Shown here in pieces: positions 1 through 56,585 of a DNA stretch of 56,585 nucleotides. Origin of the DNA: an uncultured Mycoplasmatota bacterium (GTDB lineage Bacteria; Bacillota_I; Bacilli_A; Mycoplasmatales; Mycoplasmoidaceae); the NCBI GenBank assembly GCA_949527715.1, contig CATEWF010000002.1, positions 1 to 56,585 of the forward strand, given 5' to 3'. The stretch's first letter is position 1. Each line of letters opens with the position of its first letter. Made by a program: the position numbers and the translations under genes. Below the pieces are notes generated by a model. That model was not told where the DNA came from. It saw nothing but the letters and a program-made list of their open reading frames with translations, and ran no database searches.

Positions 1-1
1 A

Positions 2-283
2 ATATTAACATTTGTTGATAATTTAGCCGAAGGAACATTTGGATATTACGGAAGACCATCATTTAATGATATGTCATTAAAACAAAGCATTTCAGTTGAA
101 AGAGATTTAAATAAAATATGTCAGCAATGTATTAATATTATAACTCCATTAAGAACCAATTTTAGCAAAAATGATAAACTATCAGGAATTGTATCATTAA
201 TAGACGATTTTACTGGAAAGTTAGGAAAAATAGCATTCCGTGGTACTTTCAACAAAGTTTCAAATTATAAATTAGAAAAATAA
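2..283 (+). CDS. C-terminal part of an unknown protein, truncated by the window start
   Basis: Open frame from base 2 (ILTFVDNLAEGTFGYYGRPSFND...) continuing into the 71..283 ORF; TAA stop. Confidence 0.6.
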   Translation: MLTFVDNLAEGTFGYYGRPSFNDMSLKQSISVERDLNKICQQCINIITPLRTNFSKNDKLSGIVSLIDDFTGKLGKIAFRGTFNKVSNYKLEK

Positions 284-307
284 TATAATTATATAACAAA
301 AAATATC

Positions 308-427
308 ATGTGTAACTGTAGTAAACGTAGTGTTGCAACTCAACCAAAAAAAATAATCAAGTCACAACCAAGCAACACTAATAATACAAATAGGATTAAA
401 CGTATAATAAGAAGAGCAGCACGTTAA
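308..427 (+). CDS. 39-aa small basic protein with N-terminal CxC motif (MCNCSKRSVATQPKK...RRAAR)
   Basis: ATG at 308, TAA at 425-427; the end of the frame is embedded in a terminator hairpin; similar CNCxK motif occurs in two other ORFs of the window. Confidence 0.5.
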   Translation: MCNCSKRSVATQPKKIIKSQPSNTNNTNRIKRIIRRAAR

Positions 428-441
428 TGCTGCTCTTTTTT
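412..441. terminator. Bidirectional intrinsic terminator
   Basis: AAGAGCAGCA-cgttaa-TGCTGCTCTT followed by TTTTA; sits exactly at the convergent gene junction. Confidence 0.85.
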
Positions 442-588
442 ATTATTATCGAAAATACTTTTTTCTTTTAATGCTTCTAACATTTCTTTTTCTATTAATT
501 CTCTCATTTCTTTAGTAAATGAACCATTCTCAGAATTAACGTTATCAAAATGTTCTTTAATTAAATTTAAAATTTCCTCATTATTCAT
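424..588 (-). CDS. 54-aa hypothetical protein (MNNEEILNLIKEHFDNV...FDNNKKEQH)
   Basis: ATG at 588-586 overlapping the TAA of the upstream vWA gene (TAATG); TAA at 426-424. Not in the supplied ORF track. Confidence 0.6.
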   Translation of the reverse strand: MNNEEILNLIKEHFDNVNSENGSFTKEMRELIEKEMLEALKEKSIFDNNKKEQH

Positions 589-1256
589 TAATCAATCTTT
601 TTACCAAGTTCTGTTTCATATTCCTCTGTAATATCATTACATCCTTGTGTCAGCACTGAATCCATTACGGCATAACATGCACTAGGAGCAGCCGTTCTAT
701 ATGCAGTTGTGGCGCAATTTAATGTAGCATAATTCTTAAAATGATTCTTTTTAGAAGAAAAACTTCTAACATCAATACCTAAATCATCTGCCATACTGGA
801 TGTTGTTATATCTGCGCCAACATACATAAAAGTCCAATTATATTTATCAGTTTGATGCTTTATCATCTCTCTGACTTGAGCCAATGTGTACTCCTTTGAC
901 ATATTCTCCATTCCATCAGTCATAATAACGATTAAATTCTTAGACGGACGGTCTTTTTCATCCATATTATTTAACCATTTACCAATATTCGTGATAGCCA
1001 TTCCAATACCATCATTCATCGCTGTACATCCATGAGGTACATATTCAAAATCCTTAACTTCATTAACATCTTTTCCGATATAAATTTCTTTTACAATATC
1101 ATCAAATGTATATAAAGAAACCGAACAACTTCCGTCCTTAACTTTTCTTTGTTCTTCAATAATACTTTTAAATCCACCAATTACATCTTCTTTTGATGAA
1201 AACATAGACCCAGACTGGTCAATAACAAAACAAACGTGTATAAAATTTTCTTTCAT
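588..1256 (-). CDS. von Willebrand factor A (vWA) domain protein
   Basis: MIDAS-like DxSGS (CFVIDQSGSM), ...GCTAMNDGIG, IVIMTDGMEN. Confidence 0.85.
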   Translation of the reverse strand: MKENFIHVCFVIDQSGSMFSSKEDVIGGFKSIIEEQRKVKDGSCSVSLYTFDDIVKEIYIGKDVNEVKDFEYVPHGCTAMNDGIGMAITNIGKWLNNMDEKDRPSKNLIVIMTDGMENMSKEYTLAQVREMIKHQTDKYNWTFMYVGADITTSSMADDLGIDVRSFSSKKNHFKNYATLNCATTAYRTAAPSACYAVMDSVLTQGCNDITEEYETELGKKID

Positions 1257-1284
1257 TACAATTTATGTATTTTTAATTTATTTT

Positions 1285-2001
1285 CTACGATAATCTTCCT
1301 TCAGCAATATCATAATATTTTTTATCTATTTCAATACCAATAAAATTTCTATTTGTATTTTTACAAGCGACACCAGTCGAACCAGAACCCATTGAAAAAT
1401 CTAAAACGGTACCATTTTCTGGACAATATGACTTAACCAAAAATTCCATTAACTCTATTGGCTTTTGGGTTGGATGTAATTGGTCTTGTCTTCTCCATTG
1501 CTGTGGATAATCCAAAATAGTTGTCGGATGCCTCGTTCCCTTATTGTCAGTACTTACACCACTAATACCATAATTAAGATTATTAACCTTATTTGGTGTG
1601 TAACTACGTTTATATGGTGTACCCTCTTTCATCTGTGGTTCATAGTATGAGGCTGGTTTACCAAAAACCAAAATATTTTCGTGTTTCTTCAATGGCATAT
1701 ATTTAGCGGTTAATGGTGAACCGCATTTTGATTTTTTCCATATCATTTCATATCTAAACATTTTTTCATTACTTAATGCTAAACGATATGTATATAAGCC
1801 ACTACCAAATAATACGATATTGCCTTTTTCTTTAACCAAAGGAAGAATATTTTCCCACATTTTATCAAATGGAATCATTGTGTCAAATGAACTGTTATGT
1901 ATTCCATATGGCGGGTCAGTTATTATTGCGTCAACGGTAATACCTTCCTTAATTAAGGAAGGAAATACATTTAAACAATCATCATTATACAATTTAAACA
2001 T
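1285..2001 (-). CDS. DNA (adenine-N6) methyltransferase
   Basis: Motif IV TDPPYG near the N-terminus and motif I-like LDFSMGSGSTGVAC near the C-terminus (beta-type order). Confidence 0.9.
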   Translation of the reverse strand: MFKLYNDDCLNVFPSLIKEGITVDAIITDPPYGIHNSSFDTMIPFDKMWENILPLVKEKGNIVLFGSGLYTYRLALSNEKMFRYEMIWKKSKCGSPLTAKYMPLKKHENILVFGKPASYYEPQMKEGTPYKRSYTPNKVNNLNYGISGVSTDNKGTRHPTTILDYPQQWRRQDQLHPTQKPIELMEFLVKSYCPENGTVLDFSMGSGSTGVACKNTNRNFIGIEIDKKYYDIAEGRLS

Positions 2002-2013
2002 TTAGTAAATAAT

Positions 2014-2475
2014 TTATGAATGCTTACTTTTCTTATTCATTTTTTCAATTTCTTTTTGTTCTTTTTCCTCGTCAATAATCTGCTGAATAGTTAATACAGC
2101 AGTTTCAGCAGCGTTAATCAATGCATCACCCCATTTTGCTCGACCATCACAAGAAACTGTAATCTGGGGACAACCAATAACAATTCTATCCTTTTCAGAA
2201 TCAAAGTTGATTGTATTAAAGGCATCTCGCATTAAAATTTCCTGTTGTTCCTCATCTAAACGTTCAAAAGCCTTTTCATATACAATTACACACACAACAT
2301 CCAATTTACCTGCAACATGTTCACCAAGAGGAGGACAACGTTTAATATCAATTACCTTTTTACTTTTTAATACACTCATGGCTTCTATATCCATGAATTG
2401 CACCAATCCAGTTTCACTACTAATCTTATCAATCAACTCTTGTGTTTCTTCTGAAACTTTTCCAAATTTTGCCAT
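2014..2475 (-). CDS. Hypothetical protein, possibly related to phage putative metallopeptidases but lacking a HExxH
   Basis: 153-aa ORF directly downstream of a promoter; YEKAFERLDEEQQEILMRDAFNTI region resembles the peptidase helix but without catalytic His. Confidence 0.4.
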   Translation of the reverse strand: MAKFGKVSEETQELIDKISSETGLVQFMDIEAMSVLKSKKVIDIKRCPPLGEHVAGKLDVVCVIVYEKAFERLDEEQQEILMRDAFNTINFDSEKDRIVIGCPQITVSCDGRAKWGDALINAAETAVLTIQQIIDEEKEQKEIEKMNKKSKHS

Positions 2476-2518
2476 AATACTAATTTATTTTTAATGTTTT
2501 ACAATTTATTTTTTTTTA

Positions 2519-2549
2519 CAAATATACTACTTATATCATATACACCAAA
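2519..2549 (-). promoter_or_regulatory. Bacteroidota-type promoter TTTG-N19-TATATTTG
   Basis: Minus strand TTTGGTGTATATGATATAAGTAGTATATTTG, about 44 nt upstream of the 2475 start. Confidence 0.8.
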
Positions 2550-2594
2550 AGTTTCAGTATCAAAAATAATTGTTTTAACAAAAATTTTATTTTT

Positions 2595-3485
2595 ATGAAA
2601 AGTTTAGCAAGGATGTTAAGAGAAGAAGAAGAAAGACGCAAAAAGAAAGAAGAAAAAGAAAAAATCAAAGAAGAAAAAAAGAAAGAAAAAGAACGTCTGA
2701 AAAAAATTGCACATAAAAAAAGATTAAAAAAAGCCCAAAATAAAAGATGCTATGCAAAGCGTAGGAAAAAAGAACTTGAAAAGAGAAAAGAAATAGGTGA
2801 CGAATTTGCATATTTCACCATTCTATTAACAAGAAATCGAAAAAAAATAAAACGTATCGGTTCTGCAAGATGGAAAACTGATGCTTTTAAAATATATAAT
2901 GATGCGATAGAAACTAATCAAGAAACTGTCAAATATCCATTAAAAATAGCAACAACAGGTTCACAAAACAAATCATTACCTATCATATATGAAATTTTAA
3001 TAATAAAAAAAGTTGGTGAGGATGAAAATACAATTTCTCAATTTAGGAATGAAGACGGTAAATTTGTTGATAATGTAATTATTGACAAAAACCAACATAT
3101 TATTGTTGCAAAGAATGAATGGCTTGTAGAAGAAACTTTTAATGTATATGGTTATAATCCAATTAGAGATAGAAAAACTTATGATTTTATATTAAACGAA
3201 ATCATTCTAAATAATATTATATCAAAAGATGATATTAGGAGCATCACTACATATAACAACAAATTATTTATAAACTATATTGGAGATTTTGATTTTGTTG
3301 TATGTAAAAATGATAGTGAAGCACAACGACTTTATAAAACATTAGAAAGAGATATTCCAAAAGAATATAATAAATACGTTCTTTTCTTAGGAGAAATAAA
3401 TAAATTACAAGTACCAAGATTACTTGATAGAATGATGGAAAAAACTGGATGGAAACGTATTACATGTAAAACCCCTTCATTATAA
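2595..3485 (+). CDS. Hypothetical protein with K/E/R-rich N-terminal helix
   Basis: 296-aa ORF; N-terminal REEEERRKKKEEKEKIKEEKKKEKERLKK... followed by a globular domain; ends in a terminator stem. Confidence 0.7.
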   Translation: MKSLARMLREEEERRKKKEEKEKIKEEKKKEKERLKKIAHKKRLKKAQNKRCYAKRRKKELEKRKEIGDEFAYFTILLTRNRKKIKRIGSARWKTDAFKIYNDAIETNQETVKYPLKIATTGSQNKSLPIIYEILIIKKVGEDENTISQFRNEDGKFVDNVIIDKNQHIIVAKNEWLVEETFNVYGYNPIRDRKTYDFILNEIILNNIISKDDIRSITTYNNKLFINYIGDFDFVVCKNDSEAQRLYKTLERDIPKEYNKYVLFLGEINKLQVPRLLDRMMEKTGWKRITCKTPSL

Positions 3486-3494
3486 TATGAAGGG
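3473..3494. terminator. Bidirectional intrinsic terminator
   Basis: CCCTTCAT-tataat-ATGAAGGG then ttattttttta; convergent junction. Confidence 0.8.
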
Positions 3495-3758
3495 TTATTT
3501 TTTAGGTTTAAAAATAAAATTTATTCCGTCTAATTTTGCTCGTACTTCTGATGTATGCATAAATCCATCTGAACTTCCTTCATGTGAAATACGATAAAAT
3601 TCTTTATCAATACCATATAATATATTTGGCTCTACTAATACAGATATTACAATATCGTTTAAATCATTCTTATTTAGATTACCTTTAACCACTTCTTCAT
3701 TTATACTATTAGTTAATGCATAAACATTATTTAAATCCATGTTATTAATCCAAAACAT
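3495..3758 (-). CDS. Hypothetical protein (87 aa)
   Basis: Intact ORF in a tightly packed - strand operon. Confidence 0.6.
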   Translation of the reverse strand: MFWINNMDLNNVYALTNSINEEVVKGNLNKNDLNDIVISVLVEPNILYGIDKEFYRISHEGSSDGFMHTSEVRAKLDGINFIFKPKK

Positions 3759-4008
3759 TTATCAATTTATTTAAAAAATTTTTAAAACGTACCTTTAACG
3801 GTATTTTTAATTTATATGTTTTATTGTAATACAAATTACAATTTTTTAACTCATTTCCTAACTGAGTATTCAAGATTTCATTTGCATAATTTTTTTTCTG
3901 TGAGTTTGATGTTGTTTCAAAAATAATCTTATCATTTTTTATTTTATTAAACTCTTTTGAAATCTCCGAATCTACACTATTTAAAATATCATTATCATTC
4001 ATCTTCAT
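3745..4008 (-). CDS. Hypothetical protein (87 aa)
   Basis: Intact ORF overlapping both neighbours by 14 nt. Confidence 0.6.
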   Translation of the reverse strand: MKMNDNDILNSVDSEISKEFNKIKNDKIIFETTSNSQKKNYANEILNTQLGNELKNCNLYYNKTYKLKIPLKVRFKNFLNKLINVLD

Positions 4009-4366
4009 ATCTAATTTTGCCTGTACGTTCCATCATTTCTTCCAATTGAAACAGTAGCCATACAATTCCACAAGTAAACATACCGTCCATTAAGATAATA
4101 AGCCACCACATATGTGTTGCACCAAGTATTATATTAAAAGGAGTAAAACTAATTGGAACGAACCAATAATTTAATGCTGACCATAGCAACCCAATCCAAG
4201 TTGATAAACAAGCCATACAAGTAAACAATTTTCCAAAGGCAGGAGAAATCCAATGGCATAATTTTCTAAATTTCTCAATAATATCGAATGGTCCGTCAAA
4301 AAACACGAACAATTCAGTTATACCATATGCAAATATTATATAACATATAATTTTTATAAATTCCAT
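3995..4366 (-). CDS. Multi-pass membrane protein with CMACLSTWIG motif
   Basis: Several hydrophobic segments; CxxC before a transmembrane stretch. Confidence 0.65.
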   Translation of the reverse strand: MEFIKIICYIIFAYGITELFVFFDGPFDIIEKFRKLCHWISPAFGKLFTCMACLSTWIGLLWSALNYWFVPISFTPFNIILGATHMWWLIILMDGMFTCGIVWLLFQLEEMMERTGKIRYEDE

Positions 4367-4376
4367 AATTTATACC

Positions 4377-4883
4377 TTATTGTTCATTATTATCTATAAA
4401 ATCTTCAATATTAGTTTCTTCCTGTTCTTTTATAGGAAGTGTGTCATAAAGAATAGGTTCTTCTTTTAACATATTGTCATTATCGCCTTCAGTTTTATGA
4501 ATTTCGGACTTATTTTTTTTCTTTTTTTTCTTTGTTTTAAATTCTATCGTACACAACTCATCATAATCAAGAACAGAAAATAAATCTTGTAATTCGTTTA
4601 TTTTTTCTTGAAACAATTCTATTTTTCTTTCCATATCTTTATTATAAGATATCGTTTCTCTAATACAATCAAAAACTTCATCAACTTCGACATCAGATAA
4701 TGGAGCGCAATAATAATGCCTATCTAATTTTTCAATATGTTCGATTAAATTATTCTGAGGAACTATGATTTGCCATTTTTTACTAAATTCTACTCCAACA
4801 ACAAACCATTCATTATTTATCTTAAAATCAATATTATATGGAGCAAATTCTTTTAAATTATCTTGTATAGTCATTTGTATCAT
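4377..4883 (-). CDS. Hypothetical protein (168 aa)
   Basis: Intact ORF, colinear operon. Confidence 0.6.
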   Translation of the reverse strand: MIQMTIQDNLKEFAPYNIDFKINNEWFVVGVEFSKKWQIIVPQNNLIEHIEKLDRHYYCAPLSDVEVDEVFDCIRETISYNKDMERKIELFQEKINELQDLFSVLDYDELCTIEFKTKKKKKKNKSEIHKTEGDNDNMLKEEPILYDTLPIKEQEETNIEDFIDNNEQ

Positions 4884-4887
4884 TAAT

Positions 4888-5073
4888 TTATAAACCTAAA
4901 ATTATTGTAGTTAATATATATGAGAATGAAGACCATAAGAACAATCTTCTCATATTTGTTATTTTATATTTATTTTGTAATTTAAAACAAATATAAAAAT
5001 ATACGATTTCCCTTATCACATTAAAAATCGCTAAAAACAGAATAAACAGACTTATTTTTGTAAGTAAAACCAT
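4888..5073 (-). CDS. Small membrane protein (61 aa)
   Basis: Hydrophobic N-terminal and C-terminal segments. Confidence 0.5.
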   Translation of the reverse strand: MVLLTKISLFILFLAIFNVIREIVYFYICFKLQNKYKITNMRRLFLWSSFSYILTTIILGL

Positions 5074-5110
5074 TGTTTTAAAATTTTTTATTATATATAA
5101 ATATAATAAA

Positions 5111-5143
5111 AAGAACCATAGATATCAAATACCTACGGTTCTT
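5111..5143 (-). terminator. Intrinsic terminator
   Basis: AAGAACCATAG ... CTACGGTTCTT; the single mismatch is a G.U pair only on the - strand transcript; U-tract UUUUUAUU. Confidence 0.7.
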
Positions 5144-5174
5144 TTTTAAAAAATAAATATATGATTGATAAATG

Positions 5175-5822
5175 TTATTTCAATGTATAACTTACTCCAA
5201 AACCTATAAATACATCTGGTTTATTATTTATAATACCATATCCTACACCAGCCTGTATTCCAAAATGGAAGTTCTTGTACCATTTTTGTTTATCTTCAAT
5301 TCTATGCCAAGCATCTACATTGGTAATTGTTGTATTTGCTCCGTGTTCAATAAACATTTGGTTATTTCCATCTTTTTCACGATTGATTAATGTGAATTTA
5401 TCGTTTATCTTAAAATCACTTTTTAACCATTCCAAATCCTTTGCTTTAACATCAATATTATAACTTACAGTATCATTATCATTAGAATAATGATATACAG
5501 AATCTACATATTGAACGTTTTCAACTCTAATAGTGTCTGTCTTATATTTATAAATATACCGTATTTCAACCGCACTTTCAACATCACTCAATTTTTTTAT
5601 AGAATCATGTAAAATTTTGTTTTCTTTTTTTAATTTATCCAATTTCTGACTTTCATATATTTTTATATATGTTTGTTCTTTTTGGTATTCGGTATTTTTT
5701 ATAAAATCGTCATTTTTAGATTTCTGTAAAATAGACCCACTTATACACACAACCAGAAGAAATATTATACATATCCATTGTATAATATCAACTATCTTTT
5801 GTTGTCTTTCCGTTAATTTCAT
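5175..5822 (-). CDS. Membrane-anchored periplasmic protein with coiled coil and beta-rich C-terminus; spanin-like candidate
   Basis: N-terminal TM (IIQWICIIFLLVVCISGSIL), charged helical region, C-terminal HFGIQAGVGYGIINNKPDVFIGFGVSYTLK. Confidence 0.5.
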   Translation of the reverse strand: MKLTERQQKIVDIIQWICIIFLLVVCISGSILQKSKNDDFIKNTEYQKEQTYIKIYESQKLDKLKKENKILHDSIKKLSDVESAVEIRYIYKYKTDTIRVENVQYVDSVYHYSNDNDTVSYNIDVKAKDLEWLKSDFKINDKFTLINREKDGNNQMFIEHGANTTITNVDAWHRIEDKQKWYKNFHFGIQAGVGYGIINNKPDVFIGFGVSYTLK

Positions 5823-5838
5823 ATACCTTTAAAATTTA

Positions 5839-6573
5839 CTATTCAACTTCCGTTGCATCTTCTTCAAAAACAATGCTTGAATCGAGTAATGTTGATAGTC
5901 TTTGTGTGTTATTCAACATTCGGGAAACTATTTCTGACCTTGCTTTCGGTTGTTTATTATTACAATATGTTACACCAAAATAACCTAATTCATTATTTAA
6001 ACCATGTATATGGCATAACGCAATATATGTTACATCATTCGAAACTAACCTTTTGCTTAACTTATCATCAATTTTTGACAACTCTTCAATTGTACCAATC
6101 CATAAGTGTTCCTTTTCCATATATGTCGGAAAGTTAAATCTGGACAATGCTAAATTAATATAATCTTCATCTATATGTTCTATTCCTTCGCCAACATCTT
6201 CATATGTCATTTCGCCATATAAAAATGGAAGTCCTGATACATTATTTGTACCATTATGCATCTCGATAATAAAAACTCTATCGGCATCTAATGAATTAAG
6301 AGTTTCAAATAATATTTTATCAACTTGAGGTTTTATTTTTCTTCTTTTATCAAGTGCAATGTCGTGTATTCTTGCGGTTTCGGCTGTTTGTTCTCTAACT
6401 ATTGTTTTAGTAGTAGTATCTATTATATTACTTATAAAATCCGCACCATTAACCATTACGAATACGAAAAGAGCAATAACGATAAGGGCTTTAAAAATTT
6501 TAAAAAGACCATATTTTTCAATTAATTTAACTGTTTTTTCAAGAAATCCTAATTGTTCTCCTTCTAGTGCCAT
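5839..6573 (-). CDS. Membrane-anchored GAF-like domain protein
   Basis: One N-terminal TM then ADRVFIIEMHNGTNNVSGLPFLYGEMTYE... and GYFGVTY, GAF-like pattern. Confidence 0.5.
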   Translation of the reverse strand: MALEGEQLGFLEKTVKLIEKYGLFKIFKALIVIALFVFVMVNGADFISNIIDTTTKTIVREQTAETARIHDIALDKRRKIKPQVDKILFETLNSLDADRVFIIEMHNGTNNVSGLPFLYGEMTYEDVGEGIEHIDEDYINLALSRFNFPTYMEKEHLWIGTIEELSKIDDKLSKRLVSNDVTYIALCHIHGLNNELGYFGVTYCNNKQPKARSEIVSRMLNNTQRLSTLLDSSIVFEEDATEVE

Positions 6574-6598
6574 AATATTTGCATAACAGTTTAATTAA

Positions 6599-7465
6599 TT
6601 ATTTCACATTTTCCTTATTAACTAAATTCTTAGTTTTTGCCAAATTTTCACTGATAATATCGTTTTCTCTTTTTCTACTTTCTGAAGTTGAACAAGCATT
6701 ATATTCACCACTATTATATGCAGTCAATTCTTTCATACGTTTAAATTGTTCATTTAATGCATTACGATTAATAACTTGTACAACTTTTGTATATACATAA
6801 TCAATATTTTTATCTTTTTTACATTCAACAACATATTCAACTCCATTTACATCTCTCATTATGAATTTGTTGCCATCTGTTTTATAATCATCAGGTACTT
6901 TTTTAATTACGTGTTCCTCGTTTAAAAACGCTTTATTGTATGTTAATCTTTTCATTTTCTTATTCTCGTTAGTATAAATATTTTTATCTTTAAAATTATC
7001 TTTCGGCAGATTATGTGATTTTAAACCTGCATGTTTAATTTCTGTTTTTTTATCTGAAACTTCTTCTCTTTTATCTTTTTCATTTTTATAAAATTTTTCA
7101 TTTCCTTCGAAATCAAGAGAATCGTTTTCTTCTTTTATTTTACTTTCCTTTTCATTTTGAACTGATGGAAAACCATGTACTTGTGCTTTTACACGTTTTT
7201 TATATTCATCACTAGGCTCATAAGAAAAATTAACATCAAGAGTAGTTTTATTATAATCCTTTATATTTTCAGGATTAGTAGAACGTTTTTCTTGTTTCAC
7301 GTCATTATACTCATCTGTCTGCTTCATAATATCTTTTACAGCCTTTACGTTATTTTGAGAGTTATCTTTCCACACATTTTTACCTACGATTGGTTTTGTT
7401 CTGTCTGGACTTTCCTTAATAATCTCTACTAATTCGCTGAAAGTGTATTCTTTAGCTTCTAACAT
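6599..7465 (-). CDS. Hypothetical protein (288 aa), charged/low complexity
   Basis: Long intact ORF. Confidence 0.65.
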   Translation of the reverse strand: MLEAKEYTFSELVEIIKESPDRTKPIVGKNVWKDNSQNNVKAVKDIMKQTDEYNDVKQEKRSTNPENIKDYNKTTLDVNFSYEPSDEYKKRVKAQVHGFPSVQNEKESKIKEENDSLDFEGNEKFYKNEKDKREEVSDKKTEIKHAGLKSHNLPKDNFKDKNIYTNENKKMKRLTYNKAFLNEEHVIKKVPDDYKTDGNKFIMRDVNGVEYVVECKKDKNIDYVYTKVVQVINRNALNEQFKRMKELTAYNSGEYNACSTSESRKRENDIISENLAKTKNLVNKENVK

Positions 7466-7503
7466 CTTATTTTTATTTATATTTTTATTTATATGTCAAT
7501 ATA

Positions 7504-7680
7504 TTATTTAATTGATAATTTTAGACCTTGTATAAACTGAGCATACAATAATTCTCTTCTTTTATTCTTATCATATGTTTCATTTTTTAATTCTTCTTCT
7601 ATTTTATCAGATAATTCATTTACTTTTTCGATAACTTTATTTTTATTAAAATCATCACTATAATGATAAATAGTATTCAT
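7504..7680 (-). CDS. Hypothetical protein (58 aa: MNTIYHYSDDFNKNKVIEKVNELSDKIEEE...)
   Basis: ATG 7680-7678, TAA 7506-7504, fills the gap between two genes; not in the supplied ORF track. Confidence 0.5.
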   Translation of the reverse strand: MNTIYHYSDDFNKNKVIEKVNELSDKIEEELKNETYDKNKRRELLYAQFIQGLKLSIK

Positions 7681-7690
7681 TTACAAAAAA

Positions 7691-8887
7691 TTATGCTTTA
7701 TTTATAGAAGTTGAGCCATATAAACCATTTTTTCTAACTAAACTTTCTTTATCACCAAATAAGGGTACATCATATTGATAATTACCAACAGATGAAGTAG
7801 AAGTCGTTTCATCAATGTCTTTATCTTTTTCGTATGAAAATATAGGTTGTGAATATTGTCCAGAAGAAATGGCACTTGTAGTTCCACTCATACATCCATC
7901 ACCTTCTTCATTCATCTCCTGTGTATTTTCAGGTACATTACGCTCAAAAATTTTTATATACAAATTTCTTAATTTTCTATCAAAATTCTTTTTAGGAACT
8001 TTATATTTTACTTGCATAGTCGCTACCTTATCTTCTCCATTTTCATCTTTATCTACAATACGTTCATTTTTTCTAAGTAAATCATTTGATTTTAAAATGC
8101 CAATAAGCCTACTTCTTGAATAACCGTTATTAGATAATATAAGAGGAACTTTTGCATTAACAGGATCAACTAATAAATCATGTAAAAACTTCTTAATCGA
8201 AGTAAAAAATTTATATTCAGTAACTTCTATTTCCTTATTAATGTTATTAAATATTTCTTCGTTTATAACGATAACTTTTCGATTTATATTTTCATTACGA
8301 ATCGGTTTTACAATAAAATTATCATCATCCAACATTAATCTTCCCTTTGTAATTAAATTAACGACTTTAATCGGATTAATTTTATGAGAAATAGCATAAT
8401 CTCTGATTGCTTTCATTGCTTGTGTCAAATATACATTACTTTCATTAGGAAATAGTTTCCTAACTTCAGTACCTAAATTGTACATTTTTTCTTCAGCATT
8501 TTGATATGTCTTGCTCGTCTGGTTATCACTCTTTCTAAAAATTCTATTGTTTGGATTTACTTTTTGTCCTTTTAAATTTAAAGGTACATCTGTACTATAC
8601 CCAACTAATGTTAAATCTCCATTTTCGTCCTTACGAATGTCGATACGATTCTGTTGTTCATCAGAATATACTTGTGTTCTACCAAATACCTTTTTTTTAT
8701 TTGTTAAACGAGCAATAATATCATCCATTTTTTGAAAGTTTCCATTGGCAGCCTTAAAAATACATTCTAACGCTTGCAATAAAGAGAATTGTTTCATTTG
8801 CAAATTAATCCAATCTCTCAATGCAAAGCATTTGCTTCTACTTTTTTGACAATATTCTCTTAATATATTTTCAGTATCTTTTTCCAT
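7691..8887 (-). CDS. Hypothetical protein (398 aa)
   Basis: Long intact ORF. Confidence 0.7.
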   Translation of the reverse strand: MEKDTENILREYCQKSRSKCFALRDWINLQMKQFSLLQALECIFKAANGNFQKMDDIIARLTNKKKVFGRTQVYSDEQQNRIDIRKDENGDLTLVGYSTDVPLNLKGQKVNPNNRIFRKSDNQTSKTYQNAEEKMYNLGTEVRKLFPNESNVYLTQAMKAIRDYAISHKINPIKVVNLITKGRLMLDDDNFIVKPIRNENINRKVIVINEEIFNNINKEIEVTEYKFFTSIKKFLHDLLVDPVNAKVPLILSNNGYSRSRLIGILKSNDLLRKNERIVDKDENGEDKVATMQVKYKVPKKNFDRKLRNLYIKIFERNVPENTQEMNEEGDGCMSGTTSAISSGQYSQPIFSYEKDKDIDETTSTSSVGNYQYDVPLFGDKESLVRKNGLYGSTSINKA

Positions 8888-8891
8888 AATA

Positions 8892-9089
8892 TTACAAATT
8901 ATTTTTCCAGAAACCTCGTTTATTATACATCATTTTAAAAAAATCTTCCATCACGTTAGAAACGATTTTTTTAACCTCTTTTTCAATCTCATTTCTTCTA
9001 ATATAAGAATTCAATTTATCAGAAATCATTGAATTTATATCTTGTTTGGTTATTTCTTCTTTGATGATTTTTTGTAAATTTTCATTCAC
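8892..9089 (-). CDS. Hypothetical helical protein (65 aa)
   Basis: Intact ORF immediately upstream of 7691..8887. Confidence 0.5.
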   Translation of the reverse strand: MNENLQKIIKEEITKQDINSMISDKLNSYIRRNEIEKEVKKIVSNVMEDFFKMMYNKRGFWKNNL

Positions 9090-9149
9090 GTTTTTACTTA
9101 ATAAACTGTTTATTTATATATAAATATTAAGTTAAATAATAAAAAATAA

Positions 9150-9176
9150 AACGTGATAATTAAATATTATCACGTT
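9150..9176 (-). terminator. Intrinsic terminator
   Basis: AACGTGATAAT-taaat-ATTATCACGTT perfect stem; U-rich tract (TTTTATTTTTTATT) on the - strand. Confidence 0.75.
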
Positions 9177-9179
9177 AAA

Positions 9180-9278
9180 CTATAACTTCTTATTTTTATC
9201 TTTGCCGCTTAAAATTGAAGCATATCCATATAAAAATAATACTATAAACATTATTAAACCAAAATAAATATCAGCCAT
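9180..9278 (-). CDS. 32-aa membrane micro-protein (MADIYFGLIMFIVLFLYGYASILSGKDKNKKL)
   Basis: ATG at 9278, TAG at 9182-9180, one TM plus basic tail, followed by a terminator. Confidence 0.4.
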   Translation of the reverse strand: MADIYFGLIMFIVLFLYGYASILSGKDKNKKL

Positions 9279-9281
9279 AAC

Positions 9282-9743
9282 TTACGCATTTTTTAACGAC
9301 ATTGGTTTTATGTCCTCGGATGTTTTTAGTTCCGTTATCCAGTTTTTGTAAACACCATTCATTTTATTTAATGTATCTAAAGATTTGTCATTTAAATATA
9401 AAGGACTTGACCATATAAAAATACTTTCAGAAGGCTCTAAAAAACTAAATTGAAACTTCAAATTATTCATACTTGGTATCATTCCACATAATGTAACATT
9501 TCGTGTTTCTGGATAATATAGCATAGGATTTTTAAATCCTTCAAAACTCGCTCCAAATTGTATCTTAGCGGTTTCAATTATGCTATTCATTATTTCGTCA
9601 TCTTTAGTATATGGAACTGCTTCGCCATTATCATTGTCAGATATATCATTTTCATTTAAAGATACAATATCCTTAATTTTTTTTTCATTTAATTCACGTA
9701 AAGCCTTAAATGTATCTTTTAATTCAATATAACTTTTTTCCAT
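9282..9743 (-). CDS. Hypothetical protein (153 aa)
   Basis: Intact ORF. Confidence 0.6.
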   Translation of the reverse strand: MEKSYIELKDTFKALRELNEKKIKDIVSLNENDISDNDNGEAVPYTKDDEIMNSIIETAKIQFGASFEGFKNPMLYYPETRNVTLCGMIPSMNNLKFQFSFLEPSESIFIWSSPLYLNDKSLDTLNKMNGVYKNWITELKTSEDIKPMSLKNA

Positions 9744-9758
9744 AAAATTTACAAAAAA

Positions 9759-10145
9759 TTAAATATCATATATTTGACCCATCCAATTATAACCAAACAT
9801 ATCCGTAGTAGTTTGCTGTTTTTTCTTACAATTACAAGTTTTTTTGACAGGCTCTTCAATTTTAGTCATTTTAACACTTTCTGTTTCTTCGTTTTCTTGT
9901 TCCATTTGTGGTTCATTCACTTTTATCTCCACATCAGCACAATCCGTAGTTTTATCTTCTTCTTTGTTATCTTTCTCTACGTCAGTATTTTCTTCTTCAA
10001 CGATAGAATTTTCTACGATTTCATTATCTACATTAGTATCTTCTATGACTTCCTTTATCGTTTCTACTACTTCTATTGTTTCAACAGGTTTTTCTACAAT
10101 TACTTCTGTTTCTTTAACATCTTTATTTTTTTTACCTTTTGCCAT
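9759..10145 (-). CDS. Acidic Glu/Val/Thr-rich protein with C-terminal CNCKKK motif
   Basis: Low-complexity acidic region then KKTCNCKKKQQTTTDMFGYNWMGQIYDI. Confidence 0.6.
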   Translation of the reverse strand: MAKGKKNKDVKETEVIVEKPVETIEVVETIKEVIEDTNVDNEIVENSIVEEENTDVEKDNKEEDKTTDCADVEIKVNEPQMEQENEETESVKMTKIEEPVKKTCNCKKKQQTTTDMFGYNWMGQIYDI

Positions 10146-10179
10146 TTTCTTTTAAAAATATATTTTATTATAAATAGTC

Positions 10180-10884
10180 TTATCTTAAAGATTTAAATAC
10201 TTCAATTTCTTCATCCGAATATGTTAATGCTTTACATTTCAATTTACTTAATGCTGTATCTTTAATTTGTCGTACTCTTTCATTTGTTAAATGCATACAT
10301 TTTCCTACTTCATCAAGAGTCATTTCTTTCCCGTCATTTAGGCCATAGAATAATGTGAGTATTTTGATTTCTCTTTCATGTAAACACTTTAATAAATCAT
10401 CAACGGCATCTCTTCTACCTTGTAAATTATTTATTTTTTCTTCAAAATCTTCATTTACTAAATTTAATTCTTTATCAACGTCTTTACAGTTATCAATAAC
10501 ATAATCTTCATAATTTATAACTTCTGTATTTCTATTATATGTTTCTATACATTCATTAATTGAATTTTTAATCCACCAAACCGCATATGAGATAAATTTT
10601 ATATTCTTATCACCATCGAACTTAGTAGCAGCGTGTAATAAACCCATATTTCCTTCAGAAATAATATCCGCAAATGGTACATTACTATTTCTATAGTTCT
10701 TCGCAATATTAACTACAAATCTCAAGTTATGATACACCAAATCATTTAAGGCTTCTCTATCACCTTGTTTAATACGTACTGAAAGTTCTTGTTCTTCCTT
10801 TTTACTTAGTTTTCTTATATTTTGTATTTCTCTAAAATAAGAATCTAACTCTTTTATATATTCATATCCAATATTCTTACGCAT
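10180..10884 (-). CDS. RNA polymerase sigma factor, sigma-70 family
   Basis: ALNDLVYHNLRFVVNIAKNYRN.....FADIISEGNMGLLHAATKFDG..KFISYAVWWIKNSI; region 4.2 MTLDEVGKCMHLTNERVRQIKDTALSKLK. Confidence 0.95.
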   Translation of the reverse strand: MRKNIGYEYIKELDSYFREIQNIRKLSKKEEQELSVRIKQGDREALNDLVYHNLRFVVNIAKNYRNSNVPFADIISEGNMGLLHAATKFDGDKNIKFISYAVWWIKNSINECIETYNRNTEVINYEDYVIDNCKDVDKELNLVNEDFEEKINNLQGRRDAVDDLLKCLHEREIKILTLFYGLNDGKEMTLDEVGKCMHLTNERVRQIKDTALSKLKCKALTYSDEEIEVFKSLR

Positions 10885-10906
10885 CCGTTCCCATATATTC
10901 TATGTT

Positions 10907-13288
10907 TTATTTAGTTTCTACTATTGTACTTACATTATCTGACTTTGTAACAGTAATAATACTATCGTGGTAATCTACTAATGTCGTATCATGACAAATA
11001 TGTAAAATGAAATCATAATTAGTTAAGACCCTTTTATATAAAGTCATAATATTTTCCATATTATCTGAACTAATGCCTGACAATACTTCATCCAGTACAA
11101 TTAAATTAGGTTTAGCAATATTAGCAATATTACCTAATGCACAACGTAATGCTAAAGATGATATTGTGGCTTCAAACCCAGAAGCACAAGTGCTCAAATC
11201 CAATTTTTTACCATCTCTTATTAAATCAAGACATACTTTATTATCATCAGATATAGATAAAATTACATCAAAATCACATAAACCGCTTAGTAAGTGTTCA
11301 ATTTCATTATTAATTATTGGCAAAGAACGTTTTAATACCAATTTAATAATACCATTTTTGCCTACTAACTGTTGATAAATATTCCAATTTCTAATAAGTC
11401 GTTCTTCTTCGGTCAATTTTTTTATTATAACATTACGTTTATTGATTTCTTCATCATATGTCTTGATTTCACTCTTTAATGACTGAATTTCTCTAATTGT
11501 TTGTTCTTTTAAAGAAGTTTCAGTTTTAATTTGTTCATCAAAAACTCTTATGTCTTTATCAATTTCATTATTTATAAGAATGTTTTCCTTATTTTCTTCA
11601 AATTCAGTTAATTTTCTCTTACAATCTTCTATTTTTAACTTAATATTATCAATAGTTACTTTAACAGCACTCATTTTTAATTTTAAGTTATTTAACTTCT
11701 CCAAATCAGACTTATTTTTTTCTAAAGCAAGGATTTCATTCTGTATATTATCAATATTTGTTTTATTTATCACACCTTCATTAATATATTCGTTAATTTT
11801 AACATTAATATCATTAATAAATGTGTCTTGTTCATTGATATCAATAGTATGTCCGCAATTAGGGCATATTTTTTCCTCTTTTATCCTATTAATGCGATTA
11901 ATTTCATTCTTTTGAGAAGTAATCAATCCTTTAAGTTCACCATTACGGCTTTGTAATTGAGATAACTGATTACGTTTATCCAAATAACACTGATTATCAA
12001 ATGATACATCCTTTAAAATCGCATATTCTTCTTTCATTTGCGACATTTGTGAACGTTTAATTTTCAATTCATCTTCAAACGCAGATAAATTACTCTCTAC
12101 TGTCTTAATATTAAATGTTATATTTTCTTTAATTTCTTTTTTCTTAGAAAGAGTGGCAATTTTATCCGTATTTTTTTTCTGAATTAAAATTTCAATCTCT
12201 TTTTCTTTTAATTCTAGTTCACTAATCTTCTTAGTATTACCCATTATAACAGTTTTATAATCTTCTATCTCATTAGATAGAGTTTTTTTATCATATTTGT
12301 TAGATAACAACTTAGGTAATACACTTGTTTTATAATAGTCTTTTGTTATTTTATCTTTATCTTCAAGAGTTACTAACCCTAACCATTTAGAAAAAAGTTT
12401 TCCTTTATCGGTTTGACCCATTCTTAACAAATCACCAAGAGTATACGCAGTTGCTGAAATTACTAAATTAAAATCGTCAACACTACCAACGGTTTCACGA
12501 ATTATGTTATTTGTTTGTGTATTGCTTTCCGCTTCACAATTCTCAATTAATTCATACTCACCATTAATTAACTTAAAATATTCAACTTTTTGTTTAGGTT
12601 TACTCTTACTTGTTCTCTTATTTAAAGAAGGTCTTGTTATAGTTCTTCTGATTACGTAATCAATACTATCAATCTCAATACATACCTCAACTTTTACCTC
12701 AGTTTCATCTTGTAAGTAAATATTAAATACACTATCAAGTGTTGGTGATTTATCTGCTTTTCCGAATAATGCAAATCGTAATAAATCAATCGCAAATGTA
12801 GTTTTACCACATTGATTTTCTGGGAAACCATTCAATAACACAAGTCCATTTAACTTACTAAAATCAAAAAAATTACCTTTTCCATATGAAAGATAATTAT
12901 CCCATTTTACATATTTAAATTTATATTCTTTATGCTTAGAATAAGAATTGAAATCAACAAAAGAATTTATCGTATTATCTATGTCATAAATTTCATCAAG
13001 ATTTACATCTTCAATCTTCTGTATTTCAATCAATTCTTTCATTAACTTTTGTTGAAACTCTGGTTTTTGTAAATTCGTAGTTATTTCATCCGTTAATGAA
13101 ATTTTATTTCCATTTTTATCAACTGTTATTGGTTTAAAATTAATTTCAATATTCTTTAAAGGAACACCATATTTACTTGATATTTCTTGTTTTAATGCTT
13201 TCTTTTTCTGCTCATTATTATCAATTTGAAGCATCTCTAAATCGAAAACAAGTCTATCTGTTGGTAATACGCTAACATTATTAATCAT
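10907..13288 (-). CDS. 46: Recombination endonuclease subunit, gp46/SbcC/Rad50-like
   Basis: P-loop-like GFPENQCGKTTFAID, coiled coils with CPNCGH zinc hook, ABC signature-like CASGFEATISSLALRCAL, PNLIVLDEVLSGI Walker B. Confidence 0.9.
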   Translation of the reverse strand: MINNVSVLPTDRLVFDLEMLQIDNNEQKKKALKQEISSKYGVPLKNIEINFKPITVDKNGNKISLTDEITTNLQKPEFQQKLMKELIEIQKIEDVNLDEIYDIDNTINSFVDFNSYSKHKEYKFKYVKWDNYLSYGKGNFFDFSKLNGLVLLNGFPENQCGKTTFAIDLLRFALFGKADKSPTLDSVFNIYLQDETEVKVEVCIEIDSIDYVIRRTITRPSLNKRTSKSKPKQKVEYFKLINGEYELIENCEAESNTQTNNIIRETVGSVDDFNLVISATAYTLGDLLRMGQTDKGKLFSKWLGLVTLEDKDKITKDYYKTSVLPKLLSNKYDKKTLSNEIEDYKTVIMGNTKKISELELKEKEIEILIQKKNTDKIATLSKKKEIKENITFNIKTVESNLSAFEDELKIKRSQMSQMKEEYAILKDVSFDNQCYLDKRNQLSQLQSRNGELKGLITSQKNEINRINRIKEEKICPNCGHTIDINEQDTFINDINVKINEYINEGVINKTNIDNIQNEILALEKNKSDLEKLNNLKLKMSAVKVTIDNIKLKIEDCKRKLTEFEENKENILINNEIDKDIRVFDEQIKTETSLKEQTIREIQSLKSEIKTYDEEINKRNVIIKKLTEEERLIRNWNIYQQLVGKNGIIKLVLKRSLPIINNEIEHLLSGLCDFDVILSISDDNKVCLDLIRDGKKLDLSTCASGFEATISSLALRCALGNIANIAKPNLIVLDEVLSGISSDNMENIMTLYKRVLTNYDFILHICHDTTLVDYHDSIITVTKSDNVSTIVETK

Positions 13289-13289
13289 T

Positions 13290-13613
13290 TTATTTACTTT
13301 TTAATTGTCTTCTAGAACGGTTATTATTTGTATTTTCTTCTTTTACGTTTACTTCATTTTTTTCTTCTATAATAATTTCTTGTTTTTCAATTCTTTCATT
13401 TACTACAATCGGGGGGTCTATCTTTTTATTAGTTTTTTCGACCTCTTTTTCAACATTATTGTTTTTAAGAGTGTTTAAATCCCCATATTTATCAATAAAA
13501 AATTGTTCTCTGATTTTATTAACAAGATAATCATTTAATTCAAGGTTATTTATCTTACAAAACAAATCAATATCTCTAAATAATTTATCTTGTATTTCTA
13601 TTTCATAAATCAT
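13290..13613 (-). CDS. Hypothetical protein (107 aa)
   Basis: ORF immediately upstream of gp46-like gene and downstream of a promoter. Confidence 0.6.
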   Translation of the reverse strand: MIYEIEIQDKLFRDIDLFCKINNLELNDYLVNKIREQFFIDKYGDLNTLKNNNVEKEVEKTNKKIDPPIVVNERIEKQEIIIEEKNEVNVKEENTNNNRSRRQLKSK

Positions 13614-13635
13614 ACCTTTATAATTTTATTTAATA

Positions 13636-13666
13636 CAAATATACAAATTTATATAGTGAATACAAA
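13636..13666 (-). promoter_or_regulatory. Promoter TTTG-N19-TATATTTG
   Basis: Minus strand TTTGTATTCACTATATAAATTTGTATATTTG upstream of 13613. Confidence 0.8.
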
Positions 13667-13683
13667 ATAAAATTAAAACAAAA

Positions 13684-13705
13684 ATTGCCAAGTTTCCTTG
13701 GCAAT
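13684..13705 (-). terminator. Intrinsic terminator
   Basis: ATTGCCAAG-GAAA-CTTGGCAAT then TTTTTGTTTT on the - strand. Confidence 0.85.
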
Positions 13706-13710
13706 CTATA

Positions 13711-14727
13711 TTAAGCAATAAACTGTAAATCATATTCATCTATTTTTTCTGCTTTCCTCAATAAATCTAAAATTCCATTTACTCCAAAATCTTCATATAT
13801 TTTAGAGGCATCATACCCATCTTGACATTCAACAACCCTAATTCTATTTTTTAATACATCCCTATCAAGAAACTTATATATCCGTCTGGCATCACTAATA
13901 GCATCGTCATCCAATAATATGTTTACATTTGCTTTAGCATTCCTTAATAATGTTTCATATAAAGTAAAATCTTCATTTAACATTTTACCAAGTAAGGGTA
14001 TCGAATTTGGAACGACCATATGGTCAAATACACCCTCAACAAGTGTAACATTCTCATACCAATTAATTAATTTTTCATTAAAAATAAATTTAGTCTTACT
14101 TATCTTAGGATTTTTATATCTTATCATGTTTTTGTCATTGCCATAATAACGTCCAACCCAATAATTCAAATCACCATATTGATTGTATGATGGAATTATT
14201 ATCCTGTTTCTCATAACTGGGTTTTTTGCATCATCACCAATATAACCTAACTTATAATTTTTAATAAAAAAATCATTTAAACCACGTTTCTTAATATATT
14301 CATATGCTTCCAGTGATTTTTCGTCTTTCTCATCAATAGGTTTATAACCATATGGTAAAGTGATTTCTTCTATATCATCAACAAAATCATCAGTAAAACT
14401 ACTACCACCATATAAACTATATAAAGAACTTTCTTTTATATTTCTTACGATGTCATAATATTCTTTTAATATTTTAGCATTACCATATTTTTTTATTAAA
14501 CTAGAAATTTTACCTCTCATCCCATCAGTTTCGCCACACACCCAGCATTGATAAACACCTTTTTCGACATTTACTTCCAAATTGTACTTTCCATCACTTT
14601 CGACAAATTTCCGTTCAGCACAACACGGGCAACAAAATTGCATCTGCGAATCAGTTACACCATTTTTAGGCTCTCCCAGAAATGTAGATAAGAGCATCCC
14701 AATTTCACTTATTCCATTTTCGAACAT
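13711..14727 (-). CDS. DNA primase (DnaG-type, zinc-binding plus TOPRIM)
   Basis: CCPCC...CWVCG zinc motif; VTLVEGVFDHMVVPNSIPLLG and NILLDDDAISDA TOPRIM motifs. Confidence 0.9.
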   Translation of the reverse strand: MFENGISEIGMLLSTFLGEPKNGVTDSQMQFCCPCCAERKFVESDGKYNLEVNVEKGVYQCWVCGETDGMRGKISSLIKKYGNAKILKEYYDIVRNIKESSLYSLYGGSSFTDDFVDDIEEITLPYGYKPIDEKDEKSLEAYEYIKKRGLNDFFIKNYKLGYIGDDAKNPVMRNRIIIPSYNQYGDLNYWVGRYYGNDKNMIRYKNPKISKTKFIFNEKLINWYENVTLVEGVFDHMVVPNSIPLLGKMLNEDFTLYETLLRNAKANVNILLDDDAISDARRIYKFLDRDVLKNRIRVVECQDGYDASKIYEDFGVNGILDLLRKAEKIDEYDLQFIA

Positions 14728-14772
14728 TTCATTTAAGTATGAATAAATTAATCAATAAATCATTTTCAAATG

Positions 14773-14803
14773 CAAATATATGATATTTTTTTCATATAAC
14801 AAA
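14773..14803 (-). promoter_or_regulatory. Promoter TTTG-N19-TATATTTG
   Basis: Minus strand TTTGTTATATGAAAAAAATATCATATATTTG upstream of primase. Confidence 0.8.
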
Positions 14804-14818
14804 ATTTAAAAATATAAT

Positions 14819-15574
14819 TTATTCTAAATTAAGTCTTTTATCTATTCGTTTACCCCATACTTCTATTGTATAATCAATATATTTATCAAACATTTTAACA
14901 TCTTTGATTAAAGGTTCCATGTGATCATCATGTTTTAGTTTATTAATATAACCAAGCACACAAACCAATGAGTCTGAAGCATCAAAATTTTCAGTCTTTA
15001 AATCATCATTCTTGTCATAAATCCAATTTATATCAGGATACAGTTCTACAATTTTATTCCACAAAATATATTTTTTAGCACAAGAAAACGGATATTCACC
15101 AAATAACACTAAATCATTATTCTTCAAAGCATTTTTATATTTGGACAAACTATACATCTCATCTTTTTTATTGTATTTACGCACTCCTAACAATTCTGGG
15201 AAAGCATACTTTCTTGCATCGTATGACGAAATATATTTTGGAATAATACCAGTCGCTTCATAAATTGATTGTGAAATCATTCCATTGAATTTCATTAAAG
15301 TATTAACAGTTACCGAATTTTGTGAACTAGGTAATGGTTCTTCGATAACAATATCTGTAACTCCCCAACTAGTTACTTTGTCTTTTATAAAAGTTTCCTT
15401 AAATAAATTACTCTTATAAAACAAGGCATCAGTTCCTTTATAATTTTTATTTTGCTTCATTTTGACATAATGAACGTATAGTACTTTAGTTTCTTCGCCA
15501 TCATATGAAACAACAGAAGTACCAAGACAAGCAGTTGATATATCTAATCCTAAAATAATTCTCTTTTTATCCAT
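14819..15574 (-). CDS. RuvC-like Holliday junction resolvase (RNase H fold)
   Basis: IILGLDISTACLGTSVV, DIVIEEPLPSSQNSVT, NFDASDSLVCVLGYI acidic residues. Confidence 0.75.
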   Translation of the reverse strand: MDKKRIILGLDISTACLGTSVVSYDGEETKVLYVHYVKMKQNKNYKGTDALFYKSNLFKETFIKDKVTSWGVTDIVIEEPLPSSQNSVTVNTLMKFNGMISQSIYEATGIIPKYISSYDARKYAFPELLGVRKYNKKDEMYSLSKYKNALKNNDLVLFGEYPFSCAKKYILWNKIVELYPDINWIYDKNDDLKTENFDASDSLVCVLGYINKLKHDDHMEPLIKDVKMFDKYIDYTIEVWGKRIDKRLNLE

Positions 15575-15582
15575 AAAAAATT

Positions 15583-15613
15583 TTTGATTTAATTATTAAA
15601 TATAGTATATTTG
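15583..15613 (+). promoter_or_regulatory. Promoter TTTG-N19-TATATTTG for the + strand gp47-like gene
   Basis: TTTGATTTAATTATTAAATATAGTATATTTG, ATG at 15632. Confidence 0.8.
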
Positions 15614-15628
15614 GAATAAAAACTCAAA
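15597..15628 (-). promoter_or_regulatory. Near-consensus divergent promoter for RuvC-like gene (TTTG-N20-TATATTTA)
   Basis: Minus strand TTTGAGTTTTTATTCCAAATATACTATATTTA; overlaps the + promoter. Confidence 0.5.
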
Positions 15629-15631
15629 ATT

Positions 15632-16459
15632 ATGATAAAGAAAATTATACATATAGCGGATATACATATACCTAATTCAGAAAAAGACAAACCATTTTCA
15701 ACAATGATTGAACGTTTCCTTGCTGAATTATATGCAGAGGTTAAAAATGACAATAAAGAAGAAGTTAGAATTGTTATTTGTGGTGATATATTTGAACAAA
15801 AGATTAAAACTTCAAATGAAGCCAAAGTTATTTTTCATAATATGCTAAACTTCTTAAATGCAATAGGACAAACCATAATTATTGCAGGAAATCATGATAT
15901 GTTAGAAAATAACCACGATAGAAAAGATTCAATAACTCCTACATTTTCGATATCAAAAGTATATGATAAAATAACATATCTTGATAAAGAACTTGATTAC
16001 AAAAGTGGTTTTATTATAGATGATGATGTTATATGGGTATTATACTCAATGTTTGATAAGTATCAATGCCCAGACCTTGAAGATATAAAAGAGCAATATC
16101 CAGATAAAAAAGTAATTGGATTATATCACGGAAATGTTGATGGTGCAGTTACTGATGTTGGTATCAGTATTGATAATGGTATTAATACCTCTTTATTCAA
16201 AGATTGTGATTGTGTAATGGCAGGACATATCCATAAACATCAAGAATTAAAAAGAAATGGTGTTCCTATTGTATATGCAGGCTCATTATTCCAAAATGAT
16301 GCTGGCGAAAACATTACAGGACACGGATTTTTAATATGGGATGTTGATAAGTTATCATATACATTGCATGAAGTGAAAAATGATTATAAGATATACAAAT
16401 TCAATATATCATCGTATGATGATATAAAAAATGATGATGAGAGATTAATTAACTACTAA
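15632..16459 (+). CDS. 47: Recombination endonuclease subunit, gp47/SbcD/Mre11-like metallophosphoesterase
   Basis: IADIHIPN, VICGDIFE, IIAGNHDM, YHGNVDG, VMAGHIHKHQ. Confidence 0.93.
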   Translation: MIKKIIHIADIHIPNSEKDKPFSTMIERFLAELYAEVKNDNKEEVRIVICGDIFEQKIKTSNEAKVIFHNMLNFLNAIGQTIIIAGNHDMLENNHDRKDSITPTFSISKVYDKITYLDKELDYKSGFIIDDDVIWVLYSMFDKYQCPDLEDIKEQYPDKKVIGLYHGNVDGAVTDVGISIDNGINTSLFKDCDCVMAGHIHKHQELKRNGVPIVYAGSLFQNDAGENITGHGFLIWDVDKLSYTLHEVKNDYKIYKFNISSYDDIKNDDERLINY

Positions 16460-16470
16460 TCTCTCATCAT
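16434..16470. terminator. Bidirectional intrinsic terminator
   Basis: ATGATGAGAGATTA-attaactac-TAATCTCTCATCAT then TTTTTA; 14-bp perfect stem at convergent stops. Confidence 0.85.
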
Positions 16471-18039
16471 TTTTATATTACTATTAACATCCTGTTCTAC
16501 TATATATAATATATCACCACCCATCGTTTCTGCATTTTTTATATTAATCATAGTTTTTCTATTACGATTACTAAGATTTTTATCACAAAAAACAGTTATA
16601 ATATGCATCTCGTTGTCATAATCATACTTATGTGTAGCATGACACCATAATGCATAAGAACCTACTATAATTTGGGAGTCATGTTCACCATATCTATTAG
16701 TAGAAACTATATAAATTTTATTCTTTTCAATTTTCTTTTCTTCTAATGGCACAAATGTTTTCTTTTCTTCTTCATCTTCGTTAATAATACTAACATCATC
16801 TATTAATGCAGAAATGGCTTTTGCATTTTGTATTAATTCTTTATTATAATCTTGTTTTGTCTTACACTCACTACGTTGTTTATCACACATTTTATTAAAT
16901 TGTTCTAATAAAACATCTTCGATACCAATTTGTTCTTCTTTTTTTATTTTAATTCTTAATTCTTTTTTTGTATCTGAATTATTTTCATTATAAAAATAAA
17001 TTATATAATAATCAGTATCTTCATTTGTATAGCCTATATAATTAATATCTACTTTATATTCATTATATGGATAATTTAACATATGTTTATATTTAATATT
17101 TGATAAAATCAATCCATAATCTTCTTTATCAATATCATTATCTGAATATGCGGAATATGTTAAAGATAAAGTCTTACTGCCACCATATACTTTTAAATTA
17201 ATAAACTTACATACTTCTTTATCACTTTCGGCATCTATTTCACCGATATCTTTACCAAATTGAATATCATAATAACATCCATTTTGAATAATAGACAAAG
17301 TGGTTATATCACCACTATTATTATCAATAACATTTACATAGAAATAACGTTTATCAGATGAATAATTATCATCAACATAAAATGTTATTACTGATTGTTG
17401 TTTATTATTCTCACTATTACCAATGTTGACATAATTTTTTTTAACTTTTATCCAATCAGTTTCATCATACTCTAATTCATACGAATTGGTTAATTCATCA
17501 TTATTTAAAATTTGACATTCAATTACGCATGAATATGAATTTTTCAAAAAAATGTTATCATCTTTGACATCTTTATAATCTTTTTCTGGTTTTATCGTTA
17601 TAAACTTAATTTTTTGTATTGGATAACTCATCACGAAATAATTACCGACAATTTCATAACGTTCTAAACAATCAGACGATATTGGGTCTGAATTACTGAC
17701 ATATACAACTTTCGTATTTTCTTCTTTTATTACACTATATGTATCATATCCTATCGTGATTTTATCATCAATAATTGGATATTTAATTTCTACTTGTCCT
17801 CCTTTTATTACATATTCATTAGTAATATTTAATACCTTATTGTTTTGTACAGGATATTCACTATTACCGATTAAAATATAATCTATTTCAAATACATCAT
17901 ATGTATTACCATCAATTATAACTTTATTGTTGGAAACATTATAAATTTCGCCATTAACATTTACCTTTCCATCATTTATTTCATAATCATATTCTCTATG
18001 CGAAATCTTTGATTTAAAATTAAATTTACTCATATGCAA
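16456..18039 (-). CDS. Virion-associated protein with beta repeats and BACON-like domains
   Basis: N-terminal KVIIDGNTYDV-type repeats; DWIKVKKNYVNI...VITFYVDDNYSSDKRYFYVNVIDNNSGDITTLSIIQNG and a C-terminal ...NRKTMINIKNAETMGGDILYIVEQDVN. Confidence 0.6.
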   Translation of the reverse strand: MHMSKFNFKSKISHREYDYEINDGKVNVNGEIYNVSNNKVIIDGNTYDVFEIDYILIGNSEYPVQNNKVLNITNEYVIKGGQVEIKYPIIDDKITIGYDTYSVIKEENTKVVYVSNSDPISSDCLERYEIVGNYFVMSYPIQKIKFITIKPEKDYKDVKDDNIFLKNSYSCVIECQILNNDELTNSYELEYDETDWIKVKKNYVNIGNSENNKQQSVITFYVDDNYSSDKRYFYVNVIDNNSGDITTLSIIQNGCYYDIQFGKDIGEIDAESDKEVCKFINLKVYGGSKTLSLTYSAYSDNDIDKEDYGLILSNIKYKHMLNYPYNEYKVDINYIGYTNEDTDYYIIYFYNENNSDTKKELRIKIKKEEQIGIEDVLLEQFNKMCDKQRSECKTKQDYNKELIQNAKAISALIDDVSIINEDEEEKKTFVPLEEKKIEKNKIYIVSTNRYGEHDSQIIVGSYALWCHATHKYDYDNEMHIITVFCDKNLSNRNRKTMINIKNAETMGGDILYIVEQDVNSNIKMMRD

Positions 18040-18040
18040 T

Positions 18041-20605
18041 TTATATATTTTTCAGTATTAATATCGTAGTAGAGGGAATAACTTGCATTAAATAATGTAA
18101 TATTATTTCTTTAAAATATTTTTTATACATTTCGTTGTTTATTTTATTTTCAAAATAAATTACTTTATTATTTAAACGACACTTACATCCTTCAGTAGTA
18201 TTAAAAATTGTTTCAGTATTAAATTTTTTCCCTTCTTTTAATACTAAATTAAAATTATTTATTTCATTATTTAATTCTGTATCTTCATTTCCTTCTTCAT
18301 CTACAATACTAACTTCATTCTCATCTATAAAATATTTAAATGGTTCATTCATATAAGTCATATATTCGTTACCATCGTCATAGAAACCAAAACCGACATG
18401 AGGATTATTACCTATTGTTTTATTAACAATGTTATCCAGATATTTTGCTTTTTCTTTATAATATTGCCATTCCTCGTTACTAAAATAATCTGCATCTTTG
18501 GTATAGACATTATAAATATTTTTCCACGAACCTTTTTCAGAAGGTGCTATTTCATTATTTAATACAAAAAAATGAGATACTTTATCATTATTAATGTTAC
18601 CATAGTATTCTGTATATCCCTCAAGATTAACCACATAATATATGTCTCCTTTATTTGAGGTTAGAGAATTAACATTTAATAAGTCATCCAAAGATGTTAC
18701 AACATTCAAATATGATATAGTTTCACTATATTTATCAAAATCTCTTAAAGTTTTATTAGTTTCATCATATTTACCCCATCCACCTTTACTTTGAAAATAA
18801 ATGTCATGACCATAATCTTCATTTTTATCATAAAATGGTATAATAAAACTTTGATTTATTAAATCACCATTTTCATCAACTAATTTAGTAGTATATTCTT
18901 TTAAAGGTAAATTTTCAAAATCAACTTCATAATCTTCAGCATAATTAAGACGTTCAGAATTTTTACTATTTATCTTATTTCTAATATTATCAGTCTTATT
19001 TTCATCAATCCATTTTGCATCTGCCTCGTAATAATTTTCAATAATTTCATAATCATTACCTCGCCCAAATCCAAACATACCCATCACCATTTCAATTGAT
19101 TCTTGTGTTCCTTTCGACATAAAAATACGTTTTGAAGACAATAATAGTCTTTTCATAAAATCAATATCAGCGACTGATGTATTAACTCTGTCAATAGATG
19201 AACCATCAAACCATTTTATGTTATTATCATCAATAAATTCCTTTGATAGTTTTACATACCCACTATTATCTCCATTTGTCATAATGGTTGAAATTGTATC
19301 CCATCCGCTCAATTCTAACTTATCAGACAATATAGCATCTGGAGCATTATTGATATTATTATAACTAATATTATTATTAATACCATCAACAAAATGTTTT
19401 ATTTCATCAAAAACTCTTCCATGTAAATGTAGAATGCGTTGCATTCTTAACCCACCATCTATATTGTCTTGTTCTTCACCATCAATATAATCTCTTGTAT
19501 AAGTCCAATCAAAGTTTTTAATGGCTTCATGTGTCATTTTTGAATATAAATTATCACACCATAACTCATCATAAACTGTTGCCATAGATAATAGACTTTG
19601 CACAAAACTACTGTATTCACTAGTTTCAATATCAATACAATAATCATTTACAATGGGCCATTTATACCTTCGATTTACATACTTATAATCAGTTTTTCCT
19701 TCAACAGGAGTTATAAATACATTGCTATAAATCGGATTTGTATTTCTATTTAATAACTGACGTTCAAAGCCTTTTAAATTGTCAAAATATTTTTCAATCA
19801 ACTCGTTATTTGGGCATATTGTAAGGTTATTAACAGTATTGTATTCACTCATTAATACGATATCATCATATACCTTAAAACCATACACGAAATATTGTTT
19901 TCCATTTACAGTTTCAAATTTAATAATAAAAATAGGTGCTCTTTTAATATACCATTGATCATCGGATGGACACTCCTTATTTACATAAAAATCTATTTCA
20001 TAACCAACTATTTTATCACCATTAATTTCATAATCCTCATAACTTTCACACATAAATCTTAAAGGATTATCATTATCTGTTATCTCAACATTTTTGCTTG
20101 TTAAATCAATTAAAAATGGATTTGATAATATAAATAATTCTTTTCCATTTTTACTTATATTTTCATATATAGTATCTCCATTTTCTTGTGTTATAGGAAA
20201 TTCCAATTGTTTATTGGTCGAATAAATACAAGCAGGAAAACTTTGTATAATATGTGATATGGAACTTTCGACTAATTCAACACACGAACCATAATATACA
20301 AAACTACGTATATCATCACTATTTGTATTAACAGTTACATTATTTACAGTACTTTTTGCATCTTTAACGTCTTTATAAGTTAATTTATCAATAACTCCAA
20401 TTGGTTTATTTCGTCTTGATGGTAACTGTATATTGCTAGTAGTAAAGATAAAATTACCGTCATAATATAACGGTGTTTTACCTTTACCAAAACGTAAATG
20501 TTCTCCAAGCGTTGTCCAATCTCTTTCATAAATTGTTCCACCATTTATACCTTGAGAACGTTTACGTAATGTATATGTTGTAGTACTTTTTGTATATTTC
20601 TTCAT
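18041..20605 (-). CDS. Tail/baseplate structural protein (854 aa)
   Basis: Position in structural block; RLLLSSKRIFMSKGTQESIEMVMGMFGF motif as seen in phage baseplate/tail proteins. Confidence 0.6.
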   Translation of the reverse strand: MKKYTKSTTTYTLRKRSQGINGGTIYERDWTTLGEHLRFGKGKTPLYYDGNFIFTTSNIQLPSRRNKPIGVIDKLTYKDVKDAKSTVNNVTVNTNSDDIRSFVYYGSCVELVESSISHIIQSFPACIYSTNKQLEFPITQENGDTIYENISKNGKELFILSNPFLIDLTSKNVEITDNDNPLRFMCESYEDYEINGDKIVGYEIDFYVNKECPSDDQWYIKRAPIFIIKFETVNGKQYFVYGFKVYDDIVLMSEYNTVNNLTICPNNELIEKYFDNLKGFERQLLNRNTNPIYSNVFITPVEGKTDYKYVNRRYKWPIVNDYCIDIETSEYSSFVQSLLSMATVYDELWCDNLYSKMTHEAIKNFDWTYTRDYIDGEEQDNIDGGLRMQRILHLHGRVFDEIKHFVDGINNNISYNNINNAPDAILSDKLELSGWDTISTIMTNGDNSGYVKLSKEFIDDNNIKWFDGSSIDRVNTSVADIDFMKRLLLSSKRIFMSKGTQESIEMVMGMFGFGRGNDYEIIENYYEADAKWIDENKTDNIRNKINSKNSERLNYAEDYEVDFENLPLKEYTTKLVDENGDLINQSFIIPFYDKNEDYGHDIYFQSKGGWGKYDETNKTLRDFDKYSETISYLNVVTSLDDLLNVNSLTSNKGDIYYVVNLEGYTEYYGNINNDKVSHFFVLNNEIAPSEKGSWKNIYNVYTKDADYFSNEEWQYYKEKAKYLDNIVNKTIGNNPHVGFGFYDDGNEYMTYMNEPFKYFIDENEVSIVDEEGNEDTELNNEINNFNLVLKEGKKFNTETIFNTTEGCKCRLNNKVIYFENKINNEMYKKYFKEIILHYLMQVIPSTTILILKNI

Positions 20606-20610
20606 ATTCG

Positions 20611-21543
20611 TTAATTATTAATTACATCTGTATAATTTACACTAAAATCAATATTTCCCTTTCTATTTTTCTTAACATCAAATTTATCATTTGTTGTATA
20701 GTTATCTTTAAGAGTGTAAAACTCATATTGATTAAATATTTCACCATCTTGATTATAGGTAGTAAGTATTCCATTATCAAGACTTCGTATCTGATTACCA
20801 GTTAAAACGGTTGTTAATGTGTCAAAATCATTCTCACACACTTCTATTTCAAGACAAACGGGGTCAAATTTAGTATTCACCAAACGTATTTCTTGACTAG
20901 GATTGCCGATATATGGTTTTTGAGAACCCTTAAAAGTCGGTGAAGTACTTGGTGTTAATGTTAAAAACGCAAGAGTTGCAGATTCATTATATCTATAACC
21001 ATTACTATTAGTATTAGCAGAAGTTAAATTTTGAGATACAGGTTCACAAAGTCCACTGCTAGTAACCAAACGATAATATTCTTGTCGTTCTGAAACACCT
21101 TTATTTTCTGAAATATCATAATATTCGACTCTATAACCCGCAAGATTATCACTTCTAAACAAAGTCCTATTTTCTCCGTCTATTTCACCTAAATCAATTA
21201 CTATACCACTTACGTCTGGATAACTGGCTAAAGCACCGACATCTTTAATTGTACACTTTATTTCTTTTGGTTTAATATAAATCGTATAAAAGCCAACAGC
21301 CCCAAATATTGAAGCGGGTAAAGAAAGATTATACATACCAGGTAAATTCTTATCACTTTCATCAATATTACTATCTATTTTAGCCGCAGTAAGCATTGTA
21401 GATACATCTTCACTTGAAATCTTTTTAAAGACGTTAAACGAAGGTTCTGTGTTGGTTCTATTTGGTGTATAGCGATACCATATTTCAACATCTTTAGCAG
21501 GATTCATTACTGATGGCTTTACTATTCCATATGTATTATTCAT
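20611..21543 (-). CDS. Structural protein (310 aa), unknown
   Basis: Intact ORF within the structural cluster. Confidence 0.55.
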   Translation of the reverse strand: MNNTYGIVKPSVMNPAKDVEIWYRYTPNRTNTEPSFNVFKKISSEDVSTMLTAAKIDSNIDESDKNLPGMYNLSLPASIFGAVGFYTIYIKPKEIKCTIKDVGALASYPDVSGIVIDLGEIDGENRTLFRSDNLAGYRVEYYDISENKGVSERQEYYRLVTSSGLCEPVSQNLTSANTNSNGYRYNESATLAFLTLTPSTSPTFKGSQKPYIGNPSQEIRLVNTKFDPVCLEIEVCENDFDTLTTVLTGNQIRSLDNGILTTYNQDGEIFNQYEFYTLKDNYTTNDKFDVKKNRKGNIDFSVNYTDVINN

Positions 21544-21565
21544 TACTTTTTTAATTTAATATATT

Positions 21566-23245
21566 TTATTCTTTCATAATAAAAAATGACCCATTTGCAT
21601 ACTCTGACATATCATTTAATGTATTTACTTCAGAAAAACGAATGTGTCTATCAAAAATAGAGGTTAATCCTCTATCAATATTTACGTCTAATATTTCAGT
21701 CGGTGAATAACTTACTCCATCATAAAATTCTAATTTTGTAATACCCTTTTCGCTATCTTCATCTTTAATTGCATTTTCCCTAATTATTTTAGTTGACAAC
21801 TCAGAAGTTACTGACAACATTTTAATGTCCTTATTACTTATTCTTTGTTGATAAAATAATTTATTATTATTTAATGAAAATTCATACTTTTCAAAAAGTT
21901 TAAGTTCTTTTATATCTTCACCATTTGCTTGGTTTCTATCAAAACTTCCGTTTACATATTTATTAAAATCCGTTACATCTATATCATTTAATTCACTATC
22001 TATGTCATAATAATATGTTTCTTCATACTTAATACCGTGAAAATTCTTAATACCAAAATCATCTTCAATAGGGTCTTTAAAATAATCTTTATCTGGCATA
22101 AAATCATCATAACATATTTTTTTATTGCCATCATCATCGACCTCTATTCTTTTAACTTTAGCATTTAAATGCACATCAGTCCAATAAGTAAATGTTAACT
22201 TCCGTTCTGTTTTATCTATTTCTATTTTTTCAATATAATCACCAAAAGCCAATAAGTCAGTTACTTCATCACCTTCTTTTAGTAATTTAATATCCGTTTC
22301 ATAACATTGAATATTACCAAATTCATCATTTAGCGTTGAAAGATTACATATCTGTCCAACTCTATAATAATAAAGCCAATCATAACCAAATTGAGGACGT
22401 TGTTCAACAAAAAATTCATCTAAATATTGTGAATAACGTCTTAATGATTTTAATTTACTATCCGTATTAATATTATCTAATGTAATTTCAACGGTTTTAA
22501 TATCAGTTTTATTTTCAATGTCATTTGTTGGTGTCAAAAGACCATTATCTCTAATACTGCTAAATAAATTTATAGAATAATTGATAGATAGTCTATCTTT
22601 ATTGTTAATTTTATTTGCATTTACCCACCATAAATTAGAACGCTTTTCGGCTTCGTTAATATTTTCTTTTAAAAAACTAAGATAACTATCACCGCCTCGC
22701 CTTTTATACATTTCACATATACAACATAATTGTTTCTCACTCTCAATATCAGAATATTCTTCTTTAGTTTCTTTATGTTGTCTATAAAATTCACATTTAT
22801 CACGTAATTTAAGTAATTCACCATATAATGTTTTAACTGTGGTCAAATATATAAAATCAGGAACTAAATCATTTTCTTTATGTGATAATTGCAACTTATC
22901 AAATGGTACTTGAATTTTACCAATTCCATATTCTATAAAATTTATAAAAGTATCAAAATTACTTGGTCGTTCTTCTTTATTGATATATTGATAATATATA
23001 GACATTAATTCTTTATATGTATATACATTATCTATTATCAAAATATTGTCTATGTTTTCGACATGTATATTATCAATGTCTTCATATTTTATATTTTCAA
23101 CAATTTTACCATAACAACCCATAAGGCTATCAGTTGATTTATGCAAAACTGATACATTTTTATCATCTAATTCAGTATATGCAAATAAACCTGGTAGCCT
23201 TGAAATTAAATTTTCATAACTTGTTATAAATTTTATTGTTCTCAT
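21566..23245 (-). CDS. Structural protein (559 aa), unknown
   Basis: Intact ORF within the structural cluster. Confidence 0.6.
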   Translation of the reverse strand: MRTIKFITSYENLISRLPGLFAYTELDDKNVSVLHKSTDSLMGCYGKIVENIKYEDIDNIHVENIDNILIIDNVYTYKELMSIYYQYINKEERPSNFDTFINFIEYGIGKIQVPFDKLQLSHKENDLVPDFIYLTTVKTLYGELLKLRDKCEFYRQHKETKEEYSDIESEKQLCCICEMYKRRGGDSYLSFLKENINEAEKRSNLWWVNANKINNKDRLSINYSINLFSSIRDNGLLTPTNDIENKTDIKTVEITLDNINTDSKLKSLRRYSQYLDEFFVEQRPQFGYDWLYYYRVGQICNLSTLNDEFGNIQCYETDIKLLKEGDEVTDLLAFGDYIEKIEIDKTERKLTFTYWTDVHLNAKVKRIEVDDDGNKKICYDDFMPDKDYFKDPIEDDFGIKNFHGIKYEETYYYDIDSELNDIDVTDFNKYVNGSFDRNQANGEDIKELKLFEKYEFSLNNNKLFYQQRISNKDIKMLSVTSELSTKIIRENAIKDEDSEKGITKLEFYDGVSYSPTEILDVNIDRGLTSIFDRHIRFSEVNTLNDMSEYANGSFFIMKE

Positions 23246-25311
23246 TACACCATTTTAGCCTCATATAAGTTTATTGTAATCGTATTTGATTCTTCTCCTT
23301 GACAATTTTTGTCATAGAAATTATCATCTAAATAATAAATATATTTTTTCTCTTTTTTATCATATCCAATCCTTAAATGTATATAAGAAAATTTCATATA
23401 TTGTCTTACTCCATATTCACCATCAGTATCATTTTCATTATTCCAATCAGCCAATATCTCATCAAAACTTTTAATACCTTCCTTAAATCTACCTTCAGAT
23501 TCCCATTTTTTCTTATCCCAAAAAGGCATCATAAATGGAATAACTCTACCATACCCAGCATGATTAAATTCAACTTTCATATATAATTCAAGACCTTTAT
23601 ATTTATCTTCCACTTCTTTCAATAAATCTCGCCATAAATACAAATAAAACCCTTCGCTTGAAGCCGATGAATTATACTTATCATATACTACTAACTGAGA
23701 ACTTAATCTATATTCTTCTATATCTTTTTCAGTCAATAAAGTACCGTCTGGTTCTCTATTTACTTTAATTCCTTTGTATTCAGTTATATTATCGTCATCA
23801 TCTCTTTCAACTTCACCATTTTCATTAAATTGTCTATAAGGACTTTCTTCGATATATCTTACGAATTTTGTAAAATATTCTCCACTATCCATAAAAATAG
23901 TCGAATATGCTATCAAATTCTGATTTGAAGGGTTTGTTGAATCATAGAAAAGCAAACGTAAAAATGATTTTTTTAATTTATTTTTCTGAAAACGTATATC
24001 ATTATTAGTGAAGCCTAAATAACTTAATAAGTCTGATTGTTCACTTTCTTTATTTTTATAAGAGAAAAAATCTTCATTTAATTTAAGTTTGTTATTGTCA
24101 TTTTCATCTTTAACAACACCATTCCAATAACTTTCGCTATTGGCAACCCAATCTTCACCACGATGTTCTCTAAAATGTAAATTAAATTTTATTTTATATA
24201 CAGTTTCATTTTTTTGCCCACCTTTGTTAATAACAGGATAATAGACATCTTTTTCATTATCATTTATCCTATTAATACTTCTTTTTTTTGCATCCTCAAT
24301 ATATTCATGTAAAGTTTGTTCCTTATATATGTTAGTTTGAAAATTATTCGAAATAGCCACAGGAATACTACAATTTGGAGTATTTATGTACACATCAAAA
24401 ATTGAATCTTCAGTAAACTCAGGATTTATACGAAAAAGATTGATTAAATTAATATTACCACTAATATTATCACTATTATCATCTATAATATCATCAAATA
24501 TAACTCTTATCAAATCATCATCTTTAATATTATCCCAATCCATTCTTAGAGAAGAAGCATTTACGTACTCAAACCCTCTTTTTTTATCAAAACGAATATT
24601 TCCATTATTATCAATATAGTTAAACCACAAATTAAAAGTGGTTATTGGTATTGTTATAGTATTATCAATAACTTCGTAATCAATTCCATCAACGGTTACT
24701 TTTCCATCAACAACATTGTAAATAACAGGTATTATAACTTTGTTGTCCTTAACTTCGTAATCAATTCCATCAACAGTTACTTTTCCATCAATTACTTCAT
24801 ATTCATTGTTATTAATCAAAACTTTTTCATTAAAAACATTATATACATCATCATCAACAATAATTTTATTGTCTTTCACTTCAAAGGTTTTGTTACTAAT
24901 GCTATAAAAATGAGAATTTACGAAATACAAATACAAATATTTTTTGTAATCATTATGATAACTGTCATATAGTTTCACATAACTGACTGTTACTAATGGT
25001 AAATTATAATATTTATCAAGCAAAAAAGAAAATGTTCTATCATTTTTATTGACATCAGTTACTGTATATTCTTTATATAAAGAATACATCGAATTCGGTC
25101 TATCATTGTCATTTTCAACTACTATATTATTTTTAACTAATATTTTTTTATCATTCTCAATATTTTTAATATCGTTACATTTACACGTACAAATATATTG
25201 ATTATATTGATTATATTGTTCTAAATCATAATCACTAATACTATTCTCAATAACATTGATAATATTGTTATCATTAACGACATTTTTACTATTAATTCGA
25301 TACTTTAACAT
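23245..25311 (-). CDS. Structural protein (688 aa) with internal beta repeats
   Basis: VIDGKVTVDGIDYEVKDNKVIIPVIYNVVDGKVTVDGIDYEVIDN tandem repeat; TAATG overlap with next gene. Confidence 0.6.
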   Translation of the reverse strand: MLKYRINSKNVVNDNNIINVIENSISDYDLEQYNQYNQYICTCKCNDIKNIENDKKILVKNNIVVENDNDRPNSMYSLYKEYTVTDVNKNDRTFSFLLDKYYNLPLVTVSYVKLYDSYHNDYKKYLYLYFVNSHFYSISNKTFEVKDNKIIVDDDVYNVFNEKVLINNNEYEVIDGKVTVDGIDYEVKDNKVIIPVIYNVVDGKVTVDGIDYEVIDNTITIPITTFNLWFNYIDNNGNIRFDKKRGFEYVNASSLRMDWDNIKDDDLIRVIFDDIIDDNSDNISGNINLINLFRINPEFTEDSIFDVYINTPNCSIPVAISNNFQTNIYKEQTLHEYIEDAKKRSINRINDNEKDVYYPVINKGGQKNETVYKIKFNLHFREHRGEDWVANSESYWNGVVKDENDNNKLKLNEDFFSYKNKESEQSDLLSYLGFTNNDIRFQKNKLKKSFLRLLFYDSTNPSNQNLIAYSTIFMDSGEYFTKFVRYIEESPYRQFNENGEVERDDDDNITEYKGIKVNREPDGTLLTEKDIEEYRLSSQLVVYDKYNSSASSEGFYLYLWRDLLKEVEDKYKGLELYMKVEFNHAGYGRVIPFMMPFWDKKKWESEGRFKEGIKSFDEILADWNNENDTDGEYGVRQYMKFSYIHLRIGYDKKEKKYIYYLDDNFYDKNCQGEESNTITINLYEAKMV
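24670..24791 (-). repeat. Tandem repeat, 81-nt period (27 aa), 41-nt core copies at 24670-24710 and 24751-24791
   Basis: AACTTCGTAATCAATTCCATCAAC(G/A)GTTACTTTTCCATCAA, 40/41 identical by eye. Confidence 0.85.
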
Positions 25312-28037
25312 GTTGCTTCATTTTCTTCTTTATATTCATAATTGCTTTCTGGCAATGTATTTCCAAATACATCATTCGGTAATAAATTATCTCCATTATA
25401 ATACAAACCAAGTTCATTAAATGGGTCTTGTCTTTTTAAAAAGAAATCTATATCCTGATTGATATAAAAATATCCGTTGGCAAATGCATATTCTGGTAAT
25501 ATAATATTATCTTTATTACCGACAGTATTTATATCTCGCCACATATATCTATTGATATTATCAAATTTATCAGCATAAAAAGGTATATTTTTATTATATC
25601 TTCTTAGTTTAAATTCGATACTTTCATACTTACCAGATAATATATCTCTTAAATTTTGTACAGTTAAATTACCAATTGAGTCAATAGCAAAATTATATTT
25701 ATCTATAACAGATACTACATTAACCATAGTATAGTTATTATTTCTATCATCACTAACAAGTATCTTTTCGTTACTAAGCAATCTATGTGGTAATCTTGTT
25801 GTTATTACAAGTAATTGTTGACCACTATCAGTACTTTTTATATTTACTTCTCGAATATTTAAATTAACATGTGAATCTTGATGTAACTCTCCAAACTCTT
25901 TTAATAAAATTTTATAATGAGCCTTATAATAATAACCCTCTGGATGCAATAAATCTAATGGTTCTTTATTAGTCACAGGTACTACTTTAAATCCATCTCT
26001 ATCATAATCATCAGTTTCTATCATATCATATTGATAATTGTATTCTGAAGATAGAGTATTTCCATTTTCTCTTAAATAGGTATTGAATCTAAAATCACAA
26101 TCCTCAAGTATATATTCATCACAAGTAGTTATATTATATTCAACAATATCACCGACAAATTCATTATCCAAAATAGTTATGTTATCTACAGAAAAACTAT
26201 ATTCAGTTTTATCTAAATCACCCCATCCAAATTGTTTTGTTTGCTTCCTATCTGATATATATTTTGTATTACCGCCAAAATCACATTCGTGAATAAATTT
26301 AACGTCCGATTTTGTTGCTTGTTTTTTAAAATCTTTTTCTATATCAAATGTTTTTCGTTCATCTTCTGATAAAAATAAATCAAAACCACAACTTAACTTA
26401 TTGAAACAATGTGAATATCTGACAGATTTTTCTTGCGGTTTATTTTTGTACCATTCATCATGCCCATCATTATTTTTTATAATGGTCAAATAGATTTCAG
26501 TTAATGGTCTTCCTCTATTATCTAATATATTGTCGATATTTATACCATCAGTCCACGTTATTTGTGTATTATTATCATTGTATATTGTAGAAGAAAACGC
26601 TAATTTATATTGCTCTTTATCAAATTCATTATTATCATTTTTTTCGATAAATTCATCATAAGAATCTACACAAATGCCATCTTTTAATGCTAATTCTTCT
26701 TTGGAATTTTTAAAATTTGGCAATTTTCTAAAAATTCTAATATAATATTCAGATTCTGTATCATTTATTAAATGATTAAATCTAAATTCAATATTTTTTA
26801 AATTTTCATTAACATCATCAAATACATTATCATCATAGATATCAACGTTTTCTCCAACAATTTGATTTAAAACATCAATATTAGTTATATGGAAACAATA
26901 TTCTTCATTTTTTCTATTTATATCACCTATATTATTAATTCTAATATTTTCAAATAAGTTATAATCATTTTCTTCATTATTTTTAAAATATAAATTAATA
27001 AAATGACCAGGTTTTAAATTATGTTTAGTATAACACTGAAATGCTAAAATCCTCTGACCATTATTACTGATAGTAAATTTTACATTTTTGATTAATAAAG
27101 AATTATGTCCATTATTATCTGTCACTAAACAATGATTATAATAATTTTTATAAGGATATGTTAGGCATAAATCCCAATTATACTCTGGTCTATGTTGATA
27201 TTTATTATATTTTGGATTGAATGAGAATAATGTTCTATCAGGATACATATCAATAAATTCACAACTTTCTTTATTGTTAATCACATGATTAAAATCATTA
27301 TCAATCCATTTATTACCATCTTTTTTCTTTGAAACAATTGTTGATTTATTTACAAAGCCAAACCAACCATTTTCTTCTACAAGATTAGTATTAATAGTAT
27401 CATCTATATCCATTATATTATCATAATCATATAAATGTTTATTTATTGTGCCAGTAAATGTATCAATATTAGTTCTATTAGTAAATTTAATATAAGTTCC
27501 ATCAAATTTACGTAAAACATCTTCTATAGTATTAAATTTATTCCTATCAGAACTATTAGTATATGAATTAACAATTTTAAAAGAAGTATTTCTTAATATA
27601 TGATTATTAAAAATATCTGTACCAGGATGATACTCATACCCACCTTCATCTGTTAATTTTTCACTTGAATACTCAGTATTACGAATCATATCAAGTCTGT
27701 TTGGATTTGTTTTTCCAAATGCTTTCTTGCAATGGGTCGCAGCCTTTGTGTCAGTGACAATTTCCGCATCATCATTACTTCCTTCTTTATAGATTATTTC
27801 AGTTAATGGATTAAACAAAATATTTGTACAATAAGGTTTAATAGTCGTTATTAAACGATATTTTGTACAATTATTTCGTTCATTTTCAAATACTTCATGT
27901 TGGTCTATCAAATCTCTTATATTTTCTGTAAATAAATAAGGTTTGGTGGACTGTTTAATCTCAACATCCACCAAATTATCCTTATTTACTGAATTAACAG
28001 ATTCTGTACTATTTAATCTAATCTTATACTTATCCAT
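25305..28037 (-). CDS. Structural protein (910 aa), unknown
   Basis: Intact ORF overlapping both neighbours by a few nt. Confidence 0.6.
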   Translation of the reverse strand: MDKYKIRLNSTESVNSVNKDNLVDVEIKQSTKPYLFTENIRDLIDQHEVFENERNNCTKYRLITTIKPYCTNILFNPLTEIIYKEGSNDDAEIVTDTKAATHCKKAFGKTNPNRLDMIRNTEYSSEKLTDEGGYEYHPGTDIFNNHILRNTSFKIVNSYTNSSDRNKFNTIEDVLRKFDGTYIKFTNRTNIDTFTGTINKHLYDYDNIMDIDDTINTNLVEENGWFGFVNKSTIVSKKKDGNKWIDNDFNHVINNKESCEFIDMYPDRTLFSFNPKYNKYQHRPEYNWDLCLTYPYKNYYNHCLVTDNNGHNSLLIKNVKFTISNNGQRILAFQCYTKHNLKPGHFINLYFKNNEENDYNLFENIRINNIGDINRKNEEYCFHITNIDVLNQIVGENVDIYDDNVFDDVNENLKNIEFRFNHLINDTESEYYIRIFRKLPNFKNSKEELALKDGICVDSYDEFIEKNDNNEFDKEQYKLAFSSTIYNDNNTQITWTDGINIDNILDNRGRPLTEIYLTIIKNNDGHDEWYKNKPQEKSVRYSHCFNKLSCGFDLFLSEDERKTFDIEKDFKKQATKSDVKFIHECDFGGNTKYISDRKQTKQFGWGDLDKTEYSFSVDNITILDNEFVGDIVEYNITTCDEYILEDCDFRFNTYLRENGNTLSSEYNYQYDMIETDDYDRDGFKVVPVTNKEPLDLLHPEGYYYKAHYKILLKEFGELHQDSHVNLNIREVNIKSTDSGQQLLVITTRLPHRLLSNEKILVSDDRNNNYTMVNVVSVIDKYNFAIDSIGNLTVQNLRDILSGKYESIEFKLRRYNKNIPFYADKFDNINRYMWRDINTVGNKDNIILPEYAFANGYFYINQDIDFFLKRQDPFNELGLYYNGDNLLPNDVFGNTLPESNYEYKEENEATC

Positions 28038-31000
28038 TTTGTATTTGTTTAAAATTTGCTGTAAATGTAACTTCTCTTATATTAGTCACATTATCCTTAT
28101 ACATTACTCCTATATTAGAAATTTCATTGTTTGTTATTTCAATTAAATCGTCTCCAACAGAGGATGACCATCCGTCAAATTCATATCCTTCATCAATTTC
28201 TATATCGTCTGGTGTAATAGTATTTGTATCTGCATTAAATGATGCTTCCCTCATTTCAGTTGTTAACGTATCTTTCCATTTACCATTTGCACCTAACGCT
28301 AATTTAAATATAGTAGGTTCATAAATAGCTTCAATTATTATACTTTCGTTATTCATTTGAAATGGAAATCTATCTATATGGATAGGATTACCATCCAAAC
28401 CAATTTTTACTAATCCACCATAATAATACCCATTCTTAACTTCAACATTCGTTGGATAACCACTATTAAAAATACTATCTACCCATTCATTTCCCTTTTT
28501 ATGTATTGTTAAATCAGTATTTTCATCAATTTCGTCTTTTATATTATTAACATTCCATACTACAGCATATCTCGTCTCACTTCTACTACCATTACCACTT
28601 AATTCATTTACATCAGCTTTTAATGGTAAATTCGTAACATCTGTTATAATACAATTTGTCTTTTTACGAACAGAACTATTAAATATTAATTTAGCAAATA
28701 TACTATCATTATCAAAATAATTTTTTAATTGAGTATACATTGTCGTATCCAGATTAAAATAAATAATTTTATTATCTAATGGTGTTCCAATAGAAATAGG
28801 TGAGAATGTTCCATTACCTTCTACCTTTAATTGTTCATTCAATTTCAAACTAAAATCTAAATTAGATGTAAAATAATCAACATAATATGGCAAATTACCA
28901 CTTAATTCCACACCAAGTTTATAATCCACTACATTATTATAGCCACTATTAGCATTACCTGTAATAGTATTTAACTCACTTAATATAAGATTAATTTGTA
29001 CATCCTCACTTCTATCATACAAAGGAGAAACAGTACGGCAATTATTAGATGTTACCACTATTACAAAAAAACGTTTTAAATCATTATCAATATCAAATAC
29101 ACCATTTGTACTATAGCCATGATTTCTATCAATTGCATTTTCGTTTTCTTCTGTCGGGGTATGCCCATCTGCTTTATTAGTTACTTTACCATATAAGGTA
29201 TTAATATTAATATTTTTATCATATAAATCTGAATTACCATTAAATGTTTTTGTCCATATACCGTTATTAACATTTAATGTACTTCCAGCTAAAGGATAAT
29301 TTGAACCATTATATTCAATTAAATAAAAACGATTATTATCGTCATTATCTCCTTTATTCAAAGACATAGTTAATACTTTATCAACTAACCTATTTAATGA
29401 AACACTCATATCGCCATATATTGTTTCTGATATATAGGCATTCTTATTATCCTCGATAGTTAATTCATCTTGACTTCTTCCTACTTCTATATAATCAGAT
29501 TTATTATCTTTATTATATCCTATATATGTTTTACCATCTTTATTATCAATATAACGTATAGTGGGAATATCATCCTCTCCATTAATAGTTTTAACTTGAA
29601 TATTAGATATGTTACCTAATTCAAAAGTGGGGAATTGTGGATTATTATTGTCAAGAATACCATTGTTAATAACGCCAGTAAATAAGCCGTTCATTTTAAC
29701 AAACTGACCACGTTTATCATCTCGACCATAATAAGGTATATTATTTACATAAGACCACGCAACCATATTATTTAATCTTAATACCTTATCTATAATATGA
29801 AAGAAAAAATATAGTTCATTGTTATCATCACCTTCCATTTTAACACTCATATTACCTATAACTGGTAATTTTTGACCAGATGAATTAACTACTCTTATAC
29901 CATAAGGTTTTTTAAACCATTTGTTTTGGTCTCTTACATATTCACCTTTTTCATTTACTCCATTTAATCTATCATACCCAAAACAAATATTTCCACTTTT
30001 AACATTCGCAACACTACCATCATACCCATAATCTTCGTTTGTAACACTTGCTATTGTTGGAATTTGGATATCATCTATTGAATACATTTCAAAATCAGGA
30101 TTATTACTCTTGTATTTATTTCCATCTTCTTTCGTTAACTGATTAGCATCATTTTCGCCATTATTTTCTTCTTCATTATAGTATAAATGATATTTAACAG
30201 GTAACTTTCTTGTTTGTACTGTTATTGTGATATCTTTTGGTTCAAGTAAACTTGTTAACCAAAATGTTTCTTTAACTAAATCAATATAATTGTTTTCAAA
30301 ATCCTTGATTGAAGTATCATTTATAAAATCACTTTTAATTTGGATATAATCATCAATAATTTCAAATATCTGTTGTTCTAACATTTTCTGTTCTTCGGTA
30401 TTGTCTTCATGTATTTCTGAAAACATATTCTTATAGTCCTGTTTAATTTTTTCTATTTCTTCGTCTTTTGTTATATTTTGATAATGTTCATCATTTGATA
30501 TACTTTCTAAAAAACCATTAATTTCATTATTGATATTTCCAACAAATTCTGCATATTTGTTGCATATTTGTGATAGACTATTATAAGTATCAACAACATT
30601 TTCTTTCATATTATCATACTGTTCTTTCACTTCATCATAACCATCAACTTTGGTAATATCATAATTACTACGATTACTTAAATGTATCCATGCTTTACCA
30701 ATATTATCAATATCAGGATTAAAATTATTAATATTATCCTTCCATCCAATTCCAAAAATTTCCATTTTTAAGCCGCTTATATCGACTTCATTGACAAATA
30801 ATTTATATGGTAATGTATCATTGATACGTATAATTACCTGTGATGAGTTTTTATTATTTTCTTTACCATCACACATGGCAGTTATAGACAATTTATAGTC
30901 AACATCACCTTTGGGAACAACTATTCTTATTGTTTTTGTTTCTTCGTCATAAATAAAACAATTATTTTTAACAAATTTTTGAATTTCATAATCCTTTATA

Positions 31001-34000
31001 CTTATCTCTTGTGCATAACCTTCATATTTAACCTCGTAGTCGTTAAAATCATCTTCTCTATATGGACTAATCATCAATTTATATTGACCATTGGCATTTT
31101 CTTCATCAATAATACTATCAATTATAATATAGCCACCATACATATCTAAATTCTCAGTTGCTTTATCAATAATATCCTGATAACTTTCATTTTCATCAAA
31201 TCTTTGATTATTAGGTATTTCGTTATCTACTTTTGAAAAAGTAAAATATACTTTTAAAGGCATAAAACTAATATCTGTTGACGAAATATTTCCATCAGCA
31301 TCAATTATTGTTATCTCATATTTCCCATTTGGAATGAAGGTTTTATCACTCATATCATGATACCCCTTTATATCATCAGGTACCTTACCAAGTGATATTT
31401 TATCATATGGTATATTCAATATTGAAAAACCAATACTGTTATTTTCTAATGAATTGATCATTATATCATAATTTTTAGATACATTTGTCATATCCAATAA
31501 TATATACCCATCACCATTGTTATGCATATCACTGCACCAACTATTTGGTTTATAGTCAATAGTAAATGGAGAAGCCACACTACTATCATTTTCACAAGGA
31601 GAGAAAAATTCACTATTAAATTTATCAATTGCAGTTTTACCCATTTTTAAACCAAAATAGAAATAGAATGAATTTTCATAACGAGGCAATGAATTGTTAT
31701 TATCGTAATAATATGGGTCACTACCCATTCTGAACATATAATAATCACGGCTACAAGTTTCTAAATTATGATTTTTTGAGTAATTACAGTCTCCACTTTT
31801 ACGCATCAATCCTTTTAATAAACCATCGAAGTTATTGGTGTAAAGATATCTTAAATCATATTCCTTTAAACCATTTTTATTGTTTAGTCTTGTTCGTAAT
31901 CTATTTCCATTTAATGTAGCAAACATGCTACGTTCATCGACATTATATAATTCATCATATGATATAAAACCATCAGGTGTTAATTTATCATACGCTCCTT
32001 CATCACCTTCAAGTTTAGTTAAATCAGCAACTTCCTTTGCCTCATCCAGAGAAACGCCATATTCACAGATTCTAGATAAATTTAAACATGATTTCCTTTC
32101 CATCTCAATAGATGAACAACCAATACCATAGAAAAGACCACCATCACTATGTTTTCCCATTTCACCACATTCATCAAATTTGTTCAAGTTACCCCAATCA
32201 CATCCAGTTGCCTCAGTAAATTGTTCGTAAATAATATCATTATTGCCATTTATAACAACATTACCCTCAGAATCTACTTCTATAACAGTATCTGTGAATA
32301 ATATATCAGTTGGTAGTTTATATGTTGTTGATACCAAATTTTTAAAAAATTGAGGAATACCATTGCTATCACAATCATTCAAACTACCAAGCAATACAAT
32401 ATCTGTTGCAAACAATAATATTACACCGTCTCCATTTCTTCGTTTAGCCAATTCGTAATCATAATTTAAAGCCCTGTAATAATAGATTGTTTGACCAAGT
32501 AAATTTTCCTTTGTCAATATTAAACCTTTATTTACATTAACAGTGGTTTTCTCATTATGACATTTACTGCCACAATTATTATTAATACTACTAGGAGTAT
32601 TATATGGTTTACCTGTAATAGGACTATTAAATGTTTCACCTGTTAAATTACGTTTTAAAGCACATTGTTGATATACCATTAAATTAAAATTAGTATCTGC
32701 TCGACACCATTGGTCTTTAGCCTTTCTTTTGAAAAGACCAAATAAGAAACTTTTCTTCGGTGTTATCTTACGATACCATAATGGGGCATACAACACACCA
32801 TTAACCCAGTCATTCTGAAAGTTAAATGAAGTAGCATCATTTTCTTGTGCCAATTGATTCTCAATACAAGTTATTAATACATTATTATTCATATTTGAAA
32901 TTTGAATAACTTCTAATCGGCTTCTTTCTTCTGGATTTTTTATGCCATTTTGTTCTTTATTATGACTATCTTTTACTTTTTTCAATACACAAGGTGCTAT
33001 TTTCATTAATATAGGATAAAACGCTATTTTATTAATACCGTCATCACAGAAACTACTTGATAAAGTTATACCTTTTACAACCATAGACATAAACAACTTT
33101 CCTAACAATTCAAAAGGTTTACCTAACCAACATAACGGTCTAATACCAAGAATTTTAAAACATAAACCTTTTGATATTTTCAAGAACAAATTTGCAATTT
33201 GACAAAGTGGTTCCATTATTAATGCCAAAACGGTATTAATCGTTGCAATTATCCATATTACGATTTTCATCAACACACATATAAATCTATAAGTAAAACT
33301 TAATTTTATGCTTAAATTATTATATGGCATTGGATTGTTGTCCCCATAATGATTTATCAATTTAATTCCTGTATGTTTTCTATTTGTTGAATTTTTATTC
33401 TTTTGTAACCTAGGAATATAACTTTTTACCGTATATACATTATTCCAGAATAAATCACAATAACTTTCCTCGTTTGTTGCACTACCAAACTCATAATCTG
33501 CCTCTTTTGCCTTCATAAATTGCGGATATTCATTATCATAATGTGGGTTATTTGGGACTAAAAAACAGCATCTTTTGTGTGCAGTTGCATCTGTTGGACT
33601 TTCTTCCAAAGAAATTCTAAATCTTGCTCTTGTTCTTGTTGGAATACCTTTTGAAGGGTCATCAGTAGGAACTATATTACCGAATTCGTCTGTCATTACA
33701 TAGTCCAAATTCATCGGTATTTGATAACACCATATGCCATCACCATTGATAAGCCTATTTCCTTTTATTGGAAATTCTTCTACTTTTCCATCAATTGTTT
33801 TACGTATCATTTCAATTGAACCTTCGCCTGCCGATAAGTCAGCCATTTTACCAACTTGGTCAGTTCCTGTACAGTTTTTGCCAATAGCATTACTACCTTT
33901 ATCAGTTATAATACTGCCAATAAAAACACAAGTTGGTTCAAACTTATATTCAATATTAATATCACAACGTGTAATAGCAATATGTTCATCACCATTATTA

Positions 34001-34692
34001 CTATTACCCCAATAAGAATAAACAAAAACACCCTTATCCTGTGAATATAGCTGAACTAATGAATTTAAATTATTAGAACTTTTAAATTTATTTGGACTTT
34101 CAAATTGATTTATATTATAACCTTTATAAACCATATCTCTTGGTCTTTGTGATAAAACACCAATATCAGACATATCCAAATCTACATGAATATTCTGTGA
34201 GCCTGTAGGCACACCAAATATCATATAATCACCACTCTCGTTTGTTACCGTTGTATATTTATAATATTTTTCAAAAATTTCAATAACATCATTATTATCC
34301 AGCACTAAACGTTTATTAGGAAATGTACCAACGTCTTGATGGCAAGCATTATCTAAAAAATCTGGCAACAAGTTATAACGTATATTATCGTAGTTAGTAT
34401 CTTGAGGACTAACAAAATTATATAAAATACGTTGATTAACAGTAGAATCTTCGTCAATTGGTATAAATACAGATACCTTTGCGTTTGGAATACCAAAATT
34501 GTCATTAGCAACCACACGTCCGACAATAACACCATAATCCGAATCATAAAAACTATATTCATTCTTCTGATTCAGTTTAAGTGATAAAATTTCAAACATA
34601 TCATATGTCTGAACTAAAGGTAAATCAACTTTTATTACATCGTTTTCCTTACTTATTTTTGTTCTTATACGATAACTTCTATTATTTTCCAT
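28030..34692 (-). CDS. Giant virion protein (2220 aa) with internal hydrophobic block and C-terminal InlB/Listeria-Bacteroides-like repeat
   Basis: N-terminal VGRVVANDNFGIPNAKVSVFIPID (Ig/CarboxypepD_reg-like); RFICVLMKIVIWIIATINTVLALIMEPL; C-terminal EGYEFDGWSSSVGD...VTFTANFKQ. Confidence 0.65.
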   Translation of the reverse strand: MENNRSYRIRTKISKENDVIKVDLPLVQTYDMFEILSLKLNQKNEYSFYDSDYGVIVGRVVANDNFGIPNAKVSVFIPIDEDSTVNQRILYNFVSPQDTNYDNIRYNLLPDFLDNACHQDVGTFPNKRLVLDNNDVIEIFEKYYKYTTVTNESGDYMIFGVPTGSQNIHVDLDMSDIGVLSQRPRDMVYKGYNINQFESPNKFKSSNNLNSLVQLYSQDKGVFVYSYWGNSNNGDEHIAITRCDINIEYKFEPTCVFIGSIITDKGSNAIGKNCTGTDQVGKMADLSAGEGSIEMIRKTIDGKVEEFPIKGNRLINGDGIWCYQIPMNLDYVMTDEFGNIVPTDDPSKGIPTRTRARFRISLEESPTDATAHKRCCFLVPNNPHYDNEYPQFMKAKEADYEFGSATNEESYCDLFWNNVYTVKSYIPRLQKNKNSTNRKHTGIKLINHYGDNNPMPYNNLSIKLSFTYRFICVLMKIVIWIIATINTVLALIMEPLCQIANLFLKISKGLCFKILGIRPLCWLGKPFELLGKLFMSMVVKGITLSSSFCDDGINKIAFYPILMKIAPCVLKKVKDSHNKEQNGIKNPEERSRLEVIQISNMNNNVLITCIENQLAQENDATSFNFQNDWVNGVLYAPLWYRKITPKKSFLFGLFKRKAKDQWCRADTNFNLMVYQQCALKRNLTGETFNSPITGKPYNTPSSINNNCGSKCHNEKTTVNVNKGLILTKENLLGQTIYYYRALNYDYELAKRRNGDGVILLFATDIVLLGSLNDCDSNGIPQFFKNLVSTTYKLPTDILFTDTVIEVDSEGNVVINGNNDIIYEQFTEATGCDWGNLNKFDECGEMGKHSDGGLFYGIGCSSIEMERKSCLNLSRICEYGVSLDEAKEVADLTKLEGDEGAYDKLTPDGFISYDELYNVDERSMFATLNGNRLRTRLNNKNGLKEYDLRYLYTNNFDGLLKGLMRKSGDCNYSKNHNLETCSRDYYMFRMGSDPYYYDNNNSLPRYENSFYFYFGLKMGKTAIDKFNSEFFSPCENDSSVASPFTIDYKPNSWCSDMHNNGDGYILLDMTNVSKNYDIMINSLENNSIGFSILNIPYDKISLGKVPDDIKGYHDMSDKTFIPNGKYEITIIDADGNISSTDISFMPLKVYFTFSKVDNEIPNNQRFDENESYQDIIDKATENLDMYGGYIIIDSIIDEENANGQYKLMISPYREDDFNDYEVKYEGYAQEISIKDYEIQKFVKNNCFIYDEETKTIRIVVPKGDVDYKLSITAMCDGKENNKNSSQVIIRINDTLPYKLFVNEVDISGLKMEIFGIGWKDNINNFNPDIDNIGKAWIHLSNRSNYDITKVDGYDEVKEQYDNMKENVVDTYNSLSQICNKYAEFVGNINNEINGFLESISNDEHYQNITKDEEIEKIKQDYKNMFSEIHEDNTEEQKMLEQQIFEIIDDYIQIKSDFINDTSIKDFENNYIDLVKETFWLTSLLEPKDITITVQTRKLPVKYHLYYNEEENNGENDANQLTKEDGNKYKSNNPDFEMYSIDDIQIPTIASVTNEDYGYDGSVANVKSGNICFGYDRLNGVNEKGEYVRDQNKWFKKPYGIRVVNSSGQKLPVIGNMSVKMEGDDNNELYFFFHIIDKVLRLNNMVAWSYVNNIPYYGRDDKRGQFVKMNGLFTGVINNGILDNNNPQFPTFELGNISNIQVKTINGEDDIPTIRYIDNKDGKTYIGYNKDNKSDYIEVGRSQDELTIEDNKNAYISETIYGDMSVSLNRLVDKVLTMSLNKGDNDDNNRFYLIEYNGSNYPLAGSTLNVNNGIWTKTFNGNSDLYDKNININTLYGKVTNKADGHTPTEENENAIDRNHGYSTNGVFDIDNDLKRFFVIVVTSNNCRTVSPLYDRSEDVQINLILSELNTITGNANSGYNNVVDYKLGVELSGNLPYYVDYFTSNLDFSLKLNEQLKVEGNGTFSPISIGTPLDNKIIYFNLDTTMYTQLKNYFDNDSIFAKLIFNSSVRKKTNCIITDVTNLPLKADVNELSGNGSRSETRYAVVWNVNNIKDEIDENTDLTIHKKGNEWVDSIFNSGYPTNVEVKNGYYYGGLVKIGLDGNPIHIDRFPFQMNNESIIIEAIYEPTIFKLALGANGKWKDTLTTEMREASFNADTNTITPDDIEIDEGYEFDGWSSSVGDDLIEITNNEISNIGVMYKDNVTNIREVTFTANFKQIQNG

Positions 34693-34948
34693 TTATTTTT
34701 TTATGCTTACTAATTTTAGATAAATTAAATGATGGTTCTTTACCAATTATAAGACATATAATCAAATATGCAATCATTGGTATGATTATAATAATAACTA
34801 TACTACCAGCGAAAATTCCAAATAATATTTGTGAAAATATTTTTAATATCTTATACATAAAATTTTCACTATCATCATTATATTCTGGATTATACCCATC
34901 ACTGTATTTTTCCATTTTATCATATGTTTTTTTACAATTACAGCCCAT
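34682..34948 (-). CDS. Small membrane protein with N-terminal MGCNCKK motif (88 aa)
   Basis: MGCNCKKTYDKMEKY... then TM IFAGSIVIIIIIPMIAYLIICLII; overlaps the giant gene start. Confidence 0.6.
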   Translation of the reverse strand: MGCNCKKTYDKMEKYSDGYNPEYNDDSENFMYKILKIFSQILFGIFAGSIVIIIIIPMIAYLIICLIIGKEPSFNLSKISKHKKINGK

Positions 34949-34956
34949 AATAAAAA

Positions 34957-34991
34957 AATGCTAATATATCTAAAAATAGTATATTAGCATT
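34957..34991 (-). terminator. Intrinsic terminator
   Basis: AATGCTAATATA-ctatttttaga-TATATTAGCATT then TTTTTT on the - strand. Confidence 0.8.
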
Positions 34992-35019
34992 AATTTTCCA
35001 AGAAACAAATTTATATCAC

Positions 35020-37053
35020 TTATCTTGTTTTAACATTTATAGTTATGTCTTCATCTTTTTTTAATATTTCAAACATTGAATTTGCCTCACCATATAATAT
35101 CATATCTGAAGCATTTAAATTAATCGTATTATCTTCATAATTTTCTTCATCAAGACAACAATCACTTGTTTCGATTAACTCTTGTGCAATCTTATCATCC
35201 GAATATCCGTTTTCTTTACCGACTTTATTAATTACGTTGAATTTTGCAATATTAATAACACCGTCTAATTGAGAAATTGTTTTTTGTAAATCTCCAAGAA
35301 ATATATCTTCTCCCATTTCATGTTTCTTAATATCCATATAATCATATATGGTATCAATAACCCTCTTTACTACTTCGGCTTTATCATAACTTTTATCAAC
35401 ATATAAAGTCAAATTAAAAGCAAGATTAATTATTTTACCAGAACGCATTTCGATATAATCATTCATCATTTTATATTTGCTTAAATATTCTATTATATTA
35501 TTAGCAACATATTCTGATAAAACATTAGTTAATTTTCCAAGAGAATTTAAACCTAATGTATAAATAACAACTTTATTATTTTCCTCAATAATTCCTATTC
35601 TAAATGGACAACCATATTTGGCAGGTAATTGATTAATCTTTGCTTTATAATCATGTAATGTAACACATCTATTTTGTGCCGAATTATTATATTTAATTAG
35701 ATATTTAATTTCTTCTTCACTTGGTATATCTTTTCCACCATAAGAAGGTGATGTATTAGTTACCCTAAATGAATTTCTTACTCGATTCTTTTTAGTATTA
35801 TTTTGTGAATCATTACAATCGCCTGGAATATCATAGTTATTAAATATAATATTTGTCAAAGTTCCTTCAGCAATATTTGAAATCTCGCCACCACCGACTC
35901 TATACAATACATATACAGTACTACCAGCATTTGGCAAAATACCCATATAATCATTCGCTTCCATTCGACACATCATATATTGTGTAAAATCTTTTGCCGT
36001 TTCTGGTATTTGTCCATATTGGTTTTCAATTCCTGCACCAAAAATAACTTTTATATTCCAATTATTATCATATTCAGTTATAAATTTATTTTTTAAACGT
36101 TTCCATTTACCTTTAACACAACGCATTATCGTAGTATATAATTTGTTGCCATTGTCATCAACAATTGGATTTTTATCTTCATCGACCAATTCTTCTAATA
36201 CGTTTTCCCACTTAGGATTATAATTCCCTTTATCATCTCTTTCAACTTCATACCCATATCTATATTGGTCAATTAAATTATCAACTTCAAAAAATCTTTT
36301 TGCCTTATTACCTAATTTATCAGTATAATCTTCTTCATCAATATAAAATTCGGATGTTAATGGGTCAACTGTAAAATTTGTACCATTTTTAACTAAAACA
36401 CTCTCAACACCTAAAATGTTATTATCTTGTATCTTAATTTCCATAAATGGTTTAACATCTTCACTTGTTATTACTTTCTTATATATCTTACTTTGTCCTG
36501 CTTGAACAATCGCAAGTTTTGTTAATCTATAACCAGTAATATTACCATTTGAATCTCTTACAGGTTCTATTTTTCTATCAGACTGACCATCTTGATTAAA
36601 CTGTTCGGAAAAATTTATATCATTCATCAATTCAAATGTTACAGTTCCACTTGAAAATAATGAACCACGTTTTACAATAGGACAATAATTCGTATCAATT
36701 TCTTTCAAATCACCTTCTCGTCCATTAGTATCTTTTAATGGAACAACACAAGACAATTCTATCTCACATAAAGCACTTTTTCTTCCTGTTATCTTTAAAC
36801 CATTTGTTCTTGCAATAGATAATAACGAATTAAGTTGGGAAGCACTATCTACAGATGTTTCTTGATATACCTTGTCGATATGAAAATTCAAATTATCACC
36901 CATATCAGATAATAATTCTATCATCCATTGACCAATAGCAGCATCATTCAATTTACCAAAGACATCTGGATAATATTGTGAAGTAATTCGCATTAAATCC
37001 TTTTTATAATCATCATATGTTCTACTTGCATAATTTATTTTATTTTCTGACAT
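35020..37053 (-). CDS. 6: Baseplate wedge protein, gp6/baseplate-J-like
   Basis: YPDVFGKLNDAAIGQWMIELLSDMGDNLNFHIDKVYQETSVDSASQLNSLLSIARTNGLKITGRKSA; adjacent to gp25-like gene. Confidence 0.8.
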   Translation of the reverse strand: MSENKINYASRTYDDYKKDLMRITSQYYPDVFGKLNDAAIGQWMIELLSDMGDNLNFHIDKVYQETSVDSASQLNSLLSIARTNGLKITGRKSALCEIELSCVVPLKDTNGREGDLKEIDTNYCPIVKRGSLFSSGTVTFELMNDINFSEQFNQDGQSDRKIEPVRDSNGNITGYRLTKLAIVQAGQSKIYKKVITSEDVKPFMEIKIQDNNILGVESVLVKNGTNFTVDPLTSEFYIDEEDYTDKLGNKAKRFFEVDNLIDQYRYGYEVERDDKGNYNPKWENVLEELVDEDKNPIVDDNGNKLYTTIMRCVKGKWKRLKNKFITEYDNNWNIKVIFGAGIENQYGQIPETAKDFTQYMMCRMEANDYMGILPNAGSTVYVLYRVGGGEISNIAEGTLTNIIFNNYDIPGDCNDSQNNTKKNRVRNSFRVTNTSPSYGGKDIPSEEEIKYLIKYNNSAQNRCVTLHDYKAKINQLPAKYGCPFRIGIIEENNKVVIYTLGLNSLGKLTNVLSEYVANNIIEYLSKYKMMNDYIEMRSGKIINLAFNLTLYVDKSYDKAEVVKRVIDTIYDYMDIKKHEMGEDIFLGDLQKTISQLDGVINIAKFNVINKVGKENGYSDDKIAQELIETSDCCLDEENYEDNTINLNASDMILYGEANSMFEILKKDEDITINVKTR

Positions 37054-37080
37054 GTTCCAAAATTTATTAAAATTTTATTA

Positions 37081-37470
37081 TTATAAATTAGTTATCAATT
37101 CATGACTTGTTATTGTTCCATCATCTTCTCTAACAGTATAGTTTAACCGTGCAATAAGTCCTCTACCATTATCGGTTTCATACACCTCAACATCACTTAA
37201 TTCACAATCAGGAACCCATCTTTTCACATCTTCTTTAAGTTCAAATTTAACATCATCCCAAGTTTGTGCATCATTTGGATTAAAAATAAATTGTATTAAA
37301 TTAGTTCCAAAATCAGGATTACGTAATCTTTGACCTTTTTGAGTAAAAATCACGTGCATTATCTGACTTTTTACTTTTTCATCCTTTGTTAAGTTAATAT
37401 CTAACAAAGTATTTAATTCTGATACGATATTAAACGGAAATTTAATTCCATATCTTTGTGTTTTTGCCAT
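37081..37470 (-). CDS. 25: Baseplate wedge protein, gp25/GPW-like
   Basis: QIMHVIFTQKGQRLRNPDFGTNLIQFIFNP motif. Confidence 0.9.
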   Translation of the reverse strand: MAKTQRYGIKFPFNIVSELNTLLDINLTKDEKVKSQIMHVIFTQKGQRLRNPDFGTNLIQFIFNPNDAQTWDDVKFELKEDVKRWVPDCELSDVEVYETDNGRGLIARLNYTVREDDGTITSHELITNL

Positions 37471-37483
37471 TTATATAAAAAAA

Positions 37484-37524
37484 AGATAATCTTCTTTATA
37501 AATATAATATTTCGAAGATTATCT
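37484..37524 (-). terminator. Intrinsic terminator with long AT loop
   Basis: AGATAATCTTC ... GAAGATTATCT then TTTTTTTATA on the - strand. Confidence 0.6.
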
Positions 37525-37542
37525 ATCAACAATAATTATTTT

Positions 37543-38034
37543 TTAATTATTCAAAACACTTTCAAACCATCTATTATTCTCATCTTTTTCCCATATAATC
37601 TGATTAGTAGAACCTCTAAATGCAATTGATACATCTCGTAAACTTTCTTTATATTCACCATCTACAATAAAATCAACGTATGAAAGTATATCACTTTTAT
37701 TACTATTCTTTATATCTTCTAAAGAATAACCAGTATAAAGCCATATATCTTTATCTTTAAAAAAAGATTTAATATCAATTACTAATGTCAAAACATCATC
37801 AAAACTATCCAATGGGTCTCCACCTGTTAAAGTCAATCCTTTTATATATGGTAATTTTAATATGTTAAATAATTTATCTTTTGTTTCACTTGTAAATTCT
37901 TTACCACTACTAAAATTCCAAGTTTCTTTATTATGACAACCTTTACAATGATGTGTACATCCTGATATCCATAACGAACAACGGCATCCAATACCGTTGT
38001 TCACATCTGGATATGTTATATTAAAATATTTCAT
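37543..38034 (-). CDS. nrdG: Anaerobic ribonucleoside-triphosphate reductase activating protein (radical SAM)
   Basis: WISGCTHHCKGCHNKETW CxxxCxxC, LTGGDPL. Confidence 0.93.
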   Translation of the reverse strand: MKYFNITYPDVNNGIGCRCSLWISGCTHHCKGCHNKETWNFSSGKEFTSETKDKLFNILKLPYIKGLTLTGGDPLDSFDDVLTLVIDIKSFFKDKDIWLYTGYSLEDIKNSNKSDILSYVDFIVDGEYKESLRDVSIAFRGSTNQIIWEKDENNRWFESVLNN

Positions 38035-40202
38035 TCGTCAAAACTTTTTATATGTTTAACCCTATCTTTCACTTCAACTTGTTTCCCATAATTAAAGGCT
38101 GATGTATAATTACCAGTAAGATAACCCGTTACACGTCTTAACCTACTAATATTATCACTTCCACACATAGGACATTTATCATTTATTTCATCAGTATATC
38201 CACATTGTTCACACGTATCATTAGGTACATTAATTGCAAAATATGGAATGTCTTTATCCATTGCATAATTTACGATAGTTTCCAATGCATCAATATTATG
38301 TTTAGTCGTGCTTGGTAATTCAACATATGTAATACAACCAGCAGAAGAATATCCTGTCAATTGGCTTTCAATATCAATTTTTTCAAAAGGAGACATATTC
38401 ACCCATACAGGAACATGTATCGAATTAGTGAAATATGGTTTATCAGAAACGTTTTCAATAATGCCATACATATTTCTAAAATTCTTCATTGCTGTATAAC
38501 AAAGATTTTCTGCTGGGGTATAATATACACCAAAATTTAATCTGTATTCTTCTTTATATTCAGCACATCTTTTCTTAAATAAAGATTCAATTCTTTTTGC
38601 TAACTTCATACCTTCTTCAGTTGTATGGTCTTTTCCGATTAACAACTGCAAAGTTTCAGCAAGACCTAACTGACCCATAGCCAAAGTTCCATGTTTTAAT
38701 GCAGACCTAATTCCTTCTTCTGGAATATATCCAGCCATTGTATTATTTTCCCACATAAACTTAGCAGATAAAGGTGATTGTTTACAAATCCACTCAAATC
38801 TCTCAATCAAAATATCTTTAGCGTCTTCAATCTTTCTACCTAAAAGACGCATAAATGATTCAACATCTCTATTTGCCTCCATTGCAAGCGTTGGTAATAT
38901 TATCGTTACAGGACATATATTACCTCTACCATCTTTTAATTGACCAAAGCCATTAATATCGTAGCCATTACTTGTACGGCACCCCATTGTACAGAAATAA
39001 GTTTTTGGATCATTTCTATCATATCCATCATTACCAGACCAATCGACATTGGCATAGTTTGGATATAATCTTTGTGAAGTTGAAGTTAATGCAAGTCTAA
39101 ACAAATCATAATTTGGTGTTCCTTTTTCTTTATTGACACCTTTCATCACTTGAAAAATACCACAAGGAAATATACTTGTCTTATGAAATTTACCAACACC
39201 ATTTAATGAACCATTAAGAAGTGCCTTTATAACCATTCTACCCTCAGTTAAAGTACAAGTTCCATAATTAATAGAAGTAAAAGGTAATTGATTACCACTT
39301 CTGCTTTGCAATGTATTTAAATTATGATACATACCCTCTACGGCTTGATTCAATTCCTTTTCCGTTTTAGTTAATGCATAATTATAAACCTTTTCATTAT
39401 TTTTATATATATCATCATCAATTGACAAGTTTTCTACTTCTTCCTTAGATAAATCTAAGGCACTATCACATATCCATTTTAACCCTTCAGCATAATGTTT
39501 ATAAAAAGATTTTCTAACGTATGGAACCATTGTCCAATCTAAGTGGCTTGAGGAAACACCTCCAAATTGTTGTAAACTTTGTAATTGGAATAATACGGCT
39601 ACTAATTGAAACGCAGTATTGATGCTATTAGCAGGACGTACATCCGTTTGTCTTGTATTAAACCCATTCTTTAATAAATCATCAAATGGAAGAGTAAGAC
39701 AATTATGACATCCAACAGCATAACTATCTAAATCATGTATATAAATTTCATTATTTAAATGATTTTTTCTTGCTTTTCTTGACATACAATAATCCAAAGC
39801 ATACTCTTTTGTTACTAATCTAGTGGCTTCTCCCATTCTACCACCAAAAGAATGTTCATCTACATTGGCATTTTGATTTTCAATATCATCTGCCATTAAC
39901 TTTTTAGTAAGACCTTTAATTAATTTATCTTTATGTTCACGTATTATTTTATGTTCATATCTATAAATTATAAATGCCTTTGCTACAATTGGATTAAATT
40001 CCATTAAGCAATTTTCAATATCATCCTGTATTTCTTCAACATCAACAATAATATCACTATCAGTATTATATTTGTGTTTCATACATTCGATAACATCTTT
40101 AGACATTGATAAATCACACGCTTCAAATGCCATATTTATAGCATTTTCTATTTTATGCCATTGGAATTCCTCATAAGTTTTATCCCTTTTAATTACTTTC
40201 AT
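38031..40202 (-). CDS. nrdD: Anaerobic ribonucleoside-triphosphate reductase
   Basis: CEQCGY...CPMCGS zinc site and RVTGYL glycyl-radical-region motif; ATGA overlap with nrdG. Confidence 0.95.
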   Translation of the reverse strand: MKVIKRDKTYEEFQWHKIENAINMAFEACDLSMSKDVIECMKHKYNTDSDIIVDVEEIQDDIENCLMEFNPIVAKAFIIYRYEHKIIREHKDKLIKGLTKKLMADDIENQNANVDEHSFGGRMGEATRLVTKEYALDYCMSRKARKNHLNNEIYIHDLDSYAVGCHNCLTLPFDDLLKNGFNTRQTDVRPANSINTAFQLVAVLFQLQSLQQFGGVSSSHLDWTMVPYVRKSFYKHYAEGLKWICDSALDLSKEEVENLSIDDDIYKNNEKVYNYALTKTEKELNQAVEGMYHNLNTLQSRSGNQLPFTSINYGTCTLTEGRMVIKALLNGSLNGVGKFHKTSIFPCGIFQVMKGVNKEKGTPNYDLFRLALTSTSQRLYPNYANVDWSGNDGYDRNDPKTYFCTMGCRTSNGYDINGFGQLKDGRGNICPVTIILPTLAMEANRDVESFMRLLGRKIEDAKDILIERFEWICKQSPLSAKFMWENNTMAGYIPEEGIRSALKHGTLAMGQLGLAETLQLLIGKDHTTEEGMKLAKRIESLFKKRCAEYKEEYRLNFGVYYTPAENLCYTAMKNFRNMYGIIENVSDKPYFTNSIHVPVWVNMSPFEKIDIESQLTGYSSAGCITYVELPSTTKHNIDALETIVNYAMDKDIPYFAINVPNDTCEQCGYTDEINDKCPMCGSDNISRLRRVTGYLTGNYTSAFNYGKQVEVKDRVKHIKSFDE

Positions 40203-40244
40203 AAATTAATCTTGTATTCTTTATTATTAATGTAAATAATAAAT

Positions 40245-40283
40245 AGTACAAAAAAAGGAAAAAATAATCACATTTTTTGTACT
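40245..40283. terminator. Putative terminator/inverted repeat
   Basis: AGTACAAAAAA ... TTTTTTGTACT, 11-bp stem between helicase and nrdD. Confidence 0.45.
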
Positions 40284-40294
40284 GAAAATAATTT

Positions 40295-42832
40295 TTACCT
40301 ATTTTTTCGGTACTCTTGCTTTACTGACTTAGCAATACTTTGTGCCGAATTAGATATACCATTGTCATTATAAAGTGGTTCAGTGTTATCTAAATCAGTC
40401 ATATCAAACTTACAAGTACCATTATTAAATAGAACATCTTTAAATTGTGTTCTACCGATTTTTGCAGCACGTAACTTACCTATAAACAAACTTAACCTTC
40501 CTCTTTCTTTTTGTTCATCCGTTTGAGCTAATTGTATTACGATATGTCCGATTTGGGTCTTCTTAACGGAACCACCAGCGTGTGCTAATGTAACAATTTC
40601 TTGACCGATAGAGCCTTTTGTTCCTTGCACAGGAACCCACATTGCAACATCCATTTCTTTACAGATGGTTTCAAGTTTACGCATTGTAACACCTTCTCTT
40701 GACCATTCACTATCATTTGAACTGTCTGATTTTTCTGATTTTAAACATTCAAAATAATCAATTATGACCAAATCTGGTTTAAATCCAAATGCAATATACT
40801 TTTTAATTATATTTTTTATTTCAGAAGCCGTTACTTCACCAGTACTTAAACGATGTGAAATGATATTTTTCTTGAGCATCTGCTTCAATTCACTATCTTC
40901 ATTAAGTCTTCTTACGGCTTCTGGCTTTATCGCTGGGTCAGACAAAGTACATGCATCAATATCAAGCATATACCCATAATATTTTCTTCTAATATTAACT
41001 TCTTCATCTTCAAAAAAGAAATGTAATACTTTGAATCCTTGAAAATTATTATATTCAGTTAATGTTGTTGCCGCAGAAGCAGCAAAACCTGTTGTAATTG
41101 ATGTATTATGAGTCACAATAAAATCATCTGTAATATACAAATGTTCATCTGAATCGACCATAATACACTGTGCTTCTTCATCACGAATATATTCTACATT
41201 TTCAATATAAATATTATCAATATATTTAGTACGATATTTAACTCTTGATGATTTTCTTTCAAGTCTAAAAGGCTTAACAGTTTCATCATGAAAACTTATA
41301 CTTATTCTATAAGAAACACCACAATCTATTTTCTTATTCGTCATTTTATCTTTATAAAATGTGTTTTTTTCAGATAAATAAGCATTACCGCCTAACGACC
41401 TAACTAAAAACATCACATTTTCAGCCAAAATCTTACTTTTAGTGCTAAATGAAGACAGTCCTGACTTTGATACACATCCGTCACTATCCATTAATCCTTG
41501 TAATAATGACATTCTCACTTCAATTGAATTATGTAGATATGTTTCAGGTATCTTTTTATCTTCACTTTTACAACATCCAACAAGTTCTTTTAAATTTTGT
41601 CTATCTTCACCATTTAAAGATAATTCCCAAATATTACGTTTTTTATTATAGGTAAAATGTGACTTATCACATATCATATTACTTAATATTTCATAAACCT
41701 CTTCATAATCATTATTACCTATTGTTATAGAACTACGACTGTAACACCCATCTCCAATATAATAACCTAACAAATATGGATTAACAATAACTTCTTGCCT
41801 TATAAATTCAACTTTTTCATTATTTGGTATTCTGAATACTTTACTTATCTTGCCAGATTTACTTGTTTTATAAAGCCCTTTATCAATTATTTCACGTAGA
41901 GTCATAGTTTTAAATGAATAATCAGGATTAAATTCTCTTTTCATATTTTTAACCCCACTACCCTTTACATATGTCTTACGTGTTCTCTGCCAATAAGTAT
42001 TTACATTCCACAAATGTTCAATATCACATTCACAAGAACGACCATTACTAAATGTAATTTTATATATAGGTCGAATACCTTGTGGAAATACACCTGTAAC
42101 AGAATATGATTTTCCATCACGTCCTATAACTTTATCTCCTATTTCAATTTCACCCATTGTTTTAAAACCATTTGGAGTCAAAACTTTCGAAGATAATGGT
42201 TGTGCCTTTCCAACACCCATTGGTGCAATAATAAGTCCTAATTCCTTTTTACCTAGTCCTCCATATAAAGATTCGTCTAATTCTTGACAGCCAGTGGATA
42301 TGGTTTGTCTATAATCATCTTTCAAGTCACCTTCGACATTTTCAAAAAGTCTAAAACCCATATCTTGTTTGGTATTAGTTTCAAGAGCTTTTTTAATAAT
42401 ATCTTCTATAATATAATAATCCTTTGCATTACCTTTTTTAATAATATCGGTAGCCTTATTCAAAGCCTTTGTTAAATTCTGTTGTTTAAAAAATTTCTCC
42501 GCTTCTTCCTTAATTAAATCAATTGCATCAAATGGCATTTCTCTGATTTTATTAAGCATTGAAACATTTTGATTAACAGCAATAGTATCAGAAACTTTAC
42601 TACGAATAAGAACATCCAAATCAAGATAAGTAGGAACTACTGAACTTGATGCATATCTGTCCTTCATTAGACCAACTATACGTCTAAGATGTTCGTCAGT
42701 AAACATATTTTGGTCTATAATTTCATATAATGAAACAAAAAATTGTTGGTCTTCAATAAAACACTTAACTAATCTTATTTGATAATCTGTACCTAAATAA
42801 CCAAGAGTTGCATTATTAACTATTTTTGACAT
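40295..42832 (-). CDS. 41: DnaB/gp41-type replicative helicase containing an intein
   Basis: Host exteins (APMGVGK | TSITTGFAASAA..., PDLVIIDYFECLKS) flank an in-frame 367-aa insertion with intein motifs. Confidence 0.92.
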   Translation of the reverse strand: MSKIVNNATLGYLGTDYQIRLVKCFIEDQQFFVSLYEIIDQNMFTDEHLRRIVGLMKDRYASSSVVPTYLDLDVLIRSKVSDTIAVNQNVSMLNKIREMPFDAIDLIKEEAEKFFKQQNLTKALNKATDIIKKGNAKDYYIIEDIIKKALETNTKQDMGFRLFENVEGDLKDDYRQTISTGCQELDESLYGGLGKKELGLIIAPMGVGKAQPLSSKVLTPNGFKTMGEIEIGDKVIGRDGKSYSVTGVFPQGIRPIYKITFSNGRSCECDIEHLWNVNTYWQRTRKTYVKGSGVKNMKREFNPDYSFKTMTLREIIDKGLYKTSKSGKISKVFRIPNNEKVEFIRQEVIVNPYLLGYYIGDGCYSRSSITIGNNDYEEVYEILSNMICDKSHFTYNKKRNIWELSLNGEDRQNLKELVGCCKSEDKKIPETYLHNSIEVRMSLLQGLMDSDGCVSKSGLSSFSTKSKILAENVMFLVRSLGGNAYLSEKNTFYKDKMTNKKIDCGVSYRISISFHDETVKPFRLERKSSRVKYRTKYIDNIYIENVEYIRDEEAQCIMVDSDEHLYITDDFIVTHNTSITTGFAASAATTLTEYNNFQGFKVLHFFFEDEEVNIRRKYYGYMLDIDACTLSDPAIKPEAVRRLNEDSELKQMLKKNIISHRLSTGEVTASEIKNIIKKYIAFGFKPDLVIIDYFECLKSEKSDSSNDSEWSREGVTMRKLETICKEMDVAMWVPVQGTKGSIGQEIVTLAHAGGSVKKTQIGHIVIQLAQTDEQKERGRLSLFIGKLRAAKIGRTQFKDVLFNNGTCKFDMTDLDNTEPLYNDNGISNSAQSIAKSVKQEYRKNR
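41105..42205 (-). mobile_element. Intein with LAGLIDADG homing endonuclease, codons 210-576 of the helicase ORF
   Basis: Starts AQPLSSKVLTPNGFKTMGEI, ends HLYITDDFIVTHN followed by T; LLGYYIGDG and LLQGLMDSDG endonuclease motifs. Confidence 0.92.
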
Positions 42833-42877
42833 AAAAAATATTTTTTTTAATTAAACAAAAAATTAACTATTTAACAA

Positions 42878-42917
42878 ATGGTTCTTGAAGTCTATCTAAG
42901 AATCGTTCAAGAACCAT
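42878..42917 (-). terminator. Putative terminator/inverted repeat
   Basis: ATGGTTCTTGAA ... TTCAAGAACCAT 12-bp stem. Confidence 0.5.
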
Positions 42918-42939
42918 TATATCAAAATTTACACATTGA

Positions 42940-43812
42940 TTAAAGATATTTATCAATATAGTTAAGTTGCTTCTGAGAAGGTAAAATTGAATTTAAATAA
43001 TCTCTTGTCTTCTTCTTGGTGGCATTGCGCCAATCGTTTAACATATCATAGTTAATCTTACTATATGAATATGTCTTTGTTTTACCTTTGGAATCCTTTC
43101 CCCAAGTTTCTTTATCGGTATATTCACCATATTCTTCTAAATAAGAAGAACCAAGAGTATTACATATCTTCTTAATAATATGATATGTTAAATCTTCTTT
43201 ACCAATAGTCATATGACGGATAATTGCTAAACTAAATGGAAGTGTCATAGGGTCTTTATCCCTATAAGCAATATCACTATTTGTTAAATCAACACTATTC
43301 CTAACATATTTAGGATAGACATTACCGTCCCATATACGTTCATAAACGACCTTATCATCAACTAAAAAAAGGAATTTGAATACGAATTCTCCATCTTTAG
43401 GTCTTTCTTCTACCTGTGTATCCTCTATTTTAGTATAATCGAGATAAGTCTTATTGATAATATCTCCATTTTCACAATGCAAAATTCCATCACAATTATC
43501 GTGAAGAATAAATTGTTTTTCTGCCTCTGTGTATTTATCCAAATCATTAACAAAGCCTGTCATTTTAAGAGGACTATGTGTTGTATACCATTCATAGATA
43601 CGACTTTTTGATACCAAATCGTCTTGTATCATGCCGACTGCCTCATTCATCACATCAGTAAACTCTCGACTATTTAAAGCCTTGTTAGTAAAACCATTTA
43701 TACGGAAAAATCTCTGGCAAATAATATTTTCATTTATTTGCAAAATAAACTGAAATCTCTCTTTGTATAAAGAATTTTCTAATTTGAATTCTCTTTTATT
43801 TTCCTTTTCCAT
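42940..43812 (-). CDS. Hypothetical protein (290 aa), replication-cluster neighbour
   Basis: Long intact ORF with its own promoter. Confidence 0.7.
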   Translation of the reverse strand: MEKENKREFKLENSLYKERFQFILQINENIICQRFFRINGFTNKALNSREFTDVMNEAVGMIQDDLVSKSRIYEWYTTHSPLKMTGFVNDLDKYTEAEKQFILHDNCDGILHCENGDIINKTYLDYTKIEDTQVEERPKDGEFVFKFLFLVDDKVVYERIWDGNVYPKYVRNSVDLTNSDIAYRDKDPMTLPFSLAIIRHMTIGKEDLTYHIIKKICNTLGSSYLEEYGEYTDKETWGKDSKGKTKTYSYSKINYDMLNDWRNATKKKTRDYLNSILPSQKQLNYIDKYL

Positions 43813-43862
43813 TTAAAATGTACTTTTAAAATTAAACAATATGTGTATTAAATTAACTTTTT

Positions 43863-43893
43863 CAAAAATACCACAAATTATTGACACTACAAA
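43863..43893 (-). promoter_or_regulatory. Promoter TTTG-N19-TATTTTTG
   Basis: Minus strand TTTGTAGTGTCAATAATTTGTGGTATTTTTG upstream of 43812. Confidence 0.7.
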
Positions 43894-43894
43894 A

Positions 43895-45058
43895 TTATAT
43901 TGGTAAATTTTTCTTTTCTTTATCTATTAAATATAAAAATTCGTTAAAAAAATTACTAAATCTTGTTTCATCCTTTAATAAATCAACATCGTTGTTTAGT
44001 AATATTTTATATAAATTCTCCAACGTCCTATCATCAGGACATATTGGTGAATACATTATTGATTCTATCATATCAATCGCTTCCTTTGTCATTAAAGGAT
44101 TTCTTAAATCAATAATTTTTTCGTTTATTTTATAAATGTTTTTTCCTTGTACACCATCAGTAACACAATTAACAATATTTTCAGCCCATTTAAGGGGCTT
44201 TTTCTTCTGTTTAAGACGTTCTTCATTAATTGCCTTAGATTTATCTATAACTTCATTTAAAGTTACTTTACGGTCTTTAATTTCGCTAAAATATGTTAAT
44301 AATGTTTTCTCACCAAAACCTTTAATACCTTTAATATTATCAGACGCATCACCGCAAAGCACTTTTTTTAAAACCACATTTTCATGTGAGTAACCAATGA
44401 CGTTTCTGTGATTCTTTGATGTTAAAAAATCTTTCATTGATTGTACATACACGATTACATCACTTGAAATTAATTGTGTTAAATCTCTATCATTTGATGC
44501 GATTACAATTTTTTCATTGGGTTTTTTATGTGCTACATAATAACCAATAAAATCGTCTGCTTCTATTTTATCACATAAACATTGTCTAACAAATAATTCT
44601 TCTAAACAATCAATAATAATATCTCTTTGCCAATAAAATATATCTTTCTGTTTCTTTTTTTGGGCTAATTTTATAGGGTCTTCTTTTTTAAAGAAGAACT
44701 TTTTCATATTATTAATTTTTGAATTAACTTCTTTCATATAATCAGAAAGTCCTTCTTCTTCAAAATTCTTATCTCGATTACGTTTATAATCAACATTCAA
44801 ATCATGACGTAACTGACCAGAATTTTCTCCATCCCAAAAAACATAAACATATCTAAAATTTCCTTTTTTTAATAATAGTTTTAATTGTAAAAAGAATTGA
44901 AAAATACCACCTATTTGTTTACCACTACTTGATAATGTTTTATCTGCCAAAGATGATAATTCCAATATGTTAGAGCCATCAACTAATAAAGTATTAAATG
45001 TTTTTTGTGTTAATTCAGGATTTTTTTTCTGTATTGTTTTTGGTATCGGTTGACTCAT
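43895..45058 (-). CDS. rnh: 5'-3' exonuclease / RNase H (FEN family)
   Basis: TLLVDGSNIL, VFWDGENSGQLRHDLNVDYKRNRD, EADDFIGYYV, IASNDRDLTQL, GDASDNIKGIKGFGEKT. Confidence 0.93.
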   Translation of the reverse strand: MSQPIPKTIQKKNPELTQKTFNTLLVDGSNILELSSLADKTLSSSGKQIGGIFQFFLQLKLLLKKGNFRYVYVFWDGENSGQLRHDLNVDYKRNRDKNFEEEGLSDYMKEVNSKINNMKKFFFKKEDPIKLAQKKKQKDIFYWQRDIIIDCLEELFVRQCLCDKIEADDFIGYYVAHKKPNEKIVIASNDRDLTQLISSDVIVYVQSMKDFLTSKNHRNVIGYSHENVVLKKVLCGDASDNIKGIKGFGEKTLLTYFSEIKDRKVTLNEVIDKSKAINEERLKQKKKPLKWAENIVNCVTDGVQGKNIYKINEKIIDLRNPLMTKEAIDMIESIMYSPICPDDRTLENLYKILLNNDVDLLKDETRFSNFFNEFLYLIDKEKKNLPI

Positions 45059-45353
45059 AATTTTTTCCGTCTAATGTTTTTGTACTTATACAAGTATCAC
45101 ATTTGTCTTTTAAAAAAATGAGAAACTGTCCATCTGATAATACATAAACATCTTTCGTATTATCATACAATGATACATTTTCAGCATTTTTAAATTCATT
45201 AATATCTTTAAAAATTCTTACTTTTTGATAAGCATTTCCCTTTGATAAAGTTGCATCAATACCAGACATTTTAACAAATGTATCAAACGGTATTTTTGAA
45301 CATTTATCTTCATTTAAATTGTATTCGGCTTCTTTAATTAAATTAACTTTCAT
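45015..45353 (-). CDS. Hypothetical protein; start probably at MKVNLIKEA, not the longer ORF start at 45431
   Basis: 112-aa frame ending in TGA; overlaps FEN gene start by 44 nt; the extension to 45431 is hydrophobic low complexity. Confidence 0.55.
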   Translation of the reverse strand: MKVNLIKEAEYNLNEDKCSKIPFDTFVKMSGIDATLSKGNAYQKVRIFKDINEFKNAENVSLYDNTKDVYVLSDGQFLIFLKDKCDTCISTKTLDGKNYESTDTKNNTEKKS

Positions 45354-45525
45354 AACACTCGTTTTTATTATTTTGAACCTTAAAAAATTAAACTTAATAA
45401 AAACTAAAATAACCATCGAGGATTTTACCATAGCAACATAGAAAATGCCTTTAACTGTTTTATTTTCGTGAGCAGGTCATCTCACGCTTAATGACTATTC
45501 TATATAGTTTTCAACTAAGTTATTT

Positions 45526-45557
45526 CAAATATACGTTTTATCAAAAGAAAAACCAAA
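45526..45557 (-). promoter_or_regulatory. Promoter TTTG-N20-TATATTTG
   Basis: Minus strand TTTGGTTTTTCTTTTGATAAAACGTATATTTG. Confidence 0.75.
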
Positions 45558-45562
45558 TAAAA

Positions 45563-45593
45563 AAGGACAAAAATTATAAAAACTTTTGTCCTT
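45563..45593 (-). terminator. Intrinsic terminator
   Basis: AAGGACAAAA ... TTTTGTCCTT then TTTTATTTG on the - strand. Confidence 0.8.
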
Positions 45594-45599
45594 AAAAAT

Positions 45600-46811
45600 T
45601 TATTCAATAACTGTTTCCTCTTCCTCCTCAATAAACTCAATATCTTCAACGGTTACTTCATCACTACCATTATCGGTTAATCGTTTATTTAATTCTTTCA
45701 AAATAGATGAAACGTGTTCTTTCTTATATTTATCCAAATCATTAATTGATATGAAACCTAAATCACAAGCAATTAATTTTCCTTCATAACATACATTATG
45801 CGGTGCATCAAGGTGATTCTTCTGTACCTTAATTTTTGTTTCAATACCATAACTATAATTAACACCTTTTGAAGTCGCTGTTAATCGTTTTGTTCCAGAA
45901 GTTAATTGTCCACCCATAATAATCTCAAGACGTGTGCTATAACGCATAGATTTACCACATTTAGGTGTCATTATCGCAGGTCCCATTGGGTTTGTCATTG
46001 GGTCAAGCCAAACTTTATTAACATACAAGAAAGTATTATTATACTTAGAAGTTAATTTTTTAGACGAAGGTATTCTATCATTAACAATTAAGTTAAATGC
46101 CGCACTAACAGCAGCAGCACTCCACATAGGGTTTCCTATTTTACCTGCATTAAATTCTTTAAAAGAACCAATACTACCGATACTATCCCATACGAACAAA
46201 AATCCTTGTTCAATCTCGCCATTATCTTGTGCATCAAGCAACTCGTTTATACATGCTGCAACATCTTCGATTACGGCAGTCTTACGTTTTGTTTTTGTTT
46301 TTGTACCTTTTGCATAATCCATATCACCAAAACGTTCACACAAAATTCTATTGTTATAATAGATAAAATCACCATCCCATTGTACAATTTGATTTTCTGT
46401 ATGAACAGTAAATTCACCAGTTTCTGGGTCTACTTCCTCTACTTCAACATCACCATAAATAGGTTCTGCTTTAAATCCCATATTCATCGCATATTGAAAT
46501 GAGAATGAGTTCTCTGTATCAATAATAACAGGTATCAAACCTTGTCGCTGTGCTGAAGATATTGCATGATTAATAAGTGTTGATTTACCTACATTCGAAT
46601 GACCTAAAACTGAAATCACGGTATTTTCTGGTAAACCAGGAAGTCCTGTACACTCACAATATGCCTTTGGCATTAAAATCCACGATTGTGGCTTACTTGC
46701 ATTACTTACAGTTACATCATTGCTATCTACTTTATTTAGACCAGCCTTTTCTTTCCAAGAACCTAAACCTTTTTTTTGTATTCCTGCACCTTTTTTTATT
46801 GCTTGTTTCAT
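45600..46811 (-). CDS. uvsX: UvsX/RecA-type recombinase
   Basis: VLGHSNVGKSTLINHAISSAQRQGLIPVIIDTENSFSFQYA; LFVWDSIGSIGS; position beside FEN, SSB and TK. Confidence 0.9.
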   Translation of the reverse strand: MKQAIKKGAGIQKKGLGSWKEKAGLNKVDSNDVTVSNASKPQSWILMPKAYCECTGLPGLPENTVISVLGHSNVGKSTLINHAISSAQRQGLIPVIIDTENSFSFQYAMNMGFKAEPIYGDVEVEEVDPETGEFTVHTENQIVQWDGDFIYYNNRILCERFGDMDYAKGTKTKTKRKTAVIEDVAACINELLDAQDNGEIEQGFLFVWDSIGSIGSFKEFNAGKIGNPMWSAAAVSAAFNLIVNDRIPSSKKLTSKYNNTFLYVNKVWLDPMTNPMGPAIMTPKCGKSMRYSTRLEIIMGGQLTSGTKRLTATSKGVNYSYGIETKIKVQKNHLDAPHNVCYEGKLIACDLGFISINDLDKYKKEHVSSILKELNKRLTDNGSDEVTVEDIEFIEEEEETVIE

Positions 46812-46812
46812 A

Positions 46813-47424
46813 TTACTTCAACTTTAATTTATTTTTTACTGCTTCTTTATAACACTTTCTACATAATGGTATGTATTCATCATTACCACCAATTAATATT
46901 TGTTCTCCATCTGTTATTATTTCACCGTATCTATCAACTCTTGCATTAATAATTGCTTTTCTACCACAAGAACAAGAAATTTTTATTTCTTCAATATCAT
47001 CTGATAATTCCATTAAACGTTTAGAGCCTTCAAATAACTTTGTGCTAAAATCAGTTCTAAGTCCATAACACATAACATTAATATCTAAATAATCTACCAC
47101 ATCAGATAATTCGTCAATCTGTTTTTTAGTCAAAAATTGACTTTCATCAACCAAAATCCATTTAGGTGGATTTATCATTTGCATATCAGACTTAACTACA
47201 CACTCCTTAATAATATCGAATACATTATCATCTTCTTCGATTGCAATGCATTCACGTTTAATCCCTACTCTTGATGCTATTATATCAACCCCATCTCTAT
47301 TATCAATATAGGGTTTCATACAGATAAATGGTATTCCTCTTTCTTCGAATGAATGGGCTTTCATTAATAATAATGAAGATTTACTTGCATTCATCGGAGA
47401 TTGAATAAAATATAACTTTGCCAT
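46813..47424 (-). CDS. tk: Thymidine kinase
   Basis: IQSPMNASKSSLLLMKAHSFEERG, ILVDESQFLTKKQIDEL, CSCGRKA...CRKCY zinc site. Confidence 0.88.
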   Translation of the reverse strand: MAKLYFIQSPMNASKSSLLLMKAHSFEERGIPFICMKPYIDNRDGVDIIASRVGIKRECIAIEEDDNVFDIIKECVVKSDMQMINPPKWILVDESQFLTKKQIDELSDVVDYLDINVMCYGLRTDFSTKLFEGSKRLMELSDDIEEIKISCSCGRKAIINARVDRYGEIITDGEQILIGGNDEYIPLCRKCYKEAVKNKLKLK

Positions 47425-47452
47425 AAAATAATTTTAAATTTTTATTTTAAAA

Positions 47453-47479
47453 TTCGACCCCCCACAATTAGGGGTCGAA
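47453..47479 (-). terminator. Intrinsic terminator
   Basis: TTCGACCCC ... GGGGTCGAA then TTTTAAAAT on the - strand. Confidence 0.8.
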
Positions 47480-47488
47480 AATTTTTAC

Positions 47489-48508
47489 TTAAAAAGGTAA
47501 TTCATCTTCTTCATCAGAAGAATTTACTGCCGTATTTACAACAGTTACAACCTCATTAGGAGTTGTTGTTGTAACGACCTGTTGTTCCAATATATTTTGG
47601 CTTTCTTGTTTTATAGTATCAAGGCTATTTTCTTTTTTACCTTTTTCTTGTCCTACCCAATTTCCGCTTTCATCTTTAGATGGTATTTTATCATCTGCAA
47701 TGATACTTAGATATTCAGGCGATTTTACGGCATATACATCATACCATTTTTTACTATCTGTAACCCATTTTCTTACCTGTTCTGGATCATTAGATAAAGG
47801 TTTTTCTTTTGTTTCAGCATCAACATTAATTGACGGTGGAAGTTCATTACCTTCTTTATCGTACTGTCTTTTTATTGTTAAAACAATATCAAGACCATTG
47901 TTTAAATCAAAAATATTATAATCATCTTTCCCTTCATTTTCAAGATGTTCGGCTCGTCTATTTTCAAATAAAGTCATTAACTTATCTAAAATACCATCAC
48001 CTTTATAATTTTTATTAAACTTCCAAAACTTCGGACCATCAGCCTCATTATTTCTATCAATTACTCGTATAATATACGTTGTCTTTGTTTGAAGCATCTT
48101 TGCCCTATCATACAATGTTTGTGCTTCTGCAATTTTACCCTCATTTTTTAGTGCCTTTGCTGTTTTAAATAATTCAAACATTTTTGAACATAAAGGACAA
48201 GGTTTTGACTTATCATAAGTTGGCAATGAAGTATTGTTTATACAAACAAAATTCTTAAAACCGCTTTCAGAAATCTTACTATCAACCTTTAACGAGTGAG
48301 TTTTAATCTCAACAAATAAACCGTGTTCAGTTTCACTTACGGGTAAAATTCGTATTTTTACTTTCTTGTTATCAATTCCTTTTTGTAATCTTGTATTTAA
48401 ATAATTCTTTTCATCAAAATTTGAATTGTTATTCTTTACTACTACATCATTCTTTGTACTTGCAATTTGTTTTTCTACCGCATCAATTGTTACATTAAAA
48501 TCATTCAT
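47489..48508 (-). CDS. 32: gp32-like single-stranded DNA-binding protein
   Basis: KKVKIRILPVSETEHG...CINN...KPCPLCSKMFELFK, acidic C-terminus SSDEEDELPF. Start revised to MNDFNVT because the promoter lies inside the longer ORF. Confidence 0.88.
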   Translation of the reverse strand: MNDFNVTIDAVEKQIASTKNDVVVKNNNSNFDEKNYLNTRLQKGIDNKKVKIRILPVSETEHGLFVEIKTHSLKVDSKISESGFKNFVCINNTSLPTYDKSKPCPLCSKMFELFKTAKALKNEGKIAEAQTLYDRAKMLQTKTTYIIRVIDRNNEADGPKFWKFNKNYKGDGILDKLMTLFENRRAEHLENEGKDDYNIFDLNNGLDIVLTIKRQYDKEGNELPPSINVDAETKEKPLSNDPEQVRKWVTDSKKWYDVYAVKSPEYLSIIADDKIPSKDESGNWVGQEKGKKENSLDTIKQESQNILEQQVVTTTTPNEVVTVVNTAVNSSDEEDELPF

Positions 48509-48575
48509 TTCTTTTTCTTCACTTTTTAAAATCTTTATTCTTAATAAATTAAATCTAAAATTATATAATATAATA

Positions 48576-48606
48576 CAAATATACCATTTATCTAATATAA
48601 AACAAA
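48576..48606 (-). promoter_or_regulatory. Promoter TTTG-N19-TATATTTG
   Basis: Minus strand TTTGTTTTATATTAGATAAATGGTATATTTG. Confidence 0.8.
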
Positions 48607-48608
48607 AT

Positions 48609-48647
48609 AAGTAGGAAAGATTTTTTAACATATAATCATTCCTACTT
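48609..48647 (-). terminator. Intrinsic terminator
   Basis: AAGTAGGAA ... TTCCTACTT then ATTTTGTTTTAT on the - strand. Confidence 0.65.
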
Positions 48648-48666
48648 ACAATATATATCTTTATTT

Positions 48667-49443
48667 TTAAAAATCCACAAAATCATTTAAACCAAACGAT
48701 TTAGATATACTATTCATATTAATATTTTTCGTATCATCTCTTGTAATGTCAAATTTCTTTTGTTCATCACTTGTAGATACATCATTATCATACATCACAT
48801 TATAATGTGGATTTGTTTCTTTTTTAGCCTCCCAATAATCTTTCGGTGTTTCTGAATATGGATAAGATGCTTGTGACCTAATATTTAATTTTTCTTGTTC
48901 AGAAGGATTTCGTTTCTCAAATTCATTCCGTAAATCATCTATCTTTTTATCACTTGCTTCCAATGCTGTTTCAAATTTACCTAATAAGGATAACATTCTT
49001 GTTAATTTATCATCAACACCATCTATTTTTACCTCGGTAGTTTCTTGTGATTGAGTTAGGTCATCGACATCAATTACCGTATCACCTTCTTGTTCTTCAG
49101 TAGTATCATTTTCAACACCTTCTCCACCAAAATCTGTTTCCATATCACTATTTTCATCAGGCATTTCCATGTTATTTGCTAATTGTTCATCACTATCCTG
49201 ATTATTTGGCATATCATTACCATTTTGTTCTTGTGAAACATTGTTATTTGGTACATTATTATCTCCTTGTGGAATATTTGGTGGCATTTGTTGATTATCA
49301 GCGTTAGAATCCATCATACCCTGTTCATCTTCTTCACCATCTTCTGAAATAATTGGAGATGTAATGAATGTATATTCATTTATTTGTTGAAAACGTTTTA
49401 AAGCACCTTGAAGTCCGTATTGTTCCAACAATTTTTTATCCAT
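48667..49443 (-). CDS. Acidic Asn/Asp/Gln-rich protein (258 aa), possible structural or assembly role
   Basis: Low-complexity acidic region DNQQMPPNIPQGDNNVPNNN plus C-terminal domain. Confidence 0.6.
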   Translation of the reverse strand: MDKKLLEQYGLQGALKRFQQINEYTFITSPIISEDGEEDEQGMMDSNADNQQMPPNIPQGDNNVPNNNVSQEQNGNDMPNNQDSDEQLANNMEMPDENSDMETDFGGEGVENDTTEEQEGDTVIDVDDLTQSQETTEVKIDGVDDKLTRMLSLLGKFETALEASDKKIDDLRNEFEKRNPSEQEKLNIRSQASYPYSETPKDYWEAKKETNPHYNVMYDNDVSTSDEQKKFDITRDDTKNINMNSISKSFGLNDFVDF

Positions 49444-49449
49444 ATAAAT

Positions 49450-49731
49450 TTAATCGTTTAAAAGCATTTTATTATCCTCAGTAATAAGAATTGCACTTTC
49501 TTCCGTTCTTTCATAAAGTCCTTTATCTTTCTTTTCGACCTTAACTTTACGTTTAGACATTTTTGATGCGTCTAATACGTCATTTATTTTATCGGTTTTT
49601 TCACTCATAATCTTATTATCTATAATTTCTTCATTATTTATTTCTCTCTTTTCAACTTTATGTGGAATATTACTATTACAAGTTGGTCTTACATACTTTC
49701 TTATAATCTTTTTACCAATAAATCTTTGCAT
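49450..49731 (-). CDS. Hypothetical protein (93 aa)
   Basis: Intact ORF adjacent to 48667..49443. Confidence 0.55.
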   Translation of the reverse strand: MQRFIGKKIIRKYVRPTCNSNIPHKVEKREINNEEIIDNKIMSEKTDKINDVLDASKMSKRKVKVEKKDKGLYERTEESAILITEDNKMLLND

Positions 49732-49773
49732 AATATCATCTATTTCATATTATATATAAATATAAATAGTTTA

Positions 49774-50385
49774 TTATTCAAAATATTCATATAATGCTAA
49801 TAAGTTATGTACGTCAGTTTGTATGTTTTTTTTAACGACAGTAGGAATGATATTGAAATCAATTATTTCTTTATTTGACGAAATACTAAATATCTTTTCA
49901 CATAAACTTTTAGTATCAACACCACAAAATCTGCAAGTAGATAATGATAACCCTAATACAACATTATTTTCTTTATCATAAATGAATAAAAACTTATTAA
50001 AATCATTATAAATGACTTTTTTATTATCGGACAATATAAAATCCCACAACTTTTTTTTATCATTTTTATCCATTGTAATGATGTCACACAATTGATATTT
50101 AACTTTTTCTATTATTTTCTTAATTATTATATCATTAAAATTTTTTATATCATTGTCGTAATCAACACGTTTTTCAGTTTTTAAAAATGTCCACCATATA
50201 TTCTGTTCAGGATAACTTTTCTTAAGAATATCAAAATCTCTAATAAACTTCTTTGCGTTTTCATAACCAATAATAAAAGTAGGAAGAGAGATATCTATCT
50301 CTTCCATACTTTTACATTTATTATAATTAAAATCGAAATCAATCTTATTTGATTTAGTTATTATATTGGCAATAATCTTCTTCAT
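49774..50385 (-). CDS. Hypothetical protein (203 aa)
   Basis: Intact ORF with own promoter. Confidence 0.65.
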   Translation of the reverse strand: MKKIIANIITKSNKIDFDFNYNKCKSMEEIDISLPTFIIGYENAKKFIRDFDILKKSYPEQNIWWTFLKTEKRVDYDNDIKNFNDIIIKKIIEKVKYQLCDIITMDKNDKKKLWDFILSDNKKVIYNDFNKFLFIYDKENNVVLGLSLSTCRFCGVDTKSLCEKIFSISSNKEIIDFNIIPTVVKKNIQTDVHNLLALYEYFE

Positions 50386-50430
50386 TTTAATGTTTTTTTT
50401 TTTAAATCAAACATTCATATTTATCGTTTT

Positions 50431-50462
50431 CAAATATACTATTTCTATTTTACACTAACAAA
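50431..50462 (-). promoter_or_regulatory. Promoter TTTG-N20-TATATTTG
   Basis: Minus strand TTTGTTAGTGTAAAATAGAAATAGTATATTTG. Confidence 0.75.
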
Positions 50463-50469
50463 TTATACT

Positions 50470-53400
50470 TTATAAAGTTGTCATAATACTTCTGATTTCA
50501 CTTTCGCTTACTTTTGAAGAAGTTTCTGAATTAGATTTTAACATACCATATGAAATAGAAGACCAACGTCTTCTCCATCCAGGTTTAAAATCACCACCAT
50601 CTTTCAATGAAGCACCCCAAGGTTCTAATACATAATTTCCACACATTTTTTTAATCGAGTTAAAAAGTGTCTTACCATTAGAGTTATTCATCTGATTAAT
50701 TTGTTGGTCAGTAATTGTAGCATATCCCCATTTACCCTTTTCGAATGATTCGCCTTTCAATGCTCTAATAACAAAAGATGGATTTCCTGTCCAATATACA
50801 ATATACATTGTAATTATAGCGACATAAGGGTCTTTAATTTTATCTATTTTATATTTTTTCCAAAATTTATTCCAAGCATATTCCCTTTGATAATTTACAT
50901 CTGTATTATTACTTCCAACGATACCATTTGTCGCACCTTCCCAAGAACGAGACCATTCAAACCATTTATTAAATGCTTCACTTGTATTTGATATTTTAGA
51001 CGGAACATAAAGATTATTTAAATCATTAGTAGTTAATAACGTATAGGTAAACTTATTATTACATTTTTTCTTATACTTCTTACAATATGTCATAAATGTA
51101 TTAAAATCTGCTGCATTTTTAAATACTTGACAACCTGCACTCATACCATTTACAACTTCAGCCACTTGCATATTACCTGGTTTATGTATGTTTATACCAA
51201 ATGAACCGACATCAATAGGTGCTGTATCATAATCTAAACGGTCATCACGATTATTATCTCTATAAACTTTAACATTTCCGTGAGTTTGACATAATGCTTC
51301 ATATTGTCCTCTATGTAACCTAATAGCATATACATCAACATATTGTCCAGGTACCAAAATAGCAGCACCTTTAGAATTTGATGGTTGTTTTAATTGACTT
51401 AAACCTGGATCTGTTGTTGCATCCCATATGTATTTAATTTCTTTACCATTCTCTTTTAATATACAAACTATGCTATCGTTAAAAGTATTGCTTTGAATTT
51501 TTCCATTATATAGATTTCTAACACCAATAATATTAATATGATTTTCATCTTCATAATATTTATAACCCTTACTCTTAAAAAGTTGCTTAAAATTAGTATT
51601 ATTAATACTATCTACTAATGAAGCGTTACTACTTTCACCACTAAAATCACCACTATAAGGATTTTCACCACTTACATAGGCTTCTTTAATCCAACTCCAA
51701 TACGATGATAAAATAGGTACAGGTGTTTTACTCATTTTCATACCTTTAAATCTTGTAACCATATTTCCTGGTGTCATTGTATGTGTTACATTAAAAATCA
51801 TATAAGCACCTCTCCACATTGGAATATTTAGTAATTGAAAATACATTAAAGGTTGAATTTGAGCATTACCCATCATTTCAACGTCAATTTGATATGAATA
51901 ATTACTGAATATATTATATACATCTTGCCCATAGAAACAAACCTTTCTATCATTACCTTTCGCTAGTTCTGCTACGTGATATAATGTCTTAATAGACTGT
52001 TCTGTTTCCATTGGATTATCCATACTAATATTAAAATTTTTGAATAAATGGTTGTTCTGTTTAGCAAATGCTACACCAAATGCAGGAACGTTATAACCAT
52101 ATTTGGTTACTTTTTCTCTATTAGTTAATTGATTTCCATTAGCAGCATCTTCCTTTTTATTTTCCACTTTAAAAAAGTCAGGTACACTATCGGTAGAATA
52201 AATATCAAATCCGTCAAATCTATGTGAAAAACTATCTGGCATTTTACTTGCTGGTGGATATGTGTATATTACGACAAAGTGATTATCTAATCTAGGTTTC
52301 CCCATTTTATTATATGGCATAGGTCTAAACATATTCTTCATATTCTCAACCGCTTCCGAATTATCTTCTTCAACACCTAAACCTAAATCAACATAATCTG
52401 GCAAACCAACAAATAAACATCTATGTTCAGCTACGATATCCCCAATAAATGAAAAAATACTACTTTTTTCTGAACGTCCTTCATAACTTTTTAACAAACT
52501 ATCAAGATTTACTTTTAGTTTACGTCCAATATCATTATAATATGAATCAATAAACACAAAATTATCTTCAAAAAAATGACTTACATCAAAATGATGTTCA
52601 CTCATATCATTATCTACATTACCAGATAAAGGCAATAACCATTTTTCCCATATATTTTTACAATACAAGTATATTGATAACAATAGATTTGTATCTAAAT
52701 CCATATTTTCGGTTAAATCTGTAGAATGATAATAGTCATCACTACCTCGTGAATTTTTTATTTCTTTTAATTTGTTTACAAAATTATTTATGTATGTTCT
52801 ATATAAATTTGAAGGTATTCTTATTGTACCATTTTTCCTTTTACCAACCGAACTATTTGTCATAATGACAACTTTACCAAAATAGACATCTTTAATCAAG
52901 TTTTGTAGTTCTTCTTTGGTTTCATCAAATAACAAATAGTAACCTTTACCACTATTTTTCATTATACATACAAATGCATAATTTTCACCTAAAAACTGTA
53001 CATTTGCACCACTTAATCTTTTAACATTACCAGTAAGTTTATTACTATTCTGATTATAATTATACATCAACTGATAACCATCAGTTATTTCTTTGTAACC
53101 ATTATTTCTTAATTTTAATTCACAAGAATAAGTGATTTTTAAAAACTGATTTGCAGCAAAATCTTCGAAATATTTTATTAGTTGAGATTTTACATTACTA
53201 TCTAATGACCATCCATCTTTATTTGATTTCGCAATATAATCTTTTATCGTAATACAATTATTAGGTAATGAAACTTCATTATCTTCAATAATATACAATC
53301 CTTCGATACCACCCATAGTAAGTACATTTTTACCATCTTGACTTATATATTTTTTGTAAGTCGGTCCACCGCTCGGATTTGTATACATTATACCATCATC

Positions 53401-56400
53401 TTTAACAGTATCATCTTCTAACATTTTTTGTCTCCACAATAAACCACCAATATAAAGCATATTTAATTTATTGTATATTGCGAAAGAACCATGAGTAGTG
53501 TTTAAACTAAAATCAAAACCACTTGGACATCTCCTTAATGACTGTAGAAATAAAAATGCTTTTGCATTTCTCTTTTGTTTTTCAGATTTAATTTGATTTT
53601 GAGTATAATAAAATGGATGACCGAACAATGAAGCAATTGAAGCACCATCACGATTCCAAACATATATATTTTTTATGAAAAAGTCAGATAAAATTGAATC
53701 TTCACCGATTTTTCCATATTCATTTCCTAATTCATATGTTGTTTTATTAGTATCTTCATTACCATCCATAGACTTAAACCATAGTTTACTATCTGCTATT
53801 ATAGAATTCTTTTGTGGTTGTTCATCTTTTTTGAAATAACTTCTATAAGTTTTGCCAATAAAACTACAAGAAATATTATCAAAACATTTTTTATAGTCTT
53901 CAAAAGAAGTTCTCCAATAACGGTCTAAAAATGATTTATATTCATCTGTTACAGTATAATCATTTACCTTAAAATTTCCACTATTTAGTGTCGTATATGT
54001 TTTTTCAATCTCAGATATCACACTTGTATCTTCAATAATTCTAAACATATCATAATTTACTTCATTTTTCTTTTCGATATTATAAGCAGTCAACCATTTA
54101 TTATCAACTCCGTTTTCTTCCTCACCTTTAAAATAAACCACTCCATTTTCTGAGACTGGTTTAATATATTTAAAGTACTCATTATTATTAAAACTAACCA
54201 ACTTAGATGGTACTAAAGCCTTTTTTAAATTATTTGTAAAATAACAGTATTTAAAATCATTAGAATTTATATTAAAAATATTATGTCTTCCTTCTTTACA
54301 TTCTTGAGCATCTTTTTGTAATTCAAAAGAATGATAAAATTCATCATTATTGTTTTTTCTATCACAATAATTGTCATATTTTTTATCACATGTGATTATT
54401 CCGCTAATAATATCAGTACTATTACCCTTGTTAGTCGGTTCTATCAATTGAACTCTGATATCATCAATATTTCGGCAAGCAAAATAATAGTTATAAGCAT
54501 CAATTTCAGATAAAGTTTTAACCATATTCTCATCTGTTAAACCATTATCCATAATACCTAATATTTGTGCCAATCTGATACCAATATAACCACATAATGA
54601 ATCAAATCCATTATCCACTACATTAGCAAACGGAGATTTATCCCCATTAATATCACATGGTAATGACGGAATGAATTTTATAGGTTGGTTATCTTCAGTT
54701 TTCTTTTCTTCTTCTGATAAAGAGGTTTTTTGGATAGCATTCTGTAAACTCCATACAACTCTTTCCTCAGTCCATTTGTTACTAATATTACCAACCCATT
54801 GATACATATCAGCATATTTTAATTCTTCATCAGTATTGGCATTAGTACCGTTATCACGATTAAAAATTGCAGTCCAAGCAGGTAATTTAAAACTTAAACC
54901 ATTAATACAACTTTCTGGTAAATCGGTATTTTGTAATGTAACACCTAATGCAGAAGCCGTTCTATCGCTATTTTCAATTTCTTTTGCTGCTTCAAATAGT
55001 ATATGACAAAATGTTTCCAAATGACACATAATAATTTTAAAAATATTATATATATTTGGGTCAATTTGTATTTTATCCAAAGTACGTACAATAAATTCTC
55101 GATTTTGTTGTTTTATCGATTCTTTATATAATTCATTGTTATGTCCTAATTTTTCTTTAACACTATTTTTTAAATTAGATAAATCTACAGCAATATATGT
55201 TGTAATTGTTTTTGTAGTTGTTTCTTGTTTGGTTTGTAAAGGTGTTAAATTTATTGTATAACTACCATCTTGTGTAATACAAGGACACTCAATTGTATTA
55301 TTAATTGAACACTTATTACCAAAAGGCCCAGTACAAAAAGAAGTCAATTTGTAAGGACAATCTTTTCTAAGAATATCATACGCAGGGGTTTTATTAAACC
55401 AATTTAAGTTAAGTTCACTTTTATCATTAGACATTAATGGACTACTTAACGAAAAACTATCAATAGAAGATGACTTTTCTGTAAATGGGTGTGGTGGTAT
55501 TAAACTTTCATCTATTCTATTTAGACTGTTACCATTATTATATTCTTTAATTTTATTTTTTAAATTGTTATAAATTGTCTCACAATCATTTTTTAACGAA
55601 GCATTACTACCTACATTAGATGATTTACCATCAAAATCAATTATCAGATTACTTATTTCCTGTAAAAGTTGATTTTCATTCGAAATATTAATACTATTTT
55701 CGTTTTGTACACTGTTTTCATTCTGTACTTCATATAAACAATCTCGAATAGCATTGAAAAAATCAAACAATTTAATTGGCGATTTATTACCACTTAATCT
55801 CCATTCATCTCTATTTATATGTTCATTCCAATAATTAGAACCAACATAATTGCAATATGGGGCTGCTATTAGATATGATAACGGTATATCGGTTAATAAA
55901 GACCATGTATAACCAATAAATGTTACTGTAGCCTCAACATTTCCTGTTTTAGAATTAAAAGAAGCCTTAAAATTAGAACAGGTTAATTGATATGTAACAT
56001 CTTTTCCATAGAAACCTTTTACTTGAAGTCTAAATTTTGGATATGGTATTGTAAAAAACGAACCAAATATATTATCAGCATTAATTTCACCATTACCAGA
56101 CTTACTTGAATGAATGGCTTCCTCTCTACCGAATAAAGCACTACCACGAACATCAACAAATTTTATAACAACAGTTGGTGTATAATAACTTTCAAAAGAA
56201 ATATTAATACTTTCTACACCAAGTCCTTCTATTTGTTCTTGTTTCTTATAACCATCAGCAGAAATTTCCGTATAATATGTTGATAGATATCTATTTCCAT
56301 TTACATCATATAAATTATTTGTATCGGAAACACTTCCATTTAAAACATTATAATGCCCATCTTTATTTAATCTATCTGTCCAACATAAACCCATTTCATT

Positions 56401-56574
56401 TCTAAGTTTGTTATCGAAACGGGAATACTTTTCAATTATTAAATTAAAAGCAATACATAAATCTTCATATGGCGGTGTTATTGGCACGTCCTTTTCATCA
56501 CCACCATATCCATATATATCATTTGGGTCAACATAAACAATTCTACTAAATTTTTCTACGTTTTCTTCTGCCAT
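50470..56574 (-). CDS. Giant baseplate hub/tail protein (2034 aa) with C-terminal putative cell-wall-active modules
   Basis: N-terminal FFTIPYPKFRLQVKGFYGKDVTYQLTCSNFKASFN; hub-like MMGNAQIQPLMYFQLLNIPMWRGAYMIFNVTHTMTPGNMVTRFKG; C-terminal INIHKPG...SAGCQVF and SRSWEGATNG...DPYVAIITMYIVYWTGNPSFVIRALKG. Confidence 0.7.
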   Translation of the reverse strand: MAEENVEKFSRIVYVDPNDIYGYGGDEKDVPITPPYEDLCIAFNLIIEKYSRFDNKLRNEMGLCWTDRLNKDGHYNVLNGSVSDTNNLYDVNGNRYLSTYYTEISADGYKKQEQIEGLGVESINISFESYYTPTVVIKFVDVRGSALFGREEAIHSSKSGNGEINADNIFGSFFTIPYPKFRLQVKGFYGKDVTYQLTCSNFKASFNSKTGNVEATVTFIGYTWSLLTDIPLSYLIAAPYCNYVGSNYWNEHINRDEWRLSGNKSPIKLFDFFNAIRDCLYEVQNENSVQNENSINISNENQLLQEISNLIIDFDGKSSNVGSNASLKNDCETIYNNLKNKIKEYNNGNSLNRIDESLIPPHPFTEKSSSIDSFSLSSPLMSNDKSELNLNWFNKTPAYDILRKDCPYKLTSFCTGPFGNKCSINNTIECPCITQDGSYTINLTPLQTKQETTTKTITTYIAVDLSNLKNSVKEKLGHNNELYKESIKQQNREFIVRTLDKIQIDPNIYNIFKIIMCHLETFCHILFEAAKEIENSDRTASALGVTLQNTDLPESCINGLSFKLPAWTAIFNRDNGTNANTDEELKYADMYQWVGNISNKWTEERVVWSLQNAIQKTSLSEEEKKTEDNQPIKFIPSLPCDINGDKSPFANVVDNGFDSLCGYIGIRLAQILGIMDNGLTDENMVKTLSEIDAYNYYFACRNIDDIRVQLIEPTNKGNSTDIISGIITCDKKYDNYCDRKNNNDEFYHSFELQKDAQECKEGRHNIFNINSNDFKYCYFTNNLKKALVPSKLVSFNNNEYFKYIKPVSENGVVYFKGEEENGVDNKWLTAYNIEKKNEVNYDMFRIIEDTSVISEIEKTYTTLNSGNFKVNDYTVTDEYKSFLDRYWRTSFEDYKKCFDNISCSFIGKTYRSYFKKDEQPQKNSIIADSKLWFKSMDGNEDTNKTTYELGNEYGKIGEDSILSDFFIKNIYVWNRDGASIASLFGHPFYYTQNQIKSEKQKRNAKAFLFLQSLRRCPSGFDFSLNTTHGSFAIYNKLNMLYIGGLLWRQKMLEDDTVKDDGIMYTNPSGGPTYKKYISQDGKNVLTMGGIEGLYIIEDNEVSLPNNCITIKDYIAKSNKDGWSLDSNVKSQLIKYFEDFAANQFLKITYSCELKLRNNGYKEITDGYQLMYNYNQNSNKLTGNVKRLSGANVQFLGENYAFVCIMKNSGKGYYLLFDETKEELQNLIKDVYFGKVVIMTNSSVGKRKNGTIRIPSNLYRTYINNFVNKLKEIKNSRGSDDYYHSTDLTENMDLDTNLLLSIYLYCKNIWEKWLLPLSGNVDNDMSEHHFDVSHFFEDNFVFIDSYYNDIGRKLKVNLDSLLKSYEGRSEKSSIFSFIGDIVAEHRCLFVGLPDYVDLGLGVEEDNSEAVENMKNMFRPMPYNKMGKPRLDNHFVVIYTYPPASKMPDSFSHRFDGFDIYSTDSVPDFFKVENKKEDAANGNQLTNREKVTKYGYNVPAFGVAFAKQNNHLFKNFNISMDNPMETEQSIKTLYHVAELAKGNDRKVCFYGQDVYNIFSNYSYQIDVEMMGNAQIQPLMYFQLLNIPMWRGAYMIFNVTHTMTPGNMVTRFKGMKMSKTPVPILSSYWSWIKEAYVSGENPYSGDFSGESSNASLVDSINNTNFKQLFKSKGYKYYEDENHINIIGVRNLYNGKIQSNTFNDSIVCILKENGKEIKYIWDATTDPGLSQLKQPSNSKGAAILVPGQYVDVYAIRLHRGQYEALCQTHGNVKVYRDNNRDDRLDYDTAPIDVGSFGINIHKPGNMQVAEVVNGMSAGCQVFKNAADFNTFMTYCKKYKKKCNNKFTYTLLTTNDLNNLYVPSKISNTSEAFNKWFEWSRSWEGATNGIVGSNNTDVNYQREYAWNKFWKKYKIDKIKDPYVAIITMYIVYWTGNPSFVIRALKGESFEKGKWGYATITDQQINQMNNSNGKTLFNSIKKMCGNYVLEPWGASLKDGGDFKPGWRRRWSSISYGMLKSNSETSSKVSESEIRSIMTTL

Positions 56575-56585
56575 ATATAAAAAAT

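Follow-up and report, generated by a model that had tools for sequence, protein, structure and literature searches.

The DNA we analysed (hereafter the window, 56,585 nucleotides) very probably carries a mobile class 3 intein in the Walker A loop of a phage replicative helicase resembling T4 gp41; we infer the intein's splicing chemistry and homing activity from characterised relatives. The helicase gene is an 845-residue ORF on the minus strand (40295-42832) that translates as a T4-gp41/SPO1-type replicative helicase, interrupted in frame by a 367-residue insert (A1-N367, ORF residues 210-576, positions 41105-42205, minus strand). The gp41/DnaB-like N-extein (residues 1-209, 42206..42832, minus strand), delimited by aligning the joined exteins across the junction, ends in ...APMGVGK, and the C-extein (40295..41104, minus strand) runs from TSITTG to the stop codon and carries a DnaB_C domain (Pfam DnaB_C, 9.6e-7; PHROG 19). 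The insert starts AQPLSSKV, finishes DFIVTHN, and lies exactly between the Lys and the Thr of the Walker A motif, flanked by ...LIIAPMGVGK and TSITTGFAAS (...LGLIIAPMGVGK on one side, TSITTGFAASAA on the other); its ends are fixed by intein-less helicases, whose sequence continues through the junction without a break. An earlier note on this DNA had placed a 367-residue insert at 41105-42205 between K and T of the Walker A motif of a phage replicative helicase, and had read from it an Ala at position 1, a block B Trp, a block F Cys, a block G Thr, and a Thr at +1; the ORF, the coordinates, and every one of these residues are correct.

As the earlier note had it, the insert sits in a phage replicative helicase; homology shows the enzyme to be of the T4-gp41/DnaB-like kind. 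It matches PHROG 19 (DnaB-like replicative helicase) at 3e-46, and the joined extein (478 residues) aligns through the junction and over nearly its full length, including the SF4 RecA-type core, with the helicases of Lysinibacillus phage LysYB1 (7e-20) and SPO1 (8e-17) and with Aeh1 gp41 (1e-6). The genes nearby make up a T4-like set for replication and nucleotide metabolism (NrdD, NrdG, a 5'-3' exonuclease, UvsX/RecA, thymidine kinase, and a gp32-like single-stranded DNA binding protein), together with a baseplate wedge protein. With the Lys and Thr of the Walker A motif separated by the insert, ATP binding by the helicase should require splicing.

The insert matches known inteins far beyond what chance would give: Pfam LAGLIDADG_3 and Hom_end are recognised at E=1e-11 and 6e-9, phmmer retrieves class 3 intein crystal structures, and 721 phage records match at least 80% of its length. 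Judged by the class 3 signature positions as defined in PMC5222942 and PMC3196547, it clearly bears all the sequence features that mark a class 3 intein, a rarer chemical type. Specifically, i) residue 1 (42203..42205, minus strand) is Ala, and so has a side chain without a nucleophile; ii) block B (D61-I-E-H64-L-W66, 42008..42025, minus strand) combines a DxxH motif, as also described for block B of the class 3 intein Msm DnaBi1 (PMC6195587), with the class 3 Trp at B:12 in the context HLW; iii) Cys347 of block F (F:4, in AQC; 41165..41167, minus strand) is the predicted first nucleophile and branch point; iv) block G ends in Thr365-His366-Asn367 (in VTHN; 41105..41113, minus strand), comprising the class 3 Thr at G:5, the penultimate His, and the cyclising Asn; and v) the +1 residue (41102..41104, minus strand), the helicase's own Walker A Thr, is the predicted second branch point. 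All class 3 inteins but one have Ser or Thr at +1 (PMC5222942), and the window intein and 92 relatives fit this rule.

The earlier note had also claimed a WCT-type class 3 match and had proposed aligning the insert with class 1/3 intein profiles. When the insert was aligned with the Protein Data Bank, it matched the Mycobacterium DnaB class 3 inteins 6bs8, 6rix, and 6riy and the gp41-1 entries 6riz and 6qaz; W66 and C347 align with the Trp and block-F Cys of 6bs8, 6rix, and 6riz, and the set W66, C347, and T365-H366-N367 lines up with WCT and HN in the class 3 structures. The three residues are thus not displaced to other columns but fall on the correct ones of experimentally characterised class 3 inteins, which supports the claim. 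The C-terminal splicing half gave weak scores against the solved structures in single-sequence comparisons. The 6riz entry is gp41-1 carrying C1A, F65W, and D107C, that is, a WCT triad grafted onto a class 1 intein (PMC7664689), and a profile of related inteins scores it at 78.8 bits and native gp41-1 (6qaz) at 64.7 bits; this 14-bit preference is the sole direct class 1/class 3 contrast, the intein tree holding only WCT-type rows, and serves as a small built-in control for the assignment of the W and C columns to class 3. An AlphaFold model built from 43 aligned inteins (mean pLDDT 90.5, pTM 0.89) likewise matches full-length intein-endonucleases in Foldseek (PI-SceI, E=5e-17), the N-terminal splicing half matching 6riy, 6bs8, and 6rix with an rmsd of 1.2-1.4 Å over 70 columns for most chains, and the endonuclease fold also matching I-DmoI.

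We compared the insert with 92 related inteins, 80 of them from IMG/VR (those with an endonuclease pattern that ranked best by similarity) and 12 from phage records or a first scan, leaving 87 distinct sequences once copies are removed. H64, W66, C347, T365, H366, and N367 are invariant in 92/92, a figure which describes conservation within the family rather than an unbiased census, the relatives having been ranked by how closely they resemble a class 3 query. Residue 1, by contrast, is Ala in 59, Ser in 10, Gly in 5, Met in 4, and Asp in 3, with seven further types (12 in total); the same holds within the group of inteins sharing the K|T site, where A, S, or D occupies position 1 beside an unchanged block-F Cys. 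A free residue 1 beside a fixed block-F Cys is as expected if that Cys is the first nucleophile, and the family-wide pattern of fixed W, C, and T thus lends comparative support to the proposed class 3 chemistry. The +1 residue is Thr in 83 and Ser in 9, and a GK dipeptide precedes the intein in 84/92. Among the hosts annotated in phage records are helicases, terminases, and SNF2-type ATPases. Genes bearing WCT inteins, such as PhiPA3 gene 233 and the Klebsiella N1M2 terminase gene, are in several records labelled 'DarB-like antirestriction', a label apparently carried over from the intein region.

Some relatives have the full WCT set and also, at residue 1, a side chain that could act as a nucleophile: Cys in L056 and L098 (2/92), and Ser in 10/92 (L001, L026, L029, L031, L033, L057, and others). 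Because residue 1 has drifted to include Ser and Cys, some members could use either starting nucleophile, and there is an outside chance that such members, able to begin splicing from residue 1 or from the block-F Cys, are living intermediates between the class 1 and the class 3 chemistry; the window copy would in that case be a regular class 3 intein.

Two other accounts of the splicing domain have to be weighed, both prompted by the Ala at residue 1. The class 2 KlbA inteins have Ala at this position too, and in a class 2-like intein the +1 residue would attack the N-terminal junction directly, residue 1 would be non-nucleophilic, and the block-F Cys incidental. We consider this extremely improbable: Thr at +1 is a poor direct nucleophile and the position is never Cys in any of the 92 relatives, all of which keep both the block-F Cys and the block-B Trp; the WCT triad is present, which places the insert outside class 2; and class 2 inteins are found only in KlbA (PMC3196547), whereas the host here is a gp41/DnaB-like helicase. 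Alternatively, a residue 1 other than Cys, Ser, or Thr might mark a class 1 lineage that has lost Cys1 and is now dead for splicing or for N-terminal cleavage, the phage obtaining its helicase from another gene or a helper phage; a splicing-dead class 3 relative, Arth_1007, is indeed known (PMC3196547). Arth_1007, however, is without the block-F Cys and the block-B His (PMC3196547), whereas the window intein keeps the remaining catalytic residues in an open ORF, and the same arrangement is invariant in 92 diverse inteins, mostly inserted in the P-loops of ATPases that should depend on splicing, so that a dead class 1 intein is very improbable as well.

A class 3 intein would splice as follows. 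Cys347, in an active site formed with His64 and Thr365 and held by Trp66, would attack the Lys(-1)-Ala1 bond to give a first branched thioester; the N-extein would then pass to Thr+1, giving a second branch; Asn367 would cyclise with the help of His366 and free the intein; and an O-N acyl shift would restore GVGKTS and with it a helicase competent as an ATPase. The two-motif LAGLIDADG endonuclease lies between the two splicing halves; its predicted role during co-infection is to cleave the GK|T(T/S) coding site in helicase genes that lack an intein, whereupon the intein would be copied in.

The earlier note had described two apparently intact LAGLIDADG motifs and had suggested a search for intein-less alleles in related phages; both points are borne out. 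Pfam and conservation place the first motif (LLGYYIGDG, catalytic D152) at 41747..41773 and the second (LLQGLMDSDG, catalytic D242) at 41477..41506, both on the minus strand, and both acidic residues are invariant among the relatives. Among the 80 viral contigs closest by C-extein, 74 have an insert-free site and read straight through GVGK-TT (for example LGVILAPFGVGKTTLVTRM); of the other 6, 5 show an intein C-terminus and 1 is too short to tell. When 22 intein-bearing and 29 empty helicases are placed on a tree, the presence of the intein requires 11 changes, at least 9 of them forced by well-supported branches; on the intein tree the same-site copies cluster as a single group (one change) with modest support (79/65). 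The histories of intein and host are also at odds: the inteins of L062 and L028 are 93% identical and their exteins 63%, and for L062 and L001 the figures are 55% and 74%. Scattered presence, together with inteins that are often more alike than their hosts, points to homing with repeated gain and loss. The dN/dS values for the endonuclease, mostly 0.06-0.25 between close pairs (0.04-0.16 for the splicing part; 0.51 for the endonuclease of L040/L057, on few changes), show the domain in related copies to be under purifying selection. These values come from relatives, and repeated gain and loss by homing fits the data at the level of the family, the nearest relative of the window copy being only 48% identical. 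Two pairs of helicases, L038 with L133 and L032 with L153, are adjacent on the tree with one member carrying and the other lacking the intein, and are candidates for recent gains and natural recipient alleles.

It is also conceivable that the insert is a class 3 intein that still splices but has an endonuclease that has stopped cutting, leaving vertical inheritance as its sole route. The long branches on which the intein and the extein of the window copy both lie would suit such a history, and endonuclease activity is predicted from sequence. Yet both catalytic Asp residues and the LAGLIDADG framework are retained, the relatives' endonuclease domains are under purifying selection, and presence on the helicase tree is patchy; we regard loss of homing as unlikely, and favour a mobile class 3 intein.

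We wish to add a word on the source of the contig. The window comes from a 1.2-Mb, 153-contig MAG, of which it is contig C2; the host-type genes (synthetases) of this MAG each contain 11-14 in-frame TGA codons, so that the bacterium reads TGA as Trp. In the 42 window genes counted, Trp is encoded by TGG (173 codons), and 3 genes stop at TGA with only short open frames beyond. The intein was not found in 60 related genomes of the MAG, consistent with a contig foreign to this bacterium. The window is probably a phage contig of a standard-code host that was mis-binned with a Mycoplasma-like genome. In a search aimed at placing the phage, the gp32-like protein found no match in phage records. A protein encoded at 16456-18039 has a BACON domain match (1.7e-5), which may hint at the phage's true host; the domain is common in Bacteroidota-associated phages. 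Another phage-like contig of the same MAG carries a second WCT-type intein (G000:C1:58115-59167; L008:1624-2682, minus; L182:7867-9801, minus); this one has Gly1, W, C, and THN as well as two LAGLIDADG motifs, and interrupts, at DYK|T, an apparent active-site motif of a PD-(D/E)XK nuclease.

Among the closest known systems, the same-site IMG/VR inteins (L001, L003, L020, L022-L034, L062, and others) share the helicase family, the K|T site, and the intein-tree group with the window intein at about 40-48% identity; they come from uncultured sources and have Ala, Ser, or Asp at residue 1. The best full-length structural match is PI-SceI (VMA1), in which a two-motif LAGLIDADG endonuclease likewise splits a HINT splicing domain, but which uses class 1 chemistry, is about 17% identical to the window intein, and has an extra DNA-recognition region. 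P-loop class 3 inteins are known from mycobacterial DnaB-family helicases (PMC6195587), and the K|T site has been called classic (PMC5050341). The M. smegmatis DnaBi1 and M. chimaera DnaB1 inteins (6BS8, 6RIX, 6RIY; PMC6195587, PMC7664689) also occupy a DnaB-family P-loop with the Walker A Ser/Thr at +1, and share with the window intein Ala1, DxxH, Trp B:12, Cys F:4, Thr G:5, the penultimate His, and the terminal Asn. They differ in being mini-inteins without an endonuclease in a bacterial DnaB, whereas the window intein is full-length, carries LAGLIDADG motifs, and resides in a phage gp41-type helicase; DnaBi1 has Ser at +1 rather than Thr. We considered a DnaBi1-type redox switch and rejected it, since the redox-partner Cys48 of DnaBi1 aligns with Ile47 of the window intein; its splicing need not respond alike to oxidation, and the regulation cannot be carried over. 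The intein of mycobacteriophage Bethlehem DnaB and others, as described by Tori and Perler (2010, 2011, via PMC3196547; PMC5050341), are likewise phage-borne with the WCT triplet; going by that description, the Bethlehem intein belongs to another phage lineage and another subfamily of host enzyme. A phage origin of class 3 inteins has been proposed in the same work (Tori and Perler 2011, via PMC3196547). The class and the site are thus already known, and our understanding of inteins is unchanged; what is clearly new is a well-formed, endonuclease-bearing class 3 member in a phage gp41-type helicase. The class 3 inteins that have been studied structurally, DnaBi1 among them, are mini-inteins, whereas a full-length and apparently mobile one, with many same-site relatives and empty alleles, would allow homing and splicing to be compared in a site-matched family.
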